Source of the DNA: Syntrophomonadaceae bacterium | GTDB taxonomy: Bacteria > Bacillota > Syntrophomonadia > Syntrophomonadales > DTU052 | Reading direction: 5' to 3' | Length of the DNA: 59,367 nucleotides | Assembly (NCBI GenBank): GCA_012728655.1 | Contig: JAAYEQ010000008.1 | Location: 1-59,367 of the forward strand | Shown: positions 1-59,367 of the stretch, piece by piece | How the letters are laid out: each line of letters begins with the position of its first letter | Numbering within the stretch: the first letter of the stretch is position 1 | The notes under the pieces: model-generated | The model's input: only the letters and a program-made list of their open reading frames with translations | The model's database searches: none | What the model was told of the DNA's origin: nothing | Made by a program: the position numbers and the translations under genes

Positions 1-209
1 ATTGCCTGCTGGATCAGGCCCTCATAGCTCAGAAGAGGGCAGATGAACTGGGTCCGGACCACTGGGATTATCATTTCTACTATGGAAAGGTACTTTCGGC
101 CAGGTATTACCTGAGGAATGTGGTTCCCAACGTCAGCCTGATTGCCAGGTTGGTCAAGGAAGGGGACGACACGGTTATACAAGCGCCAATTGAGATTTTT
201 GAGTATTAG
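1..209 (+). CDS. Acyl-CoA dehydrogenase, C-terminal fragment (gene begins before the window)
   Basis: The third frame is open from the window edge to a TAG at 207-209 and gives 68 residues. The stretch FYYGKVLSARYYLRNVVPNV followed by a short polar tail ending IFEY resembles the C-terminal helical extension of the larger acyl-CoA dehydrogenases, the type with an extra C-terminal domain, which oxidise acyl-CoA thioesters with FAD and pass electrons to ETF. The active-site region lies outside the window, so the substrate class cannot be judged. The neighbours (a dead acyl-CoA ligase and two more acyl-CoA dehydrogenases) fit a fatty-acid or branched-acid oxidation locus. Family assignment rests on the sequence pattern only. 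Confidence 0.7.
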   Translation, partial: CLLDQALIAQKRADELGPDHWDYHFYYGKVLSARYYLRNVVPNVSLIARLVKEGDDTVIQAPIEIFEY

Positions 210-246
210 ACCTCCTCTCTTTTCTGTTTGTAGGGATGGGCGTTCT

Positions 247-376
247 CCGGGATCGACGATGATCCCGGGGAATCACTTCTCCTTCTTTGCACATAGCAAC
301 GAATCTGACTATGATTCCACAGGAAAACAACCGGGAGCTCGCTTACCGTCGACTCCCCGGTTTGATTTCATAGTCA
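247..376. repeat. Hairpin plus nested inverted repeat in the gap after the dehydrogenase
   Basis: Positions 247-254 (CCGGGATC) and 261-268 (GATCCCGG) form a perfect 8-bp stem with a 6-nt loop. No T-run follows, so it is not a standard terminator, although it sits 38 bp after the stop codon. Just downstream, TGACTATGA (306-314) is mirrored by TCATAGTCA (368-376), and inside that pair AACCGG-GAG is mirrored by CTCCCCGGTT with one bulged base. The nested arrangement could be a transcript-end structure or the remains of a small mobile element. Function unknown. Confidence 0.4.
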
Positions 377-398
377 AGCTTTTGCTTTCGGTGATCGG

Positions 399-691
399 TT
401 AACTGGCCAGCCGCTGCCTCAGTTGATCTTTAAGGAGTGTGGCTTCGGGATTCTTCCAGTAGCCTTTGAAAAGCTGGGGACCGGTAACAGCAATTTCTCC
501 GGTTTGTCCGGGGGCAGTTCACAACAATCATCAGACCGGGAGGCTCTTCATATTGTGCGCCATCTGATTGACCATGAGATTGGCCATGAGATTGGCCTCC
601 GGAAAAGTGTAGCGATATCCCCCACGAAAGCCTCCAGATCAGAAGAAAGATATGCCCGGTGTCTCTCCATGTCGCCGATGTTTATCTTCAT
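399..691 (-). pseudogene. Decayed acyl-CoA synthetase (AMP-binding ligase) remnant
   Basis: A perfect-looking start (AAGGAGGAAGAGAATTT then ATG at 691) begins MKINIGDMERHRAYL, typical of the N-terminus of fatty-acid:CoA ligases. The frame fails after the residues EAFVG. A +1 shift restores the family pattern YRYTFPEANLMANLM and soon stops. A third piece downstream reads TGEIAVTGPQLFKGYWKNPE, the conserved loop normally about 350-400 residues further on, and ends in TAA at 399. The gene has therefore lost most of its middle and carries at least one frameshift. A tandem 12-bp duplication (two copies of GCCAATCTCATG) lies in the N-terminal piece. It follows the AidB-like dehydrogenase on the same strand by 34 bp, which suggests a former two-gene operon. 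Confidence 0.8.
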
Positions 692-725
692 AAATTCTCT
701 TCCTCCTTAATGGCGAGCTTACAGT

Positions 726-2315
726 CTATTCCGCCTCTTGAAGGGCCAGCTCCTGGTAGGCATGGTAAAGGTCATGGCAGAATTGATCCCACCGCTGACA
801 GGCCTCGATGGTCTTTTCATCCATAGTGAGCAGATTGGGGATGGATACCAACTCCGTCATTTCCTGCGACAGGGCTTTGATTCGGGCGGGGTCTGCTCCG
901 TTAAGGATGCGCTGAACAAATTCTGCCGGTGAATACCAGGGGGCGACCCGCTGAAAATCTCGGTGGATTTGGGTTAAAAGAACGTTTCTCGGTCCTTCCC
1001 ACAGTTCATTAACGGCCGAATCCCGGTAGAGGCGGGGAAGGGAAGAGAAATCTTCCATTACGCCGTGACCGCCGAATATGGACATGGCGGTCCGAATAAC
1101 ATCGGTCGAATCCCAGGAAGCCGTAATTTTTTGCAGCATGATCAATTCTCGTACATCAAACGTCTTCTTCTTTTGCTCTTCGCTGCCCGTAGTTACCAGC
1201 CCACCCTGCAAACCACCTTCCAGTTGCAGGTAGTCACGGTAGAGCTTAAAGGCGCCGGCCGTGGTTTGGCGGGCCAATTGCTCGGCTTTTCTCAGTTGAC
1301 CAGCCACCAGGGGGAACTGAGCGACTTTAACCCCGAAGGCCTCCCGGAATTCGGCGTACTTCTTTGCTTCCCGCACCGCCCTGGTCATAAAGGCGGCAGC
1401 CGACAGGCCAACCGTCAGACGGGAACAGGTAAGAACAATGCCTACCACATTGGCCAAACCCCGATGGAGAGGGCCAACCGGGTAAGCTACGGCTCCATCA
1501 AAGGTTATTTCGGCCGTGGTGAGTTCGCTCGTACCCAGCTTCCACTTAATCCGGTCGATAGTGTAGCCGTTTCGTTTTTCCTTTTCCTTGTCCCCCGGCA
1601 GCCAGGAGGGCATGACGAATAAGGCTACTTTCTCGCTCCCCGCCGGCTTGGCGGTAATGAGAGCGTAGTCGGCGTGAGTGGCCGAACAGAAGAATTTGGT
1701 ACCGTACAGCCGCCAGGTATCGCCGGTCTGAACTGCTTCCAGAAGGTTGGCACCTACATCCGAACCGCCGTGAATCTCCGATAAATACTGGGCACCGATG
1801 GCGAAATCCCCGTCAATTCCTTCCTGGCAGTGAAGCAGAATGCGTTTCAGTTCGGGGGTATCGGCATACCTCTTGAGGATTTCCACCAGGCCTTCAGTAC
1901 AGGTAATGGGGCAGGAGATGCAGGCTTCACCGTTTTGATAGATAAGATACATCTTGGTTAACTTGACCCAGGGCAAGGTCTTATCAGAAAATAAGGCTTC
2001 GGAAAAGATCTCCTTTTCCATAATCTCGGTTTCTTTGGGGCGGACAATGCGGTCAATCCGGTTCTTATGCCCGTCGTAGTGCATCATGTAAGGGCGTTTT
2101 TCCGGCCAGGCTATGGCCTCGGCCATGTCCCGCCAGCGGAAGGATACTTTGGGAGATATTTTTCTGGCTTCCTCGTCAACCACCGGCCAATCTTCGCCTG
2201 TGTAATGCTTTACTACTTTCTGCAGAAACGGATCATCGCGGTAGTAGTCGAAATTCCTTCTCCAATCCAGGAATTCATTAAAACTGTAAGGATTGTTGCG
2301 GTTAGGCAGAGACAT
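726..2315 (-). CDS. AidB-like acyl-CoA dehydrogenase
   Basis: The 529-residue protein is longer than the usual 380-residue acyl-CoA dehydrogenases and has the extended layout of the AidB/large ACAD group. GAQYLSEIHGGSDVGAN matches the flavin and substrate-binding loop (the T/S-E-x-x-x-G-S-D motif), YGTKFFCSATHADYALITA is the following beta-domain, and ELWEGPRNVL near residue 450 carries the glutamate at the usual catalytic-base position. Expected role is FAD-dependent alpha-beta oxidation of an acyl-CoA; the substrate is not predictable here. The ATG follows GGAGGG. It is divergent from the XRE-dehydrogenase pair, with 240 bp between, and was probably co-transcribed with the now-dead ligase. 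Confidence 0.85.
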   Translation of the reverse strand: MSLPNRNNPYSFNEFLDWRRNFDYYRDDPFLQKVVKHYTGEDWPVVDEEARKISPKVSFRWRDMAEAIAWPEKRPYMMHYDGHKNRIDRIVRPKETEIMEKEIFSEALFSDKTLPWVKLTKMYLIYQNGEACISCPITCTEGLVEILKRYADTPELKRILLHCQEGIDGDFAIGAQYLSEIHGGSDVGANLLEAVQTGDTWRLYGTKFFCSATHADYALITAKPAGSEKVALFVMPSWLPGDKEKEKRNGYTIDRIKWKLGTSELTTAEITFDGAVAYPVGPLHRGLANVVGIVLTCSRLTVGLSAAAFMTRAVREAKKYAEFREAFGVKVAQFPLVAGQLRKAEQLARQTTAGAFKLYRDYLQLEGGLQGGLVTTGSEEQKKKTFDVRELIMLQKITASWDSTDVIRTAMSIFGGHGVMEDFSSLPRLYRDSAVNELWEGPRNVLLTQIHRDFQRVAPWYSPAEFVQRILNGADPARIKALSQEMTELVSIPNLLTMDEKTIEACQRWDQFCHDLYHAYQELALQEAE

Positions 2316-2555
2316 ATCAAACCCTCCAAGAGTCTTAATAATTTAAGGATATTACTGAGCATCACCCCTTTAGTTATTATGTTAACGGCGATCAATGTAA
2401 TAAATATAACAAAATGTTAAATATATTGTAATTTAAAGGTCATAGATTGTCAATACTTCAAAAATAATTACTTGAAAACATGAAATAGTGGCTTGTAGTT
2501 TATAGATATGCCGACAAGCGTTATAATAATTACATTAGAGGAAAAGGTGAATAAT
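2316..2555. promoter_or_regulatory. AT-rich divergent control region with a TAACA-AAA-TGTTA palindrome
   Basis: This AT-rich stretch separates the AidB-like dehydrogenase from the XRE regulator. A short inverted repeat (TAACA 2407-2411, AAA, TGTTA 2415-2419) embedded in A/T and a GTTAAC at 2381-2386 are candidate operators. An XRE regulator encoded beside its own divergent promoter commonly binds there. No confident -35/-10 pair could be fixed. Confidence 0.35.
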
Positions 2556-2918
2556 GTGAAATACCGTGAGATAGGATACCGAATTGCCATTGCCCGCGAG
2601 GAAGTCGGGCTCAACCAGAAGGAACTGGCCGAGCGATTGGGGATTTCTCAGGCCACCCTCTCCAATTATGAGAAGGGTAAACGTCGTATATACCTGCCTC
2701 AGTTGCAGAAGATTGCCGAAGCCCTGGGCAGGCCGCTCGATTATTTCCTGCAGCCGATTGACCCGGTAATTGAACCGGCTGAATCGTCAAGCCACGACGA
2801 GGTGAAGGAATTACTGCAGATCATGTCCGAGTTAAACGATCTCCCTCGGGAAGAACGGAAATCAGTGATGGATTTCATCAGATGGCTTAAGGCCAAGAGG
2901 AAAGGAGAATCGACGTGA
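2556..2918 (+). CDS. XRE-family helix-turn-helix regulator
   Basis: From GTG 2556 the product is 120 residues. Residues about 4-60 form a Cro/C1-type HTH: IAREEVGLNQKELAERLG is helix 1-2 and SQATLSNYEKGKR the recognition helix. A short acidic C-terminal tail could dimerise. The start at 2556 is preferred over an upstream in-frame ATG at 2508 because AAGGTG lies 5 bases in front and the HTH then begins right away. Its stop overlaps the GTG start of the next acyl-CoA dehydrogenase, so the two are translationally coupled. It probably controls the local acyl-CoA genes (inference from position). Confidence 0.85.
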   Translation: MKYREIGYRIAIAREEVGLNQKELAERLGISQATLSNYEKGKRRIYLPQLQKIAEALGRPLDYFLQPIDPVIEPAESSSHDEVKELLQIMSELNDLPREERKSVMDFIRWLKAKRKGEST

Positions 2919-4051
2919 TAGCGTTCCAGATGAGCGAAGAGCAAATGGAATTGGTCTCGCTGATCAGGGATGTACTAAAAAGTGAGGTCGAGCCTCTGGT
3001 CCTGGAGTTGGACCGCCGCGAGGGGCAGGATTTTGACTGGCGGCCGGTTGAAACTCTTGCTCGCCTGAATATGGTGGCTCCCATTGTGCCGGAAGAATAC
3101 GGAGGACGAGGTTTGGACTTCGTTACAACCGCCCTGATTATTGAAGAGGTGGCCGCGGTGTGTGCCGGTCTGGCCGCTTGCATGGTTGGGACCATTCACG
3201 CACTGCTGCCAATCCTGGTGGGCGGCAATGAGGAGCAGAAAAAAAGATTTCTTATCCCGCTGGTTTCGAATAAGCCGGCCCTTGCTGCCTTTGCTCTTAC
3301 TGAGCCCAAAGGGGGATCGGATATTCAGAGACTGGACACGTATTACCGGCCTGCGGGCGACGGATTTATCTTAAATGGGATCAAGGACTACGTTATAAAC
3401 GGAGCGGTGGCTGATTTTGTAACCGTATGTGCCGGCGCCTCTCAGGATGGGCGTCCCGGAGCTTATCAGTTCCTGGTTGTTCCCCGGGACCGGATCAAGG
3501 CAACCATAAACAGAAAAACCATGGGTATTCGCGCCAGTAATACCGCCCAACTGGTATTCGAGGATACTCCGGTAACGAAAGAAGAGCTTCTCGGCCACCC
3601 TGACACGGGATACTTACTGCTCACCCAGACCCTCGATTGCGGACGGGCCTTGATCGGAGCCATTCAGGTAGGTATCGCCCGGGCGGCTTATGAGCAGACT
3701 TTGTCCTACGCCCGAATGAGGGAGCAGTTTGGACGCCCCATATTTTCCAATCAGGGAGTATCCTTCCCCCTGGTGGAGATGGCCACTGCCATTGATGCCG
3801 CCAGGTTCATGGTTTGGAGGGCTTGTTATCTGATGGATCAGGATGGGGACTATACCCGGGCATCTTCGATGGCCAGGCTCTATGCGGGGCAGGTAGGACA
3901 GATGGTTACGGCACGGGCCATAGATATCATGGGTGCGGCCGGATACAAAGACGACAGCCTTCTCAGCATCTACTTTCGTGATGCCAAAGTCTGCAGCATT
4001 GTGGGCGGCACCGACAATGTGCAAAAGATGATTATTGCCTCTCTGCTCTGA
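2915..4051 (+). CDS. Acyl-CoA dehydrogenase
   Basis: 378 residues, the normal length for a short- to medium-chain acyl-CoA dehydrogenase. FALTEPKGGSDIQRLDT is the flavin/substrate loop, MGIRASNTAQLVFEDTPV the beta-domain signature, and YARMREQFGRPIFSNQGV the C-terminal helical signature. At the usual catalytic glutamate position (YEGT in most members) the sequence reads IVGGTDN, so the base must come from elsewhere, as in isovaleryl- and long-chain-type enzymes, or activity differs. GTG 2915 is chosen because AAAGGAG lies 7 bases in front; it overlaps the XRE stop codon. Electrons would go to ETF. Substrate unknown. Confidence 0.85.
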   Translation: MIAFQMSEEQMELVSLIRDVLKSEVEPLVLELDRREGQDFDWRPVETLARLNMVAPIVPEEYGGRGLDFVTTALIIEEVAAVCAGLAACMVGTIHALLPILVGGNEEQKKRFLIPLVSNKPALAAFALTEPKGGSDIQRLDTYYRPAGDGFILNGIKDYVINGAVADFVTVCAGASQDGRPGAYQFLVVPRDRIKATINRKTMGIRASNTAQLVFEDTPVTKEELLGHPDTGYLLLTQTLDCGRALIGAIQVGIARAAYEQTLSYARMREQFGRPIFSNQGVSFPLVEMATAIDAARFMVWRACYLMDQDGDYTRASSMARLYAGQVGQMVTARAIDIMGAAGYKDDSLLSIYFRDAKVCSIVGGTDNVQKMIIASLL

Positions 4052-4063
4052 CCTGTAACTCCA

Positions 4064-4174
4064 TTATTTCGTAATCTGCTCAATTATGGGAGCCAGACCC
4101 CAGGCCATTAAACCGAAGACGAGAACCAGACCTAAGAATACAATTATCCAGAACTCGCGGCTCTTGGTGTTCAT
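4064..4174 (-). CDS. Possible 36-residue single-span membrane peptide
   Basis: A short reading frame on the minus strand starts at ATG 4174 and reads MNTKSREFW, then one hydrophobic helix (IIVFLGLVLVFGLMAWGLA), then a short charged tail ending ITK. A charged N-terminus, one membrane helix and a polar tail is the plan of many small bacterial membrane peptides. The ribosome site is weak (TAGGT) and there is no homology evidence. It converges on the dehydrogenase, 12 bp from its stop, and diverges from the GGDEF gene. No function is suggested. Confidence 0.35.
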   Translation of the reverse strand: MNTKSREFWIIVFLGLVLVFGLMAWGLAPIIEQITK

Positions 4175-4426
4175 ACGGCATACCTAATAGTCCTACAACA
4201 TTTTCTTTATAGGCCCCCGGTTTAAGTGTATAATTTTCTGGGACATGGTATTTTAGCTCGTCCCTTTTGAAAGCTGCGTTTATCTGCAGAAACGGTAGTA
4301 TCCAGGTCCATTTCACAATATGGCGCCATCTATATTTGCGAATAAATATGGGACTCTCATAATCACCAGTGATTGAGAGCCCAAACAAATATATTCTGGA
4401 TTCCAATTAATGTAGAGGTGCTTTTC

Positions 4427-6016
4427 TTGAAAATACTGATTAGCGTATACCTTCTTCTTGGGGCTGCTCTGTGTCAGTTTTTCTCCGCCTATTTCTATGC
4501 AAAGGGCAGAATCAGCTACCGCAAGGCCTTTTCTTTCTTGCTTTTATGTTTAAGCGTTTATTTGTTTGGTTCTTTAATGATTATCAACAGCGACAACTTG
4601 CAGGAGATGATCTTTTGGAACCAGATTCAATATCTGGGATTGCCCTTTATTTCTGTACTGTGGTTGGTAGTGGCTCTCATTTATACCAGAACCATTTATA
4701 CCCTGAAAAACCGGACGGCTCTTTTGCTCTTTGTCGTGCCGGTAATTACTTTTTTCATACGGCTTACCAATCCATGGCACCATCTTTTTTATACTAGTTT
4801 TGAAGCGACACAGGCATTTGGAATTAATACTATGCTTATGGAAAGAGGTTTTTGGTACTACGTCAACATTTCGTATACCATACTGTGTTTGCTCCTGACT
4901 ATCGTCATTTACCTTTTGGGATACCTCAAGAATCGCGCCGGCGATACCAGAAACCATTTTGTGATCACATTTTTCGCTTCCTTGTTTACTCTCATCGGGA
5001 TAATGCTGCTTCTTTTCACTCTCGACGATCAAGGTATTGATTATACCGCCCTGATAATTCCCGTTTCACTGCTTACCATCAGCTATGGCATTATAAAACA
5101 CGATTTTCTGGAGATAAGAACCCTGGCTCGGGATACAATCTTTGAGAACAACATCGCCGGCATGGTGATACTGGGGCCGGGGGGAAGGATAATAGATTTC
5201 AATAAAGCAGCCCGGGATTTCTTTGGAAAGTTAAACATTTCACTGGATAATTATCCCCTGGAGCGCATCCTTGATCGAGAGCTGGAACTGCTGGAAATAT
5301 TTAAAAGCAAAGGTGACGCCGATTATGCTGTGGTGATAAATGGAGAAAAGCATATCTTTGAGATTGACACGGTTCTCCTGGGTAACAACCAGGACGGAAA
5401 TATGAAAATGCTAAAATCCATCCGTGATGTCACCGAAGAAAGGAAAATCCGGGAGGAACTGAAGGTTCTGGCTACCACGGATTCCTTAAGCGGCCTCTGC
5501 AATCGAACGGAGTTCGTGAGTTTGGCTCAAAGAGAGTTAGCCAGAGCCAAAAAACATAATGGAGAACTGTCATTGTTGATGATGGATTTGGATTCTTTTA
5601 AGCATATCAACGATACCTATGGGCATATGGCCGGGGACGTAGTGATTAGAGAGATTGGAAACCTCATAAAGAGCAGTTTTCGAAAAACTAATATTGTTGG
5701 CCGTCTCGGGGGAGACGAATTTGCTGTGCTTTTGAAAAACACATCTTTGCCGGAGGCGAAAAAGGCAGCGGAACAGTTTCGGACTACTGTTGCCGAGACA
5801 AAAGTTATTATCGGGGAGCAGGAGATTGGTTTAACGATAAGCATTGGAGCCGCGGCGAAAAGTGAAAATGACGATAGCAGCAGTATTGAGGACATTTTGA
5901 GAAAGGCCGATGACGCCCTGTACGAAGCCAAAGCCAAGGGACGAAACTGCGTGGTAATTTGGGATGACGGGATGGAAGATGCAGCAACGGCTATTGACGA
6001 GAGTTTACCCGTTTAA
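4427..6016 (+). CDS. Membrane-bound diguanylate cyclase (7TM sensor, PAS, GGDEF)
   Basis: From TTG 4427 (AGAGGTG six bases upstream) the product is 529 residues. About seven hydrophobic helices fill residues 1-225, resembling the 7TM N-terminal module of some sensor kinases. A PAS-like segment (DTIFENNIAGMVILGPGGRI...) follows at about 235-345, then a GGDEF domain at about 350-520 with the intact signature RLGGDEF. It should make c-di-GMP from two GTP in response to a membrane or ligand signal. The position of the inhibitory I-site (RxxD) reads RKTN, so product inhibition may be weak. A c-di-GMP riboswitch and an HD-GYP enzyme near 54 kb are possible partners in the same signalling network. 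Confidence 0.85.
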   Translation: MKILISVYLLLGAALCQFFSAYFYAKGRISYRKAFSFLLLCLSVYLFGSLMIINSDNLQEMIFWNQIQYLGLPFISVLWLVVALIYTRTIYTLKNRTALLLFVVPVITFFIRLTNPWHHLFYTSFEATQAFGINTMLMERGFWYYVNISYTILCLLLTIVIYLLGYLKNRAGDTRNHFVITFFASLFTLIGIMLLLFTLDDQGIDYTALIIPVSLLTISYGIIKHDFLEIRTLARDTIFENNIAGMVILGPGGRIIDFNKAARDFFGKLNISLDNYPLERILDRELELLEIFKSKGDADYAVVINGEKHIFEIDTVLLGNNQDGNMKMLKSIRDVTEERKIREELKVLATTDSLSGLCNRTEFVSLAQRELARAKKHNGELSLLMMDLDSFKHINDTYGHMAGDVVIREIGNLIKSSFRKTNIVGRLGGDEFAVLLKNTSLPEAKKAAEQFRTTVAETKVIIGEQEIGLTISIGAAAKSENDDSSSIEDILRKADDALYEAKAKGRNCVVIWDDGMEDAATAIDESLPV

Positions 6017-6160
6017 TCTTGAACAGGAAGACATGCTGGAAATTACCGGTTGACAGCGCCCGTTTTGTTCTGTTACGTTGTTGACAGAGCCACATAAGAA
6101 TAAGTCGAGTAAAGTATAGTCAGCTGAGCCGAGCGGAGATGAGATGAGTTGGTGAGTCGG

Positions 6161-6189
6161 CCAATGCTTATCCGCGGCATTGGTTTTTT
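6161..6189 (+). terminator. Rho-independent terminator ahead of the trp genes
   Basis: CCAATGC (6161-6167), a 9-nt loop, GCATTGG (6177-6183) and six T residues. It lies 145 bp after the diguanylate cyclase gene. It may end that transcript or act as an attenuator in a trpBA leader; two TTGACA-like elements lie upstream (around 6050-6090) but have poor -10 partners. Confidence 0.75.
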
Positions 6190-6314
6190 GTTATTTAAGC
6201 CCTTTTTTCACCCAGCCTCTGTCATCTCTGTTTGTTGCCTTCGAAACTTATCCGGTCATTTCAATAGGTAAATGATCCTCGTAACCGGTCGGCGTCGGAA
6301 AGGAGGGACGTGCG

Positions 6315-6389
6315 ATGTCGTTCAGGTGTTGGCCCCTCGCGGGCCGTAAGCGATGCATGATTTGCATTCAACATCATTTTGAGGAGTGA
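6315..6389 (+). CDS. Possible 24-residue leader peptide in front of trpB
   Basis: A short frame with a strong ribosome site (AAAGGAGGG, about 8 bases before ATG 6315) encodes 24 residues rich in Cys and basic residues, with one Trp at position 6 ([10 protein letters not shown]...). It ends at TGA 6387-6389, five bases before the trpB ATG, and its last codons contain the trpB ribosome site GAGGAG. Inside lies a GGCCC-CTCGC-GGGCC hairpin, directly after the Trp and Pro codons. Translation of the leader could couple to, or control, trpB. Only one Trp codon makes classic ribosome-stalling attenuation weak. Confidence 0.4.
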
Positions 6390-6394
6390 TTTTA

Positions 6395-7579
6395 ATGAGC
6401 ATAAATTCATTTCATGCTCTTCCGGATGAACGCGGGTATTTCGGCGATTATGGGGGCCGTTTTGTTCCGGAAACCTTGATGCCGTCCCTGCTGGAACTGG
6501 AAGCGTTTTATGTTCGGTTAAAATGCGATGAATCCTTTCAGGAGGAATTGGTTCACTATCTCAAGCATTATGTGGGCCGGCCTACACCGCTGTATTTCGC
6601 CTCCCGCTTAACTGCAAGCCTGGGTGGAGCCCGTATTTACCTGAAACGGGAGGACCTGAATCATACCGGTTCCCATAAGATAAACAACACCCTGGGACAG
6701 GGGCTGCTGGCGAAGCGGATGGGCAAGAGGCGGATAATTGCCGAAACCGGGGCCGGACAGCACGGGGTGGCCACGGCGACCGCGGCGTCCCTGTTGGGGT
6801 TTGAGTGTGAGATATATATGGGGGAAGAAGACATTATGCGTCAGGGTCTTAATGTAAAACGCATGGAACTCCTGGGCGCAAAGGTTAATCCGGTTTATTC
6901 CGGCGGGCGAACCCTAAAGGATGCCATGAACGAGGCCATTCGGGACTGGGTTACCAATGTGGACAGCACCTACTACCTGCTGGGCTCGGTCGGCGGTCCC
7001 CATCCGTATCCGATGATGGTGCGAGATTTCCAATCCATAATCGGACGGGAAACCCGGCAGCAGATCATGGAAGCCGAAAGCCGACTTCCGGACTATATCG
7101 TGGCCTGCGTGGGCGGCGGTTCCAATGCTATGGGGATTTTTCACCCCTTCCTGAATGACGGTGAGGTTAAGCTGATCGGAGTGGAGGCGGCCGGGCGCGG
7201 TTTGCAGTCGGATAAACATGCAGCCACCCTCAATTGCGGAAGACCGGGCACCCTGCACGGTTCGTACAGCCTGGTCCTGCAAAACGGAGATGGTCAGATT
7301 CAAAATGCCTATTCCATTGCGGCGGGTCTCGACTATCCCGGGGTGGGACCGGAGCACGCCTACCTCCTTAAAAGCGGGCGGGTTACCTATACCACTGCTC
7401 ATGATGATGATGCCCTGGAGGCATTTTACCTGCTCAGCCGCATGGAGGGTATAATACCTGCTTTGGAAAGTGCCCATGCCCTGGCCGAGGTTATCCGTCT
7501 GGCCCCGACACTGCCCAGGGAGGCTGTAATTGTCGTCAATCTCTCGGGGCGGGGCGACAAGGATGTGGATTCCGTTTGA
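6395..7579 (+). CDS. trpB: Tryptophan synthase beta chain
   Basis: 394 residues from ATG 6395 (GAGGAG eight bases upstream). The PLP-lysine motif is intact ([15 protein letters not shown]), as are the phosphate-binding GGGSNAMG and the C-terminal HALAE segment. It joins indole and serine to give tryptophan, with PLP as cofactor, in an alpha2-beta2 complex with TrpA, encoded next. It is the standard TrpB1 type, with the N-terminal segment [20 protein letters not shown]. Only trpB and trpA are present; the remaining trp genes are not in this window, so this locus may serve indole salvage or be a detached end of the operon. Confidence 0.97.
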
Positions 7580-7592
7580 GAAAGGGGGATAC

Positions 7593-8381
7593 ATGGTGAG
7601 CCGTATAAAAGAAAGATTCAAGGTGTTAAAAGAACGGGGAGAGAAGGCTCTGGTTGCCTTCATTACCGGAGGGTATCCCTCGCTGGAGGTTGCGGGGCAG
7701 ATGGTGTTGGGCCTGGCCGAATGCGGTGCGGATATCATTGAGATTGGGGTGCCCTTTTCCGACCCGATAGCCGACGGTCCGGTAATCCAAACCGCCTCCT
7801 ACCGGGCTCTACAGGGCGGGGTTACGGTGGCCGGGATTCTGGAGATGGTACGAAGGGTACGACAGCAGAGCCCTGTTCCCCTGGTATTGATGAGTTATTA
7901 TAACCCCATCCTGCAGATGGGGTTGCACGAATTCTGCCGCCAGGCGGCGCAGAGCGGGGTGGATGGGCTGATCATACCGGATCTGCCTATGGAGGAAAGC
8001 GTCCCCCTGCTTCAGGCCGCGGAACCGGAGGGAATAGACGTGGTGCCGCTGGTGGCTCCGACCAGCAATCGGGAACGCATTGCCGCCATCTGTGCCCAGG
8101 CCCGCGGTTTTGTCTACTGTGTTTCGGTTACCGGGGTGACTGGAGAACGTGAGGAGATAAACACTGACCTGGCGAGTCTTACCGGTTCCATCCGGCAGTG
8201 TACCGATCTGCCCTTGGTTATCGGTTTCGGGGTGGGGAATGCCGCCACCGCCAGACACCTGGCCCCCCTCTGTGACGGGGTGGTGGTGGGCAGCGCCCTG
8301 ATGCGCCTTATAATGGAGGATTCCTTCGATAGAGCCCGGGAACTGGTGCGGGAGATAAAGTCGGCCATTAGCCGGCAGTGA
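7593..8381 (+). CDS. trpA: Tryptophan synthase alpha chain
   Basis: 262 residues from ATG 7593, chosen because GGGGG lies a few bases upstream and it removes an improbable N-terminal extension that overlaps trpB. The TIM-barrel family signature IEIGVPFSDPIADGP carries the catalytic glutamate and aspartate, and GFVYCVSVTGVTGER and GFGVGNAATARHLA are the phosphate-binding loops. It splits indole-3-glycerol phosphate and channels indole to TrpB. It lies 13 bp after trpB. Confidence 0.97.
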   Translation: MVSRIKERFKVLKERGEKALVAFITGGYPSLEVAGQMVLGLAECGADIIEIGVPFSDPIADGPVIQTASYRALQGGVTVAGILEMVRRVRQQSPVPLVLMSYYNPILQMGLHEFCRQAAQSGVDGLIIPDLPMEESVPLLQAAEPEGIDVVPLVAPTSNRERIAAICAQARGFVYCVSVTGVTGEREEINTDLASLTGSIRQCTDLPLVIGFGVGNAATARHLAPLCDGVVVGSALMRLIMEDSFDRARELVREIKSAISRQ

Positions 8382-8501
8382 TGATGGCGTTTGCCAATCT
8401 CTCCTTTATATCATAAAGTTGTTAGGGGGAAAAACTCCGGGCGGGTTTAACGCATTATGCAAAGAGCTTTTCCCCGCCGATGGTTAGGAAGGAGAGGTAG
8501 T

Positions 8502-8702
8502 GTGTACATCGTTGACAGACTGGAAGGGGACTGGGCCGTCGTTGAGGGTGAAAAGCAAACCTTCAATCTGCCTCGAAAACTCCTGCCCGGGGAGGTTCGG
8601 GAGGGAGATGTCATCCGGATAACGGTTGCAATCGACCATGAGGCTACCCGGTCCCGGGAGCGGAAGGTAAAGCAGTTGATGGAAGAAGTCTTTGAGGATT
8701 AG
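8502..8702 (+). CDS. DUF3006 family small protein
   Basis: 66 residues from GTG 8502 (AAGGAGAGG four bases upstream). The pattern YIVDRLEGDWAVVEGE...NLPRKLLPGEVREGDVI is that of the DUF3006 family, small beta-barrel-like proteins found across Firmicutes. They often sit beside ComEC-like metallo-beta-lactamase genes, as here (9 bp before the next gene). The pairing suggests a joint role in secreted nucleic-acid or nucleotide hydrolysis, but no biochemical function is established that I know of. Confidence 0.8.
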   Translation: MYIVDRLEGDWAVVEGEKQTFNLPRKLLPGEVREGDVIRITVAIDHEATRSRERKVKQLMEEVFED

Positions 8703-8711
8703 GTGTGGTGA

Positions 8712-9647
8712 ATGAAACGAATCATTGTTCTTGGCTTAATCGCAGTAATGCTGGCGGTAACATTATGGGGATGCGGGATTGAAACGCCGCAGGTGCAGGC
8801 ACCTCCCGGGAAGTCGGGTGAAAGCGCGGTTGACGATGTCGGCTCTCCGGCGGACGATATTCAACTATCGGCCGGCGAATTAAGCGTCCATTTCCTGGAT
8901 GTGGGGCAGGCTGACAGCATTTTGGTGCTGCTGCCCGACCGGAGGGTGATGCTGGTAGATGGGGGCAACAACGCTGATGGGCCTATGGTGGTACAATACC
9001 TTAAGCGACTGGGTATCACTAGGATCCATTACCTGGTTGGAACTCACCCCCATGAGGATCACATTGGCGGGTTGGATGATGTAATCGGAGCTTTTGATGT
9101 GGAGAAGGTATATATGCCCCGGGTTGCCCACAATACCCGTACTTATGAGGATTTGCTGACGGCGATAAAAGCCCGTAATCTCAAGGTCACTCCGGCCAGA
9201 GCAGGGTTGGTCCTTGTGAATGAGCCGGGGCTGCGGGTTGAGTTCCTGGCCCCCGGCGGCAGCGGTTATGAAGACCTCAATGAGTACTCGGCCGTTATCA
9301 AAATAACTTACATAAACCGCAGCATTTTGCTGACCGGGGATGCCGGCTTTGAGTCGGAGGAGGAAATGCTTGCCTCCGGGGCGGACCTGGATGCGGATGT
9401 GCTCAAGGTAGGACATCACGGCAGCCGTTATTCGACCTCGGACGAATTCCTGGAGGCGGTAAGCCCGGATTATGCAGTGATATCCTGCGGGAAGGACAAT
9501 GATTACGGGCACCCGCATGAGGAGACCATATCCCGCCTTGCCGGACACGGAGCACGGATACTACGCACCGACCGGGAGGGAACGGTGATCATCACCTATG
9601 ACGGCAGGGATCTTAAGGTCAGGACCGGGCAACCCGTAGGGAAGTAG
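8712..9647 (+). CDS. ComEC/Rec2-like metallo-beta-lactamase-fold lipoprotein
   Basis: 311 residues. The N-terminus is a signal peptide ending in the lipobox LWGC, so the mature protein should be lipid-anchored outside the membrane. A metallo-beta-lactamase domain follows: LDVGQADSILVLLP, the metal-binding HxHxDH motif in GTHPHEDHIGG, the later LLTGDAGFESEEEML and LKVGHHGSRYSTS, and HPHEE near the end. This is the hydrolase domain of ComEC proteins without the channel. It probably cuts extracellular phosphodiesters such as DNA (inference). It forms a two-gene operon with the DUF3006 gene and is followed by a hairpin. Confidence 0.88.
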   Translation: MKRIIVLGLIAVMLAVTLWGCGIETPQVQAPPGKSGESAVDDVGSPADDIQLSAGELSVHFLDVGQADSILVLLPDRRVMLVDGGNNADGPMVVQYLKRLGITRIHYLVGTHPHEDHIGGLDDVIGAFDVEKVYMPRVAHNTRTYEDLLTAIKARNLKVTPARAGLVLVNEPGLRVEFLAPGGSGYEDLNEYSAVIKITYINRSILLTGDAGFESEEEMLASGADLDADVLKVGHHGSRYSTSDEFLEAVSPDYAVISCGKDNDYGHPHEETISRLAGHGARILRTDREGTVIITYDGRDLKVRTGQPVGK

Positions 9648-9706
9648 GCAGGTGACGGAGCCCGGCGATCCCAAGGCAGAGATTGTATGTTAATAATCAG
9701 CTTTCT

Positions 9707-9745
9707 GAGCCGATTCCGAGAACGGTTTCGGCTCTCTTATTCCTT
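9707..9745 (+). terminator. Probable terminator after the metallo-hydrolase gene
   Basis: GAGCCGA (9707-9713) pairs with TCGGCTC (9728-9734) around a short loop, followed by a broken T-rich tract (TCTTATTCCTT). Confidence 0.6.
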
Positions 9746-9862
9746 TCTGCCTCAAGGGTTTTTTGGAATAAGAAATAAAAGAATTCAAGTTAATCATTGG
9801 TTCATCGGTATATTTGCGGTAAAGTGAATTAACAGAGCATTCTGTATAATGGGGGGATAATC

Positions 9863-11983
9863 ATGAAGAAATGGAAGTGCACGGTTTGTGGCTATATCCA
9901 TATAGGCGAAGAGCCGCCCAGGAAATGTCCTCAGTGCGGCGCACCGAAAAAGAAGTTTGTTTTATGGACGGGTGAAGAGACTGCTGCCGCTCACGGGGCA
10001 GAAACAGGTTGGCTGAGTTTGCCAGTTGACATGGAAGCCGATGTCCTGGTAGTCGGCACGGGGGCGGCTGCATTTGCAGCAGCAGTGACAGCCAGGGCCA
10101 ACGGTGCTGACGTGATCATGCTGGAAAAGGGCACATCGATTGGCGGAACTACCATTCGCTCCGGCGGCGGTTTCTGGATACCCAACAACCGATTCCAAAA
10201 AGAGCTTGGTATTGAGGACAGGAAAGAAGACGCCCTGCGTTACATGGCGCGATATTCCTTTCCTCACCTGTATAACCCGGATCATCCGACCCTGGGATTG
10301 TCACTTCATGATTACGGCCTGCTGGAAGCGTTTTACGACAAGGCGGCTGAAATGGTTGATTTCCTGGAGCAGACGGGCGCGTTACGCGTTATTCAGGAAA
10401 TCAATTGGACGGGCCGTCCCCAGGTGGACTATCAAGATCATCTGCCGGAGAACAAGGGCATTCGCGGGCGCACCCTGTACCCCCGTGACCGCGAAGGCAA
10501 AATGGGCTACGGCTATGAAATGATCAATCAATTTGAAGAATGGGCCCGGGCTAATGGGATCGAGATTCTGCTTGACCATAGAGCCACCAGGATTCTGCTC
10601 AACAGTAACGGAGAGGTGTGTGGTCTGGAAGTGTCCTCCGGGGCGGAGGTCCGTATTTTTAAAGCCCGTAAAGCCGTTATCTTCGGCAGCGGGGGATATT
10701 CTCACAATAAAGAAATTATGCTCAATTTCCAGCGCGGGCCTCATTTTGGCGGGTGTGCCGCTCCTACCAATACGGGTGATTTTATTGTTATGGCCGCCGA
10801 GATCGGCGCCAAGCTGGGCAATATGGCCGGTGCTTTCAGAGCCCAGAGCATCTTTGAAAGTGTGCTGTCTGACCCTGGCGGTTCCAATAACGTGTTCTAT
10901 ATACCGGGCGACAGTGTCATACTGGTCAATAAATACGGCAACCGGTTTGTCAATGAGAAAAGGAACTACACCGACAGAACCATGACCCATTTTGTCTGGG
11001 ATCCTCAGCAGGCCGAATGGTCGCAGATGCTGACCTTCTTGATATTTGACTCCCGGACGGCCACTCTGTGGCAGGGGTTCCCGCCCTATCCGGTTCAGGG
11101 AGCCGAACCCTCTTATTTGATAAAGGCCGATACGTTGGAAGAATTGGCTGACGCGATTGAGGCCCGCCTGGATGGTCTGAAGAGTCACACCGGAGGTTTT
11201 GCCCTGGCACCTGTGTTTAAGGATAACCTGAAGAAGACCGTGGCACGCTTTAACCAATTTGCAGCAAACGGCAAGGACGAGGATTTTCAACGGGGAGATT
11301 TTGCCTATGACAGGGAATGGACTACGTTTCCGCCGACGATTCCAGGCCAGGAGTGGCCTTCCCCGGACAGCAAAAATTATACCATGCATCCGTTCAGCGA
11401 CAGGGGGCCTTACTATGCAATTATCCTGAGTGCCGGAACCCTGGACACCAACGGGGGACCGGTCATTAACGAAAAAGCTCAGGTTATGCATGTAAGGGGC
11501 AACCCCATTGCGGGGCTTTATGGTGCGGGGAACTGTATTGCCTCACCTACGGCCAATGCCTATTGGGGCGGCGGCAGCACCATCGGTCCCGCCATGACCT
11601 TTGGATATATAGCCGGGCTGAACGCTGTTCAAGAGCCGGAGAAAACCTTTGATCTGAAAATGACAACCAGATACGTAAAAGCGGCCACAACCGATGAACT
11701 GGGACCCGGTACCATGAAGAAAGTCATGCTGGGAGATGTGCCGGTTCTGCTCGCCAATATTGACGGAACATTCTACGCGGTAGAAGATACCTGCCCGCAC
11801 CGGGGCGGATCCCTCAGCCAGGGCACTCTCCAGGACAAGAGTGTTGTTTGCCCCAAGCACGGTGCCACCTTCGATGTAACCACCGGGAAAGCTGTCGCTG
11901 GCGGGAAGAAGTTTAAGGTCCGGGACCTGAAAAGCTATCCGGTTAAAATCATGGGAGCGGATGTACTGCTGGGAATTGAATAA
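9863..11983 (+). CDS. Rubredoxin-like / FAD dehydrogenase / Rieske three-domain fusion
   Basis: 706 residues. Residues 1-35 form a rubredoxin-like knuckle pair (C6xxC9 ... C22xxC25). Residues about 55-590 are a flavoprotein of the fumarate reductase/3-ketosteroid dehydrogenase family: [21 protein letters not shown] is the FAD fold, [16 protein letters not shown] the following loop, and [20 protein letters not shown] the C-terminal FAD motif. Residues about 600-706 form a Rieske domain with C644-P-H646 and C663-P-K-H666 binding a 2Fe-2S cluster. The chain could carry electrons between a one-electron partner and FAD within one polypeptide. There is no signal peptide, so it is cytoplasmic. The substrate, perhaps an enone or steroid-like ring, is unknown. 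SD GGGGGG precedes the ATG. Confidence 0.85.
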
Positions 11984-11990
11984 CAGATTC

Positions 11991-12782
11991 TCAGGATTGA
12001 CGGGCAACGGCTTTTGCTACCACTACAAAACGGCCATGATTGCCGTCGTTGGTACACGTGCAGAGGGTGATTAATTTGTCGCCGTACTCGGCGTCTACAC
12101 CGGTATCGTAAAGTGACAGGGCCTTGATGTTACGGATAAACGAGTCAAACTCCTCTTTGTTGCCGGCATCAATGAAATTGTAGAACTTAAACACGTTGTC
12201 CGATTTCCTGTACACCCGGCTGTAGAATACCGCGATGATTTCATAGCTGCCTTTGCCGTAAATGGTATCAAAGCGGATTATGCGGTGATTACGGTAATAA
12301 TCTTTATCCTTGTAGTTCAGCAGACTGCTGAACATGGAGCCGTTTGCTTTGTTGTGGCCGTAAATAATGATGTTGTCACTAACCGGATTGAAAGCACAAT
12401 CCGCGTCGACAAACAGGGTTCCATTAGAAGAACTTTTTCCATAGAAATCTCGATTAATATAGTATTCCTCGTCGTGGGGGGTATACATCACGGGGTAGTT
12501 GATAACGGTGCCTTCAATTTCAAGCCACCCGATAAAATCCGGGTTAGTATTGTACAGCTCTGCGTACTCTCTCAGGATTGGCTTCCCGTCGGCAGCGGTT
12601 ACATAGTCATGAACGGCTGGCTTCTTCCTGGCATTTGCTAAGTCGGCCAAGGTTTTTGCGTCCCGCAGGTTTTGGATGTGGCTTCCGAGCAGGACGGTGG
12701 CTGACAGAAAGAACAAACAAACCGCCGCGGTTATCATTATTGGTTTGGTATGGTGTATCAGTTCTGCAATTCTGTCCTTCAT
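11991..12782 (-). CDS. Class B-type sortase
   Basis: 263 residues. One N-terminal membrane helix (PIMITAAVCLFFLSATVLLG) anchors the enzyme outside. The catalytic set is visible: the His in IIIYGHNKANGSMF, the Cys in TLCTC (residues 239-243), and the Arg in GNHGRFVVVAK. NPDFIGWLEIEGTVINYPVM is the class B signature. Sortases cut a C-terminal sorting signal and attach the protein to peptidoglycan. The gene follows the SGNH hydrolase, which has the only sorting signal seen in this window. AAAGGTGG precedes the ATG. Confidence 0.93.
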   Translation of the reverse strand: MKDRIAELIHHTKPIMITAAVCLFFLSATVLLGSHIQNLRDAKTLADLANARKKPAVHDYVTAADGKPILREYAELYNTNPDFIGWLEIEGTVINYPVMYTPHDEEYYINRDFYGKSSSNGTLFVDADCAFNPVSDNIIIYGHNKANGSMFSSLLNYKDKDYYRNHRIIRFDTIYGKGSYEIIAVFYSRVYRKSDNVFKFYNFIDAGNKEEFDSFIRNIKALSLYDTGVDAEYGDKLITLCTCTNDGNHGRFVVVAKAVARQS

Positions 12783-12804
12783 CCGTCTCCACCTTTCAAG
12801 GAAA

Positions 12805-12830
12805 GAGCAGTGGGTGAATACCCACTGCTC
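12805..12830 (-). terminator. Strong hairpin between the SGNH hydrolase and sortase genes
   Basis: An 11-bp perfect stem (GAGCAGTGGGT / ACCCACTGCTC) with a GAAT loop. On the minus strand it is followed by a modest T-rich run, so it may only partly stop transcription between the surface protein and its sortase, lowering sortase expression. On the plus strand a T5 run follows, but no plus gene needs it. Confidence 0.6.
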
Positions 12831-12858
12831 ACTTTTTATGGCTTTTAGCCGATAATGC

Positions 12859-14244
12859 TCAACTGCTCTCGGTTTTCCTGGTTTTGGCGGTCAAAGCCAT
12901 GACTGCAAGGGCGGATGCTGCCAAAAGCGCCCACCAAATGGCCATGCCGCCTCCGGTCTTGGGCACATCATCCAGTTCATCGGCAGCAGCCTGTTCCTTC
13001 GGAGTTTCCGTCTGTCGGTTCGAGGTTAAGAAGGCGGTCAGTTCCCTCTCGAAAACCGGTCCCCACCAAGCGGAATAGCCATGGGCGTTGGGATGTACAC
13101 CGTCAGCCATGTAGGTCTTGTATTCTTCGGTATTGTAGATTTTAGTCATCTCCGGATTGTTGTAAAGATCGATGACGAATATACCCCATTTTTTCTGAAC
13201 CTCCAACAGGGCTTCAACCATCTTTCCATAGTAGGTGCCATCATTGGAGTAGGTTGCGGAATCATAGTAGGTGCCGGTGTAGAACACAACCGGGCAATTC
13301 CAGGTTTTCGACGCGTAGGCGATTATGTATTCCATAGCGCCATAAATGGTGTGGGTGTCAAAGTCCTCAATATTCCTGCTGCTGCTCAAGGTGCCGAACG
13401 GCTTGTTAAACATGGCATCGTTGGTGGATAGCTGTACGATAAAAAGGTCCGGGCGCAGGTCGGTGGGTATAGCTTTCATTCTGGAGATATAAGAGGTGGC
13501 GTCGTCGTCAACCAGAGTGGTTGCGGAGACGGTATATTTGTAACTGACCAGAGCCGGGTGTTTTTCCTCCAAATAATCGGCCATAGAATAACCCTGTGCG
13601 CTCTGTCCGTAGGATACGGAGGAGCCAAGCCAGATAATTTCCAAACCGGAAAGGGGATCATTGGGGTCGACCGATTTTTCTTCGGGGATGACGCCGTCGT
13701 AACCAATGGGGACCTTGGCTCCGGCCGGATAAAGGCGGATATCACCAAGACAGGGGAGGAATGACTGTGTGTAAGTAGGTAATTTGAAACCGGGCAGGGT
13801 GGTGACTGTTATCGTGTCTCCCGCTTTGAGAGCGACGTTTTTCAGAGCCGGGAACACACCCCGGTCGTATAGGTCAGAGTAGTCAGGTTTCTGGCAGAAA
13901 CCGTATTCGATTATCGGTACCACCTCTTTTCCGTCATTTACGGAAATGCTGAACGGTGTGGTTCCGAATCCGACAAATCCGCGTGACACCTCCAGATAGA
14001 TGTCAAAGGTGCCGCTGACGCCGGCGGGTACTGTGTAGGTGGCGGTGGAGCCGGCCCCGAGATTGACAATATAATCAGTTTTCTCATCGTAAACGGTATT
14101 GTTCCCGTCATAGCCCAGGCCCTTGACTACCGCTTGGGCGCTGTCCAACGTGATGTAGGTTTCTGCAGCCCACGCGACCATGCACATGCTAAACACCAGT
14201 ACCAGCGACATGACTGCAACAACAAGGTTCCTTACTCTTATCAT
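12859..14244 (-). CDS. Secreted SGNH/GDSL hydrolase with VPKTG cell-wall sorting signal
   Basis: 461 residues: signal peptide (VAVMSLVLVFSMCMVAWA), an N-terminal beta-rich domain to about residue 195, then an SGNH hydrolase domain with block I in IIWLGSSVSYGQS, a block III-like asparagine in IVQLSTNDAM, and the C-terminal catalytic Asp/His in DGVHPNAHGYS. The end has a sorting signal: VPKTGGG, a hydrophobic helix and a basic tail (KTRKTESS). VPKTG departs from LPXTG in its first position, which fits a dedicated sortase, and one is encoded just downstream. Substrate probably an ester on a surface polysaccharide or an external lipid (inference). Confidence 0.88.
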   Translation of the reverse strand: MIRVRNLVVAVMSLVLVFSMCMVAWAAETYITLDSAQAVVKGLGYDGNNTVYDEKTDYIVNLGAGSTATYTVPAGVSGTFDIYLEVSRGFVGFGTTPFSISVNDGKEVVPIIEYGFCQKPDYSDLYDRGVFPALKNVALKAGDTITVTTLPGFKLPTYTQSFLPCLGDIRLYPAGAKVPIGYDGVIPEEKSVDPNDPLSGLEIIWLGSSVSYGQSAQGYSMADYLEEKHPALVSYKYTVSATTLVDDDATSYISRMKAIPTDLRPDLFIVQLSTNDAMFNKPFGTLSSSRNIEDFDTHTIYGAMEYIIAYASKTWNCPVVFYTGTYYDSATYSNDGTYYGKMVEALLEVQKKWGIFVIDLYNNPEMTKIYNTEEYKTYMADGVHPNAHGYSAWWGPVFERELTAFLTSNRQTETPKEQAAADELDDVPKTGGGMAIWWALLAASALAVMALTAKTRKTESS

Positions 14245-14328
14245 CCAACTTCCCCCTCAAACAATATTTGGTTGTGAACCTTCCATGCTGAACCATTTGC
14301 CTCACCATGGTTTTCCAATTCTTATTAT

Positions 14329-14358
14329 ATTATAGGATTGTTTACAGGAATAAGCCAA
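14329..14358 (-). promoter_or_regulatory. Sigma-A type promoter for the SGNH hydrolase gene
   Basis: On the minus strand TTGGCT (14358-14353), an 18-nt spacer and TATAAT (14334-14329), about 85 bp before the start codon. Confidence 0.6.
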
Positions 14359-14471
14359 TAGTGTAATGTGTTAACGTGACAGGTTAATTGTGGAGCGGGA
14401 GGCATAAAAGCACCAGGCACTCTTCGCCCTGCGGGAAAAGTTCGGGGTGATAACCTGGATGATGACAGGTA

Positions 14472-15164
14472 TTAGCATCTGGCGTTAAGCCTTTGACCGC
14501 GGGTCTTTAAGGAATAACCTGCTTTCTTGCGAGGGCGGCTTTTGTAAATTATGGTGATTAAGGCCGGTACGACTGTAATAACGAGGATGCCGAGGATAAT
14601 TAAACTGAGGTTGTCGCGAACGATGGGTATATTGCCGAAAAAGAAGCCGCCGGTAAAGAATACTGCTACCCAGAGGATCCCACCCATCAGATTGAAGAAA
14701 AAGAATCTTCCGTAATTCATCCGACCAATTCCGGCTACAAACGGTACAAAGGTGCGCAATATCGGAAAGAACCTGTTGATGACCACGGCTTTACCGCCAT
14801 GTTTTTCGTAGAAGTCCCTGGCTCTTATCAATTGCTGTCGGTTAAGGAACCGATTGTCCTCTTTATTGAAAATCCGCGGACCTATAAACCTGCCGATCTG
14901 ATAGTTCAGCATATTGCCGCTTACAGCCGCAGTCGTTATTACCACTGCGAATAACAGCAGGTTGATATCACCGCTGGCTCCCAGCGCGCCAATAACAAAC
15001 AGCAGGGAATCGCCCGGCAAAAAGGGGGTTACTACCAATCCGGTTTCGCAAAAGATCGTCATGAAGATGAGGAAGAGAGCCCACTCATCATGCCTCTGAA
15101 TGATTGTAGTTAGATGCTGGTCCAGGTTGATAACCAGTTCCACTGCCGTCAGTGATACTTCCAC
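14472..15164 (-). CDS. DedA family membrane protein
   Basis: 230 residues from GTG 15164 (AAAGGG a few bases upstream); an in-frame start at 15233 adds an unlikely polar extension. Several membrane helices. The family signature is clear: FCETGLVVTPFLPGDSLLF, GNMLNYQIGRFIGPRIF, FYEKHGGKAVVINRFFPILRTFVPFVAGIGRM. DedA/VTT proteins are membrane transporters linked to lipid carrier recycling and envelope homeostasis. It stands alone. Confidence 0.93.
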   Translation of the reverse strand: MEVSLTAVELVINLDQHLTTIIQRHDEWALFLIFMTIFCETGLVVTPFLPGDSLLFVIGALGASGDINLLLFAVVITTAAVSGNMLNYQIGRFIGPRIFNKEDNRFLNRQQLIRARDFYEKHGGKAVVINRFFPILRTFVPFVAGIGRMNYGRFFFFNLMGGILWVAVFFTGGFFFGNIPIVRDNLSLIILGILVITVVPALITIIYKSRPRKKAGYSLKTRGQRLNARC

Positions 15165-15437
15165 TTTATTTTCCCTTTCTCCCTTAGCTGACTTCATTAA
15201 TATATCATTTACCGACTTGATTTCAACAGTCATAAAACATTATGTATACAGGCCGCCAAAACCTTGCAGTTCCATAACCAATGATCAACGGCCATATGGC
15301 GTTATTTCTTCAAAACAGTAAATCCGGCCAATTCCACCGGTTACTCCCCAATTGTGATTGGATCATTGTCCCAACATCCCCCGGTTATTGTAAGCCCTCC
15401 CACTTAATCCAGGCGCGGACCCGCAGAAAATCGAAGC

Positions 15438-15465
15438 TTGATACGGCCTAATTCGGTGGTATAAT
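15438..15465 (+). promoter_or_regulatory. Sigma-A promoter of the candidate structured RNA
   Basis: TTGATA (15438-15443), 16-nt spacer, TATAAT (15460-15465). The predicted transcript start is near 15472. No open reading frame of note follows before the terminator at 15626-15657. Confidence 0.7.
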
Positions 15466-15471
15466 AATATT

Positions 15472-15657
15472 GTGAATATTGTGCCTTAGGTCGGTGCCCG
15501 TACCGCGGCAGCGAAATAATAAAATATATTTTCTGGAAAAATAGAGCGTCCGCAGGATGCAGCGAGCGATCGCTGACTCCCAGGCAGGGAAGGTACGGAA
15601 ACCTGCGGACACTCTATCAAAGTATAAACCCCGGACAGGAACGAATCCGGGGTTTTT
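15472..15657 (+). ncRNA. Candidate structured RNA, about 186 nt, with pseudoknot
   Basis: The transcript is bounded by a good promoter and an intrinsic terminator (AAACCCCGGA 15626-15635 / TCCGGGGTTT 15646-15655, T-run to 15657). A long stem pairs 15541-15556 with 15602-15617 (15 pairs, one mismatch). It encloses a hairpin CAGCGA-GCGA-TCGCTG (15560-15575) with a GNRA tetraloop and a small TCCC/GGGA hairpin (15578-15590). The junction segment GGTACGG (15592-15598) is fully complementary to CCGTACC upstream (15498-15504), making a pseudoknot. It fits no riboswitch class or housekeeping RNA I could recognise (6S, SRP, tmRNA, RNase P, TPP, SAM, cobalamin, c-di-GMP were considered). It may be a free sRNA or a riboswitch controlling the DUF3784 gene 122 bp downstream. 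Confidence 0.6.
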
Positions 15658-15779
15658 GAGTGCAGACGCTCCTTTGCCGGCAATCACTGTCACCGCTGCC
15701 GGGAATTGGAGTTAAATCGGCTGGAGGTTAATGGCGACGTTGGAGCGGGACACGCAATACCGGTAAGAGGAGTTTCGAT

Positions 15780-16526
15780 ATGGATCTTTTTATTGACTGG
15801 TTGGCAGTTTTCATAATAGTCGCTGTGGGCATCATGATTAAGTATTTTAAGATGTCCTGGCTTATTGCCGGCTACAATACATCGAGTGCCGAGGACCGCC
15901 GGGCGATGTCGGAGAAAGGTATCGAAGACTTTATCGGCAACAGTATGTTTGGCCTGGCTGCCATACTGGCGGGGGGCAATATAGGCAAATATCTGGGTTA
16001 TTATTTTGCGCAGACGGGATCCTGGATACTGTTTACAGTAGTGTTGGGATACGTAATAATCAGGGCTCAGAAGTATGTCCCGGATAAAACACCCGGGGTG
16101 TCAGAGAGGAAAAATTATAATACTGTCCTGATTCTGGCCGCATATCTGCTGGTGTTCGCGGTCGTGGCGGCAGGAATAATCTACGGCAGCCGGGAGTCTG
16201 CCGTGGAGATAGAAGGACACTGGATCAGGATCGGCGGCATATATTCAACTCGAATAGATATCAAAGAGGTCACGGATATTCGTATGGAGGATTCAATACC
16301 TGCTATTAAGAGCCGAACCAATGGCTATGCCTTCGGGGACACCCGTAAAGGGCACTTCCTCTTGCGGGACCTGGGGAAAGGGCGACTGTATATCCATTCC
16401 AACAAGGGACCGTTCATATACATCCTGACCGGTGACAGCTATACGATTATAAATTTTGATAGTCCTGCCAAGACCAGAAAACTCTTCGCCGAATTGTCTG
16501 AGCAGTGGAAGCTCCTTCCGAGATAA
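15780..16526 (+). CDS. DUF3784 / bacterial PH-like domain membrane protein
   Basis: 248 residues from ATG 15780 (AAGAGGAG upstream). Residues 1-100 match the DUF3784 layout: a membrane helix, then MSWLIAGYNTSSAEDRRAMSEKG, then two more helices. A fourth helix (VLILAAYLLVFAVVAAGII) leads to a 100-residue beta-rich C-terminal domain (IEGHWIRIGGIYSTRIDIKEVTDI...) resembling bacterial PH domains. Function unknown. It lies behind the structured RNA and its terminator, so its expression may depend on read-through. Confidence 0.7.
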   Translation: MDLFIDWLAVFIIVAVGIMIKYFKMSWLIAGYNTSSAEDRRAMSEKGIEDFIGNSMFGLAAILAGGNIGKYLGYYFAQTGSWILFTVVLGYVIIRAQKYVPDKTPGVSERKNYNTVLILAAYLLVFAVVAAGIIYGSRESAVEIEGHWIRIGGIYSTRIDIKEVTDIRMEDSIPAIKSRTNGYAFGDTRKGHFLLRDLGKGRLYIHSNKGPFIYILTGDSYTIINFDSPAKTRKLFAELSEQWKLLPR

Positions 16527-16860
16527 TTATTGATCTCGACATATTGCCCTTCCACATCCCGGACTGCACTTATCAGAATGCACCGGTATCTTCACCGTTT
16601 GCCGCTCACCAAGGCTCGCCTCCTTACCGGATCGAGTTTACCTCCGGTTGTTCATAACTGCAGTCAACGGCCTGTTGGGCCTATATGTCAGGTATTAACA
16701 GAAGGTATCGTACCTTCGGCTGCGAACAAATTAGTTATATGGAACTTGGTTTCAAAAATTTTAATAATCATGTCAGGTAATATAGGAAATGGTTTGATTC
16801 TGGTTTATAATTCAGTTTAGGCCTATTTCGTCATTTATTAATGTAGGGAGGAAGAATGTA
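16527..16860. other. Gap before glutamate dehydrogenase, with one small hairpin
   Basis: No convincing gene. GAAGGTA (16701-16707), TCG, TACCTTC (16711-16717) makes a perfect small hairpin without a T-run. A TATAAT at about 16806-16811 might be a -10 for the downstream gene, but no good -35 stands at the right distance. Confidence 0.4.
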
Positions 16861-18147
16861 GTGGTAAAAGGCTCGTATAACCCGTATGAAAACGCTCAAG
16901 CCCAGTTTGACAGGGTAGCGGAGATGATCGGCCTGGACGATGCTACCCGACAATTGCTTCGTCAGCCCATGAAGGAATACCATTTCACCATTCCGGTACG
17001 CATGGATGACGGCAGCACCAGGATATTCAACGGTTACCGCATTCAGCACAACACAGCTCGCGGACCCGCCAAAGGTGGAATCAGATTCCATCCTCAGGAG
17101 ACGGTTGATACCGTGCGGGCCCTGGCCATGTGGATGACCTGGAAGTGTGCGGTAGTTGATATACCCCTGGGTGGGGGAAAAGGCGGAGTTATCTGTGATC
17201 CGCGTAACCTTACCGAATCGGAACAGGAGAGACTGTGCCGGGGTTATGTCAGGCAGTTGGCCAAGGATGTGGGCCCGTTCATCGATGTACCCGCACCTGA
17301 TGTTATGACCAATGCCAAACATATGCTGTGGATGTTGGACGAGTATGAGACTATTTATGGTGCCAGGTACCCGGGCTTCATCACCGGAAAACCCGTAGGG
17401 ATGGGCGGTTCCCTGGGTCGGACCGAAGCCACCGGATATGGCGTTGTCTACACCCTGCGGGAGGCCCTGAAAGAGATGGGAATCAAACCGGAGAACACAA
17501 GTGCCAGCATTCAGGGGTTTGGTAACGTTGGTCAGTATGCGGCCAAGCTGTACACGGAACTTGGCGGTACGGTGGTAGCCGTCTGCTGTTGGGATAATAA
17601 TGATAATAAGCCTTATACCTACTATAAAGAATCCGGACTCGATATCGAAGCACTTAAGGAAATGACCGATTCCTTTGGGGGTATTGATAAGGACAAAGCC
17701 CGCGATCTCGGCTGCCAAATTGAGCCGGCCGGCGCATGGCTTGAGAAGGATGTGGACATCCTGATCCCTGCGGCTTTGGAGAATCAGATTAATATGGACA
17801 ATGTAGACAAGATCAGCGAACAGGTCAAGATCATTGCTGAAGGCGCCAACGGACCGGTTAACAAAGAGGCGGATGAGGTCATAAGAAACAGAGGTATTTT
17901 CGTTATACCCGACTTTTTGGCCAATGCCGGCGGCGTAACCTGCAGTTATTTTGAGCAGGTACAGTCCAATACCAATTACTACTGGGAGAAGGATGAGGTG
18001 CTGGAGAAGCTTGATATCAAGATGACCTCGGCCTTCAAAGCGGTCAGCGAATTGGCCCGCAACAACAATTTATACATGCGCGATGCCGCCTATATCATCT
18101 CCATAAACCGGGTGGCGCAGGCGGTTAAAATGCGCGGCTGGGTCTAG
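16861..18147 (+). CDS. gdhA: Glutamate dehydrogenase
   Basis: 428 residues from GTG 16861 (GGGAGGAAG upstream). The family motif PAKGGIRFHP and the catalytic loop WKCAVVDIPLGGGKGGV are intact, and the NAD(P)-binding region has IQGFGNVGQYAAK. Length and sequence fit the 420-residue hexameric Glu/Leu/Phe/Val dehydrogenase group. It interconverts glutamate and 2-oxoglutarate plus ammonia, joining amino-acid breakdown to central carbon. Cofactor choice is uncertain; the type in anaerobic Firmicutes is often NAD-dependent. The next gene follows 29 bp later and may be co-transcribed. Confidence 0.93.
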   Translation: MVKGSYNPYENAQAQFDRVAEMIGLDDATRQLLRQPMKEYHFTIPVRMDDGSTRIFNGYRIQHNTARGPAKGGIRFHPQETVDTVRALAMWMTWKCAVVDIPLGGGKGGVICDPRNLTESEQERLCRGYVRQLAKDVGPFIDVPAPDVMTNAKHMLWMLDEYETIYGARYPGFITGKPVGMGGSLGRTEATGYGVVYTLREALKEMGIKPENTSASIQGFGNVGQYAAKLYTELGGTVVAVCCWDNNDNKPYTYYKESGLDIEALKEMTDSFGGIDKDKARDLGCQIEPAGAWLEKDVDILIPAALENQINMDNVDKISEQVKIIAEGANGPVNKEADEVIRNRGIFVIPDFLANAGGVTCSYFEQVQSNTNYYWEKDEVLEKLDIKMTSAFKAVSELARNNNLYMRDAAYIISINRVAQAVKMRGWV

Positions 18148-18176
18148 GCTTTGATTTTTAAGATGCAGGTGACAAG

Positions 18177-21100
18177 GTGGTTTTACCGGTGAACGGTAAG
18201 GGCGATTTTGATGAATACTTGCTGGACAACCTGAAGGAAAGGGCCAAAGAGCTCAACTGCCTTTATCAGGTGGATGAGATCTTGAATGATCAGAGATTGT
18301 CCCTGCCGGAGATGTTCAACCAGTTAACCATGGTTATTCCGTCAGGCTGGCAGTACCCTGACATCTGCAAAGCCCGCATTATATACGATAATCGCAGTTA
18401 CCAGACTCCTGGATTCTATTCGTCGCCCTACATGGAGAGCGTTCCTATCAAGCTTGACGGTCAGGTAGTGGGCAGAATCGAGGTTGTTTACACGGTGGCG
18501 GTGGATAAGGGTCCTGAGGGCTACTTCCTGGACAAAGAGCGAAAGCTGCTTAAGACCATCGCCGACCGGATTGAACACACCATCTTAAGGCGCCATATGG
18601 AGATGGTTCTGCAGGAATGGAACACTTCCCGGCAGGCTAACGGGGAACGGAAAGCCGGCAACGAGTGGATGATCATTGTCGATTTCCTGGGCAGCACGGA
18701 TCAAAGCCTGCTGCTGTATACCTGCAAGAAAATGGCCATTCATCTCTACCGGAGAGGGATAGAAGAAGCGGAAGAGGTGCTCCGCGACCTGGGTTACAGC
18801 CCCACCGGGGTCCTGACGGACCTGAACTATCCTACCCCTAAAATGTCGCTGGGAGATCTGACCGATATCAGCAACAGGACTTTCGAGATCGCCTCCCGCC
18901 ATTTGAGCGACAGCGAAATCTCCACCCGGCTCAGAGTATGGATTCAGGAGGCCAAGGACTACTCGCTGATCAAAGCGGTTAACAGCATAAATGTATCCGT
19001 GCGCGAAATAAGCAGGGTGATAAACCGTTACCGTTCTCTGATGGGAAGGAATAACTTATATTATTCTCCCATGGAGCACTGGCTGGTGGTCGCCCTGATC
19101 CGCCGCTTTCTGTCCGGCAAGCTTGAGTTCATCCGTGTAGCCAGACAGCACCTGCAGATAAGCGATTTTTCGGATATTGTTAACCGGCTGATTTTCCCCG
19201 AGGGCAGCCATGGGAAAATCGGAGGAAAGAGCACCGGGCTGTTCCTCGCCCAGCAGATAATTAAAAAGGCCAGCGAGGATCAGCCCTTGCTTAAATCCGT
19301 CAGGGTCCCGAAGACATGGTATATAACCACCGATGGGATGAGGGAGTTTCTGAACTACAACGACCTGGACGAGCTCAATGTTCAGAAATACAAGGAATTA
19401 TATGAGATAAGGATCGATTATCCCAATATCGTTCAGATCATGAAAAACTCGGAATTCCCGGAAGGGATGGTCAAAAGCCTGGCCATGGCCCTGGACGATT
19501 TGGGAGACAACCCGATAATTGTGCGAAGTTCCAGCCTTTTGGAAGACCAGTTTGGAGCGGCTTTCTCCGGAAAATACAAGAGCCTGTTCCTGGCCAACCA
19601 GGGCACCAAGGAGCAGCGTCTGGAGGCGCTTATGGATGCGATTGTCGAGGTCTACGCCTCAATCTACAATCCTGATTCTCTCCAGTACCGGGCTGAAAGA
19701 GGCCTGCTGGACTTCCAGGAAGAGATGGGAATCATGATCCAGGAAGTGGTTGGCACCAGGATCGGCCCTTACTACATGCCTCTCTATGCCGGGGTTGTGT
19801 TCAGCAACAACGAATTTCGGTGGTCACCCCGGATCAAGCGAGAGGATGGATTAATCCGTATGGTTATGGGTCTGGGCACCCGGGCGGTCGACCGCCTGAG
19901 CGATGATTTCCCGGTCCTGGTTTCACCCGGACAGCCCCGCCTGCGAGTGAATACCGTTCCGGAAGAGGTCAAGCGTTATTCGCCCAAAATGGTTGACGTT
20001 ATTAACCTCGAGAAGAACACCTTCGAAACCGTGGAGATTTCTTCACTCCTGAAGGAATACGGGCGTCAGATACCCGGTGTGCACCGGATCGTTTCCACCT
20101 ACCAGCCCGACCATATCAAAAAACCCCTGGCTTTTGACCTGGACTTCGAACGGGACGATATGGTGGTGACCTTTGACGGCCTGATAGCGGATACCTCATT
20201 TATCAAACTGGTCAATGCCATTAAAGACCTGCTTCAGGAAAAGCTGGGGACACCGGTAGACCTGGAGTTTGCCTCGGATGGGGAATACTTTTACCTGCTG
20301 CAGTGCCGGCCCCAGAGTTACAGCAGGGAAAATGCACCGGCTCCCATCCCCCGAGACCTCCCGGCTCAGGATATCATTTTCTCTGCCAAGCGATACATCT
20401 CAAACGGCAGCATACAGGATATTTCCCATATTGTCTATGTGGACCCGGAGGAATATAACCGAATTCGGGATTACAACGACCTGCGCAATGTGGGCCGAGT
20501 CGTGGGGATGCTGAACTTTTTGCTTCCCAAGCACCGTTTCGTGCTCATGGGACCCGGGCGCTGGGGGAGCAGGGGAGATATAAAACTGGGAGTGCAGGTG
20601 AGCTATGCGGACATTAACAATACCGCGGCCCTGATTGAGATCGCCACCCCCAGGGCCAACTATGTACCGGAACTCTCCTTTGGCACTCACTTTTTCCAGG
20701 ATCTGGTAGAGGCCAATATTCGCTACCTCCCGCTTTACCCCGAGGATCAAGGCGTGGTATTCAACCATTTGTTCCTGAAACGATCCGAGAACATCCTGGG
20801 AGAGCTCCTGCCCGAGTATAAGTACCTGGAAGACGTAATCAGGGTAATTGACGTGCCGAAAGTAACCGGGGGCCGGGTGCTCAGGATATCAATGAATGCC
20901 GAATTGGAGGAGGCTCTGGGCTATCTGAGCTCTCATTCCGGTGAAAGCGACCGACTATATACGGAAGCTGCTCAAGAAGAGGCATCCCCGGGCGGTGATG
21001 CGTATGTCGACGAGCGGTTCTGGCGGTGGCGCCATTACATGGCGGAACGCATTGCCGCCCGCCTCGATCCTGCCCGATTCGGGGTTAAGAGTATCTATCT

Positions 21101-21383
21101 TTTTGGCAGCACCAACAACGGCACCGCCGGACCGGGGAGCGACATCGACCTCCTGATACATTTTGGGGGAAACGAGCAGCAACGTCAGGATCTGCTGAAC
21201 TGGCTGAACGGTTGGAGTGTGTCTCTGGCGGAAATGAATTACCTGAAGACCGGTTATCAGTCGGATGGGCTGCTTGATATCCATATCATAACCGACGAGG
21301 ATATTGCCCGGAAAACGGCTTATGCCTCCAAAATCGGGGCTGTTACCGACCCCGCTTTACCTCTGAAGATGAAAGAAGGATGA
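18177..21383 (+). CDS. PEP-synthase-like ATP-grasp protein fused to a nucleotidyltransferase domain
   Basis: 1068 residues. Residues about 1-140 look like a GAF-type sensor (LLKTIADRIEHTILRR ends it). Residues about 340-730 match the ATP-binding half of PEP synthase/pyruvate phosphate dikinase: SHGKIGGKSTGLFLAQQII, NPIIVRSSSLLEDQFGAAFSGKY, and LEFASDGEYFYLLQCRPQS. The phosphohistidine and PEP-binding domains of true PEP synthases are not seen. A conserved extra region follows (FVLMGPGRWGSRGD). The last about 120 residues carry a minimal nucleotidyltransferase motif, GSTNNGTAGPGSDIDLLI, with the usual GS and D-x-D. It could phosphorylate or nucleotidylate a partner. Target unknown; the adjacent glutamate dehydrogenase is a candidate by position only. 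Confidence 0.75.
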   Translation: MVLPVNGKGDFDEYLLDNLKERAKELNCLYQVDEILNDQRLSLPEMFNQLTMVIPSGWQYPDICKARIIYDNRSYQTPGFYSSPYMESVPIKLDGQVVGRIEVVYTVAVDKGPEGYFLDKERKLLKTIADRIEHTILRRHMEMVLQEWNTSRQANGERKAGNEWMIIVDFLGSTDQSLLLYTCKKMAIHLYRRGIEEAEEVLRDLGYSPTGVLTDLNYPTPKMSLGDLTDISNRTFEIASRHLSDSEISTRLRVWIQEAKDYSLIKAVNSINVSVREISRVINRYRSLMGRNNLYYSPMEHWLVVALIRRFLSGKLEFIRVARQHLQISDFSDIVNRLIFPEGSHGKIGGKSTGLFLAQQIIKKASEDQPLLKSVRVPKTWYITTDGMREFLNYNDLDELNVQKYKELYEIRIDYPNIVQIMKNSEFPEGMVKSLAMALDDLGDNPIIVRSSSLLEDQFGAAFSGKYKSLFLANQGTKEQRLEALMDAIVEVYASIYNPDSLQYRAERGLLDFQEEMGIMIQEVVGTRIGPYYMPLYAGVVFSNNEFRWSPRIKREDGLIRMVMGLGTRAVDRLSDDFPVLVSPGQPRLRVNTVPEEVKRYSPKMVDVINLEKNTFETVEISSLLKEYGRQIPGVHRIVSTYQPDHIKKPLAFDLDFERDDMVVTFDGLIADTSFIKLVNAIKDLLQEKLGTPVDLEFASDGEYFYLLQCRPQSYSRENAPAPIPRDLPAQDIIFSAKRYISNGSIQDISHIVYVDPEEYNRIRDYNDLRNVGRVVGMLNFLLPKHRFVLMGPGRWGSRGDIKLGVQVSYADINNTAALIEIATPRANYVPELSFGTHFFQDLVEANIRYLPLYPEDQGVVFNHLFLKRSENILGELLPEYKYLEDVIRVIDVPKVTGGRVLRISMNAELEEALGYLSSHSGESDRLYTEAAQEEASPGGDAYVDERFWRWRHYMAERIAARLDPARFGVKSIYLFGSTNNGTAGPGSDIDLLIHFGGNEQQRQDLLNWLNGWSVSLAEMNYLKTGYQSDGLLDIHIITDEDIARKTAYASKIGAVTDPALPLKMKEG

Positions 21384-21579
21384 CTGCCCCGTGACTTGTG
21401 ATGATTAAACCGTGGACGTGAACCGTGTCAGGCGGAACCTCCGGAAAGCCCGTGCCCGGTGACTCGTGACGGTTCAATGGTTGGCTGCGGGTTACCAGGG
21501 TTTTCGGACCGGCGATATGTCAATCAATTCCGGCTGCGTGTAAAAAGACAGTCTTTTAACCGGGATAGGGGATAGAATT

Positions 21580-22308
21580 TTGAGAGAACCGGGATTTGAC
21601 CGAAACCTCACGCGCAGTGAGACGGGAATCCGCATACTGATTCTTTTGCTTTTGGTGACGGCCTCTCTGGGATTGCTGGCGGGATGGTATTTTATAAACG
21701 GTGATAATACGGGTTTGAACCTGCCGGTTCCTCCTGAGTTTTTGGGGGAGTCTCCCGTCGAGGCCATCCCGGAAGAAGAGAGACAGGTGCCCGATCTGAT
21801 CCTTCTCGGAGCGCGCCGGGAGGCCCAGAAGGGCACGCGCTACGACGCATCTTACGTGAAGATTGCATACCCGGGAGGAGATGTCCCCTCGGATCGGGGA
21901 GCCTGCACCGATGTAGTTATAAGGGCTTTCCGCAACGCCGGAATTGACCTGCAGCAACTGATCCATGAGGATATGAAGAAGAACTTCGACAAGTACCCCC
22001 GTAAATGGGGGCTTGATAAACCCGACCCCAACATCGATCACCGCCGCGTCCCCAACCAGATCCAGTTCTTCAAGACCTACGGGCAATCGCTGACCCTGGA
22101 GGTGGAAGGGCACCTTGACGAGTGGAAATGGGGCGATGTCGTTTACTGGCGCTTCCCCGACGGCCGCGACCACTGCGGCATAATCAGCGACCGCACCACC
22201 TGGGACGGCATACCGCTGGTGATCCACAACGCCGGCATAGCCCGCGAAGAAAACGCCCTCCTCAGATGGGAGATCGTCGGCCACTACCGCTATCCCGCCG
22301 ATGAGTAA
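21580..22308 (+). CDS. DUF1287 family membrane-anchored protein
   Basis: 242 residues. One N-terminal membrane helix (ILILLLLVTASLGLLAGWYF), then an extracytoplasmic domain of the DUF1287 family: YPGGDVPSDRGACTDVVIRAFRNAGIDLQQLIHEDM, then WKWGDVVYWRFPDGRDHCGIISD and VIHNAGI. The Cys, His and later His in these motifs resemble the NlpC/P60 papain-like fold, so a peptidase or amidase acting on the cell wall is plausible. Start TTG at 21580 with a GGGG-containing stretch upstream. The 196 bp before it hold no gene. Confidence 0.8.
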   Translation: MREPGFDRNLTRSETGIRILILLLLVTASLGLLAGWYFINGDNTGLNLPVPPEFLGESPVEAIPEEERQVPDLILLGARREAQKGTRYDASYVKIAYPGGDVPSDRGACTDVVIRAFRNAGIDLQQLIHEDMKKNFDKYPRKWGLDKPDPNIDHRRVPNQIQFFKTYGQSLTLEVEGHLDEWKWGDVVYWRFPDGRDHCGIISDRTTWDGIPLVIHNAGIAREENALLRWEIVGHYRYPADE

Positions 22309-22514
22309 CCTATCTTGATGCCTCAGTTTTCTGCAATCATTGGAGATGTTCTTTAGCCTAATGTCCGCTCGCTGAATTCGCCGCCGGCCTCTGTTCCACC
22401 TAATTACATACTGATTCCGGAAGGCGAATCTTTCCTCTGCCTTTCCTGTTACCTTCTGCGGACCCTGCACTTGCCATTTGACAGCTTCCCGGCTGACATC
22501 CTAGAATGTATATA

Positions 22515-22528
22515 CGAACATATGTTTG
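22515..22528 (+). promoter_or_regulatory. LexA (DinR) SOS box of the imuB operon
   Basis: CGAACATATGTTTG matches the Gram-positive SOS consensus CGAAC-N4-GTTCG at 9 of 10 defined positions and ends 12 bp before the imuB start codon. LexA bound here would block transcription of imuB and its small downstream partner until DNA damage. Confidence 0.85.
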
Positions 22529-22540
22529 GGTGATAGTCTG

Positions 22541-23746
22541 ATGAAAAGGGTTGGCTGTCTGTTTCTCCCTTATTTTCTGGCTTCGGTAACCGTCAAAGAA
22601 AACCCCCGCCTGTACCGGCAGCCGGTGGCTGTTTTCCGGGAGGGCAGGGTGATTGGCATTTCCCGGGAAATAGAAGACCATTCACTGACGGGGCTGCCAC
22701 TCAACCAGGCCCGGAGGCACTGTCCGGAGGCCTTTTTTGTGGAGTATGACCATTCAGTTCACCGGGCGGCACAAGAGGATTACCTGCAGATGCTGGCCGG
22801 TATTTCCCCTTTGATCGAGCCTTTGGATGAGCAGGAGTGCTTCCTCGATCTCAATGGAGGCAGAATCGAATTAGAAATGGAAAAACTGGGCCGGTGGTTT
22901 GAGGCCCGGGAATGGGGGCCGGTGTTGATGGGAGTAGGTGCCAATAAGCTTCTGGCCCGGCTGGCGACCAGGGTTCCTTATGGGAAGAATCAGACCGACG
23001 TTCCGGGTTTCTGCTGCCGGGTAGTTGAACCCGGGCAGGAGAAGGATTTTCTGGCCCGGATACCGCTGGCTTTAGACTGGCTTTTACCGTCCTCGGTGGT
23101 AGAGAAGCTGGGCTTTTTGGGGTTTACTCGTTTCGGTGAGCTGGATTCATTATCCCTGCAGGAGCTTTTGAAAATACTCGGCCCGGATGGATATACGGTT
23201 TATCAGCACCGTCGGGGGCGGGACAATACCCCGCTTTTGGGATTGTATCCTCCGGAAAAATTGAGCTGTCATTTTGGCTTTGACCGGGGTGTTTACGAAC
23301 TGGGGCCTCTGGAAAAAAGGTTGGGAGAAGGGGCACGGCTAATTGCCTCCGCCCTGCGGGAGCGGGGGATGAACTGCCGGCAGGTGGCTTTGCAGGTCGA
23401 ATTGGAAGGAGGAAACTGCCGGGCGGAGCGCCGGGTGTCGCGGGGAGCGGGAGAGGAAAGGAGACTGCGCGAGATACTTGGGATTCTGCTTAAAAACCTG
23501 TCCCTTACCGGGCCGATTCTCGGCATGACGCTGGAGGTCTCCTCTTTATACCGGTGGAGCCTGACCGAACAGGACCTGTTCACGCTGGATAAAAGGTCAA
23601 CCAGGCCTCACCAGGAGCTGAAAGGGACGGTAGAGGCCCTGGAGGGCAAGATCCCAGGAGCAGTTCATGTGGGAGTTGCGATCGACCGCCGGGAGCAGGT
23701 GTTATCTTTATGGGATCCCTGGCGTTTTGGGGAGGCATCCCGGTGA
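22541..23746 (+). CDS. imuB: ImuB-like Y-family polymerase homologue
   Basis: 401 residues from ATG 22541 (GGGTGAT upstream); an earlier in-frame TTG lies inside the SOS box. The N-terminal finger reads CLFLPYFLASVTV, where active Y-family polymerases have V-D-x-D-x-F; both acidic residues are gone. The second motif survives as PLDEQECFLDL. A helix-hairpin-helix region (LGFLGFTRFGELDSLSLQEL) and little-finger domain follow. Loss of the first catalytic aspartate is characteristic of ImuB, which is non-catalytic and recruits DnaE2 and the sliding clamp in SOS mutagenesis. No imuA is seen beside it. Confidence 0.85.
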   Translation: MKRVGCLFLPYFLASVTVKENPRLYRQPVAVFREGRVIGISREIEDHSLTGLPLNQARRHCPEAFFVEYDHSVHRAAQEDYLQMLAGISPLIEPLDEQECFLDLNGGRIELEMEKLGRWFEAREWGPVLMGVGANKLLARLATRVPYGKNQTDVPGFCCRVVEPGQEKDFLARIPLALDWLLPSSVVEKLGFLGFTRFGELDSLSLQELLKILGPDGYTVYQHRRGRDNTPLLGLYPPEKLSCHFGFDRGVYELGPLEKRLGEGARLIASALRERGMNCRQVALQVELEGGNCRAERRVSRGAGEERRLREILGILLKNLSLTGPILGMTLEVSSLYRWSLTEQDLFTLDKRSTRPHQELKGTVEALEGKIPGAVHVGVAIDRREQVLSLWDPWRFGEASR

Positions 23747-23991
23747 GCAAGTTGGTAAATCTCCCGCTCCGGGTGCTGGAGGGGGAATCAGGCAAACCCC
23801 TGAAGATTTACTGGCAGAGGCGATGGGTGCGGGTTACGATGATCCTGGACCGCTGGTATGACGTAGGGAAATGGTGGGAAGGGGAGGCTGTAAAGCTGTT
23901 CTACCGCCTGCAGTTGGAGGGGAACAGGGTGTGGGAGGTTTTCTTCGACCGGGAGCAAAAATCATGGAACCTCTACAAGATATACGACTAG
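23743..23991 (+). CDS. Small DUF6504-like protein of the SOS mutagenesis operon
   Basis: 82 residues from GTG 23743, which overlaps the imuB stop and has GGGGAGG six bases upstream. Pattern: PLRVLEGESGKPLKIYWQRR, WYDVGKWWEGEAVKLFYRLQ, WEVFFDREQKSWNLYKIYD. It is a compact basic and aromatic-rich beta protein. Small proteins of this type follow imuB in many bacteria; the family name is from memory and the role is unknown. Overlap with imuB implies coupled translation and SOS induction. Confidence 0.65.
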   Translation: MSKLVNLPLRVLEGESGKPLKIYWQRRWVRVTMILDRWYDVGKWWEGEAVKLFYRLQLEGNRVWEVFFDREQKSWNLYKIYD

Positions 23992-24018
23992 GTGTCAACG
24001 GGACGGTTCTCCTGAACC
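23991..24018. repeat. Short degenerate copy of the fold-back element's end sequence
   Basis: GGTGTCAACGGGACGGTTCTCC closely resembles the left end of the adjacent fold-back element (GGTGTCAAGGGGAC...). It ends TGAACC, an imperfect mirror of GGTGTCA. It is probably a REP-like unit. It begins on the last base of the preceding stop codon. Confidence 0.5.
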
Positions 24019-24030
24019 ATCTATGATTAA

Positions 24031-24379
24031 GGTGTCAAGGGGACAGTCGTGTGAAAACTCGATTTGTTGCGTATTGTTATGCGTGCCAAGCATATTCGCC
24101 GGCTTGCGGCTCGCTCCTGTGTTCCTCGCCTACATCCCCGCAACTCGTTTTTCTTTGGGCGGGACAGCCGGCATACGCGGCATCCATGCCGCAATGCCGG
24201 TATTTCGCCATCCGTGGCGAAATAGTCCCGCCCTCGACTCAGAAAAACTTCGTTGGGGGATGTAACGGCTCGTCACAATGTCGCTCACTCACAAGCCGGC
24301 GAACATGTGATTGTGCTTATCGGCAAATCTTCAGGCACTCACTCTTAGTTTTCACACGGCCTGCCGTCCCCTTGACACC
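24031..24379. mobile_element. 349-bp fold-back (MITE/REPIN-like) element
   Basis: The ends are inverted repeats: GGTGTCAAGGGGAC...CGTGTGAAAACT (24031-24059) and AGTTTTCACACGG...GTCCCCTTGACACC (24347-24379). The interior is palindromic too: GGGCGGGAC (24157-24165) with GTCCCGCCC (24225-24233), CATCCCC with GGGGATG, GCCGGCAT with ATGCCGGT, GCGGCAT with ATGCCGC, and ATTTCGCCA with TGGCGAAAT. No reading frame looks real. A GTGTCAAGGGGAC-like end is, from memory, common for REP elements moved by RAYT (TnpA-REP) transposases in Clostridia. It sits between the imuB pair and dnaE2, splitting what is usually one operon. As RNA it would form a large multi-branched structure. Confidence 0.75.
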
Positions 24380-24401
24380 CCTTGAAGGGAAGGGTTGAGC
24401 T

Positions 24402-27400
24402 GTGTTTATCCACCTTCATGTCCATAGTCCTTTTTCTTTCCTGGATGGAGGGAGTTCTATAGAGAAGCTGGTCAGAAGGGCTGCGGAGCTCGACATGCCG
24501 GCACTGGCCCTGACCGATCACGACAACCTGTGCGGAGCCGTCAAGTTCAGCGCCCAGGCGCAGAAGGCCGGGATTAAACCAATTCAGGGGGTGGAGGTAA
24601 CCCTTGAAAATGGACACCATCTCACCCTCCTGGCCCGCAACCCTGAAGGATACAGGAACCTCTGCCGCATGCTGACTGCCGCCCACCTGGAACACCCCCG
24701 CCGGCATCCCCGGGTTTCACTCCGGAACCTTAAAAAACATAGCGATGGCCTCATTGCTCTGTCTGGATGCCGCCGGGGTGAAATTCCTTACCACCTTCTG
24801 CGCGGCAATTACTCTCGGGCTTACCGGGCCGCTCTGACTTATCTTGATATCTGGGAACCCCGGGATTTTTACCTGGAGATGCAGGACAGCTACCTGCCGG
24901 GGAATGTTCAGCTTAACGCCAACCTGCAGCAACTGGCCCGTAAATTGGGAGTGGGGCTGGTGGCCACCAATAACGTCCACTATACTTCTCCCGATGATTT
25001 TATGGTTCATGATGTCTTGAGCTGTATAAGGACCCTGACCCGGGTTGATGGCGTACACCCTGACCGGCCGCTTAATGCCGAGAATTACTTGAAGACGCCT
25101 CAGGAGATGGAACTCCTTTTTAGGGAATATCCCGAAGCACTGGAGAACACCTGGCGGATTGCGGAGAGATGCGAACCGGCTCTGGACCTCGGTGCCCCGC
25201 ATTTCCCCAACTTTGACCTGCCGCCGGGACAGAAAGCGGAACCCCTGTTCCGGGAGCTTGTTTATCAGGGAGCATATCGAAGATATGGGAGGATAAGCGC
25301 GACCCTGCGGGAGCGGCTGGAGCATGAACTGACCATAATCAACACCCTGGGTTATACCGATTACTTCCTGGTGGTATGGGATATTGTGAAATATGCCCGT
25401 TCTCAAGGGATCCGCCACGCCGGGCGGGGTTCGGCCGCCAATTCGGCAGTGGCTTACTGCCTGGGTTTGACCGAGGTGGATGCCATGGAGAGGGGACTGC
25501 TTTTTGAGCGGTTTATGAGCCTGGAAAGAGGGGAGAAACCCGATATTGATCTGGATTTTGACGCCCGCTGCCGCGATCAGGTGGCGGAGTATGTTTACCG
25601 GAAGTACGGGCGGGATAGGGTGGCCAGCGTTTGCACCTACAATACCTTTCGCGCCCGGTCGGCTTTGCGGGATATCGGCAAGGCTCTGGGGCTCCCCGCG
25701 GCGGAGCTTGACGGCCTGGCCAAGAGGCTGCCCCATATTCATGCCGACCAGATAAAGAAGGTTTTGCCTCGGCTTCCCGAGCTGCGGGACAGCGGATTGG
25801 ACAGGAAGAAGTTTGAGTTGCTGCTGGATCTCTGCGAGAAGGTGGCCGGATTTCCGCGCTTTCTGGGAACACATCTGGGAGGGCTGGTTATCAGCCGGGA
25901 ACCCCTTAATGAACTGACCCCTCTGCAGCAGGCCGCCAAGGGGATGGTGATAACCCAGTTTGACAAGGAGGATGTGGAGGATCTGGGGCTGATCAAACTG
26001 GACCTGCTGTCCCTGCGCACCATGTCCGCAGTGGAAGATGCCGTGGCTTCCATTCGCCGGAATGGCGGCTCTCTGGATTACGACAGGATACCGCTGGATG
26101 ATCCCGAAACCTACCGGTTGATTAACAGCGGGAAGACCATAGGGGTGTTTCAACTAGAAAGCCCGGCGCAACGTTCCCTGCAAGCCCGTTTGGGGGCCTG
26201 TGTAATGGAGGATGTGGTGGCCAGCATGGCGTTAATCAGGCCGGGCCCCATAAAGGGGAATATGGTGGAGCCGTATATTGCCCGGCGGCAGGGGCTGGAA
26301 CCGGTGACCTATCTTCATCCCGTCCTGGAACCCATACTGGCCAAAACCTACGGGGTGATCCTCTTTCAGGAGCAGGTTATTGAAATAGCCACCGCCGTCG
26401 CCAACTTTTCTCCCGGAGAGGCGGATAAGCTGCGCCGGGTTATGACCCATGCCCGTTCTCATAAAGCTATGGAGGAAATCGGGGAAGTGTTTGTGACCAA
26501 AGCGGTGGCCAACGGTTTTGACCCTGAACTGGCGCGGACCATTTTCTCCTGTATCGCCGGTTACGCCAGCTACGGTTTCTGTGAGGGTCATGCGGCCGCC
26601 TTTGCCACCACCAGCTTCAAAACCGCCTACCTGCTGCGCCATTACCCGGCGGAGTTTTATGCGGCGGTCCTGAGCAACCAGCCGATGGGCTATTACCCGC
26701 CCCGCATCATCTGCGGAGAAGCCCGGAGGAGGGGGATAAAGATACTGCCGCCTCATATCAACCTCAGCGGAGAGAACTTTGAGCCCATCCGAAATCCGCC
26801 TTCAATCCGCATCTCGCTTTCTCAGGTTAAGGGGCTGAGCCGTAATGGCCTGAAAAGCATTTTGGAGAACAGACCGTTTACCTCTCTGACGGACCTGGTG
26901 ATCAGGAGCGATTTGAACGTGACCGAGCTTGAAAACCTTATAAAGTGCGGTGCTCTCGAGGTTTTTGATCAAAACCGCCGCCGGTTGCTGGCTCTGCTCC
27001 CCGGCTGTCTGCAGCGCAAAAAGGATTATGTTCAGGGGGAGGAGGCCCTGTTTTCACCAAGCGGAGATGAGAAGCTGGAGATTCCTGATTTTTCTCCGCT
27101 GGAGAAGCACCATCTGGAGTCCGAGATCCTGGGTATTCCCACCGGGGAACACTTCATGGCCCGGCTCAGGAACGAACTGGCCGCCAGAGGGTTTACCAGC
27201 GTTGCTGAACTGTCAGCTCAGCCGGAGGGGAAATGGATCAAGCTGGCGGGGCTGCTTTTCCGCCCCCATCGACCTCCTACCCGCAGCGGGAGGGTAACGG
27301 TTTTTATGTCGCTGGAGGATGAGTTCGGCCTGGTAGATGTAACGGTCTTTGAGGATGTTTACCAGAGGTACGGCGAATGTATTTTCTCTCCTCAGACCGG

Positions 27401-27485
27401 CCCTCTGGTGGTGGAGGGGTTCCTCCAGAGGCGGGGCAATCTGGAGACCATCATCGCCAAGAGGGTAAAACGCCTGCAGTTATAG
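24402..27485 (+). CDS. dnaE2: Error-prone DNA polymerase III alpha homologue (DnaE2/ImuC)
   Basis: 1027 residues. An N-terminal PHP domain (FIHLHVHSPFSFLDG, ALTDHDNLCGA) precedes the C-family polymerase core. The catalytic aspartates are in GEKPDIDLDFD, and the palm/finger region has VGVFQLES-like and LIRPGPIKGN motifs. A helix-hairpin-helix and an OB fold (WIKLAGLLFRP...) close the chain. At 1027 residues it is shorter than typical DnaE1 (about 1100-1150) and fits DnaE2/ImuC, the catalytic subunit of the SOS mutasome, as its place after imuB suggests. Start GTG 24402 with AAGGG upstream. The fold-back element 22 bp upstream separates it from the SOS-controlled promoter; no second SOS box was seen. 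Confidence 0.88.
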   Translation: MFIHLHVHSPFSFLDGGSSIEKLVRRAAELDMPALALTDHDNLCGAVKFSAQAQKAGIKPIQGVEVTLENGHHLTLLARNPEGYRNLCRMLTAAHLEHPRRHPRVSLRNLKKHSDGLIALSGCRRGEIPYHLLRGNYSRAYRAALTYLDIWEPRDFYLEMQDSYLPGNVQLNANLQQLARKLGVGLVATNNVHYTSPDDFMVHDVLSCIRTLTRVDGVHPDRPLNAENYLKTPQEMELLFREYPEALENTWRIAERCEPALDLGAPHFPNFDLPPGQKAEPLFRELVYQGAYRRYGRISATLRERLEHELTIINTLGYTDYFLVVWDIVKYARSQGIRHAGRGSAANSAVAYCLGLTEVDAMERGLLFERFMSLERGEKPDIDLDFDARCRDQVAEYVYRKYGRDRVASVCTYNTFRARSALRDIGKALGLPAAELDGLAKRLPHIHADQIKKVLPRLPELRDSGLDRKKFELLLDLCEKVAGFPRFLGTHLGGLVISREPLNELTPLQQAAKGMVITQFDKEDVEDLGLIKLDLLSLRTMSAVEDAVASIRRNGGSLDYDRIPLDDPETYRLINSGKTIGVFQLESPAQRSLQARLGACVMEDVVASMALIRPGPIKGNMVEPYIARRQGLEPVTYLHPVLEPILAKTYGVILFQEQVIEIATAVANFSPGEADKLRRVMTHARSHKAMEEIGEVFVTKAVANGFDPELARTIFSCIAGYASYGFCEGHAAAFATTSFKTAYLLRHYPAEFYAAVLSNQPMGYYPPRIICGEARRRGIKILPPHINLSGENFEPIRNPPSIRISLSQVKGLSRNGLKSILENRPFTSLTDLVIRSDLNVTELENLIKCGALEVFDQNRRRLLALLPGCLQRKKDYVQGEEALFSPSGDEKLEIPDFSPLEKHHLESEILGIPTGEHFMARLRNELAARGFTSVAELSAQPEGKWIKLAGLLFRPHRPPTRSGRVTVFMSLEDEFGLVDVTVFEDVYQRYGECIFSPQTGPLVVEGFLQRRGNLETIIAKRVKRLQL

Positions 27486-27523
27486 GGAGAGGTTTACTAT
27501 CCGGCTTCTTAAGCTCACCCTAA

Positions 27524-27736
27524 GGCCAGCGGTAAATTCCAGTGAGCGGACGTTGGGTCCGAACTGTGCAGCACCCGGCGAAGGTGGAAGGTGGAAAGCA
27601 GCCGAGCGACAGGAGGTCGCGAGCCCGTTTTTGAGACATGGAGGTCGAATAAACGGGGTGCTGCTTTCCACCGGAACCTGAGCAGCTGGTGCTACCAGTG
27701 CAGGATCCTGGGAGCGAGCGGAATTTACCGCTGGCC
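27524..27736. repeat. Second fold-back element, about 213 bp
   Basis: GGCCAGCGGTAAATTCC (27524-27540) is an exact mirror of GGAATTTACCGCTGGCC (27720-27736). Inside, GGTGGAAAGCAGC (27590-27602) mirrors GCTGCTTTCCACC (27660-27672), and AGCACC mirrors GGTGCT. No coding potential stands out. It differs in sequence from the element at 24 kb. The rest of the 447-bp gap up to the spoIIIA operon shows nothing else apart from the promoter noted next. Confidence 0.7.
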
Positions 27737-27881
27737 GCCGCAGGAGGTATCGGAACACTACCCCGTACCAGCAAGTTTGGCCAGAAAAGCCACCAAACCC
27801 GCCCTCAAACGATTACCTGCCTGCATGGTTTGCCCCCCTGTCACCTGCGAATTATGCCGGCGCCTTTAGAGAGCTATTCGT

Positions 27882-27909
27882 GCATAAATTGCTGGGACTA
27901 CCAATATAT
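27882..27909 (+). promoter_or_regulatory. Possible sigma-E promoter for the spoIIIA operon
   Basis: GCATAAA (27882-27888), 13-nt spacer, CAATATAT (27902-27909), 23 bp before spoIIIAA. This partly matches the mother-cell sigma-E consensus (-35 near KMATATT, -10 near CATACAAT). The spoIIIA operon is sigma-E controlled in Bacillus, so the site is expected here, but the match is imperfect. Confidence 0.35.
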
Positions 27910-27932
27910 CTTTTAAAGCAAGGGGTGGTCCT

Positions 27933-28988
27933 ATGAGTAAAACCCAGGCTGTGCCGGAGAAACTGCAAGCCCAGATAATTCCGTACCTTGCACCGGCTGT
28001 GAAGGAACTCCTTAGCAATCTGCCTCTTTCCTATCAGAATCAGCTGGAGGAGATTCGCCTCCGCCTGGGCAAACCCCTTTGCCTCCGCCTGATGAACGGT
28101 GAGATTTTCATAACCGGTTCGGGGAAGCCGACCAGGTTGGCTGAGGAGGGTTACCTGGTGCGGGAGGATGATATAACCAGAACCCTAGCGGCCATCAGCG
28201 GCAACTCCATCTATGCCCTGGAGGAAGAGTTAAGGCGGGGGTTCATAACCATATTGGGAGGACACCGGGTAGGACTGGCCGGCAAGACCATTGTGGAAAA
28301 CGGCCAGATCAGATCCATGAAGGAGTTCTCGGGTTTGGCCATCCGAATCGCCCGGGAAGTTCCGGGCTGCAGTGACCAGTTGGCGGAGAAGATCCTCGAT
28401 GAGCAGAGACTGCCTTACAACACCCTGATAATTTCTCCCCCCCGATGTGGTAAAACCACGGTTTTACGGGATCTGGCCTGCCGGCTGTCCCAAAGCATGC
28501 AGGTGGTGATAATTGACGAGCGTTCTGAGATTGCCGGCTGCTTTCAGGGGAAGCCCCAACTGGATGTGGGTCCCCGGACCGATGTCCTGGAGGGATGTCC
28601 CAAAGCCCTGGGGATAGTGATGGCCATTCGGGCTCTCTCACCCCAGCTTGTTATTACCGATGAGATTGGCCGCCGTGAGGATACCGAAGCCATCGAGGAG
28701 TGTCTCAATGCCGGGGTGAGGATTATCGCTACCGCCCACGCCGGTTCCCTGGAGGAGTTGCAGCGGCGGCCGGTTATGCAGGAGATGTTTAAGCGGCAGG
28801 GTTTTCGGTTGGTGGCGGTCCTGTCTCGCCGAAAAGGCCCGGGAACGATAGAGAAGATCATTCCATTGGGACAAACGGGGGGTAAATATGCTGACCAAAA
28901 TAATTGGCGTCAGCCTTATCGTCTCAGTCACCGGATGGATGGGGCTGCAAAAAGCCTTTCAATTAACTCGTCGCACGCGGGCCCTTAG
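27933..28988 (+). CDS. spoIIIAA: Stage III sporulation protein AA (SpoIIIA-channel ATPase)
   Basis: 351 residues, longer than the usual about 310-330. Secretion-type ATPase: the Walker A loop lies in IISPPRCGKTTVLRDLA and the Walker B region in ALSPQLVITDEIGRRED; ATAHAGSLEELQRR is the following His box. It should power assembly or transport of the SpoIIIA-SpoIIQ channel between mother cell and forespore. The last 30 or so residues read through the start of spoIIIAB in another frame, giving a 101-bp overlap. In relatives the two genes usually overlap by only a few bases, so this tail probably arose by loss of the ancestral stop. Start ATG 27933 after AAGGGG. Confidence 0.93.
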   Translation: MSKTQAVPEKLQAQIIPYLAPAVKELLSNLPLSYQNQLEEIRLRLGKPLCLRLMNGEIFITGSGKPTRLAEEGYLVREDDITRTLAAISGNSIYALEEELRRGFITILGGHRVGLAGKTIVENGQIRSMKEFSGLAIRIAREVPGCSDQLAEKILDEQRLPYNTLIISPPRCGKTTVLRDLACRLSQSMQVVIIDERSEIAGCFQGKPQLDVGPRTDVLEGCPKALGIVMAIRALSPQLVITDEIGRREDTEAIEECLNAGVRIIATAHAGSLEELQRRPVMQEMFKRQGFRLVAVLSRRKGPGTIEKIIPLGQTGGKYADQNNWRQPYRLSHRMDGAAKSLSINSSHAGP

Positions 28989-29409
28989 ACAGATGCGGAT
29001 GGCGCTTGATTTTCTGGAGAAGGAAATCGCCTATGCCCGGAATCCGTTGGAGGAAGCTCTACGGCGTACTGCCAACATATCATCGGAGCCGGTCAAGGGC
29101 TTTTTTGAAACCATCAGCAATTCGCTGCGGCAGGACCTGTCAGCACCGGCCCGGGAGGCCTGGAATCAAGGGATCAGCCACCTGTGTAAACAGCAGGTTT
29201 TTACCGCCGAAGATCTGGCGATCATCGGGTTAATCGGGACCCGTATCGGGGTATCGGACGCTTCGGATCAGATCAGGATGCTGAGACAGGCCGGTGCCGA
29301 ACTGAAGATACAGGAGGAGAAGTCGCGCCGCCAGGAAGACAGCGAGAAGAAGCTCTGGAGCTATGGGGGCTTCCTGGTGGGATTGATAATCGGGATCCTG
29401 ATGATTTGA
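28888..29409 (+). CDS. spoIIIAB: Stage III sporulation protein AB
   Basis: 173 residues, the usual length. An N-terminal helix, a central helical domain (LRQMRMALDFLEKEIAYARNPLEEALRR) like the type II secretion GspF fold, and a C-terminal membrane helix (WSYGGFLVGLIIGILMI). It is the platform-like protein of the SpoIIIA channel in the mother-cell membrane. The ATG at 28888 has GGGGGG upstream and lies inside the 3' end of spoIIIAA. Confidence 0.93.
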   Translation: MLTKIIGVSLIVSVTGWMGLQKAFQLTRRTRALRQMRMALDFLEKEIAYARNPLEEALRRTANISSEPVKGFFETISNSLRQDLSAPAREAWNQGISHLCKQQVFTAEDLAIIGLIGTRIGVSDASDQIRMLRQAGAELKIQEEKSRRQEDSEKKLWSYGGFLVGLIIGILMI

Positions 29410-29423
29410 CAGGGGGGATGGGC

Positions 29424-29618
29424 TTGAATACCGATATAATTTTCACCATCGCCGGTATAGGTATCTTGATCTCGATACTGACGATAGTCCTTAAGAATGC
29501 CGAGAAGGAAGAGCAGGCCCAGATGTTGACACTGGCCGGGGTGGTGGTGGTTTTGATCCTGGTGGTGCAGCTTTTAAACCAGTTGTTCACGGTGGTTCGA
29601 GCAGTCTTTAACCTGTAG
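29424..29618 (+). CDS. spoIIIAC: Stage III sporulation protein AC
   Basis: 64 residues from TTG 29424, chosen because the run of six G lies at proper distance; an ATG at 29418 would abut it. Two membrane helices (IIFTIAGIGILISILTIVL and MLTLAGVVVVLILVVQLL), as in other SpoIIIAC. Part of the mother-cell half of the channel. Confidence 0.9.
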   Translation: MNTDIIFTIAGIGILISILTIVLKNAEKEEQAQMLTLAGVVVVLILVVQLLNQLFTVVRAVFNL

Positions 29619-29626
29619 GTGCGCCG

Positions 29627-30016
29627 GTGGAAATTGCACAAATAGTCGGTTTGGGTCTGGTAACAACCATATTTTTGCTGATTATACGGCAGGAAAAGCC
29701 GGTATTGGCTGTCCTGTTAAGCTTGACTTGCGCCACCGTTATCTTTCTTTTTTTAATCGACAAACTGTCAACCATTGTGGCGGTTGTGACCGAACTCTCA
29801 CATCGGGCCGAAGCCAACTACTTTTTCCTGGGAACAGTGCTCAAGATTCTGGGAGTGGCCTACCTGGCTGAATTTGGAGCTGCTATCTGCAGGGATGCCG
29901 GGGAGGCGGCCGTGGCCAAAAAAGTGGAATTCGGGGCCAAGATAATAATTGCCGTGCTGGCCTTGCCCATAATGGTAGCCATTCTGGAGTCACTCATGGA
30001 AATTATGCCCAGATAG
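29627..30016 (+). CDS. spoIIIAD: Stage III sporulation protein AD
   Basis: 129 residues, normal length. Membrane helices at the N-terminus (IVGLGLVTTIFLLIIR, VLAVLLSLTCATVIFLFLI) and at the C-terminus (IIIAVLALPIMVAILESLM). The segment GTVLKILGVAYLAEFGAAICRDAGE is a strong family signature. Start GTG 29627, 8 bp after spoIIIAC. Confidence 0.93.
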   Translation: MEIAQIVGLGLVTTIFLLIIRQEKPVLAVLLSLTCATVIFLFLIDKLSTIVAVVTELSHRAEANYFFLGTVLKILGVAYLAEFGAAICRDAGEAAVAKKVEFGAKIIIAVLALPIMVAILESLMEIMPR

Positions 30017-30026
30017 GGGTGAGGGG

Positions 30027-31208
30027 TTGAAACGACTACTGTGCTGTCTGGCCGCCCTGACCGTCGTCCTGGCCTTGTGGTCCGGTCACGCCCGAGCCGA
30101 AGAGGATAAGCCTGAGAAGAACACCCTATCCTGGCAGGAAACCATCGACAAGCTGGATCTGCAGAAAATCGAGCAATTTAAGACCAACATTGACGGGGAG
30201 ATCAGCGGTTACCTCGAGCGCCGATCAGCCCGGGAGTGGATCAACGACTTCATGACCGGACGGTGGGAATTCAACCCTAAAGAGATCGCCGCAAATCTGT
30301 GGAAATACTTTTTTCGGGAAGTATTGGCCAACGGCCAGTTGTTGGGGAAGATTCTGATCCTTGCAGTTATAGCTGCCCTGTTGGTGAATCTGCAGTCCTC
30401 CTTTGACCAGGGGGTTGCCAAGATATCAAGCCTGGCCTGTTTCCTGGCGATTTCGGCAATTGCCCTGGGTTCATTCAAATATGTGATACAAATCGGCCAG
30501 GCTGCGATTGAGTCCATGAGTGACTTGATGACCGCGGTCTTACCGCAGATGATGGTTCTCGTTACCGGATTGGGGCACATACACACCGCCGCCGCCATTT
30601 TTCCTTTAATGATGGCCGCGTGTACCGCCTTTGCCCGGGGGATCGGGCTGATAGTATTTCCGCTGATAACCTTGTCGGCGATACTGAATCTGGCTGAAAA
30701 AATGACTGATACCATCAAACTGGAGCGGCTGGGCAAGCTGCTCTATACCCTGGCTGAAGCTATCATGGGACTCATGCTGACCTTTTTTGTCGGCATTCTT
30801 ACCCTGCGTTCGATTTACGGTTCGGTGATGGATGCCATCACCCTGAGAACGGGCAAGTTTGTAACCGATACCTTCTTTCCTATTATCGGGGGTTATCTGT
30901 CGGATGCCCTGGAAACCGCGGCCGGTTACGTAGTCTTGTTGAAGCAGGCGGTGGGCATTATGGGGCTTCTCACCATTTTCGGCATTTGTGTTTTCCCGGT
31001 CTTAAAGATTGCGGTCATAGCTCTGATTTACAAAGTGAGTGCCGCTGTGGTCGAACCCCTGGGCGACAGCCGGATAAGTCAGGTTCTCGAAGTAATGGGA
31101 AATCATCTGCTACTGGTGCTGGCCGCGGTAGCGGCGGTAGGTCTAATGTTTTTTATCCTGGTGGCCATACTGGTTACCACCGGAAACAGCGTAATCCTGC
31201 TGCGGTAA
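30027..31208 (+). CDS. spoIIIAE: Stage III sporulation protein AE
   Basis: 393 residues, about the family length. Signal sequence (LLCCLAALTVVLALWSGHARA), a soluble segment, then six or more membrane helices. Landmarks are the AALLVNLQSSFDQGVAKISS and GILTLRSIYGSVMDAITLRT segments. It is a large membrane component of the SpoIIIA-SpoIIQ complex. Start TTG 30027 after GGGGTGAGG. Confidence 0.93.
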   Translation: MKRLLCCLAALTVVLALWSGHARAEEDKPEKNTLSWQETIDKLDLQKIEQFKTNIDGEISGYLERRSAREWINDFMTGRWEFNPKEIAANLWKYFFREVLANGQLLGKILILAVIAALLVNLQSSFDQGVAKISSLACFLAISAIALGSFKYVIQIGQAAIESMSDLMTAVLPQMMVLVTGLGHIHTAAAIFPLMMAACTAFARGIGLIVFPLITLSAILNLAEKMTDTIKLERLGKLLYTLAEAIMGLMLTFFVGILTLRSIYGSVMDAITLRTGKFVTDTFFPIIGGYLSDALETAAGYVVLLKQAVGIMGLLTIFGICVFPVLKIAVIALIYKVSAAVVEPLGDSRISQVLEVMGNHLLLVLAAVAAVGLMFFILVAILVTTGNSVILLR

Positions 31209-31298
31209 CCATAAATGCTGTTAACAGCCCGGAGCCTGATGCCGGTGAGAGGAGAACGAGTGCAGCTGCCGCTGTAAATACTTTCGCGAGGTGGTGTA

Positions 31299-31874
31299 GT
31301 GGAGGTCCTGGTGACTATTGTTAAAAACCTGCTGGTAATAGTAGTGATCGCCAGTTTTCTGGAGATCCTGCTTCCGGACAGCAGCATACGCCCTTTTGTC
31401 CGGTTTGCTATCGGTCTCTTTGTGATACTGGCCATCCTTAACCCCATTCTGTCGGTCTTTTTTTCCGGGAGGGCGATGCAGGCCGGAGCCTGGGACCTCC
31501 CCTGGGAGTATGAGGAGAGCGATGATTACCAGCAGGTAGGCAGGGAAGTGAACCGTGATATTCGAGAGGTCGGCAGTGAGCTCATCAGGGAAAAGATCGA
31601 ACAGCAGATCAGCAGCACGGCGATTCTGGTTCCGGGGGTTGGGGATTTACAAACCAGAGTGATCATGACCCCCGGTGAGGGCAAGCTGTCCGGGGTTGAA
31701 ATGGTTATTGTTCCCGTTTCAACGGCTCCCGGGGAGGATTCCGGAACCGCATTTTCTTCCCGAGATCGGCAGGATCAGGAGCGGGAAATCATCGTTAAGA
31801 AACTTACCAGCATGATGAAAAACCTGTATGGGGTTAACGAGGACCAGGTAGTAATAAGGTTCGAGGGGGAATGA
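31299..31874 (+). CDS. spoIIIAF: Stage III sporulation protein AF
   Basis: 191 residues. Two N-terminal membrane helices (LLVIVVIASFLEILLP and FVRFAIGLFVILAILNPIL) and a soluble C-terminal domain ending with the family pattern LTSMMKNLYGVNEDQVVIRFEGE. GTG 31299 has GAGGTGG upstream. The gap of 90 bp from spoIIIAE is the widest in the operon and holds no visible signal. Confidence 0.92.
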   Translation: MEVLVTIVKNLLVIVVIASFLEILLPDSSIRPFVRFAIGLFVILAILNPILSVFFSGRAMQAGAWDLPWEYEESDDYQQVGREVNRDIREVGSELIREKIEQQISSTAILVPGVGDLQTRVIMTPGEGKLSGVEMVIVPVSTAPGEDSGTAFSSRDRQDQEREIIVKKLTSMMKNLYGVNEDQVVIRFEGE

Positions 31875-31876
31875 CC

Positions 31877-32452
31877 ATGTTGCCATCTGCATCCTGGTTA
31901 CAAAGGAGCCGGGAGAAACACTGGAAAAGCTCCCAGGTAAAAGTGATAGCAGCAATCCTGGCCGTCATTGGGATTGCCCTGATCCTATGGCCGACCAGTC
32001 CCGCTCCGTCACCATCGTCTGTACCGCAGGGACAGTCCCTATCCATGCCCGGGTATGACAGCGCCGCCCTGGAAAAGGACTTATCCCGGGTGTTATCCCG
32101 GATCAGCGGGGTGGGCCTGGTGCAGGTCAAACTGACTCTGGAATCCGAAGGTACTAAAGTTTATGCCACCAATGAGAGAGTGGAAACCCGGCAAACCCAG
32201 GAAAAGGACCAGAACGGCACCACCCGTAATATCACCGAGCAGAGCAGCGACCGGCAGTTGGTGCTGTCCAACAACTCGCCGGTTTTGGAAGAGAGCAAGG
32301 CGCCGGAGGTGGTTGGGGTTCTGGTGATAGCTGAAGGAGCGTTTGATCCTGCGGTTCAAGAAAGCCTGTCACAAGCCGTTACCGGGTTGCTCGGGATTCC
32401 CGCGTCGCGGGTGACAGTGCTGCCAATGGAGAGAGGGGGCGGTATCGAGTGA
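31877..32452 (+). CDS. spoIIIAG: Stage III sporulation protein AG
   Basis: 191 residues from ATG 31877 (GAGGGGG seven bases upstream; the ATG at 31871 would be too close to it). One N-terminal membrane helix (VIAAILAVIGIALILW), then the ring-building domain: DLSRVLSRISGVGLVQVKLTLE is the RBM-like fold and a polar insert (TQEKDQNGTTRN) follows, as in the large ring of SpoIIIAG. It forms a ring on the mother-cell side of the intermembrane space. Confidence 0.93.
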   Translation: MLPSASWLQRSREKHWKSSQVKVIAAILAVIGIALILWPTSPAPSPSSVPQGQSLSMPGYDSAALEKDLSRVLSRISGVGLVQVKLTLESEGTKVYATNERVETRQTQEKDQNGTTRNITEQSSDRQLVLSNNSPVLEESKAPEVVGVLVIAEGAFDPAVQESLSQAVTGLLGIPASRVTVLPMERGGGIE

Positions 32453-32967
32453 TATTCCAATTGCGCCTCAGGGTGATTATCGCGGCTCTGGCTGCGGTGG
32501 TGCTGGTAGGAATCGGTTGCTGGCGGTTGGCGGATTGGAGAATGGCGTCAAGCCAAACGGAACCATCTTCAGACCTTCCCCAGGTAACCATTGCCGACCG
32601 GTTGCCTCAAGAGTCTGAAGGCTCTTTTTACCCTCAGTTCCGCCTGCAGAGGGAAAAGGTGAGAAGCCGGCAACTGGAATTGCTGCAGGAGATAATCAAC
32701 AATCCCAACACCGATGATTCATCGAAGCAGTCGGCGATGAACAGGCTTTTGAGTATTACCCAGGCCATGGAAATGGAATTAAAGGCCGAGGGGCTTTTAA
32801 AGGCGCGGGGGTTTAAAGAAGGGGTGGTGATTATTCAGGACTCGGCTGCTTCAGTAATAGTGTCCGGCCCCCCTTTGGATGAGGCTGAGGAAGAACAGAT
32901 CAGGAGCCAGGTGGCAGGAATTCTGAAGATGGACAGCCATCAGATAAACCTTATTAACCGGGAATAA
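32449..32967 (+). CDS. spoIIIAH: Stage III sporulation protein AH
   Basis: 172 residues from GTG 32449, overlapping the spoIIIAG stop by 4 bases. N-terminal membrane helix (RVIIAALAAVVLVGIGCWRLA), a charged helical linker, and a C-terminal ring-building domain (EGVVIIQDSAASVIVSGPPL...). It binds forespore SpoIIQ across the septum. The operon ends here. Confidence 0.92.
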   Translation: MIFQLRLRVIIAALAAVVLVGIGCWRLADWRMASSQTEPSSDLPQVTIADRLPQESEGSFYPQFRLQREKVRSRQLELLQEIINNPNTDDSSKQSAMNRLLSITQAMEMELKAEGLLKARGFKEGVVIIQDSAASVIVSGPPLDEAEEEQIRSQVAGILKMDSHQINLINRE

Positions 32968-33168
32968 AAAGGCTCGACAAATCCCGGGTTTGTCCGTTAT
33001 CATAAGTGCTGCAGAAATGCACCTCTCCAGGACAACCGGCAGCATGTGGCAGGTCTGTCCGTTATCATAGGTGCTGCAGAATAAAACCAGGATCCTGGAA
33101 CCGAGTTCTTAATCCGGCAAGTATCCCCATGAGCGAAGCAAGCATATTGTATACATGTGCCGAATCTG

Positions 33169-33197
33169 TTGAATAACGGGCTTTGTATGCCTATAAT
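33169..33197 (+). promoter_or_regulatory. Sigma-A promoter of the carboxylase operon
   Basis: TTGAAT (33169-33174), 17-nt spacer, TATAAT (33192-33197). The transcript would have a leader of about 110 nt. Confidence 0.7.
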
Positions 33198-33230
33198 TAA
33201 ATTGTGCTTCAACCATCGGCATTTTTATCG

Positions 33231-33257
33231 CTCAGGCTGCGGCCTGAGTTGATTTTT
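33231..33257 (+). terminator. Leader hairpin, possible attenuator of the carboxylase operon
   Basis: CTCAGGC (33231-33237), TGCG loop, GCCTGAG (33242-33248), then TTGATTTTT. It lies between the promoter and the first gene, so it may attenuate the operon rather than end an upstream transcript. No alternative antiterminator pairing was worked out. Confidence 0.5.
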
Positions 33258-33316
33258 GATAATGGCACCCAATTGATAAGCAACCAAAATAGCATGCATA
33301 GGGGAGGGCAACCTTA

Positions 33317-35215
33317 TTGAACCGACTTAAGATAACCGATACATCACTGCGTGACGGACATCAGAGCCTCTGGGCTACCAGGATGACCCTGGAAGATATG
33401 CAGCCCATTCTGAAAAAGATTGATGAAGTGGGATATCACTCCTTGGAAGTTTGGGGTGGGGCCACTTTTGACGTGGCGATCCGCTTTCTCAACGAGGACC
33501 CCTGGGAGAGGCTAAGGGTGATCCGGGCCAACATTACCAAGACCCGGCTGCAGATGCTGCTGCGCGGACAGTCTCTGGTGGGTTATTCTCATTACCCGGA
33601 TGATATAGTGGAGAGGTTTGTGGAACGGGCCGCCTATAACGGCATCGATATCTTCCGCATCTTTGATGCCCTGAATGATATCCGCAACCTGGAAGTCCCC
33701 ATTCGGTCAGTCAAAAAGGTGGGCAAGCATGTACAGGCATGTGTGGTGTATACCATCAGCCCGGTGCACACCATGGAGTATTTTGTGGAAACCGCGCTCC
33801 GCCTGGAGGACATGGGCGCCGACAGCCTGTGCATCAAAGATATGGCCGGACTTCTGGGACCGTATCAGGCCTATGATCTGATCAAGGCCCTGAAAGCGCG
33901 AATCAGTATTCCCATCCAGCTTCACACCCATTATATTGGGGGCTTGGCCGTTGGGGCCTGCTTAAAAGCAGCCGAAGCCGGTGTTGACATTGTTGATACC
34001 GCCAGTGTGCCGCTGGCCTTTGGATCATCCCAACCCCCGGTAGAAACGATAGTTCGAGCCCTGCAGGGTACACCGTGGGATACGGGTCTGGACATCCATG
34101 TCCTGTTTGAGGTGGCCGCTTATTTTGAGGATATTCGCAAGAAAAAGGGCTTTGAACGTGGTGTAACCCGGATTAACGACATGAAGGTGTTTGAACACCA
34201 GGTCCCCGGGGGAATGATTACCAATTTCGTCTCCCAGCTCGAGGAACAGAAAGCGGTTCACAAGCTCAACGAGGTTTTGGAAGAGATCCCGCGGGTTCGA
34301 GAAGACCTGGGGTATCCTCCGCTGGTAACACCCACCAGCCAGATTGTGGGGAACCAGGCGGTATTTAACGTGCTGGCGGGAGAACGTTACAAAATGTGCC
34401 CCAAAGAGGTAAAAGACTATGTGCGGGGATTCTACGGGAAACCGACGGTGCCGATCAAAGATGAAATAAGAAAGAAAATCATCGGCGATGAGGAGGTTAT
34501 AACGGTTCGTCCTGCGGATCTCCTCAACCCCGGTTGGGAAAAGGCCCGGGAGGAATCGGAGGGCTTGGCCCAGAGTGAGGAAGACATTTTGACCTATGCG
34601 CTGTTTCCTCAAGTAGCTCGCAAGTTCTTTGAATACCGGAACAACAAGGCCAAAGGAGTGGAGCCGGCTGCCCCCTCCGAGCAGGAGAAGAAGCCTGAGC
34701 CGGCCGCACCGGCGACGAAACCGGCTCCCAAAGGAATCAGACTGAGTAAGGGGAACGAGGACATGAATGTAGAGCAGATAAGAGAATTGATTATGTTGAT
34801 GGATGAGACCAGCCTGGCCGAACTGGAGTACGAAGGACCTGAATTCAAGCTTAATCTGCGCAAGGAGAGGAAGGCGGGAACTGAGTCCGCGGAGAGCCCG
34901 GGTCGTCGTACCAGGTCGGAGGCAAGGTCTGCCGGCAAAAACCAGAATGCAGCCGAGGCCATACCGGAGGAGGACCTGGTGCAGGTAGTTGCGCCCATGG
35001 TAGGAACCTTCTACCGCAGCCCTTCCCCGGATTCACCTCCTTTTGTCGAGGTGGGGACTTATGTGGAGGTCGGACAGACTCTCTGCATAGTCGAAGCCAT
35101 GAAGCTGATGAATGAGATCAAATCCGAAGTCAGGGGAAGGATTGTTGAAATTCTGGTGGACAATGCCCAACCGGTTGAATACGGGCAGGTCATGTTCTTA
35201 ATTGCCAAGGAATAG
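33317..35215 (+). CDS. Carboxyltransferase (OadA/PycB type) fused to full-length biotin carboxyl carrier protein
   Basis: 632 residues. Residues 1-455 are the pyruvate/oxaloacetate carboxyltransferase: [47 protein letters not shown] Pro/Ala-rich linker (456-480) follows. Residues 483-632 are a complete AccB, from [25 protein letters not shown] to the biotin motif [13 protein letters not shown]. Ordinary OadA or PycB proteins end in a short biotin domain; here the domain is the acetyl-CoA-carboxylase type with its N-terminal part. An in-frame ATG at 34763 starts exactly at the AccB N-terminus and is preceded by AAGGGGAACGAGG, so a free 150-residue BCCP might also be made. With AccC it would form a split pyruvate carboxylase. 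Start TTG 33317 after GGGAGG. Confidence 0.88.
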
Positions 35216-35225
35216 GGGTGACGAT

Positions 35226-36578
35226 TTGATCTCCAAGATTCTTGTTGCCAATCGCGGTGAAATTGCAATAAGGATTATCCGCGCTTGTAAGGAGTTGGGG
35301 ATTAGCACCGTGGCGGTGTACAGCAAGGCCGACGCCAGTTCCCTGCACGTAAGGATGGCGGATCAGGCGGTTTGCATTGGCGAAGCCCCTGCGACTCAGA
35401 GCTACCTTAACATTTCCAATATTATAAGTGCGGCCATTAACACCGGCTGCCAGGCGATTCACCCCGGTTACGGTTTTTTGGCGGAAAATGCCTATTTCGC
35501 CGAGATGTGTTCCACCCATGGGGTCAAGTTTATTGGCCCGTCACCGCAAACCATCAAGACCATGGGAGACAAGATCGCCGCGCGGGAGCTGGCCAGCAGC
35601 ATCGGAATACCTGTGGTTCCGGGGAGCCAGGGAGGAGTCAGTGATGTAAAGGCAGCCCTCCGGGTGGCGGATGAGATCGAGTATCCGGTTTTGATCAAGG
35701 CGGCGGCCGGGGGCGGCGGCAAGGGGATGCGCCTGGTTCACAACCGCAAGGAACTGGAAAGGACGCTGGAAGTTGTCCAGTATGAAGCCCAGGCGGCTTT
35801 TGGTGACGGCAAGGTATATATAGAGAAATACATAGAAGAACCCCGTCACATTGAAATACAGATCCTGGGTGATGAGCACGGCAATCGTATTCACCTAGGA
35901 GAAAGGGATTGTTCGATCCAGAGGCGCAACCAAAAACTGCTGGAGGAATCCCCGTCCCCGTTTGTGGACGAGGAACTCCGGGCGCGGATGGGACAGCTGG
36001 CCCTCAAGGTGGCCGAAGCTACGGAATACTGCAGTGCCGGTACCGTAGAGTTTCTGGTTGACAGGCACAAAAATTGTTATTTCATAGAGGTTAACACCAG
36101 AATCCAGGTGGAACATCCCGTGACCGAAATGGTAACCGGGGTGGATCTGGTCAAGGAGCAGATAAAGATTGCCGATGGGTCGGAGCTGAGTGTCTCTCAG
36201 GATGAGGTGAAACTGTCCGGATGGGCCATTGAGTGCCGCATTAATGCCGAAGACCCCAATCAGGATTTCATCCCTTCTGCCGGTACCGTGGAGAATTACC
36301 TGCCGGCCGGCGGACCGGGGGTAAGGGTGGACAGCCATCTGTATACGGGTTATACTGTACCCCCTTATTATGACAGCCTTTTAGGAAAGCTCATTGTTTG
36401 GGCTCCCGACCGCAGGCAGGCCATTGAACGCATGGAGCGGGCCCTGGACGAACACGTGATAGAGGGCGTCAAGACCACCATCCCCTTCCACCAGAAGGTC
36501 CTGAGCAACAGCTTTTTCCGCCGCGGTGAGGTATACACTAATTTTATCGCGAGAAGAATAGATACTAACCGCAAATAG
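35226..36578 (+). CDS. accC: Biotin carboxylase
   Basis: 450 residues from TTG 35226 (AGGGG upstream). ATP-grasp motifs are intact: LIKAAAGGGGKGMRLV, GERDCSIQRRNQKLLEESPSP, and FIEVNTRIQVEHPVTEMVTGVDLV. It carboxylates biotin on the carrier using ATP and bicarbonate. It follows the carboxyltransferase-BCCP fusion by 10 bp, so it can serve pyruvate carboxylation and, if acetyl-CoA carboxyltransferase genes exist elsewhere, fatty-acid synthesis as well. Confidence 0.95.
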   Translation: MISKILVANRGEIAIRIIRACKELGISTVAVYSKADASSLHVRMADQAVCIGEAPATQSYLNISNIISAAINTGCQAIHPGYGFLAENAYFAEMCSTHGVKFIGPSPQTIKTMGDKIAARELASSIGIPVVPGSQGGVSDVKAALRVADEIEYPVLIKAAAGGGGKGMRLVHNRKELERTLEVVQYEAQAAFGDGKVYIEKYIEEPRHIEIQILGDEHGNRIHLGERDCSIQRRNQKLLEESPSPFVDEELRARMGQLALKVAEATEYCSAGTVEFLVDRHKNCYFIEVNTRIQVEHPVTEMVTGVDLVKEQIKIADGSELSVSQDEVKLSGWAIECRINAEDPNQDFIPSAGTVENYLPAGGPGVRVDSHLYTGYTVPPYYDSLLGKLIVWAPDRRQAIERMERALDEHVIEGVKTTIPFHQKVLSNSFFRRGEVYTNFIARRIDTNRK

Positions 36579-36597
36579 ATCGAAATATTTCTCGCAG

Positions 36598-36626
36598 TTG
36601 CTAATGGTGGATATTTCTAATAGAAT
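36598..36626 (+). promoter_or_regulatory. Sigma-A type promoter before the Asp23 gene
   Basis: TTGCTA (36598-36603), 17-nt spacer, TAGAAT (36621-36626), 27 bp before the start codon. Confidence 0.6.
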
Positions 36627-36653
36627 GTAGATACAGATTTAGGGGGTGATATA

Positions 36654-37058
36654 ATGGATACCGGTGTATCGGTGGAAAAGATAAGCAGCAATACGGATAT
36701 TGGAGCGATACGTATTGCGGAAGAGGTAGTCTCTACCATCGCAGGTCTGGCTGCGGTGGAGGTCGAGGGTGTTGCTGCCATGAGCGGCAGTCTCACTTCC
36801 GGATTGACTGAGATTCTCGGCCGCAAGAACCTGAGCAAGGGTGTCAAGGTTGAGGTGGGAGAAACCGAGGCCTCTATTGATGCATTTATTGTGGTGGAGT
36901 ATGGTTTCCCGATTCCGGTTGTGGCCAAGGCAGTACAGACCCAGGTCAAGAGTGCGGTTGAAACCATGACCGGTCTGAACGTTACTGCAGTTAATATACA
37001 TGTAGTCGGGGTTTCAATGAAGAAAAGCAAGGCGGAGGAAGAGTCAAGCGAAAAATAA
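36654..37058 (+). CDS. Asp23/Gls24 family envelope stress protein
   Basis: 134 residues from ATG 36654 (AGGGGGTGA upstream). The family pattern is clear: GAIRIAEEVVSTIAGLAAVEVEGVAAMSG, then KVEVGETEASIDAFIVVEYG, and VVAKAVQTQVKSAVETMTGLNVTAVNIHV. It is the YqhY type always found beside accC and nusB in Firmicutes; in Bacillus YqhY has been linked to control of acetyl-CoA carboxylase. It would work with the AmaP-like protein encoded next. Confidence 0.92.
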   Translation: MDTGVSVEKISSNTDIGAIRIAEEVVSTIAGLAAVEVEGVAAMSGSLTSGLTEILGRKNLSKGVKVEVGETEASIDAFIVVEYGFPIPVVAKAVQTQVKSAVETMTGLNVTAVNIHVVGVSMKKSKAEEESSEK

Positions 37059-37068
37059 GCGTTCAACC

Positions 37069-37097
37069 AACAACCCCTTGAGCTTCAAGGGGTTGTT
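37069..37097 (+). terminator. Strong hairpin after the Asp23 gene
   Basis: AACAACCCCTTGA (37069-37081), GCT, TCAAGGGGTTGTT (37085-37097): a 13-bp perfect stem, followed by GTGTCCTATTTT, a poor T-run. It may cause partial termination and lower expression of the genes after it. Confidence 0.65.
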
Positions 37098-37227
37098 GTG
37101 TCCTATTTTGAGGGAGATGTATCTTCGGTCTTGTGCTTTTTATCACTTGCTATCGGTTGATCCAACCCACTCGGCGGTTATATGTAACCCGGGTATAACG
37201 ACCGATCCAGTATAAAGGGGGGATACG

Positions 37228-37758
37228 ATGTCGGCTTTCTGGAAGTCCATTATGACCCTGTATAATCTGCTTTTGATCGGTTTATCGGCAGTAATCATTG
37301 CCCTGGCGCTTGGCCATACCGAACCACTGCACTGGATCAACCAGGCATTCGGTACGGTCCAGAATCGCATCCTTGGCGGAACTGTGGGAATTATTCTGGC
37401 CCTGGTCGGTGTTATTCTTCTCGTCCGGTTGTTCAGCTCCCCGGAGGAGAACGAGATTGTAGTGCAGGATTCGATCTCAGGCAAAGTTGTAATGACGGTG
37501 CCGGCCGTCAAGCAGATCGTGCTTAAAGCGGTCAAGCAGGTGGAAGGGGTGCGGGAAATCAAGCCGGAGGTAACCAACGGAAAGAACGGAGTAGTGGTTT
37601 CTCTGACCTTAATGGTCAATCCCGATTACAAGATCCCCGAAATGACGGCAGCAGTTCAGGAAAAGGTGGCGAAGCTCCTGGAGGAAGTGGGCGGACTGAA
37701 AGTGGCGGAGGTCAGGATAAAGGTAGACGACTTTGCTGCCAAGCCTGCGGTGCGTTGA
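37228..37758 (+). CDS. amaP: AmaP-like alkaline shock membrane anchor protein
   Basis: 176 residues. Two N-terminal membrane helices (LLLIGLSAVIIALALG and GTVGIILALVGVILLVRLF) precede an Asp23-like cytoplasmic domain. This is the plan of AmaP, the membrane anchor for Asp23 in Staphylococcus. The adjoining Asp23 and DUF2273 genes complete the usual set. ATG 37228 follows AAGGGGGG. Confidence 0.88.
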   Translation: MSAFWKSIMTLYNLLLIGLSAVIIALALGHTEPLHWINQAFGTVQNRILGGTVGIILALVGVILLVRLFSSPEENEIVVQDSISGKVVMTVPAVKQIVLKAVKQVEGVREIKPEVTNGKNGVVVSLTLMVNPDYKIPEMTAAVQEKVAKLLEEVGGLKVAEVRIKVDDFAAKPAVR

Positions 37759-37773
37759 AGGGAGGCATGAATC

Positions 37774-37992
37774 GTGTGGGATAAGATGTTTTCTTACATA
37801 CTGGAAAACCACCGCGGCAAGGCCATCGGTCTGCTTCTGGGGTTAATCGCCGGCATCATGGTGATAAGTTACGGGTTTTGGAAAACCCTGTTTATATTTT
37901 TATGCATCATAGGAGGCTTTTTAATCGGCAAAGCAGTGGATGAACAGGTGGATTTTGATGAGTGGATTAAAAAAGTTCGCGGCAAGCAATAG
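37774..37992 (+). CDS. DUF2273 small membrane protein
   Basis: 72 residues from GTG 37774 (GAAGGGAGG upstream). Two membrane helices (GKAIGLLLGLIAGIMVISYGF and TLFIFLCIIGGFLIGKAVD) with a C-terminal charged tail. The family is regularly encoded between AmaP and NusB genes. No known activity. Confidence 0.9.
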   Translation: MWDKMFSYILENHRGKAIGLLLGLIAGIMVISYGFWKTLFIFLCIIGGFLIGKAVDEQVDFDEWIKKVRGKQ

Positions 37993-38005
37993 GGAGGCAA
38001 ATTGA

Positions 38006-38410
38006 TTGAGCAGACGGAAGGCCCGGGACACAGCATTCAAGATACTATTCACAGTCGACCTGGTCAATGCTGATGCCAAGGAGGCTCTTCAAGAACTCGA
38101 TCAAGATTTATCAATTCGAGAAGAAAACCGGAAGTTCATAGCCCAACTGGTCCAGGGGACCCTGGAGCACCTCAAAGAGATTGACCAGCGGATTTCCCGC
38201 TTTTCTCCCAACTGGCCTCTGGAGAGGATGGCTGTAGTCGACAGGACCCTCCTGAGAATGGCGACTTATGAAATGCTGTTTTCCGGTGGTGACGTCCACC
38301 CGGTAGTGGTTATAAATGAAGCCGTGGAGTTGGCCAAAATCTACGGTGATATCCATTCTCACGCCTTCATAAACGCCATCCTGGACCGGATCAAGGAGGT
38401 GGGGACTTGA
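38006..38410 (+). CDS. nusB: Transcription antitermination factor NusB
   Basis: 134 residues from TTG 38006 (GGGAGG upstream). The start reads SRRKARDTAFKILFTVDL, then the family segments FIAQLVQGTLEHLKEIDQ, WPLERMAVVDRTLLRMATYEM, and VVINEAVELAKIYGD. It binds boxA RNA with NusE (S10) during rRNA antitermination. Confidence 0.96.
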   Translation: MSRRKARDTAFKILFTVDLVNADAKEALQELDQDLSIREENRKFIAQLVQGTLEHLKEIDQRISRFSPNWPLERMAVVDRTLLRMATYEMLFSGGDVHPVVVINEAVELAKIYGDIHSHAFINAILDRIKEVGT

Positions 38411-39378
38411 ATGCTTTTCTGGGGGTGGACACCAGCGCCTATACTACCTCGGTAGCGGTGATTGGAGAAACCGGAGAGGTTCTGGCTGATGAGCGCATAC
38501 CGTTAAAGGTGGAAACGGGGAAGAGGGGGCTGCGTCAGTCTGAAGCCCATTTCGAACATACCCGCAATCTTCCGATATTGATGGAAAACCTGGTACCGGT
38601 GTTGAAAGAGCACCGACTGCTGGCCATAGGGGCCAGTGACCGGCCGCGACGGCTTCCAGAGAGCTACATGCCCGTGTTTCTGGCCGGTTCGGGTGTCTGT
38701 CGCTGCCTGGCCAGTATTGGGAATTATCCTCTATATTTTTTCAGCCATCAGGAAGGACATGTAGAGGCGGCTGCTCATAACCTTTCCCTGGATGATCAGG
38801 AATTCATCGCGGTTCATTTCTCCGGGGGAACCTCGGAGATCCTTCGGGTCAAGCGCGACCAGGGTCGATACGATATTGACATAATCCTGGCCACCAAGGA
38901 TCTGCATGCCGGTCAGCTGGTTGACCGGGTGGGGGTGGCTATGGGGGTTCCTTTCCCGTCGGGTCCACATATGGAGAAAATGGCCAAGCCTGCATCCGCC
39001 GGCCTCACGATCCCATCCGCGGTGGACGAGCAGGGTTTTTCCTTTTCCGGTGCGGAAACCCGAGCGGTGGCAATGCTGGCCCGGGGAGTGCCGCCGGAGA
39101 ATGTGGCCTACCTGGTTTTTAAATGTATTGCCAACACCCTGGAAAAAGGGATACGAACGGCTGTCCGCAAACACGGCCTTTGCAAAGTGGTCATGGCCGG
39201 AGGGGTGATGGCCAACATACATATTCGCCGGCGGCTGCAGGAAAGACTGAAGGGTTCGGGAATTAAACTGTTGTGGGCAGAACCGTACCTCAGCACCGAC
39301 AATGCTGTAGGCACTGCTTTGTTGACCCGAAAGTGCTATTACTACGATCAGGAAATGGGGGTTAGTTTTGAGCAATAA
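38407..39378 (+). CDS. TsaD/Kae1-family paralogue
   Basis: 323 residues from TTG 38407, overlapping the nusB stop by 4 bases. ASKHA-fold: LGVDTSAYTTSVAVIG is the first phosphate loop, H114-QEG-H118 the metal-binding HxxxH of TsaD, and YLSTDNAVGTALL the late Asp motif. True TsaD is usually encoded elsewhere with its partners and begins ILGIETSCDETA; this one begins DTSAYTTS and forms a divergent group in clostridial nusB-xseA loci. It may bind ATP and iron, but tRNA t6A synthesis is doubtful. Role unknown. Confidence 0.75.
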   Translation: MNAFLGVDTSAYTTSVAVIGETGEVLADERIPLKVETGKRGLRQSEAHFEHTRNLPILMENLVPVLKEHRLLAIGASDRPRRLPESYMPVFLAGSGVCRCLASIGNYPLYFFSHQEGHVEAAAHNLSLDDQEFIAVHFSGGTSEILRVKRDQGRYDIDIILATKDLHAGQLVDRVGVAMGVPFPSGPHMEKMAKPASAGLTIPSAVDEQGFSFSGAETRAVAMLARGVPPENVAYLVFKCIANTLEKGIRTAVRKHGLCKVVMAGGVMANIHIRRRLQERLKGSGIKLLWAEPYLSTDNAVGTALLTRKCYYYDQEMGVSFEQ

Positions 39379-40237
39379 CAATATCCTGTACGGCAAAGGT
39401 CCGGCTCAAGAAATTCTGGAATACGTATCGGATAATGTGGAACGCCTAAAACGGGCGGGCGTACATCCTCGTCTGGTGACCATTCAAATCGGAGAAGATC
39501 CGGCCTCCCAGGCCTACCTGGCATCCCAGATGCGCAGCGCCGAGAAGGTCGGGATTAAGAGCGAACTGGTAAGCCTCTCTGATACCGCAACCCAGGAGGA
39601 GGCGGTTTGGACTATTGAGTCGATGAACAATGATCCTTCGGTTCACGGTATCATGCTTCATATGCCGGTGCCCAAGCACATTGATGGCCGGGCTCTGCAG
39701 TGGGCAATCAATTACAAAAAAGATGTGGAAGGCGTGACCCCGTATAACCTGGGGCGCCTGTTCCTGGGGCGACCGGTGCTGGCACCGTGTACCGCTCTGA
39801 GCGCGATTCATTTAATAAAGGCCACCGGGGTCAAACTGCGGGGACTGGAGGCAGTTGTTCTCGGACGAAGCGACATTGTGGGCAAGCCGGCCAGCCTGAT
39901 GCTGACGGGTCTGGACTGCACTGTGACCGTGTGCCATTCCGGAACCAGCGAGCGCGGAACGCTGAAGGAGCATGTAGAGCGGGCCGACGTGCTGGTGGCG
40001 TCGGTGGGGAGACCGGCATTTGTCCGGGGTGAATGGATTAAGCCGGGCGCGATTGTGATTGACGTAGGAATCAATTACGTGGACGGCAAGCTGGTGGGGG
40101 ATGTTGAATTTGAAGAGGCCGCCAAAAGGGCCGCTTTTATAACCCCGGTTCCCGGAGGGGTAGGCACGCTTACCACTGCTTACCTGCTGCGGAACCTGAT
40201 CGCAGCCGTTGACTGGCAGTTGAAAACGGAGGAATAA
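39368..40237 (+). CDS. FolD paralogue 1 (intact nucleotide-binding domain, altered catalytic residues)
   Basis: 289 residues from TTG 39368 (GGGGG upstream). It aligns along its whole length with FolD, methylenetetrahydrofolate dehydrogenase/cyclohydrolase. The NAD(P) site is well kept (VVLGRSDIVGKPASLML, CTVTVCHSGT, TPVPGGVG). In the N-terminal catalytic half the invariant Tyr is present (Y50), but the catalytic Lys four residues on is Gln (Q54), the catalytic Gln of VQLP is His (LHMP, H98), and DVDG reads DVEG. It overlaps the upstream gene by 11 bases and is followed 5 bp later by a second FolD paralogue with the opposite pattern. Confidence 0.88.
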   Translation: MSNNNILYGKGPAQEILEYVSDNVERLKRAGVHPRLVTIQIGEDPASQAYLASQMRSAEKVGIKSELVSLSDTATQEEAVWTIESMNNDPSVHGIMLHMPVPKHIDGRALQWAINYKKDVEGVTPYNLGRLFLGRPVLAPCTALSAIHLIKATGVKLRGLEAVVLGRSDIVGKPASLMLTGLDCTVTVCHSGTSERGTLKEHVERADVLVASVGRPAFVRGEWIKPGAIVIDVGINYVDGKLVGDVEFEEAAKRAAFITPVPGGVGTLTTAYLLRNLIAAVDWQLKTEE

Positions 40238-40242
40238 GAGAT

Positions 40243-41064
40243 ATGCCGGTAATTGATGGACAGAAGCTTTCCCGAAGCATCAGAGATGAATTAAAAGCAG
40301 AGGTCGCGCGGTTGAATCGTATCCCGGTACTGGCGGTGGTTCTGGTGGGCACCGACCGGGAAAGCGAGCGCTATGTAAACATGAAAAAGCGGGCCGCTGA
40401 GGAGATTGGAGGACAGTGCCGGATACATCACCTGACAGAGGCTGCCACCGACGAGGTGGTGGCTCTTGTCAACGAACTTAACCGGGATCCGGAAGTCCAC
40501 GGAATACTGGTTCAACTCCCCCTGCCGCCGGGAGTGGATCAGGATGAGGTAATCGCAGCCATTGACGTATCCAAGGATGTGGACGGGTTCCATCCCCTGA
40601 ATCTGGGATTGGGGTATCTGGGGAAACAGGTATTTACGAGCTGCGCATCCGCAGCCATCCTGCATCTGATAGACGATTATGTTGCGTCCCCCCGTCCCCG
40701 GGTGCTGCTGGTGGGAGATTCTCTGGACCTGATTAAACCCTTGAACTCACTGCTCATCGGGCGTGAGTACCCGGTTACGGTCGTCGGTGAGTTGGAGCCC
40801 TGGATCGATTTGTCCCTATATCAGGTAATAGTGCTGGAAAAGGGAGAACCACGCTCAATTTCCTCTTCGGTGTTCAGGGATGGCGCCCTGGTTATCGATG
40901 CCGGTTTCCACTGGCTGGACGGCAAGACCTGTGGGAACGCGATCACCGATGATTTCAGGTCGGAATCCGGACCATATCTGTTGCCGGTACCGGGAGGGTT
41001 GGGCCCGCTGCTTATTACCATGCTGCTTTCCAATCTGGTGAAAGCCGCAGGCAGAAATGGGTGA
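40243..41064 (+). CDS. folD: FolD paralogue 2 (intact catalytic residues, degenerate nucleotide-binding motif)
   Basis: 273 residues. The N-terminal half is a textbook FolD: ERYVNMKKRAAEEIG with Tyr44 and Lys48, GILVQLPLP with Gln91, SKDVDGFHPLNLG with the catalytic Asp. The C-terminal half is changed: where FolD has GRSxxVGxP this has GDSLDLIKP, PCTP is SCAS, and the region after it lacks the usual CHS. It probably binds folate but may not bind NAD(P) in the normal manner, so it could act as a cyclohydrolase, a subunit with paralogue 1, or both. ATG 40243 follows GGAGG; the gene overlaps xseA. Confidence 0.88.
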   Translation: MPVIDGQKLSRSIRDELKAEVARLNRIPVLAVVLVGTDRESERYVNMKKRAAEEIGGQCRIHHLTEAATDEVVALVNELNRDPEVHGILVQLPLPPGVDQDEVIAAIDVSKDVDGFHPLNLGLGYLGKQVFTSCASAAILHLIDDYVASPRPRVLLVGDSLDLIKPLNSLLIGREYPVTVVGELEPWIDLSLYQVIVLEKGEPRSISSSVFRDGALVIDAGFHWLDGKTCGNAITDDFRSESGPYLLPVPGGLGPLLITMLLSNLVKAAGRNG

Positions 41065-42301
41065 AACAGTGTTACCAGGCAACCGAATTCTTTCGGTAAC
41101 GGAAATGACCGTCTACATAAGGTCGATTCTTGAAAATGACCGGCTGCTGCAGAATGTCTGGGTAAGAGGCGAGATCTCGGATTTCCGCTATTACCAGAAG
41201 TCCGGACATATGTACTTTAATCTCAAGGATGAAACCGCCAGTGTTGCCTGTGTTATGTTTCGCACCCGGGCCAAAAGCGTCGATTTTAAGCCTGGTGACG
41301 GCTTGAAGGTAATTGCCCGCGGGTATATATCCGTATTCGAGAAATACGGGCGTTACCAGTTTTATGTGGAGGAAATGGAACCGGACGGGCTGGGCAGCCT
41401 GTTTTTATCACTGGCCCAGCTCAAGGAGCGCCTGGAAAAGGAGGGGCTTTTCGATCAACGGCGCAAACGTCCCATCCCTCGTTTCGTAAACTGCCTGGGG
41501 GTGGTAACCTCCAGTGACGGGGCGGCTTTGAGGGACATCATCCGGGTGGTGCGCCAGCGGCATTCCGGCTGTCATATTGTAGTCGCTCCGGCTGCGGTAC
41601 AGGGTCCGGAGGCGCCGGATGAGATCGCCCGATCGCTCGACGCCCTCAATGAGTGGGGGCAACCGGATGTGATAATCGTCGGCCGCGGCGGGGGTTCTCT
41701 GGAGGACCTCTGGGCTTTCAATACCGAAAAGGTGGTAAAGGCTATCGCTCGGTCACGGATACCGGTCATTTCGGCAGTAGGGCACGAGATCGACTTCAGT
41801 CTCGCCGATCTTGCTGCCGATGTCCGGGCGGCCACGCCCACCCAGGCCGCGCAGATGGCGGTGCCGGATATGCTTGCTTATCAGGAGCAGTTAACCGCCA
41901 CCGGTCTTCGCCTGCGGCGGATAATGGAGAGAAGCTGTAACCAGAGGTGGGCCCAACTGGACTACCTTCGGGAAAGAAGGATATGGAAAAAGCCGCAGTC
42001 CTTATTTGAACCCTACCGCAGGGAACTGCAGCATACCTTGCAGGGCCTGCAGCACCATATGATGAATATTCTGAATGCCCGGTCGTCATCATTAAAACAA
42101 CTGGCGGTCACTCTGGATGCCATCAGCCCCCTCAAGGTGCTGGAGAGGGGTTATGCTATTGCCCGCACGGAAGACGGAGATGTGGTACGTAGTATCGAGC
42201 AGGTGAAGCCGAACTCATTGCTGAACCTGACCGTACGCAACGGTGAAATCAAGGCGGAGGTTCGAGAAATTAGGAGAGGAGACTGGTGTGATGAGTTTTG
42301 A
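41057..42301 (+). CDS. xseA: Exonuclease VII large subunit
   Basis: 414 residues from ATG 41057, overlapping the previous gene by 8 bases. N-terminal OB domain ([26 protein letters not shown]), then the catalytic region ([67 protein letters not shown]), and a helical C-terminus. It degrades single-stranded DNA from both ends with XseB, encoded next. Confidence 0.96.
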
Positions 42302-42527
42302 GCAGGATTTTAACCGGCTGCAGGAGATTGTGAGACAGCTGGAGGAAGGCGATCTGCCTCTCGAGAAGTCCCTGGAACTGTTTCAGGAGGGCATCAGCCT
42401 GTTTCGCCGGTGTCAGGAGGAACTCAACCGAGCGGAGGGAAAGATATCCGAGCTCATTAAATCGTTGGACCAGGGATGGGAAACGATTCCCTTCGAACGG
42501 GACGGGGGAGGGCGCGAACCTGAATAA
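42291..42527 (+). CDS. xseB: Exonuclease VII small subunit
   Basis: 78 residues from ATG 42291; GTG directly before is an alternative. GAGGAG lies nine bases upstream. The pattern [32 protein letters not shown] is characteristic. It overlaps the end of xseA by 11 bases, so both subunits are made together. Confidence 0.94.
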
Positions 42528-42919
42528 TCGGCTCAGTGTTCGGCGCTCAGGTGTCCTTCCTGCTCCAACCCGTCAATCGATGCGCACACCGTGAATATCC
42601 TTCAATTGCGTTCCAATTCGAAATCAATGTTATTCGCCCATCTAACGATGTTCAGGTGTAAACGACAAGTCCCCAAAATTGGACAGCGATACCCGCATTA
42701 TTTCCCCCCAACCGAAAGAGCCTCACTCCTCATTTTTAAGCAGCCCGAGGTGCAGCGATCCCCGCATTATCCCCGCTAACCCCATGCCCCGGGAGCGGAT
42801 GAGGTTAATGGAAAACAACTCTACTAGTATTATTAGGGGGAGGAAATTTATAACATTAGTAGAAAATAATAATCCAGGGAAAGGCTGGTCAAATTACTTT
42901 CTATTGGGGGTGAGGTTGT
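42528..42919. repeat. Gap with an 18-bp direct repeat pair
   Basis: CAGCGATACCCGCATTAT (42684-42701) and CAGCGATCCCCGCATTAT (42753-42770) differ at one base and lie 69 bp apart; each is followed by a C-rich tract. The rest is AT-rich towards the next gene with no clear promoter. No gene is evident. Confidence 0.5.
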
Positions 42920-43429
42920 TTGAAAAAAGCCTTGTTGTGGGGATTAGTCGCTGCAGTACTGTTCGGTGTATTCATCTATTTCCAGGGGCTGCTTGGAGCG
43001 GAAGCGTTTTTCCTGGCGGCCATCGCTCTGGCACTCTTCATCACACTGGGACCAGACGGCGAGTTTTTCAAAATGGGTTTAAGTATGTTAGCCGGACTCA
43101 TAATTGGACTGGCAGGTATCTTTGTGTTGGCTATAGCCTTTCCGTTGCCGCCGTACAATACGGGGTATGTAGCAGTAGTTAGTTCGGTTTCGCTATTCCT
43201 GGCACTCCTGTTGTCGGCTGTCGGGCTCAGGCTCGACGGACTTTTAATCGGTTGGGGAGGCTTGTATGCCGCGGTTTATCCGCTCTACCAAAATGACCCA
43301 ACCGTTCTGGCAACTGCCGGAATAGCCGCCGCAGTCGGTGCAGCCGTATCCCTGCTGGTCGGCTTGGTTTTGGGCCTGTTTATCCAAAAAATGGCGGTTG
43401 CCAGCGCCGCTAGGGAAGGAGGGAACTAG
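42920..43429 (+). CDS. Unknown integral membrane protein
   Basis: 169 residues from TTG 42920 (GGGGGTGAGG upstream). About five membrane helices fill the chain (VAAVLFGVFIYFQGLLG, FFLAAIALALFITLG, LAGLIIGLAGIFVLAIAF, VVSSVSLFLALLLSAVGL, VGAAVSLLVGLVLGLFI), resembling DUF1097-type small membrane proteins, but I am not sure of the family. Its stop is one base before the start of the next gene, so the two form an operon. Confidence 0.7.
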   Translation: MKKALLWGLVAAVLFGVFIYFQGLLGAEAFFLAAIALALFITLGPDGEFFKMGLSMLAGLIIGLAGIFVLAIAFPLPPYNTGYVAVVSSVSLFLALLLSAVGLRLDGLLIGWGGLYAAVYPLYQNDPTVLATAGIAAAVGAAVSLLVGLVLGLFIQKMAVASAAREGGN

Positions 43430-43430
43430 G

Positions 43431-45422
43431 TTGAAAAACCGCTGCCGTATCCACAAACTTGCAGCCATCATTCTGGGCCTTCTCCTGGTGGCGGCAAATC
43501 CGCTCGCGGCCTTTAGCGCCGGGGGAACCGTTTCCGGAGTTAAGGACCATGAACTGGTTCTTACCACCCTTGACACCGACGGAAAGGTGAGTGGAATCCA
43601 GGTTCTGAATCACCTGAGAATCAGCGGGGAAGGGCAGGTTCAGGTAAAGGACAAAACCGCTTACAGACTCACCTCACTGCGCAATCTCTACGGCAGAGAA
43701 AAGTTGGGTGTTCAAGACGGGCAGATAACCATCAGCACTCAGGTTGAGGGATTAAAAGACATTTACTATCTGGCGACCCTCGATCAATCGGCAGTAAAGG
43801 ATATAAAGTTCCCGGTAAGCATCGATATCCAGTACTTCCTGGATGGGAAACAGGTAAAACCGGCCGAGCTCCTGGGCAAGAACGGTCATCTCAAAATGGT
43901 GGTGACGGTGGAGAACACCACTGGTACGCCGAAAGTTCTCGAGTTCCAGAATGACAAGGGAGAAATAGTCTCCAAAGAAGCTGTAATCTTTACCCCCTAT
44001 GTTGTTTCTCTGTCAGGCTGGAAGTTTGACAACCGGTATTTTGACAATGTAACTGCCCCCGGTGTGGTTGGAGAATCCCCTGAGGGAGTGGTTACTGATG
44101 TTCAGGGAGTAACAACCGTGAGTTGGACCATTCCCCTCATTCCTCCTTCTTATCCCTCGAAACAGTACGCGGTTTTGGAAGCTGACGGGAAAAACATTCA
44201 ACTGGATTCCTTTGACATTGCGATCATTCCCGTGCTGCCAGAAACATCTCAGACCGATTCTTTAAGCGGAATCAAGACGGCTTTTGAGAGTCTGTACGCA
44301 GGGTTTGACTCTATTCAAAAAGGAGTTGGGATTGATTCTCAACCAGATACTCTCCTTTACGGCTTCGACACGATATTAAAAGGTTTGGGCAATGATCAGG
44401 CTGAGGGAACCGTTATCAACGGCCTGCGCCAGATAAGCAGCGGCATGGACTCCTTATACGATAATCTGGTCAAAATTCGGATGGGAATTGCCACCCCCGG
44501 ATTCAATCCCGCCACCTTCAGCGCTGCTCAGGGCAAAGATGCTGAAGGAAAGTCTCCCGGAGCCAAGGACGCCATCGATTTGGTGCGTGCAAGCGTTGAC
44601 AAGCAGCTCATACCGGCAGTGGACGCTCAGCAGCAACTGGTGGCCGGCTTGAACGGTGTAATCGGTAATCCGTCGGATGCAGGCAAAACACCTTCAGCCA
44701 CTACTTCCTTGTTCAACGATATAAACACCCTCAGGACACTGGCTGGCAGCGGACCGGCGGGAGACCTGATTTCGAAGGCGATTATACCCAAATTGAACGT
44801 TCTGTCCGGCAACCTGAACGCCCTGGAGAAGGGCGGCAAGATTACCACTGCTGACGGCCAGGTGGACTTCCCGGCATCGTTGGATGCAGTCAAGGCAGGA
44901 CTGGGACAGGTTAATGATTCTCTCGCACGGACCAGTGCCGGCCTGGATCAGGTGGTGAAAGGCCTGGGCGACGTAAAGGCTGACGGAACTCCCGTCCCGG
45001 TTTTGTTGGAAGGCAAACCCGGAACGATACTGTTCGCTATGGCAACGATTAAAGATGGAAGCGACCAGCTTTATCAAGGGGTCAGCGGTCAAGTGGTACC
45101 GGGGCTGAAAAAAATGCAGAGCGGAGTTGCTCAAATCGGTGAAGGGGCGTCTACCGCCAAGGTCAGTCTGGCCGCCGGTCTGGTTGATCTGAGCTCTGCC
45201 GATGCGATAAAAGAGAGTCTGAAGGCCAACGCGGAGGCTGTTGACACCTTCCTGGGCAAGCCTGATGGTGCCGAAGGACAAGTGATGTATGTGTTCCGGA
45301 CCGCTCCGGTTAAGCCGAAGGCCGGAGGTTTGACCAACGGACTGATCGCCCTGCTTGTATTGCTGGGCTTACTGGCGGCCGTGGGCAGAGGCCAATCCAC
45401 TCCCGTTAGAATGGAGGCTTGA
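43431..45422 (+). CDS. Large secreted, C-terminally anchored protein of unknown function
   Basis: 663 residues from TTG 43431 (AAGGAGG upstream). Signal peptide (KLAAIILGLLLVAANPLAAFSA), a beta-rich region to about residue 285, a long helical region with repeated spacing (IKTAFESLYAGFDSIQKGVG, LLYGFDTILKGLG, INGLRQISSGMDSLYDNL, LDQVVKGLGDVK), and a C-terminal membrane helix (LIALLVLLGLLAAVG). The helical repeats recall the extracellular stalk of YhgE/Pip proteins of phage infection and type VII secretion loci. It is encoded with the small membrane protein before it and closed by a terminator. Not identified further. Confidence 0.7.
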   Translation: MKNRCRIHKLAAIILGLLLVAANPLAAFSAGGTVSGVKDHELVLTTLDTDGKVSGIQVLNHLRISGEGQVQVKDKTAYRLTSLRNLYGREKLGVQDGQITISTQVEGLKDIYYLATLDQSAVKDIKFPVSIDIQYFLDGKQVKPAELLGKNGHLKMVVTVENTTGTPKVLEFQNDKGEIVSKEAVIFTPYVVSLSGWKFDNRYFDNVTAPGVVGESPEGVVTDVQGVTTVSWTIPLIPPSYPSKQYAVLEADGKNIQLDSFDIAIIPVLPETSQTDSLSGIKTAFESLYAGFDSIQKGVGIDSQPDTLLYGFDTILKGLGNDQAEGTVINGLRQISSGMDSLYDNLVKIRMGIATPGFNPATFSAAQGKDAEGKSPGAKDAIDLVRASVDKQLIPAVDAQQQLVAGLNGVIGNPSDAGKTPSATTSLFNDINTLRTLAGSGPAGDLISKAIIPKLNVLSGNLNALEKGGKITTADGQVDFPASLDAVKAGLGQVNDSLARTSAGLDQVVKGLGDVKADGTPVPVLLEGKPGTILFAMATIKDGSDQLYQGVSGQVVPGLKKMQSGVAQIGEGASTAKVSLAAGLVDLSSADAIKESLKANAEAVDTFLGKPDGAEGQVMYVFRTAPVKPKAGGLTNGLIALLVLLGLLAAVGRGQSTPVRMEA

Positions 45423-45454
45423 TTGAACCAGCCGGGTGAAAATGCACACGGAAG

Positions 45455-45479
45455 CCCCCCAATTCGGGGGGTATTTTTT
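45455..45479 (+). terminator. Rho-independent terminator
   Basis: CCCCCC (45455-45460), AATTC, GGGGGG (45466-45471), followed by TATTTTTTT. Ends the two-gene membrane/secreted operon. Confidence 0.85.
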
Positions 45480-45615
45480 TATATCAGGATGTTGGGCGTG
45501 GTACTGAAAAAGTCGCGTATACTATTGTTATCCGGTTTTGATAAAATGGACAGTGGATTGATCCGGCCGTCGTCGCGGCTGGTGACGCGTCAATAAACCC
45601 GAAAGGTGATGTTGA

Positions 45616-46050
45616 GTGCAAGGCTTGTTTAATATGAGATATCTGGGCAAAGAAGACCATCTGGTGATGCCTCCTCTCACGAAGCTGGTGACAACTCAGG
45701 CTTTATACGACATGCTTTTTCAATATGTGCTGACGCCTGAAAAAGAAAAAAAGCTCCTGGATTTCATTAATCGCATTCAGGTCCACCTGAGAGAAAACAC
45801 CTACCGAAATACCCCATTTTCGGTTCCGGTGGCGGAGATGCAGTTTCTGGAAGAGGGGATCGAAGAACTGAAGATGCTTTGCTGGCAGGTCATGCCGGTG
45901 CACTTGTTCGAAATTGAGTATTCGGTTCCGTCATCATCTCCTGATTTTGAAGCGGTTAAGGATCAGGTCGAACTGGTTCTATCCGATATCTGTGTTTACA
46001 ACTGGCAGGGAGATAACCGGATCCTAGTTTACAGCGGCACACCAGTTTGA
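45616..46050 (+). CDS. Unknown conserved-looking cytoplasmic protein
   Basis: 144 residues from GTG 45616 with AAAGGTGATG in front. No membrane helix. A helical centre (LTPEKEKKLLDFINRIQVHLREN) and a C-terminal segment with hydrophobic alternation (LFEIEYSVPSSSPDFEAVKDQVELVLSDI). Not recognised. It converges on the next gene with a 27-bp overlap of the 3' ends. Confidence 0.65.
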   Translation: MQGLFNMRYLGKEDHLVMPPLTKLVTTQALYDMLFQYVLTPEKEKKLLDFINRIQVHLRENTYRNTPFSVPVAEMQFLEEGIEELKMLCWQVMPVHLFEIEYSVPSSSPDFEAVKDQVELVLSDICVYNWQGDNRILVYSGTPV

Positions 46051-46599
46051 GATGACCTCACCGGTAACCTCGTCCATGCTGGTAATCTGCAAATTGCGGC
46101 TCGGCCAATCCAGATAAACCCGCAGAACAGGGGATGGCTGGTTGACGAGTTCGAAATGAACTCTGTCTGGCGGCTTTGTTTTGTTATCGATCAAATGCTT
46201 GACGGCATCGCTGGAATCCAGTTTCAGCAGGGAAAGATCGATGGGATCCTTGAAAGCCATCAACACTTCCCTGGTATAAGCGATCCTGCCCTGATGCACT
46301 GCCACCAGAAGGTTTTGTCCGGTTTTTACATCGACAAATACGATGTTCCAGTTGGAACGGAACCCGTCCTTGCCCTGACTTCCCGGGACCGATTCGCCGG
46401 CTTCCGTACTGATGGCATAAGTCAAACGCGCATCGGGTGACCAGCGCAGGGCAGTCGGCAAACACAACTCGATGGCCTGCTTAAGACTTGTCTGCCCGGG
46501 GCAGTGATCCGCCGGCCACAAGGAACGCCCGGTAATCAGTATTAAGGTCAGCAGAGTCAGTATTGCTATTGGTTTGATTTTTACCCCGGCAGTTTTCAT
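46024..46599 (-). CDS. Unknown membrane-anchored extracytoplasmic protein
   Basis: 191 residues from ATG 46599. A single N-terminal helix (IKPIAILTLLTLILITGRSLW) is followed by a soluble domain (ALRWSPDARLTYAISTEAGES, NIVFVDVKTGQNLLVAVHQG, NLQITSMDEVTGEVI) whose repeating strand pattern recalls PepSY-type domains. The start is uncertain: GGAG abuts the ATG, and an open frame continues to 46725. I choose 46599 because the membrane anchor then begins properly. Function unknown. Confidence 0.55.
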   Translation of the reverse strand: MKTAGVKIKPIAILTLLTLILITGRSLWPADHCPGQTSLKQAIELCLPTALRWSPDARLTYAISTEAGESVPGSQGKDGFRSNWNIVFVDVKTGQNLLVAVHQGRIAYTREVLMAFKDPIDLSLLKLDSSDAVKHLIDNKTKPPDRVHFELVNQPSPVLRVYLDWPSRNLQITSMDEVTGEVISNWCAAVN

Positions 46600-46821
46600 C
46601 TCCTGAAAGGCAGTATCTGCAGAATCCACCTCTCTTAGTACACCATCCCGTTCTCCGCCCCGGCAGGTTGTTTTCCTCGGCCAACGAGAATCCGCCTCTG
46701 AGGAAGCGAGATTACCTGCTGCCACAATTCAAGGCATTGCTTACAGAGTTTGACAGCCCTAAAACCCGGTTGTTCGTCATATTTTCCCCTCCTGCTCTTT
46801 ATGATGTAGTGGAGGGATTTC

Positions 46822-47490
46822 ATGAACAGAAACTCGCTTTACAGCCTGCTGTTGACCCTGATGCTGCTGCTGGGGACCATCTGCTATTACGAGTACCGGC
46901 TGGCCGGCTTAATGTCGGAAAACAAGGCGCTTGCGGAGCGGCTAACCTTTCTGGAACCGGCAACACCCCGGGTGATACACCCTGATCCCCCTCCGGTATT
47001 CCCGTATACCGCCGATGAGGTTATGAGCAAAGGGTTCAGCATAAGCTATCGAACCCTTGAAATCAACGATAAATGGGTGCGCCCCATTTATATACCTTTG
47101 TGGCACAGTACGGCCTGGAACAGCGATCGATTCTGCTATGTCCCGCGGCTGATTGAGTATAACCGACATCGTGTATTTATTTATCAAGGAGGGGGTTCCT
47201 ATTGGTTTGATTTAAGCCCGACCATGGGATTTACCGATGATACCGCACCAATGGGCATAGCCTTTAAGAGCGGTGACGAAGTGGCCATTATTGCTCTGGA
47301 AGCGGTAATCGAAAAGATACTTAAATATGAAAACCAGCTGCAGGTGGTGATTAAACCGACCGGCAAGGGATATCATATTGTGGCGATACCCGAGCAAGAC
47401 TACCATGGCAGCCTCTGTCGGGTAGTGACCCCCGACGGTTATGAACTCGAAAGGCCGCAATATTATTATTCAAAGGGTTCATACCAGTAA
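46822..47490 (+). CDS. Unknown single-span membrane protein
   Basis: 222 residues from ATG 46822 (GGAGGG upstream). N-terminal anchor (SLLLTLMLLLGTICYYEYRL), then a short coiled-coil-like stretch (LMSENKALAERLTFLE) and a beta-rich domain with several Tyr and Trp. No family recognised. It converges with the 3D-domain gene, overlapping it by 25 bp. Confidence 0.6.
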   Translation: MNRNSLYSLLLTLMLLLGTICYYEYRLAGLMSENKALAERLTFLEPATPRVIHPDPPPVFPYTADEVMSKGFSISYRTLEINDKWVRPIYIPLWHSTAWNSDRFCYVPRLIEYNRHRVFIYQGGGSYWFDLSPTMGFTDDTAPMGIAFKSGDEVAIIALEAVIEKILKYENQLQVVIKPTGKGYHIVAIPEQDYHGSLCRVVTPDGYELERPQYYYSKGSYQ

Positions 47491-47981
47491 TAGTCGATTT
47501 TACGTATGCCGTAGTTGCGGGCCTCTCGGTTATTCCAGTAATTGCTGGTTCCAAAGTAAAAATCGACCCAATAGGGGGAATCCCCAAACCTGCTCCAGTC
47601 AGCATCTCCGGTATCGATTACCGTAAAGGCGTTTAATTTCTGTCCCTGTATGGTGATACTTTTGGGGTTTTCCAACATAATAACCGTACCGAATGGTATG
47701 ATTGGATCAAGGTGATCGCCTCCGGGAACTTTAGGATGAACTGCCACTCCTCCAATGAAATAGGGACGGCCGCTGGAGGAGACCGGGGCGCCTGGGAGTT
47801 CAGTGTAGGCGCTCGAAGCCTGGTTGGTGGCACGGTTTATTAGGTACCACTGTAATTTGGGAGCAGGAAGATTCGGCTTTTTGGGCATTTCAACCTCCTG
47901 CCGGGAAGATAGCAGCATGAAGAATAATGCCAGAACTCCAGCCGCAATCGCTAAGTGCTGCCAGTTGACCTTCACTGTCAA
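47466..47981 (-). CDS. 3D-domain (double-psi beta-barrel) protein
   Basis: 171 residues. N-terminal membrane anchor (LAIAAGVLALFFMLLSS), then a 3D domain: AVHPKVPGGDHLDPIIPFGTV, FTVIDTGDADW, and a C-terminal WVDFYFG. The three spaced aspartates are the hallmark of the domain, seen in MltA transglycosylases, YabE, YuiC and similar sporulation and cell-wall proteins. A peptidoglycan-cutting role is likely, perhaps in spore germination or cortex turnover (inference). Confidence 0.8.
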   Translation of the reverse strand: MTVKVNWQHLAIAAGVLALFFMLLSSRQEVEMPKKPNLPAPKLQWYLINRATNQASSAYTELPGAPVSSSGRPYFIGGVAVHPKVPGGDHLDPIIPFGTVIMLENPKSITIQGQKLNAFTVIDTGDADWSRFGDSPYWVDFYFGTSNYWNNREARNYGIRKIDYYWYEPFE

Positions 47982-48240
47982 AACCCCCTTTCACCATAGT
48001 ATTTGTCGACTGAGGGGTTTTTAAAGGCAGACTTATCAAAACTGAAAAGAATAGAAAAAATAATGAGTGGCGATAGAGCTGGACCAAAAATTTCCTCGGG
48101 CTGGGGAGAGGTTGAAAAGCTGTCGGCGGCGAAGTATAGGTTAAGGTTGAAACCGGATTTGTTGGAGCAATTCCCGGTCACCCGGGACTGAAGCGGTTTT
48201 TTGGGGCCATATTTGCACAATTATCGTGGATGGGTATTGG

Positions 48241-48269
48241 TGGACAGCAAACTCGGTTTCAGGTATACT
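48241..48269 (+). promoter_or_regulatory. Sigma-A type promoter
   Basis: TGGACA (48241-48246), 17-nt spacer, TATACT (48264-48269), 44 bp before the start of the next gene. Confidence 0.6.
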
Positions 48270-48313
48270 AAGGTACTGGATGCCTTAACAGTTGAGAATT
48301 GGAGGTGGTTAGG

Positions 48314-48724
48314 ATGAGGGACAAATGGGAAAAAGGAGATCCCGTTAACCTTTCGGATCTGTTGAAGATTACCCCGGTGGCCAACGAAATAATTCGTTTG
48401 GGCCAGGAGTTGGATATGAAGTATTCAGACATCCTATGGATTGTAACTGAAATCATTAGAGACTGCGAGTGGGTGCGGGACTCGGATCTTCCAATGCCCC
48501 CAACTGACCTGGAATTAGATACCGAGGATGAACCCGAACTCTTTGAAGACGAATGGCAACAAGAGGAGGAAGGAAAGGAGGAAGCCTATTATCGGGTATC
48601 CTTAAAAGTCTGTTCTAAGGGTAAGTTCCCTGAAATCAGTTTCAGGGCAGGCATAAATGACCGGGAGGACCTTAAAGGTTTTCTTACCACCGTCCTGGAC
48701 ATTATGGACAAAATGGATATTTAA
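48314..48724 (+). CDS. Unknown acidic protein
   Basis: 136 residues from ATG 48314 (GGAGGTGG upstream). A helical N-terminal half (LLKITPVANEIIRLGQELDMKYSDILWIVTEIIRD), a very acidic middle (DTEDEPELFEDEWQQEEEG), and a C-terminal part with KGKFPEISFRAGINDREDL. No membrane helix. Not recognised. It has its own promoter and terminator, so it is a stand-alone unit. Confidence 0.6.
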   Translation: MRDKWEKGDPVNLSDLLKITPVANEIIRLGQELDMKYSDILWIVTEIIRDCEWVRDSDLPMPPTDLELDTEDEPELFEDEWQQEEEGKEEAYYRVSLKVCSKGKFPEISFRAGINDREDLKGFLTTVLDIMDKMDI

Positions 48725-48742
48725 ACAGTCTGAGAACATCAG

Positions 48743-48775
48743 GGGCTGCCCGTACACTCGGGTAGCCCTTTATTG
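48743..48775 (+). terminator. Rho-independent terminator
   Basis: GGGCTGCCCG (48743-48752), a 6-nt loop, CGGGTAGCCC (48759-48768, one mismatch), then TTTATTGT. Confidence 0.7.
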
Positions 48776-48923
48776 TCATTTTTCATTGACTCATATGCGC
48801 GTTGTCAGCAGCATTCGTACCTGGACTTCACCGGCCACCTTGAGACTTACAAAGAGGCCTGGCAGGAGTTTGAATTGTACACGTTGAACAGTTGAGTTGA
48901 AACGATCGAAAGGAGGGTTAAGA

Positions 48924-49379
48924 TTGAGCAGAGCAGGAAATCCGCGAGTGTTGCTGTGGGTATTGGTATTGGCATTAGTGGCTTACGTCGCCTATTTATA
49001 TATAGCGCAGGGAGATAACAATGCTTCACTACCCCAGAAACCGCCTGCAGTCAGTCAAGCTACTATTATAAGTGATTTTCGGGAATTGAAAGATATTCAG
49101 GTGCCGACAGAAGCGGAACTGGGCGGGCAGTTCTATGCGACCGAATTGCTGTTTCCTGAGGGATTCAAAGGAGAAGCCGGGGATGTATTCTATGTCCGCA
49201 TGGAGGATGGGCACATCCTGACCACCATTAGTTACCGCATCGAGGAAGTGACCAAGGATGTTCCCGCCCGAGCTACATATATCCCGCTTGAGGATCTCGG
49301 ACCGCAGTTCGAACCGGAAGGGGAGTATACAGTAAAAAATATAACCCAACAGGAAATAGCTCCGGCTGACAGCGAATAA
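48924..49379 (+). CDS. Unknown single-span membrane protein
   Basis: 151 residues from TTG 48924, chosen because AAAGGAGGG lies six bases upstream. Basic N-terminus, one helix (VLLWVLVLALVAYVAYLYIA), a polar linker, then an extracytoplasmic domain (GQFYATELLFPEGFKGEAGDVFYVRMEDG...). Not recognised. Confidence 0.65.
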   Translation: MSRAGNPRVLLWVLVLALVAYVAYLYIAQGDNNASLPQKPPAVSQATIISDFRELKDIQVPTEAELGGQFYATELLFPEGFKGEAGDVFYVRMEDGHILTTISYRIEEVTKDVPARATYIPLEDLGPQFEPEGEYTVKNITQQEIAPADSE

Positions 49380-49450
49380 TACGGCTGCAGTTGACCGGAT
49401 ATGTCATGAAGCCGGTCCGAGCAGTGATTTTATATCCCGTCCTCCGACAA

Positions 49451-50047
49451 TTACGTAATGAGTCGTTTTCGTGACCGAGATCTTGAACGGTAGTCGTGGT
49501 TGGATTTGTTCTCAACGGCAAAATAAAAGGTTCTTATATAATCATCCAAAGTAACACCAGAATTTAATAAATGACGCAATAATTCAGCGCAACCGTAACT
49601 GTCGCTTAAAGCATTATGATGTTGTAACTCAATTCCCGCATATTTGCATAACGTAGGCAGTCTGTAGTTTTCAACATCTTTGATGGTATTTCTCGCCATT
49701 TGAAGGGTGCAGACATAATTTGTTTTCGATTCACTTATTCCATATGCCTGTAAAGTGTTTCTCAATACACATAGGTCAAATGTAGCATTATGCGCGGTAA
49801 TAAGACTTGAGCGAAAGTATTCTCTGATTTCATCCCAGACTTCAGTAAAAACGGGGGCATCCAAAACGTCAATCGGTTTGATTCCATGAATCATAATATT
49901 GGCTCGATCAAATTCTGCTTCAGGGTTAATTAGGTAATATAAAGTTTCGGTTATGGCTCCATCGTTGATGACGGTTAACCCTATGGAACAAATCCTGTTG
50001 TTGTACCGGTTCGGGGTTTCAACATCAAATGCCACTATGTGCCTCAT
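49451..50047 (-). CDS. DnaQ-like 3'-5' exonuclease
   Basis: 198 residues from ATG 50047 (GGGAGTGG upstream). Exo I is HIVAFDVETPN (the Asp and Glu of DxE), Exo II is LITAHNATFDLCVLR, and Exo III is HNALSDSYGCAELL, fitting the DEDDh class with its His. An Arg/Ser-rich tail (RSRSRSRKR) is unusual and may bind nucleic acid. It could trim DNA or RNA ends; not the polymerase III proofreader, since Firmicute PolC carries its own. Confidence 0.88.
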   Translation of the reverse strand: MRHIVAFDVETPNRYNNRICSIGLTVINDGAITETLYYLINPEAEFDRANIMIHGIKPIDVLDAPVFTEVWDEIREYFRSSLITAHNATFDLCVLRNTLQAYGISESKTNYVCTLQMARNTIKDVENYRLPTLCKYAGIELQHHNALSDSYGCAELLRHLLNSGVTLDDYIRTFYFAVENKSNHDYRSRSRSRKRLIT

Positions 50048-50417
50048 ACTCGCCACTCCCAGTCTTAGGCATTCCAATAGAGAAGGAAGCTTAAATCATT
50101 TGCGAAATAGCACTGCATCAAGCAATATCCTGGGCTGGAACGCGCTTAATACCCTCCTAAGTGAATTCATAGCGGTCTCCATAAATTGCGGATATATCCT
50201 TTTCCAGAGAGTTCTACTGCGGGCTTTATAATCCTGCAATAGTTGTTTGCTGAATAAAAAAAGGCCTGCGGAAGGCAAACAATAAGGGCAATTAACCATC
50301 CAAAGGCAACTGCCCCCTGAAAAATCCTTTTAAATGTCAACCATTTATCGACCATGTTTACAATATAGTGTTCTCGTACGACCTGTGCGCACATCCACAC
50401 TGCGTTAGAAAACGTTC
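50048..50417. other. Gap between the exonuclease and deacetylase genes
   Basis: No confident gene. On the minus strand a GCCT-TCCGC-AGGC hairpin (50276-50264) followed by seven T residues is a weak terminator for the deacetylase genes upstream. A minus-strand frame (ATG 50355 to 50167) encodes one hydrophobic helix but has no ribosome site and runs through that hairpin. Confidence 0.4.
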
Positions 50418-51149
50418 TTACTTCGCCTCGCCCATCTTAAGCAGTTCGGAAACAGTAACGAATTTGTATCCCTGTTTTTTGAGCTCCTTGATAATAACCG
50501 GCAGGGCTTCGGTGGTTTGTTTGCAGGTATCACTGGCATGCATCAAAACAATGGCACCGGGTTTGGCTCGCTTGATTACCCGTTCGGCAATGGTGTTGGC
50601 ACCGGGGTTCATCCAGTCAAGAGAATCGACAGACCATTGTATAACCTTATAACCGCATTCCTCGGCCCCTTTGATCACCTCGTCATTATAGTCTCCATTG
50701 GGAGTTCTTATCAGGTTGGGTTCAACTCCGGTTACCTCTTTCAGGGCCTCATGGGCTTTCATTATCTCCTGCTTGATTTCGGCCCGGCTCAAGGTGCTGA
50801 GATTAATGTGTCGGTAACCATGACTGGCAATCTCGTGCCCATCTTTCTTGATACGCCGGGGTATTTCCGGGTACTGTTTGGCCCAGGGACCGGAGAGAAA
50901 AAAGGTCGAGCGGATGTCGTGTTCCTTCAGTATATTTATAACCGGTTCCGGGGTCTGGTTCCCCCAACTGATATCAAAGGTCAGAGCAATTACCTTCTCA
51001 TTGGTCGCAACTTCATAGATGGGTTTGAGCCGGTGGTATGCATTCACATAGATTACCGAACTGATGGTAAAAAACATGACTGCAACCGCCAGCAGGAGGA
51101 TTCTAGCGCGGGTAGTCAAATGGTAAAAACCGACTACGGTTGGTCTCAA
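50418..51149 (-). CDS. Polysaccharide deacetylase, PdaB-like
   Basis: 243 residues from TTG 51149 (GGGGGTG upstream). One N-terminal helix anchors the NodB domain. Motif 1 is VIALTFDISWGNQTPEPV; the D-I-S-W-G form is typical of the sporulation deacetylase PdaB. HEIASHGYRHINLS is the metal-binding motif 2, IRTPNGDYND motif 3, and GAIVLMHASDT the catalytic His region. It probably removes acetyl groups from peptidoglycan during spore formation (inference from subfamily). Confidence 0.9.
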   Translation of the reverse strand: MRPTVVGFYHLTTRARILLLAVAVMFFTISSVIYVNAYHRLKPIYEVATNEKVIALTFDISWGNQTPEPVINILKEHDIRSTFFLSGPWAKQYPEIPRRIKKDGHEIASHGYRHINLSTLSRAEIKQEIMKAHEALKEVTGVEPNLIRTPNGDYNDEVIKGAEECGYKVIQWSVDSLDWMNPGANTIAERVIKRAKPGAIVLMHASDTCKQTTEALPVIIKELKKQGYKFVTVSELLKMGEAK

Positions 51150-51203
51150 ATCTTTTCACCCCCACGGTTTTTATAAAAGGTTATTGTTTGAAGGCTTCCT
51201 TTA

Positions 51204-51953
51204 TTACTGGTTTTTCAGCGCCATGAGCTCACTGACGGTCACAAACTCGTAGCCCATCTTCGATAGCGACGGCAATACCAGAGAGAGGGCATTAATCATC
51301 ACCTCACGATTCTCTCCTCCATCATGGAGCAGTATGATCTGTCCCGGCTCGACTCCGGTGATGATCTGTTTTGCCAGGAGGCAGGAGTTGACAGCCTTCC
51401 AATCCTTGTAGTCGGCGTTCCAGGTCCAGGTGACAATGGTCAGCTTCTCGTCGCGGCAATAACTGACCAGGTCGCGGGACAGGAAGCCGCCAGGCGGCCG
51501 CAGAAGGCGGGGACGGATACCGGATATTGAGGCGATTGCCATTAAACTGCGCTTAACATCAGAACGCGCTAATTGCGGGTTATTATACTGTCTGATGTTG
51601 TGGCTGTAGCCATGACTGCCGATTTCATGCCCTTGGTATTGGATGCTCTTTATCAGTTCCGGATATTTTTCGGCGTACATGCCCAGAACAAAAAAGGTTG
51701 CACGGGCCTCATACTTCTGCAGCAGGTTCAAAACTTCCGGTGTTGCATCGGGATTGGGCCCATCATCAAAAGTTAGGGCAACTACTTTTTGTTTTGTATC
51801 AACTGAGGAAACCACCAATCCCTGCTCTCGCCATTCTTCCAGATTTGGATGGAGGGCAAGGTTATATACTTCAAAAGCGATTGCGAAAAAGCAACAGGCA
51901 AACAGAAACATGACAATACTGTTACGGCGCAGGACTACTATTATTTCAATCAC
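51204..51953 (-). CDS. Polysaccharide deacetylase
   Basis: 249 residues from GTG 51953. N-terminal membrane anchor (IVMFLFACCFFAIAFEVY) and NodB domain: VVALTFDDGPNPDATPEV, HEIGSHGYSHNIRQYNN, LLRPPGGFLSRDLV, GQIILLHDGGENRE. Here the full T-F-D-D-G-P motif is present, unlike its neighbour. Probably a peptidoglycan or chitin-like deacetylase. It lies 54 bp upstream of the PdaB-like gene and is likely in the same operon; the pair look like an old duplication. Confidence 0.92.
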   Translation of the reverse strand: MIEIIVVLRRNSIVMFLFACCFFAIAFEVYNLALHPNLEEWREQGLVVSSVDTKQKVVALTFDDGPNPDATPEVLNLLQKYEARATFFVLGMYAEKYPELIKSIQYQGHEIGSHGYSHNIRQYNNPQLARSDVKRSLMAIASISGIRPRLLRPPGGFLSRDLVSYCRDEKLTIVTWTWNADYKDWKAVNSCLLAKQIITGVEPGQIILLHDGGENREVMINALSLVLPSLSKMGYEFVTVSELMALKNQ

Positions 51954-52402
51954 CCCTTACAAGCAGAACGCTGTCATCGGCAGCATATAATTTGCCAAAG
52001 CGCTGCCGACCGCAGAAATCATTTAACGGCGGAAGATAGAAAGGATATTGGTTTTCATAGCATGAATACGAAGAAATCGTTCGGAATAGAATTGCGCTGT
52101 AAAATACCAATTTCTATAAGGCAACGGAGGCGATTCTGAGCAGTATACGAGGAAAAGTTTGGTAATGTAAGTCTTCAGCCATCAGCCATAGCCGGTTGTC
52201 GGACTGCGTGAGGCTGAGAAAAAAATTATGCGGGAGTTTACCCGCCTAATCCTGACACGTCCCGACCTCAGCCGGACTTGATTTTTCTGTTTTTCATGAT
52301 ATTATAAAGATGTTCCGGTCACAGTGCTTGGCTGCAGACCGGTAACGAGTTGGACTGACAACTTAATATCCGGGGTATGATAAAGGAAACCCCGACAAAC
52401 GT
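51954..52402 (+). promoter_or_regulatory. Gap with the tRNA-Val promoter
   Basis: No gene seen. A promoter TTGATT (52278-52283), 16-nt spacer, TATTAT (52300-52305) stands about 97 bp before the tRNA. Between them CGGGGT and ACCCCG form a hairpin just before the tRNA, perhaps guiding 5' processing. Confidence 0.5.
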
Positions 52403-52477
52403 GCGCGGTTAGCTCAGAGGAAGAGCACCTCCTTGACGCGGAGGGGGTCATAGGTTCAAGTCCTATACCGCGCACCA
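52403..52477 (+). tRNA. tRNA-Val (anticodon GAC)
   Basis: Acceptor stem GCGCGGT / ACCGCGC, D arm GCTC...GAGC, anticodon arm CCTCC-TTGACGC-GGAGG with anticodon GAC, T arm ATAGG-TTCAAGT-CCTAT, discriminator A, and CCA encoded at 52475-52477. The D loop is rather short (AGAGGAA). Confidence 0.92.
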
Positions 52478-52510
52478 TTTATTTGTCCAGGAAAGTCCGA
52501 AATTTCGATA

Positions 52511-53731
52511 CTACACCATTGCAACACGCTTGACCCTTAACTTCCAGACTCCGTTTTCTAAAGAAGCTTCCATAATGGGAATTGCCGCTCCCAGATTCCC
52601 AAACCACGAAGCAGCAGAAATGGTTGCTGTTTCCCCCGTGTAGCTGTTTATAGTTGCGCTGAGAACCGCTCCGTTGATGGTACTGACTATTATTCCGTCT
52701 TTGAATTGGAACTTCGTTTTATCATTCTTGATTGTGCCGTATTCGTAAACATTTGGTGACAAGCTTTTCAGTTCATTCATTATTTTTTGTTTCCCTGCCG
52801 GACCCAATCCGTAAAGAGTATCAGTATCCACTGCAATAAATCCATTTCCTCCGTTGTCTATCTTGTAGGCTTCTTTCATCGCCGCCAGATATAAATCAGC
52901 CATAAGATGTTCGGATGGCGATATATAATTGGGCGAGTACCCGAATTTGTCCGGAACAAACCGCCCATTCTTGTCAATGCTGCCCTGACGACCGTCCAAA
53001 ACAACCCATGCTTTTCCGTTTTTAAATGACCCCGCATCATCGTATTTTGGAGCAATTACCATGGTTCCTTCGTCATTTATATAACCCCACTTCCATGGGT
53101 AAGAAAAGGAACGAACCGCTGCAAGCCCCTCCGAAAACTGTTTTCCGAACTGGTAGCGTGGTGCGACTATCATTCTTCCAGACTTATCAATGTACCCGAA
53201 ACCGGAATTGGTTCTAACAGCTGCCAATCCTTCTGAAAACTGAGATGCGAAAAAAAACTGTGGTTTTATAACCAGGATTCCTTTTTTATTTATGTACCCG
53301 TATAGATTTGAACTGAGGAATTGACTTCTAACCACTGCCAGACCGTCTGAAAAATCATGTGCTTCATCATATACAGGTGCAATTACCGTGTGGCCGTTAG
53401 TATCAATAAATCCATATTTCCCATTACGTTCTACTGCAGCCAGCCCTTCAGAGAAGTTTCCTCCCCGTGTGTAGGATGTCTGAACTGCAATCTATCCATT
53501 TTTGTCAAAATAGGCAAGATAACCTTTTTCCGTGAATCCAAGAGTCAACCCTTCCAAAAATTCTCCGGATATTTGGTCCTGGAATTCAATTACCATCTCT
53601 CCCTTGTCATTCAAGTACGCATATTTCCGTGGTGTTTCGGGGGCATTGGTAATCCGTGATAATCCATCTGAAAAGGCAGTAACTTCATACTCAATTGATA
53701 TAGGAATTATATTGCCATCAATGAGAAAAAA
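52511..53731 (-). pseudogene. WG-repeat protein gene interrupted by an amber codon
   Basis: The minus strand encodes about seven WG-type repeats of roughly 35 residues, each like GYIDKSGRMIVAPRYQFGKQ with FSEGLAAVR, then a different C-terminal domain (EHLMADLYLAAMKEAYKID...KLRVKRVAMV). The frame is open from 53731 but broken by TAG at 53494-53492, exactly where each repeat has a Lys or Arg after DKNG; one base change (AAG to TAG) explains it. The 5' end is also missing: TAA stands just before 53731 and no signal peptide is seen. A shortened product could start at GTG 53335. WG-repeat proteins are usually surface or secreted binding proteins. Confidence 0.7.
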
Positions 53732-53864
53732 TTACATTGTGTCTGCGACAAAACTAACCGAATCGGGGGATAAACTTGCCAAAAAGAAAAACTTGCCATA
53801 TGAAAGGATATCAGTCATAATATAACAAGTGTCGACAAAGCAGAAGATAGTATCGAATATCCCG

Positions 53865-53945
53865 TCGAAAATGGCAAACCTGTTGAAAAGCAGGGACGCA
53901 AAACTATAGGGCCTACGGGTTTTTACCCATGGCAGCCAGTTGCCG
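53865..53945 (+). promoter_or_regulatory. Cyclic di-GMP-I (GEMM) riboswitch
   Basis: The conserved parts appear in order: GGCAAACC (53873-53880), GAAA-type turn, GGGACGCAAA (53893-53902), GGGCCTACGG, and ATGGCAGCC...GTTGCCG. These match the GEMM-I aptamer core. It is followed by AAAGGGG, a run of seven T and the ATG of the HD-GYP gene, so c-di-GMP binding can expose or hide the ribosome site, or affect termination at the T-run. Confidence 0.92.
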
Positions 53946-53959
53946 AAAGGGGTTTTTTT

Positions 53960-54655
53960 ATGTTCCCAATTGCCTCGTCGTGTAAGAACTCCTTATTGCT
54001 GATTCAGCAGATGCTTCTAAATGCACAGATTGACAATAATGATGTAGCAAAATTAGAAAAAACCACCGGGATACAAATCCACGAGGTAGGCAGGATTTTA
54101 GACGATATCCAGGATTATCATCGCGGAGTATACCGGCATTCTCTCAATGTCGGATACCTTGCCGCGCAACTTGCCATAAGGCTGGGCCTGTCGAAACAAG
54201 AGGTTTATATAATAAGCATTGGAGCACTGTTCCACGATATCGGGAAAACAAGAATACCGCATTCGATTCTTGACAAACCGGGTAAATTAGGAAAAGACGA
54301 ATGGGAGTTAATCAAAGAACACCCCAGAATAGGCTTTAGATTAATTTCTCAATACGACTGGGCTCACCAGTTGGAGCCCATGATACTGCTGCACCACGAG
54401 CGTCTCGACGGGAAAGGATATTACTCTGTTGACCCACGGAAAATACCGCTTTCCGCTCGGATGGTTAGTGTTGCCGATGCATTTGATGCAATAACCTCTG
54501 ATCGTCCCTATCAAAAGAAGGAAAACATAAACAACTGCTGGGCAGAAATGGAAAGATGCAGTGGAACCCAATTCGATCCGGATTTGCTGCGACTGTTTCG
54601 CTCCATCATTGGCGATATTGACAAGAATCGTGTCAAGCATATGCCTACCTGGTAA
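53960..54655 (+). CDS. HD-GYP domain cyclic di-GMP phosphodiesterase
   Basis: 231 residues from ATG 53960 (AAAGGGG seven bases upstream). No membrane helix. HD motif in ALFHDIGKTRIPHSILDKPGKL, then HPRIGFRLI, and the GYP region as HHERLDGKGYYSVDP; the last residue is Tyr in place of Pro, as in some active members. It should linearise c-di-GMP. Its own mRNA carries a c-di-GMP riboswitch, giving a direct feedback loop. Confidence 0.93.
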   Translation: MFPIASSCKNSLLLIQQMLLNAQIDNNDVAKLEKTTGIQIHEVGRILDDIQDYHRGVYRHSLNVGYLAAQLAIRLGLSKQEVYIISIGALFHDIGKTRIPHSILDKPGKLGKDEWELIKEHPRIGFRLISQYDWAHQLEPMILLHHERLDGKGYYSVDPRKIPLSARMVSVADAFDAITSDRPYQKKENINNCWAEMERCSGTQFDPDLLRLFRSIIGDIDKNRVKHMPTW

Positions 54656-54810
54656 CAGCCGGAGTTTCCTTCAATTTCTTGATACATGCAGATTACACGG
54701 AGAAAAAGCAGGAAAACCGCATCAATTTGGCTAATATGGTCTTTACACTCTCGAAAAGGGTATTGGCGAACTGGGCAACCGAGGTAAGCTTATCACTCTT
54801 ATGGGAGATA

Positions 54811-55251
54811 ATGCGAACTGTTATGAAAAAAATGCTTAAATGGGCTGCCGTATTAGCGGGCTTAGGGTTTTTCGGGATGCTGCTGGTCAAGGTGCCGGCC
54901 TTGGGTTTGGCAGAGGCGGAATTCTGCGGCAAGTGTCACGCCATGGATTATCAAGTGTACACCTATCTGCACTCTCCGCATGCCCAAGGAGCCAATTGCG
55001 GAGACTGTCACGATCCGCACGGTCTGGTCACAGGCAGCATTTATGCCGTGTATACCGGAAGCCGGGATGTATTTCGCGTCGTTACCAATACCGTTCCTAC
55101 CGAAATTCGAGCCACTGGTCTCAGCAAAAAGGTGATACAGGGCAATTGTCTGCGCTGTCACGGTGATATCATGGGAGACATTGGCGATACCAGCCAAGAT
55201 GGCGGCGTCTATTGTTTCCATTGCCATAGGAATATTGTCCATCCCAGATAG
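54811..55251 (+). CDS. nrfH: Cytochrome c nitrite reductase small subunit (tetraheme NrfH)
   Basis: 146 residues from ATG 54811. One N-terminal helix (AAVLAGLGFFGMLLVKV) anchors a domain with four heme sites: CGKCH, CGDCH, CLRCH, CFHCH. NrfH takes electrons from menaquinol and feeds NrfA. GGGAG stands 3 bases before the chosen ATG; ATG 54823 is possible. The frame stays open upstream to 54679, but that part is unlike NrfH. Confidence 0.93.
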   Translation: MRTVMKKMLKWAAVLAGLGFFGMLLVKVPALGLAEAEFCGKCHAMDYQVYTYLHSPHAQGANCGDCHDPHGLVTGSIYAVYTGSRDVFRVVTNTVPTEIRATGLSKKVIQGNCLRCHGDIMGDIGDTSQDGGVYCFHCHRNIVHPR

Positions 55252-55268
55252 TTAAGGAGGGGATCTGT

Positions 55269-56513
55269 TTGGAAGCTTCGAGAATCAAGCAATTGGTCGC
55301 GCTGGGGGTCGTTGCCATAGTCGTAATGGTCTCCGCTTGTGTTTTCTTTTTCAACCGCAACAATCAGGTCGCCTTGGAAGGTCCGCAGGGTGAGATAGCG
55401 GCTGATGAAACCAATTCAGCTGCGTGGGGTCAGTTCTACCCTGCCCATTGGGATAGTTACCAGGACAATATGGCAAATACATTAAATCCGTCTCATTTCG
55501 AAACCAAGCCTTATATGCAAATCATTTACGCGGGAACCGGTTTTGCCGCTGAGTTCAACGAACCAAGAGGCCATGTCTATTCCATCGAGGATGTAAAATC
55601 AATCGATCCTGCGCGGCGGAAAGCAGGTGCATCGTGTTTTACCTGTAAGTCAACCCAGGCCCCGGGGATGATAAAAGAATACGGGGACCATTATTATCTT
55701 ATGTCCTTCGACGAAATGAAGGATAAGATCACCGAGCCTATCGGCTGCCTGGATTGTCATGATCCGAAAACCATGAAATTGAGGCTGACCCGCCCGGCTC
55801 TGATCGAAGCTCTCGAGCGTCAGGGACGCAGTATTGACAAACTCACCAATCAGGAAATGCGCAGTTTGGTCTGTGCTCAGTGTCATGTAACCTACTATTT
55901 CCATCCTGATACCAAAGAAGTCACCTTTCCCTGGGATAAGGGCTTAACGGCTCAAGAGATATTGACCTATTATGATGAACATAATTTCAGCGAATGGGTT
56001 CATCCTGTAGCTGGAACCAATCTGGTGAAAGCCCGCCATGCGGATTATGAAACCTTCATGGGCAGCACTCACCAATCGGCAGGGTTGGCATGCGCTGATT
56101 GCCATATGCCCTATATCACCGTGGGCAATAAGAAAATATCTTCCCATGTCTGGCAGAGCCCTCTCAACAACATAGAACAAAGCTGCACCGCTTGCCACCG
56201 TAATGGAGCCGAGTGGTTGAAAAATCGGGTGCGAACCATTCAGGCCCAGGTCAAGCAGACTCAGGACCTGGCCGGAGCGGCGGTGGTGGAGGCTATTAAC
56301 GAATTGAAGATTTCTCGTGAAACTCCCACGGTTGACAAAACCAAGCTTCAGGAAGCGATGGCCTTACATCGGGAAGCCCAGTGGTATCTGGATTACGCCA
56401 TGGTAACCAATGGCTATGGTTTCCATAACCCGACGGCAACCCTGAACAATCTCAGTATCGCTATCGACAAAGCACACAAAGCCATAGCAAAGGCGCGGGA
56501 AGCCAGGAGATAA
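55269..56513 (+). CDS. nrfA: Cytochrome c nitrite reductase catalytic subunit (pentaheme NrfA)
   Basis: 414 residues from TTG 55269 (AAGGAGGGG upstream). Signal-anchor (LVALGVVAIVVMVSACVFFF), then five heme sites: the catalytic CFTCK with Lys as heme ligand, CLDCH, CAQCH, CADCH and CTACH. The chain includes SSHVWQSPLNNI, conserved near the active site. It reduces nitrite to ammonium with six electrons outside the membrane, for respiration or detoxification of nitrite and NO. It follows nrfH by 17 bp. Confidence 0.96.
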   Translation: MEASRIKQLVALGVVAIVVMVSACVFFFNRNNQVALEGPQGEIAADETNSAAWGQFYPAHWDSYQDNMANTLNPSHFETKPYMQIIYAGTGFAAEFNEPRGHVYSIEDVKSIDPARRKAGASCFTCKSTQAPGMIKEYGDHYYLMSFDEMKDKITEPIGCLDCHDPKTMKLRLTRPALIEALERQGRSIDKLTNQEMRSLVCAQCHVTYYFHPDTKEVTFPWDKGLTAQEILTYYDEHNFSEWVHPVAGTNLVKARHADYETFMGSTHQSAGLACADCHMPYITVGNKKISSHVWQSPLNNIEQSCTACHRNGAEWLKNRVRTIQAQVKQTQDLAGAAVVEAINELKISRETPTVDKTKLQEAMALHREAQWYLDYAMVTNGYGFHNPTATLNNLSIAIDKAHKAIAKAREARR

Positions 56514-56552
56514 TGGCTTTTTTCAGGGATAATGGTGGTATCAAAGTTATAA

Positions 56553-56579
56553 AGGCTGCATTCCTTTACAATGCAGCCT
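56553..56579 (-). terminator. Hairpin between nrfA and the convergent hemerythrin operon
   Basis: AGGCTGCATT (56553-56562), CCTTTAC, AATGCAGCCT (56570-56579). On the minus strand TTTATAACTTT follows, so it mainly ends the hemerythrin transcript; it may serve both directions. Confidence 0.7.
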
Positions 56580-56597
56580 CCCTCCCGCTTTAACCGG

Positions 56598-57167
56598 TTA
56601 GGTAAGGTGGTGGTGTCCGCCGTGGTTGCCAAGGTATTTGGCCGCCAGGTTGTTCAGCAGTTCATGATACCTCTCGTGCTGTCCCGGACCCATCCGTTCT
56701 GTTTCCAGCAACTCAAATTCTTCGTAAAGCCGATTCTGAACCGTTTCGTCAAGCAGGTTGTCGGCCATCTTGAACAGGACCTGATCCTCCTTTTCGATAT
56801 GACTGACCAACAGATCCCGGTATTTTCTGCCGGCATCAATCAACCGCCGGGCAGCGTCTGATTGGCCGTTTTTCAAGGATCGAACGGCCTTTTCCATGTC
56901 GGCGATAAATGATCTGCCGGTCTGATGCTCGTATAGCATTTGACCAATCGGGCCGCCGCTCTCCGGCATCCCATGCCGAATCAATTCGGGAAACAGGAGA
57001 TCTTCCTCTTTACCGTGGTGACATTTATCAACGAATCCCTTCAGAAAGCCGATGATTTGTTCCACATCCTCCAGGTCAATCCGGGGCCTTAAAAGTGCGT
57101 GATCAAAAACCTTCAGCATCAAGTTCACCGCACGGTGTTCATCAATCAGTTGTTGGGTCGCTTTCAT
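56598..57167 (-). CDS. Hemerythrin HHE-domain protein
   Basis: 189 residues from ATG 57167 (GGGAGGG upstream). Metal ligands sit in IDEHRAVNLMLKVFDHALL, CHHGKEEDLLFPELIRHG and SHIEKEDQVLFKMAD, the di-iron four-helix bundle pattern. A His-rich C-terminus (NHGGHHHLT) is extra. HHE proteins bind or sense O2, NO or iron. Next to nrfHA and in one operon with a cupin gene, a role in NO or oxygen defence is likely. Confidence 0.9.
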   Translation of the reverse strand: MKATQQLIDEHRAVNLMLKVFDHALLRPRIDLEDVEQIIGFLKGFVDKCHHGKEEDLLFPELIRHGMPESGGPIGQMLYEHQTGRSFIADMEKAVRSLKNGQSDAARRLIDAGRKYRDLLVSHIEKEDQVLFKMADNLLDETVQNRLYEEFELLETERMGPGQHERYHELLNNLAAKYLGNHGGHHHLT

Positions 57168-57209
57168 CTTAATCCCTCCCATTTTTCGTTCCAATGTTGG
57201 ACGGCGATT

Positions 57210-57557
57210 TCAATCATTTGGCGTTTTTAACGCAGTCTTCTTCATATTGGGAACCTTGATTACGTACACTGAAAATTCTGTTCCTTCCGAGGCTTCCAAG
57301 GCGTGGGGTATATGAGCGGGGCTAACGACAATATCGCCCGCAGTTACAACGGCCTTCTCTTCGCCCACAGTAACTGTTCCCTGACCCCCTACGACCTGAA
57401 ACAGCACATCCACCGGTGTCTTGTGAGGGGGGACAATTTCTCCAGGTTTAAGAACCAGATTGATTATGCCGATATCGGGCAGGTCTATTACCAATTTGCC
57501 TTGTACCCCCCAGGCAGTTTGCAGGAAAGGGAGAGTGTCCACTTTTACAATTTCCAT
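57210..57557 (-). CDS. Cupin-domain protein
   Basis: 115 residues. Small beta-barrel: LKPGEIVPPHKTPVDVLFQVVGGQGTV is the first cupin motif (one His kept in PPHKTP) and GDIVVSPAHIPHALEA the second with two His. A metal-binding cupin without obvious enzyme partner. It is first in an operon with the hemerythrin gene, 42 bp apart. ATG 57557 has AAGGAGGG upstream. Confidence 0.88.
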   Translation of the reverse strand: MEIVKVDTLPFLQTAWGVQGKLVIDLPDIGIINLVLKPGEIVPPHKTPVDVLFQVVGGQGTVTVGEEKAVVTAGDIVVSPAHIPHALEASEGTEFSVYVIKVPNMKKTALKTPND

Positions 57558-57580
57558 GATATCCCTCCTTGACGACTCAA

Positions 57581-57632
57581 TTAGGATAAATAGGATTAAC
57601 TTTATCCTAATTTACTGTGGGATAATTGTCAA
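57581..57632 (-). promoter_or_regulatory. Promoter and palindromic operator of the cupin-hemerythrin operon
   Basis: On the minus strand TTGACA (57632-57627), 17-nt spacer, TAGGAT (57609-57604). The -10 lies inside a perfect 10-bp inverted repeat, TTAGGATAAA (57581-57590) and TTTATCCTAA (57601-57610), with a 10-bp spacer. A repressor bound there would block RNA polymerase. An NO- or redox-sensing regulator is the natural guess from the gene content. Confidence 0.75.
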
Positions 57633-57690
57633 GACATCTCCTGCCGACAAATACTGTGATTTTCGGACAATCTGGAAAACGGGAATAGAA

Positions 57691-57720
57691 AACAGGCATG
57701 AGAACAGTCCCATGCCTGTT
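57691..57720 (-). terminator. Terminator hairpin downstream of the TVP38-like gene
   Basis: AACAGGCATG (57691-57700), 10-nt loop, CATGCCTGTT (57711-57720). On the minus strand TTTTCTATT follows. The gap between it and the gene holds nothing else. Confidence 0.65.
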
Positions 57721-57892
57721 TAGCTAGATAAGGGGGAGGGGTTCCAGTAGGTTCTTCAGTCCCATTATGGGTCCGCAAGTGCCGAATTCTCCGGGTATGT
57801 TTTTCATCACCGCAAAAGAAAACGGGAACAGATTGGGGTTTGGCATTGCGCAGCAGCTCCCCAGGCAACAACTGTCAAAGTCGAAATACCGG

Positions 57893-58513
57893 CTATTTCT
57901 GAAAATACCTCTTTCCGATCCACCAAAAAATGCCCGCCATGGTCAGGGAAAGGAAAAAAGATGCAAATGAAGTTTTAAGATCGGTGGCCATCGCTCCGGA
58001 AAGACTGTAAAGCAGCGCTATGGGTAAAAGCCCCCAAAATGATGCCCACAGCACCTTTCGGCAGGATAGGGACGTCCCGGCTGCGATGGACATGGTCTCG
58101 GCCAGAATGGGAATTGGCCTCGTGATAATGATTCCGATGCTACCCCACCGTGCCAGGAAACGCCGTGCTTGTTCCCATTCTTGCTGAGAAACCCAGCGCT
58201 GAACCAGGGGAGTCATCCCCCTGCCCAGGGTAAACCCGATTAATGCCGCCCCGAGTCCCCCCAGCAGGGAAATTAGTGCACCCAGCCAAATGCCGAACAA
58301 AGCCCCGTTAACCGTCATCATAACGCTGGAGGGAACGGGGACTACGACGTCGGCAGACAGAAGCAGGATCGCCAGAAGAGCTGTCCCGGGACTATTTTTA
58401 TCAAACCAGGGCGTAGGGTCGGTGAGAAAACTTATCTGGGAGTACTCGGCTACCACAAAAAGAATCAGAAGCAAGGATATAATCAGGCCAATAACGGCTA
58501 AGAAACGTTTCAT
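57893..58513 (-). CDS. TVP38/TMEM64 (VTT-domain) membrane protein
   Basis: 206 residues. N-terminal helix, then the VTT core: LLLSADVVVPVPSSVMMTVNGALFG, LIGFTLGRGM, FLARWGSIGIIITRPIPILAETMSIAAG, and two C-terminal helices. It is a distant relative of the DedA protein near 14.5 kb. These proteins probably move lipids or lipid carriers across the membrane. The 237 bp before the start hold no gene. Confidence 0.9.
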   Translation of the reverse strand: MKRFLAVIGLIISLLLILFVVAEYSQISFLTDPTPWFDKNSPGTALLAILLLSADVVVPVPSSVMMTVNGALFGIWLGALISLLGGLGAALIGFTLGRGMTPLVQRWVSQQEWEQARRFLARWGSIGIIITRPIPILAETMSIAAGTSLSCRKVLWASFWGLLPIALLYSLSGAMATDLKTSFASFFLSLTMAGIFWWIGKRYFQK

Positions 58514-58750
58514 TACAACCCCCTTCGAAACGAATTGGGCGGTTCAGATGGCAAGGCCGAAGAGCCGCGATGTGCGAGAGCCCCCGCCTATACTGTTTGG
58601 CAGCATCTGTATTTTTACCATCTTGCAAATGAGTTTCAGTGTAACCTCACCAAAATCCGGGGCGGGATTGGGTCGCTCGCATGGAAAACTGTTGGCATTC
58701 CCGTTATATAAGCCGCATATAAAGACTGTCACGCCCCCGGAAAAAAGACC

Positions 58751-59367
58751 TTACAACGCCCGTATCCGCCAAATTACTCCTGTACCCTCCAAATAACCCT
58801 CCTCACCATCACCCGATATGCCAAAGTCCACTACGTACATAGATTCGTCCTGACCAAAAACCACGTCGATCGGTCGTTCCAGGCCTCCCCCTCCGGTATA
58901 GGAGGCGGCAAACCCGGATTTATTGATGGCAAAGGTGGTGACTTTGCCGTTCTTCATGTTGATTCGGGATACGCGATGGCCGACCCCAGGCAGCGGCTCG
59001 CCGCCTGTAGTTCCAGGGGCTTCACTCCCAAACTCCGCTATGTATACGTCCCCGAAATTTCCGAATCGGTGGGTGTAATTGAAATCAAAGCCCATAGTGG
59101 CTGAATGCGGTGCGAAGACCGCAACTGGCAGGGGTGGTCTCATCGGGTGTCGAGCCAGGAGAAACTGGGGTTGAGGGCCGTTGCGGGGCTTAAATTTCGG
59201 ATTGGTTACTGGTTCCCCTCCGGTATAATCAGGCCATCCGTACCAGACACCTTTCTTGATCAGTTGAAACTCATCCGGTGAATTGGCGACTCCTCGGCTT
59301 CCCCGGACATCCATACCGTGATTGGCGGCAAACAACCGGCCATGGCGGTCAAACTTAATGCGGAAGG
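58751..59367 (-). CDS. PQQ-type sugar dehydrogenase-like beta-propeller (partial, runs off the window)
   Basis: About 205 residues, C-terminal part; the reading frame stays open to the window edge. RLFAANHGMDVRGSRGVANSPDEF, KGVWYGWPDYTGGEP, FGDVYIAEFGSEAPG, and GLERPIDVVFGQDESMYVVDFG fit the glucose/sorbosone dehydrogenase family of soluble six-bladed propellers. Whether PQQ is bound cannot be judged from this part. Such proteins are secreted; the signal peptide would lie outside the window. Confidence 0.85.
   Translation of the reverse strand, partial: FRIKFDRHGRLFAANHGMDVRGSRGVANSPDEFQLIKKGVWYGWPDYTGGEPVTNPKFKPRNGPQPQFLLARHPMRPPLPVAVFAPHSATMGFDFNYTHRFGNFGDVYIAEFGSEAPGTTGGEPLPGVGHRVSRINMKNGKVTTFAINKSGFAASYTGGGGLERPIDVVFGQDESMYVVDFGISGDGEEGYLEGTGVIWRIRAL

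What the first reader, a model, noticed from the sequence alone, without database searches (positions are those of the whole stretch)
15438..15657. Pseudoknotted structured RNA with its own promoter and terminator
Seen: TTGATA-16-TATAAT, then a 186-nt transcript with a 15-bp stem closing a junction of two hairpins (one capped by a GCGA tetraloop), a 7-nt junction segment exactly complementary to an upstream loop, and an intrinsic terminator. It matches no RNA class I can recall. Inference: a new sRNA, or a riboswitch in front of the DUF3784/PH membrane gene.
Basis: partly seen in the sequence, partly recalled or inferred. Interest (0 to 1): 0.75.

Follow-up and report, generated by a model that had tools for sequence, protein, structure and literature searches.

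The report
Genus-restricted structured small RNA gene
A short stretch between two genes encodes what looks like a real small RNA with its own start and stop signals; its folded core has been kept almost unchanged in all four known genomes of one genus of syntrophic Clostridia-type bacteria, but it matches no catalogued RNA family and its job is unknown.

Summary
Window 15438-15657 holds a sigma-70-type promoter (TTGATA-16-TATAAT), a three-way-junction RNA core (15-bp P1, a GNRA-capped P2, a short UCCC/GGGA P3, an 11-nt joining strand) and an intrinsic terminator. The core folds far better than shuffles (z = -5.2). It matches no Rfam family, even at E <= 10. It is present in all four genomes of its genus and was found nowhere else. 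Against the most distant homologue the core differs at 10 of 89 positions, while 61% of four-fold degenerate sites in the neighbouring gene differ. Changes avoid paired positions, and the tetraloop varies only within GNRA, so selection acts on RNA structure. However, the stems are almost invariant and no pair shows a compensatory change. The proposed 7-nt pseudoknot is not conserved. The riboswitch reading lacks support: no conserved antiterminator was found, and DUF3784 genes in other genera lack the element. The RNA-DUF3784 pairing does survive rearrangement on both flanks within the genus. Best reading: an independently transcribed small RNA of a new, genus-restricted family, probably held by a protein partner or trans targets. 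A cis-acting leader of the DUF3784/PH gene is the main rival.

The parts
15438..15465 (+). sigma-70-type promoter TTGATA-16-TATAAT
   Evidence: Consensus scan, 11/12. The TTGATA and -10 region are conserved in G002 and G003 (TTTAAA in G003); TATAAT is kept in G001.
15471..15534 (+). variable 5' segment of the transcript; a local hairpin is predicted in each species but its sequence is not conserved; contains the CCGTACC 7-mer of the proposed pseudoknot (15498-15504)
   Evidence: Not significantly structured alone (z -1.24); complementarity to the junction not kept in homologues.
15535..15623 (+). conserved RNA core (CM R1, 89 positions): three-way junction
   Evidence: Core fold z -5.22; CM hits only in 4 of 4 genus genomes, 107-117 bits.
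15541..15556 (+). P1, 5' strand (15 pairs with 15602-15617, one internal mismatch)
15560..15575 (+). P2 hairpin with GNRA tetraloop (GCGA here; GGAA and GCAA in relatives)
   Evidence: Alignment A5, pair counts.
15578..15590 (+). P3 hairpin UCCC-AGGCA-GGGA
15591..15601 (+). invariant purine-rich joining strand AGGUACGGAAA between P3 and P1 (one inserted A in G001)
15602..15617 (+). P1, 3' strand
15626..15657 (+). intrinsic terminator (10-bp stem in the MFE, T5)
   Evidence: Fold. A terminator hairpin followed by a T run is kept in all four genomes although the stem sequence differs in G001.
15780..16526 (+). downstream gene: DUF3784 + weak C-terminal bPH_5, 248-aa membrane protein; constant neighbour of the RNA within the genus
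   Evidence: Pfam; homologous loci.

Best explanation
A small non-coding RNA gene of a new, genus-restricted family. RNA polymerase starts a few bases after TATAAT and stops at the terminator, giving a transcript of about 185 nt (inferred from sequence). Its 3' half folds into a rigid three-way junction (P1/P2/P3) with a GNRA loop and an invariant purine-rich joining strand (shown by folding and comparison). The near-invariance of both stem strands and junction suggests that a protein partner or base-paired trans targets read this core, so that it acts as a regulatory RNA rather than as a ligand-switched leader (inferred). Hfq is encoded in the genome and could be the chaperone (inferred). Which molecule it binds is not shown.
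For: Promoter and terminator flank the core in all four genomes. Fold z -5.22. Core differs at 10/89 positions from G001 while 61% of four-fold sites in DUF3784 differ (binomial p about 1e-22). Variable positions avoid paired columns (3/50 paired versus 12/40 unpaired, Fisher p = 0.0036). The tetraloop varies as GCGA/GGAA/GCAA, always GNRA, and only on the + strand. Not coding: the only + strand ATG in the core (15557) is absent in G001 and G002, and the core has a 1-nt insertion in G001. No Rfam match of note at E <= 10; the genome's 6S RNA lies elsewhere. No conserved pairing partner for the terminator arm. Hfq gene present.
Against: No expression data. No compensatory base changes, so helices rest on thermodynamics and on where changes fall. 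Only one deep comparison (G001); the other three genomes are closely related. The RNA always sits upstream of DUF3784, including in a rearranged context, and that gene shows no clear sigma-70 promoter between terminator and start codon in the window, which would fit a cis role. No trans target or protein partner was tested.
Confidence: 0.55

Rival explanations
1. A cis-acting leader (riboswitch or protein-controlled attenuator): the core senses a ligand or protein and sets how much polymerase passes the terminator into the DUF3784/PH membrane gene.
For: RNA and DUF3784 stay adjacent and co-oriented in all four genomes, even in G001 where both outer neighbours differ and in G003 where the upstream neighbour differs. 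No clear sigma-70 promoter was found between the terminator and DUF3784 in the window. A compact three-way junction with an invariant joining strand and GNRA loop is aptamer-like (inference).
Against: No conserved antiterminator: the terminator's 5' arm pairs with different or no partners in the four nascent transcripts. The terminator-to-ATG spacer is about 125 nt in the window and about 240 nt in G001 and unalignable there. DUF3784 loci from other genera, including the 51% identical one in G004, lack the element. Stems of aptamers normally vary with compensation; these do not.
Confidence: 0.3
2. A DNA-level element: the near-perfect inverted repeat (P1) and its interior are conserved as a protein-binding, recombination or chromosome-structure site, and the RNA is incidental.
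For: Both arms of the 15-bp repeat are almost invariant with no compensatory change, as expected for a DNA site.
Against: Changes inside fit an RNA on the + strand (GNRA-only variation, changes in loops); promoter and terminator are kept on that strand. Single copy in the genome and no match in phage or plasmid records, so it is not a transposon end or a typical repeat.
Confidence: 0.1
3. A pseudoknotted RNA as first proposed, with CCGUACC (15498-15504) pairing to GGUACGG (15592-15598).
For: Exact 7-nt complementarity in the window; reached in 1.6% of shuffles of the 5' segment. With G-U pairs, an alternative UUGUGCCUU pairing exists in the window and, one pair shorter, in G002.
Against: Only 4, 3 and 4 nt of complementarity remain in G002, G003 and G001 although GGUACGG itself is invariant; the 5' segment is the fastest-evolving part of the transcript.
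Confidence: 0.05

Closest known systems
6S RNA (RF00013)
   Same: Similar transcript length; stand-alone small RNA gene.
   Different: The genome has its own 6S RNA on another contig; this core is a three-way junction, not a long hairpin with a central bubble; no Rfam match.
Orphan riboswitch candidates and known three-way-junction aptamers with GNRA loops (for example c-di-GMP-I, RF01051)
   Same: Compact junction with invariant joining strand and GNRA-capped arm, followed by an intrinsic terminator, upstream of a gene.
   Different: No covariance-model match, no conserved antiterminator, stems nearly invariant, one neighbour gene only. The same window does contain a genuine c-di-GMP-I riboswitch, which Rfam finds at 81 bits.
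Hfq-associated intergenic sRNAs of Firmicutes
   Same: Own promoter, about 185 nt, Rho-independent terminator, A/U-rich single-stranded 5' part (AAAUAAUA-like, not in G001); Hfq gene in the genome.
   Different: The most conserved part is a rigid junction, not a C-rich seed; targets unknown; Hfq binding untested.
raiA/ROOL/OLE-type structured ncRNAs (recalled, not compared individually)
   Same: Highly conserved, structured, stand-alone RNAs of unknown or recently found function in Firmicutes.
   Different: Much smaller core and narrower distribution; none of their models matches.

Membership tests
Any Rfam 15 family | Covariance-model score at or above the gathering cut-off | tested here: not met
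   best sub-threshold matches are terminator look-alikes (TEG147, 18.6 bits against a cut-off of 56.1).
Intergenic small RNA gene | Own promoter and intrinsic terminator, conserved in homologues | tested here: met
   (sequence level only).
Intergenic small RNA gene | Non-coding | tested here: met
   The ATG at 15557 is absent in G001 and G002; the 5' segment has frame-breaking length changes and the core a 1-nt insertion.
Intergenic small RNA gene | A discrete transcript is made | not testable with these tools
   No RNA-seq available.
Conserved RNA secondary structure (R-scape style) | Compensatory changes in stems | tested here: not met
   0 pairs with a change on both sides; 2 pairs with a one-sided G-U change; 98% of cells paired. 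Low power: 4 sequences, stems almost invariant.
Riboswitch / attenuator of DUF3784 | Alternative antiterminator overlapping the terminator | tested here: not met
   No shared partner for the terminator 5' arm in four nascent transcripts.
Riboswitch / attenuator of DUF3784 | Element recurs upstream of DUF3784 in other genera | tested here: not met
   21 DUF3784 loci from other genera searched with filters off gave nothing convincing.
Riboswitch / attenuator of DUF3784 | Ligand binding | not testable with these tools
   Needs in-line probing.
Pseudoknotted RNA | Loop-junction complementarity kept in homologues | tested here: not met
   7 nt in the window; 4, 3 and 4 nt in the homologues.
6S RNA | RF00013 model match | tested here: not met
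   The genome's 6S RNA is at G000:C21, not here.
Hfq-dependent sRNA | Binding to Hfq and trans base-pairing to mRNAs | not tested
   Only the presence of an Hfq gene was checked.

The most novel reading that the evidence does not exclude
The core is a new aptamer or ribonucleoprotein-binding RNA class: a three-way junction whose invariant AGGUACGGAAA strand and GNRA arm form a binding pocket for an unknown ligand or protein, tied to the function of an uncharacterised DUF3784/PH membrane protein in syntrophic bacteria.
Probability: 0.25. Interest if true: 0.7.

Novelty: new member of a known kind. Interest (0 to 1): 0.42.

Why it matters
It is a well-bounded, previously uncatalogued structured RNA that is more constrained than the protein-coding gene beside it, in syntrophic bacteria whose RNA regulation appears little studied. 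If it proves to be an aptamer, it would give a first handle on the function of a DUF3784/PH membrane protein. As things stand it is one more genus-restricted orphan RNA.

Tried and rejected
Rfam at gathering and at E <= 10: nothing of note. Phage and plasmid collections: no match. Conserved-motif pattern over 84,980 species genomes: 33 hits, of which the covariance model supports only the three genus relatives; the Archangium (L080) and other weak hits are partial matches in GC-rich DNA and were treated as chance. Viral contigs: hits not supported by the model where tested; a third, looser pattern gave over 120 hits and only four of those loci were checked. Weak CM hits in G006, G019, G028, G050 and G082 were partial, single-hairpin or not inspected further, and were not accepted. 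Two early homologue alignments (A1, A4) were spoiled by strand and coordinate errors and replaced by A2 and A5. The idea of a 6S RNA was rejected. CsrA-type GGA motifs were considered and dropped because the AGGAUG near P1 is not conserved. Genome-wide target prediction was not done: the whole genome was not available as a file and short-pattern searches would be swamped by chance. The literature search found no paper naming DUF3784; two others gave nothing relevant by title and abstract.

Full report
Observation. The whole stretch folds at z = -4.67 and the core (15532-15621) at z = -5.22, with no shuffle as stable; the 5' segment alone is not special (z = -1.24). Rfam has no match at the gathering cut-off, and at E <= 10 only far-below-threshold chance matches.

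Distribution. The element is single copy in its genome. A covariance model (R1) scores these four at 107-117 bits and finds no convincing match among the other class members, a sample of 399 phylum genomes, or 30 genomes of two other classes. A motif pattern over 84,980 species genomes adds nothing the model supports. Metagenome collections could not be scanned, and the larger genome searches used strict filters, so distant, diverged relatives may have been missed.

Selection. Between the window and G001 the neighbouring DUF3784 protein is 60% identical and 61% of four-fold degenerate sites differ, while the RNA core differs at 10 of 89 positions (p about 1e-22). The other pairs are close (15-28% of four-fold sites differ against 4-8% of core positions) and add less. 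Variable columns fall mostly outside helices (3/50 paired against 12/40 unpaired, Fisher p = 0.0036). The P2 loop is GCGA, GGAA or GCAA, always GNRA when read on the + strand. Promoter and terminator are kept on the same strand; the G001 terminator has a different stem sequence but still forms. The element is not coding: the ATG at 15557 is missing in two relatives and length changes break any frame.

Limits of the structural proof. No pair shows a change on both sides; 98% of cells are paired and two pairs vary by a G-U change. Invariance of both strands is itself informative: it suggests that sequence, not just pairing, is recognised.

Pseudoknot. GGUACGG (15592-15598) is invariant but its upstream partner is not: the longest complement in the 5' segment is 7 nt in the window and 4, 3 and 4 nt in G002, G003 and G001; 1.6% of shuffles of the window's 5' segment reach 7 nt. 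I do not accept the pseudoknot.

Context. The RNA is 5' of a DUF3784/bPH gene in all four genomes. In G003 the upstream neighbour differs (a 3D-domain-like protein, by eye, rather than the VTT/DedA gene) while glutamate dehydrogenase still follows; in G001 both outer neighbours differ. The pair therefore travels as a unit. Against a switch: the terminator-ATG spacer is about 125 nt here and about 240 nt and unalignable in G001; the terminator's 5' arm has no shared alternative partner in the nascent transcripts; DUF3784 loci in other genera have nothing comparable. For a cis link: no clear sigma-70 promoter lies between the terminator and DUF3784 in the window.

Conclusion. Shown: a conserved, strand-specific, non-coding structured element with promoter and terminator, new to Rfam and restricted, as far as could be searched, to one genus. 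Inferred: it is transcribed as a small RNA of about 185 nt and read by a protein or trans targets (0.55); a leader of DUF3784 remains possible (0.30). The genome encodes Hfq and its 6S RNA is elsewhere.

Noticed in passing
window 53863-53947 (+), with genes 53960-56513 (+): A c-di-GMP-I riboswitch (81 bits) directly upstream of an HD-domain (HD_5) gene followed by NapC/NirT-type and cytochrome c552 genes (nrfHA-like), suggesting c-di-GMP control of nitrite-reductase-type cytochromes.
   Followed up: partly
window 18177-21383 (+): A 1068-aa protein joins a pyruvate-phosphate-dikinase ATP-binding domain to a C-terminal nucleotidyltransferase domain, an unusual pairing.
   Followed up: no
window 11991-12782 (-) and 12859-14244 (-): A sortase gene next to a GDSL-lipase protein with a C-terminal transmembrane, sortase-signal-like tail (PKTGG).
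   Followed up: no
L024 2229-2470 (G001): In G001 the spacer between the RNA terminator and DUF3784 is longer and carries ACACGTACCGG, with 6 nt complementary to the invariant GGUACG of the RNA; could be chance.
   Followed up: no
window 15656-15779: The terminator-to-DUF3784 spacer has stretches similar in the window, G002 and G003 (e.g. AATCGGCTGGAG) but no recognisable sigma-70 promoter; its role is unexplained.
   Followed up: partly

Follow-up and report, generated by a model that had tools for sequence, protein, structure and literature searches.

Two adjacent FolD-like genes are found where a single folD would be expected, and each seems to lack the part of the active site that the other has kept. 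Which reactions do their products catalyze? The locus is part of a contig from a Syntrophomonadaceae bacterium, which was analyzed over its whole length of 59,367 nucleotides (the window). In FolD, folate and nucleotide share a cleft inside one chain. Folate-dependent methenyl-THF cyclohydrolase is known as an activity of bifunctional FolD and of the unrelated FchA. We consider it likely that the bifunctional FolD has been divided in this organism, with protein A being a methylene-THF dehydrogenase and protein B a FolD-derived cyclohydrolase.

The initial annotation reported the two genes side by side, and both open reading frames were recovered at the coordinates it gave. The locus comprises the following features:

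38006-38410, forward strand: nusB, part of the context of the usual folD locus
38407-39378, forward strand: TsaD/Kae1-like gene, overlapping the start of A by 11 bp
39368-40237, forward strand: gene A (A1 type), FolD family, 289 aa, TTG start, predicted monofunctional methylene-THF dehydrogenase
40228-40232, forward strand: GGAGG within the end of A, the likely ribosome-binding site of B as judged from the sequence
40243-41064, forward strand: gene B (B type), FolD family, 273 aa, ATG start, predicted monofunctional methenyl-THF cyclohydrolase
41057-42301, forward strand: xseA, overlapping the end of B by 8 bp
42243-42527, forward strand: xseB

These genes have the order of a tight operon (nusB, the tsaD-like gene, A, B, xseA, xseB), with only 5 bp between A and B. 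The pair occupies the usual position of folD, canonically between nusB and xseA as in Bacillus. A GGGGG is found 5' of the start codon of gene A, and A and B are probably translationally coupled. Promoter and terminator scans yielded matches at chance level only. The TsaD/Kae1-like protein encoded between nusB and A (323 aa; TsaD, 79.9 bits) has this placement in most genomes of the order. Two ORFs located 3' of xseB (169 and 694 aa; window positions 42920-45422) have no Pfam match and are conserved in genome G001.

In both A and B, the two Pfam FolD domains (THF_DHG_CYH and THF_DHG_CYH_C) score above the curated cut-off, and family models call both proteins bifunctional FolD. The initial annotation had described distinct active-site losses in the two proteins, and its residue assignments were confirmed for both upon alignment to E. 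coli FolD, the numbering of which is used throughout. In A, Tyr50 is kept, and the motifs GRSDIVGKP and CHSGT are intact, while three substitutions are found (K54Q, Q98H and D121E). The last of these, which turns DVDG into DVEG, preserves the carboxylate, so that folate binding by A is not necessarily lost. In B, the catalytic Lys, the Gln, DVDG and PVPGG are intact. SCAS replaces PCTP, GDSLDLIKP replaces GRSNIVGKP, and Leu replaces Thr267 (the Thr of PVPGGVGPMT). The diagnostic positions are listed with their conservation among the A1 and B proteins of the order (see below):

39527-39529, forward strand: Gln54 codon of A, replacing the catalytic Lys54 (Gln in 22/22 A1)
39659-39661, forward strand: His98 codon of A, replacing Gln98 (A1: His in 13, Asn in 8, Gln in 1)
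39728-39730, forward strand: Glu121 codon of A, replacing Asp121 (DVEG; Glu in 22/22 A1)
39863-39889, forward strand: intact dinucleotide-binding loop GRSDIVGKP of A
40384-40386, forward strand: retained catalytic Lys codon of B (Lys48 of B, Lys54 in E. coli; 43/43 B)
40513-40515, forward strand: retained Gln codon of B (Gln91 of B, Gln98 in E. coli; 43/43 B)
40582-40584, forward strand: retained Asp codon of B (Asp114 of B, Asp121 in E. coli; 43/43 B)
40714-40740, forward strand: GDSLDLIKP of B, the remnant of the dinucleotide-binding loop (Asp at position 170, Gly172 lost)

The structure prediction has the FolD fold for A (pLDDT 95) as well as for B (pLDDT 91). The Rossmann domain scores 201 bits in A versus 70 bits in B (Pfam). 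A thus combines an intact dinucleotide site with the absence of the cyclohydrolase Lys, the two features by which a monofunctional FolD-type dehydrogenase is recognized from sequence. B is of the converse type proposed here for a FolD-derived cyclohydrolase, with invariant catalytic residues and a loss of dinucleotide residues that extends across its clade. It matches FolD families only, and there is no match to the FchA family (PF04961). Neither chain has the full set of a bifunctional FolD (Lys, Gln and Asp together with a dinucleotide site): A is devoid of the first part and B of the second.

Such losses might merely reflect the relaxed decay of redundant copies, for which nothing speaks beyond the substitutions themselves. 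When the whole genome (2.31 Mb, 96% complete) was searched with both FolD domains, no third FolD was found, and the same genome has no match to FchA (PF04961). Pairwise dN/dS within the genus is far below 1 (0.065-0.11 for A and 0.076-0.19 for B) and similar to that of the neighboring xseA; thus, both genes are maintained by selection, and both are conserved across the order. A normal folD elsewhere, with A and B under relaxed selection, had been named beforehand as the outcome that would count against a division of functions; neither was found in this 96%-complete genome. The absence of a normal folD and the low dN/dS refute relaxed decay, to which we assign a negligible probability. The genome codes for one Fhs. 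Wood-Ljungdahl acetogenesis was considered as a metabolic context and rejected, as the genome has no match to CdhC/acetyl-CoA synthase.

As the initial annotation had suggested, the adjacent arrangement was sought in other genomes, and A and B with identical substitutions are present in G001, G002 and G004. Since the substitutions recur in these genomes and order-wide, chance and sequencing error are ruled out. Among 56 genomes of the order, 45 contain B, and only one (G005) has an ordinary bifunctional FolD. In the 43 full-length B proteins, Tyr50, Lys54, Gln98 and Asp121 are each invariant (43/43), while Gly172 and His190 are never found (0/43), position 170 is always Asp (43/43), and Thr267 is replaced by Leu in 42. 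The 22 A1 proteins all have Gln at position 54 and Glu at position 121, and 21 have His or Asn at position 98; their nucleotide site is kept. A further class, A2, comprises 38 proteins, which also lack Lys54 (0/38), have Glu121 (38/38) and keep the nucleotide loop, with Gln98 being retained in 37. All but two of the non-B FolDs of the order (A1, A2) are devoid of the catalytic Lys and carry Glu121; one Lys-less FolD that keeps Asp121 (L071 from G047) was set apart from these classes. The losses are complementary at the domain level. Of 77 columns that are invariant in ordinary FolDs, B retains a fraction of 0.84 in the N-terminal domain and 0.43 in the Rossmann domain, versus 0.65 and 0.78 for A1 (Mann-Whitney p = 2e-5).

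It could be argued that both proteins are still bifunctional or otherwise competent, either through compensating residues or, for B, with another redox partner. A does retain Tyr50 and a carboxylate at position 121, and B retains Gly166 and Ser168 of the nucleotide loop. We consider this highly improbable, however, given that the complementary losses are fixed in two clades and that B not only lacks Gly172, His190, Thr193 and Thr267 but also has an acidic residue at position 170.

The distribution of FchA bears on the function of B. With B as the cyclohydrolase, a genome devoid of B would be expected to code for a different one. FchA is encoded in seven of the nine genomes that have only a Lys-less FolD and no B (one of the seven being a fragment at a contig end) versus 5 of the 45 with B (Fisher p = 1.3e-4); this test ignores kinship, which is considered only to the extent that counting by genus gives p = 0.003. 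The exclusion has exceptions. Five genomes carry B and FchA together, and in family f28, where FchA also occurs in several pair-bearing genomes, it is not clean. Neither B nor FchA was found in G024 (84% complete) or in G042 (99% complete), which codes for A1 and A2 proteins. As the locus in G042 (L061) reads nusB-tsaD-A-xseA, B is truly gone there. Cells can live on the spontaneous hydrolysis of methenyl-THF (PMC5688156), so that a cyclohydrolase is not strictly required.

These data also bear on the idea that B has become a pseudoenzyme, which would bind folate or serve as a regulatory subunit but catalyze nothing. Its nucleotide site is gone, and it evolves faster than A (60% versus 68% identity between G000 and G004), as might be expected of such a protein. 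The four folate and catalytic residues are, however, invariant in 43/43 B and in 10/10 of the B-like proteins described below (Bp), and from genus to genus B is exchanged with FchA, a cyclohydrolase of an unrelated family. A noncatalytic B is therefore unlikely in our view, if not as remote as two competent enzymes.

How A and B relate to each other physically is a separate issue. The initial annotation had offered an obligate hetero-oligomer, in which each chain supplies what the other has lost, as an alternative to a division of functions. In this arrangement, the chains would be active only in a complex built on the FolD dimer interface, or methenyl-THF would be channelled from A to B. The tandem genes, their 5 bp spacing and their probable translational coupling would suit such a complex, as would the dimeric state of FolD in solved structures (PMC5688156) and the fact that A1 and members of the B superclade are encoded side by side in f28 too. 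Across the order, xseA directly follows B wherever neighboring sequence is present, and A1 directly precedes B in eleven genomes from three families (twelve including G054, where a contig end lies between them). A1 is, however, encoded at a locus other than that of B in G016-G020 and G047-G049, and the two types do not always occur together. Of the 45 genomes with B, 25 lack A1 and rely instead on a distant Lys-less A2 encoded elsewhere, while G042 has A1 without B. Obligate assembly is thus unlikely, and the claim that two chains rebuild one active site is disfavored. In addition, as the active site of FolD lies within a single chain, a partner cannot supply the missing catalytic residues. 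A milder version, in which half-active chains associate stably through the ancestral FolD dimer interface and hand over methenyl-THF as a two-subunit channelling pair, is doubtful to the same degree; we give either version a slim chance, slightly better than that of a noncatalytic B. Because B so often occurs with A2 instead of A1, the simplest picture is that of separate enzymes exchanging methenyl-THF.

The division of FolD into a dehydrogenase and a cyclohydrolase, which had been the other proposal of the initial annotation, is strongly supported by the absence of a third FolD and of FchA, by purifying selection, by complementary losses throughout the clade and by the replacement of B with FchA. 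In this scheme, A would convert 5,10-methylene-THF and NAD(P)+ to 5,10-methenyl-THF, or catalyze the reverse reaction. It should be unable to hydrate methenyl-THF, as the Lys/Gln pair is gone. B would hold methenyl-THF in its conserved Tyr/Lys/Gln/Asp site and interconvert it with 10-formyl-THF without a dinucleotide. Methenyl-THF would pass between two separate enzymes, and A, B and the single Fhs would together join formate, 10-formyl-THF and methylene-THF.

We infer both catalytic activities from the residues and from comparative data, and mutants of characterized enzymes serve as a guide. E. coli FolD with K54N has 19% of its dehydrogenase activity left and no cyclohydrolase activity, while Q98H leaves 8% and about 1%, respectively (PMC5688156). 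As a single substitution at K54 or at Q98 costs the E. coli enzyme 80-90% of its dehydrogenase activity, A would need compensating changes. In human MTHFD1, Lys56 appears to be important for binding and not for hydride transfer (PMC9173628), and the Asp125 carboxylate binds the pterin (PMC6443876), as the Glu in A could still do. Based on these data, dehydrogenase but no cyclohydrolase activity is expected of A. For B, only cyclohydrolase activity is expected, as the site for folate and hydration is whole and the dinucleotide site is gone. In genome G043, a second A1-type protein is encoded next to gcvT, gcvH and gcvPA (L064:3578-4552). The A1 type may thus also have been recruited to glycine cleavage, and this neighborhood fits the role of a methylene-THF dehydrogenase.

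Among 300 sampled genomes of the phylum, the B type proper occurs in this order only. A related pair is found in the nine genomes of family f28, in G174 (from another family) and in G108. Its A1-type partner has K54Q and D121E. The B-like partner keeps Lys, Gln and Asp, has Glu at position 170 and Trp at position 234 (Phe in 2/10), and has lost Thr267, but in most cases Gly172 and His190 are retained. Thus, the loss of the dinucleotide site in B is graded, being partial in G108 and f28 and having gone furthest here. All B-like proteins form one group in the tree (bootstrap 100, SH-aLRT 98), as do all A1-like proteins (99/99). The term "tandem paralogues" used in the initial annotation holds as a description of the locus. 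In the best tree, A1 and B are old, separate clades with ordinary FolDs between them; a shared duplication, with A and B constrained together, is not rejected by the AU test (p = 0.38). A scan with the B profile, covering contigs from outside the close kin of this genome, recovered no B-type protein; the FolDs that matched are ordinary except for L187 with Ile in place of the catalytic Lys. Two other, different tandem FolD pairs are located directly 5' of xseA (L252 in G266, L255 in G107), one member having NIHP for VQLP plus DVEG. FolD duplication at the xseA locus may have occurred more than once. Lys-less FolDs with SYIKGA, SYERGA, FYEGSI, FYERSI and SYEQGL were seen in G257, G317, G273, G293 and G078 (L256-L260), with DVDS, DVDC or DLDG variants. 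FolDs with a defective cyclohydrolase site are thus frequent in the phylum.

The comparative evidence supports the A/B split well. If it is true, B is a further, previously undescribed solution for the cyclohydrolase reaction, a FolD shorn of its dinucleotide site, and the pair is a rare example of how reciprocal loss can divide a bifunctional enzyme whose two activities share one active site. Because the nucleotide site is lost by degrees across three lineages (G108, f28 and this order), the path of this split is directly testable. As family models label both proteins as bifunctional FolD, the pathways modeled for these bacteria would be incorrect.

A and B share the fold, domain order and folate site of FolD from E. 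coli, the D/C domain of human MTHFD1, and MTHFD2. In FolD, however, both activities reside in one chain, whereas in A and B the catalytic and dinucleotide residues are on different chains. In the human D/C domain, the NADP site has reportedly been altered by site-directed mutagenesis (Pawelek 2000, cited in PMC9173628); these mutants are a laboratory analogue of B, but an artificial one. A search of open-access literature yielded no FolD described as having cyclohydrolase activity alone. FolD relatives with dehydrogenase activity only are known from yeast and from bacteria that carry FchA (PMC7219735, PMC11064299, PMC6443876). Yeast MTD1, the Peptostreptococcus productus enzyme and the clostridial FolD used with FchA are dehydrogenases with a broken cyclohydrolase site, which A resembles (PMC11064299, PMC6443876, PMC7219735 and the Clostridium perfringens study cited there). 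The partner of A, however, is of the FolD type and not FchA. The N-terminal domain of human MTHFD1L is FolD-like and has lost activities (PMC11064299), as is predicted in part for B; MTHFD1L is devoid of both, however, whereas B retains all cyclohydrolase residues. FchA (FTCD_C, PF04961) catalyzes the reaction that is predicted for B and replaces B in most B-less genomes, but it represents an unrelated family, while B is derived from FolD.
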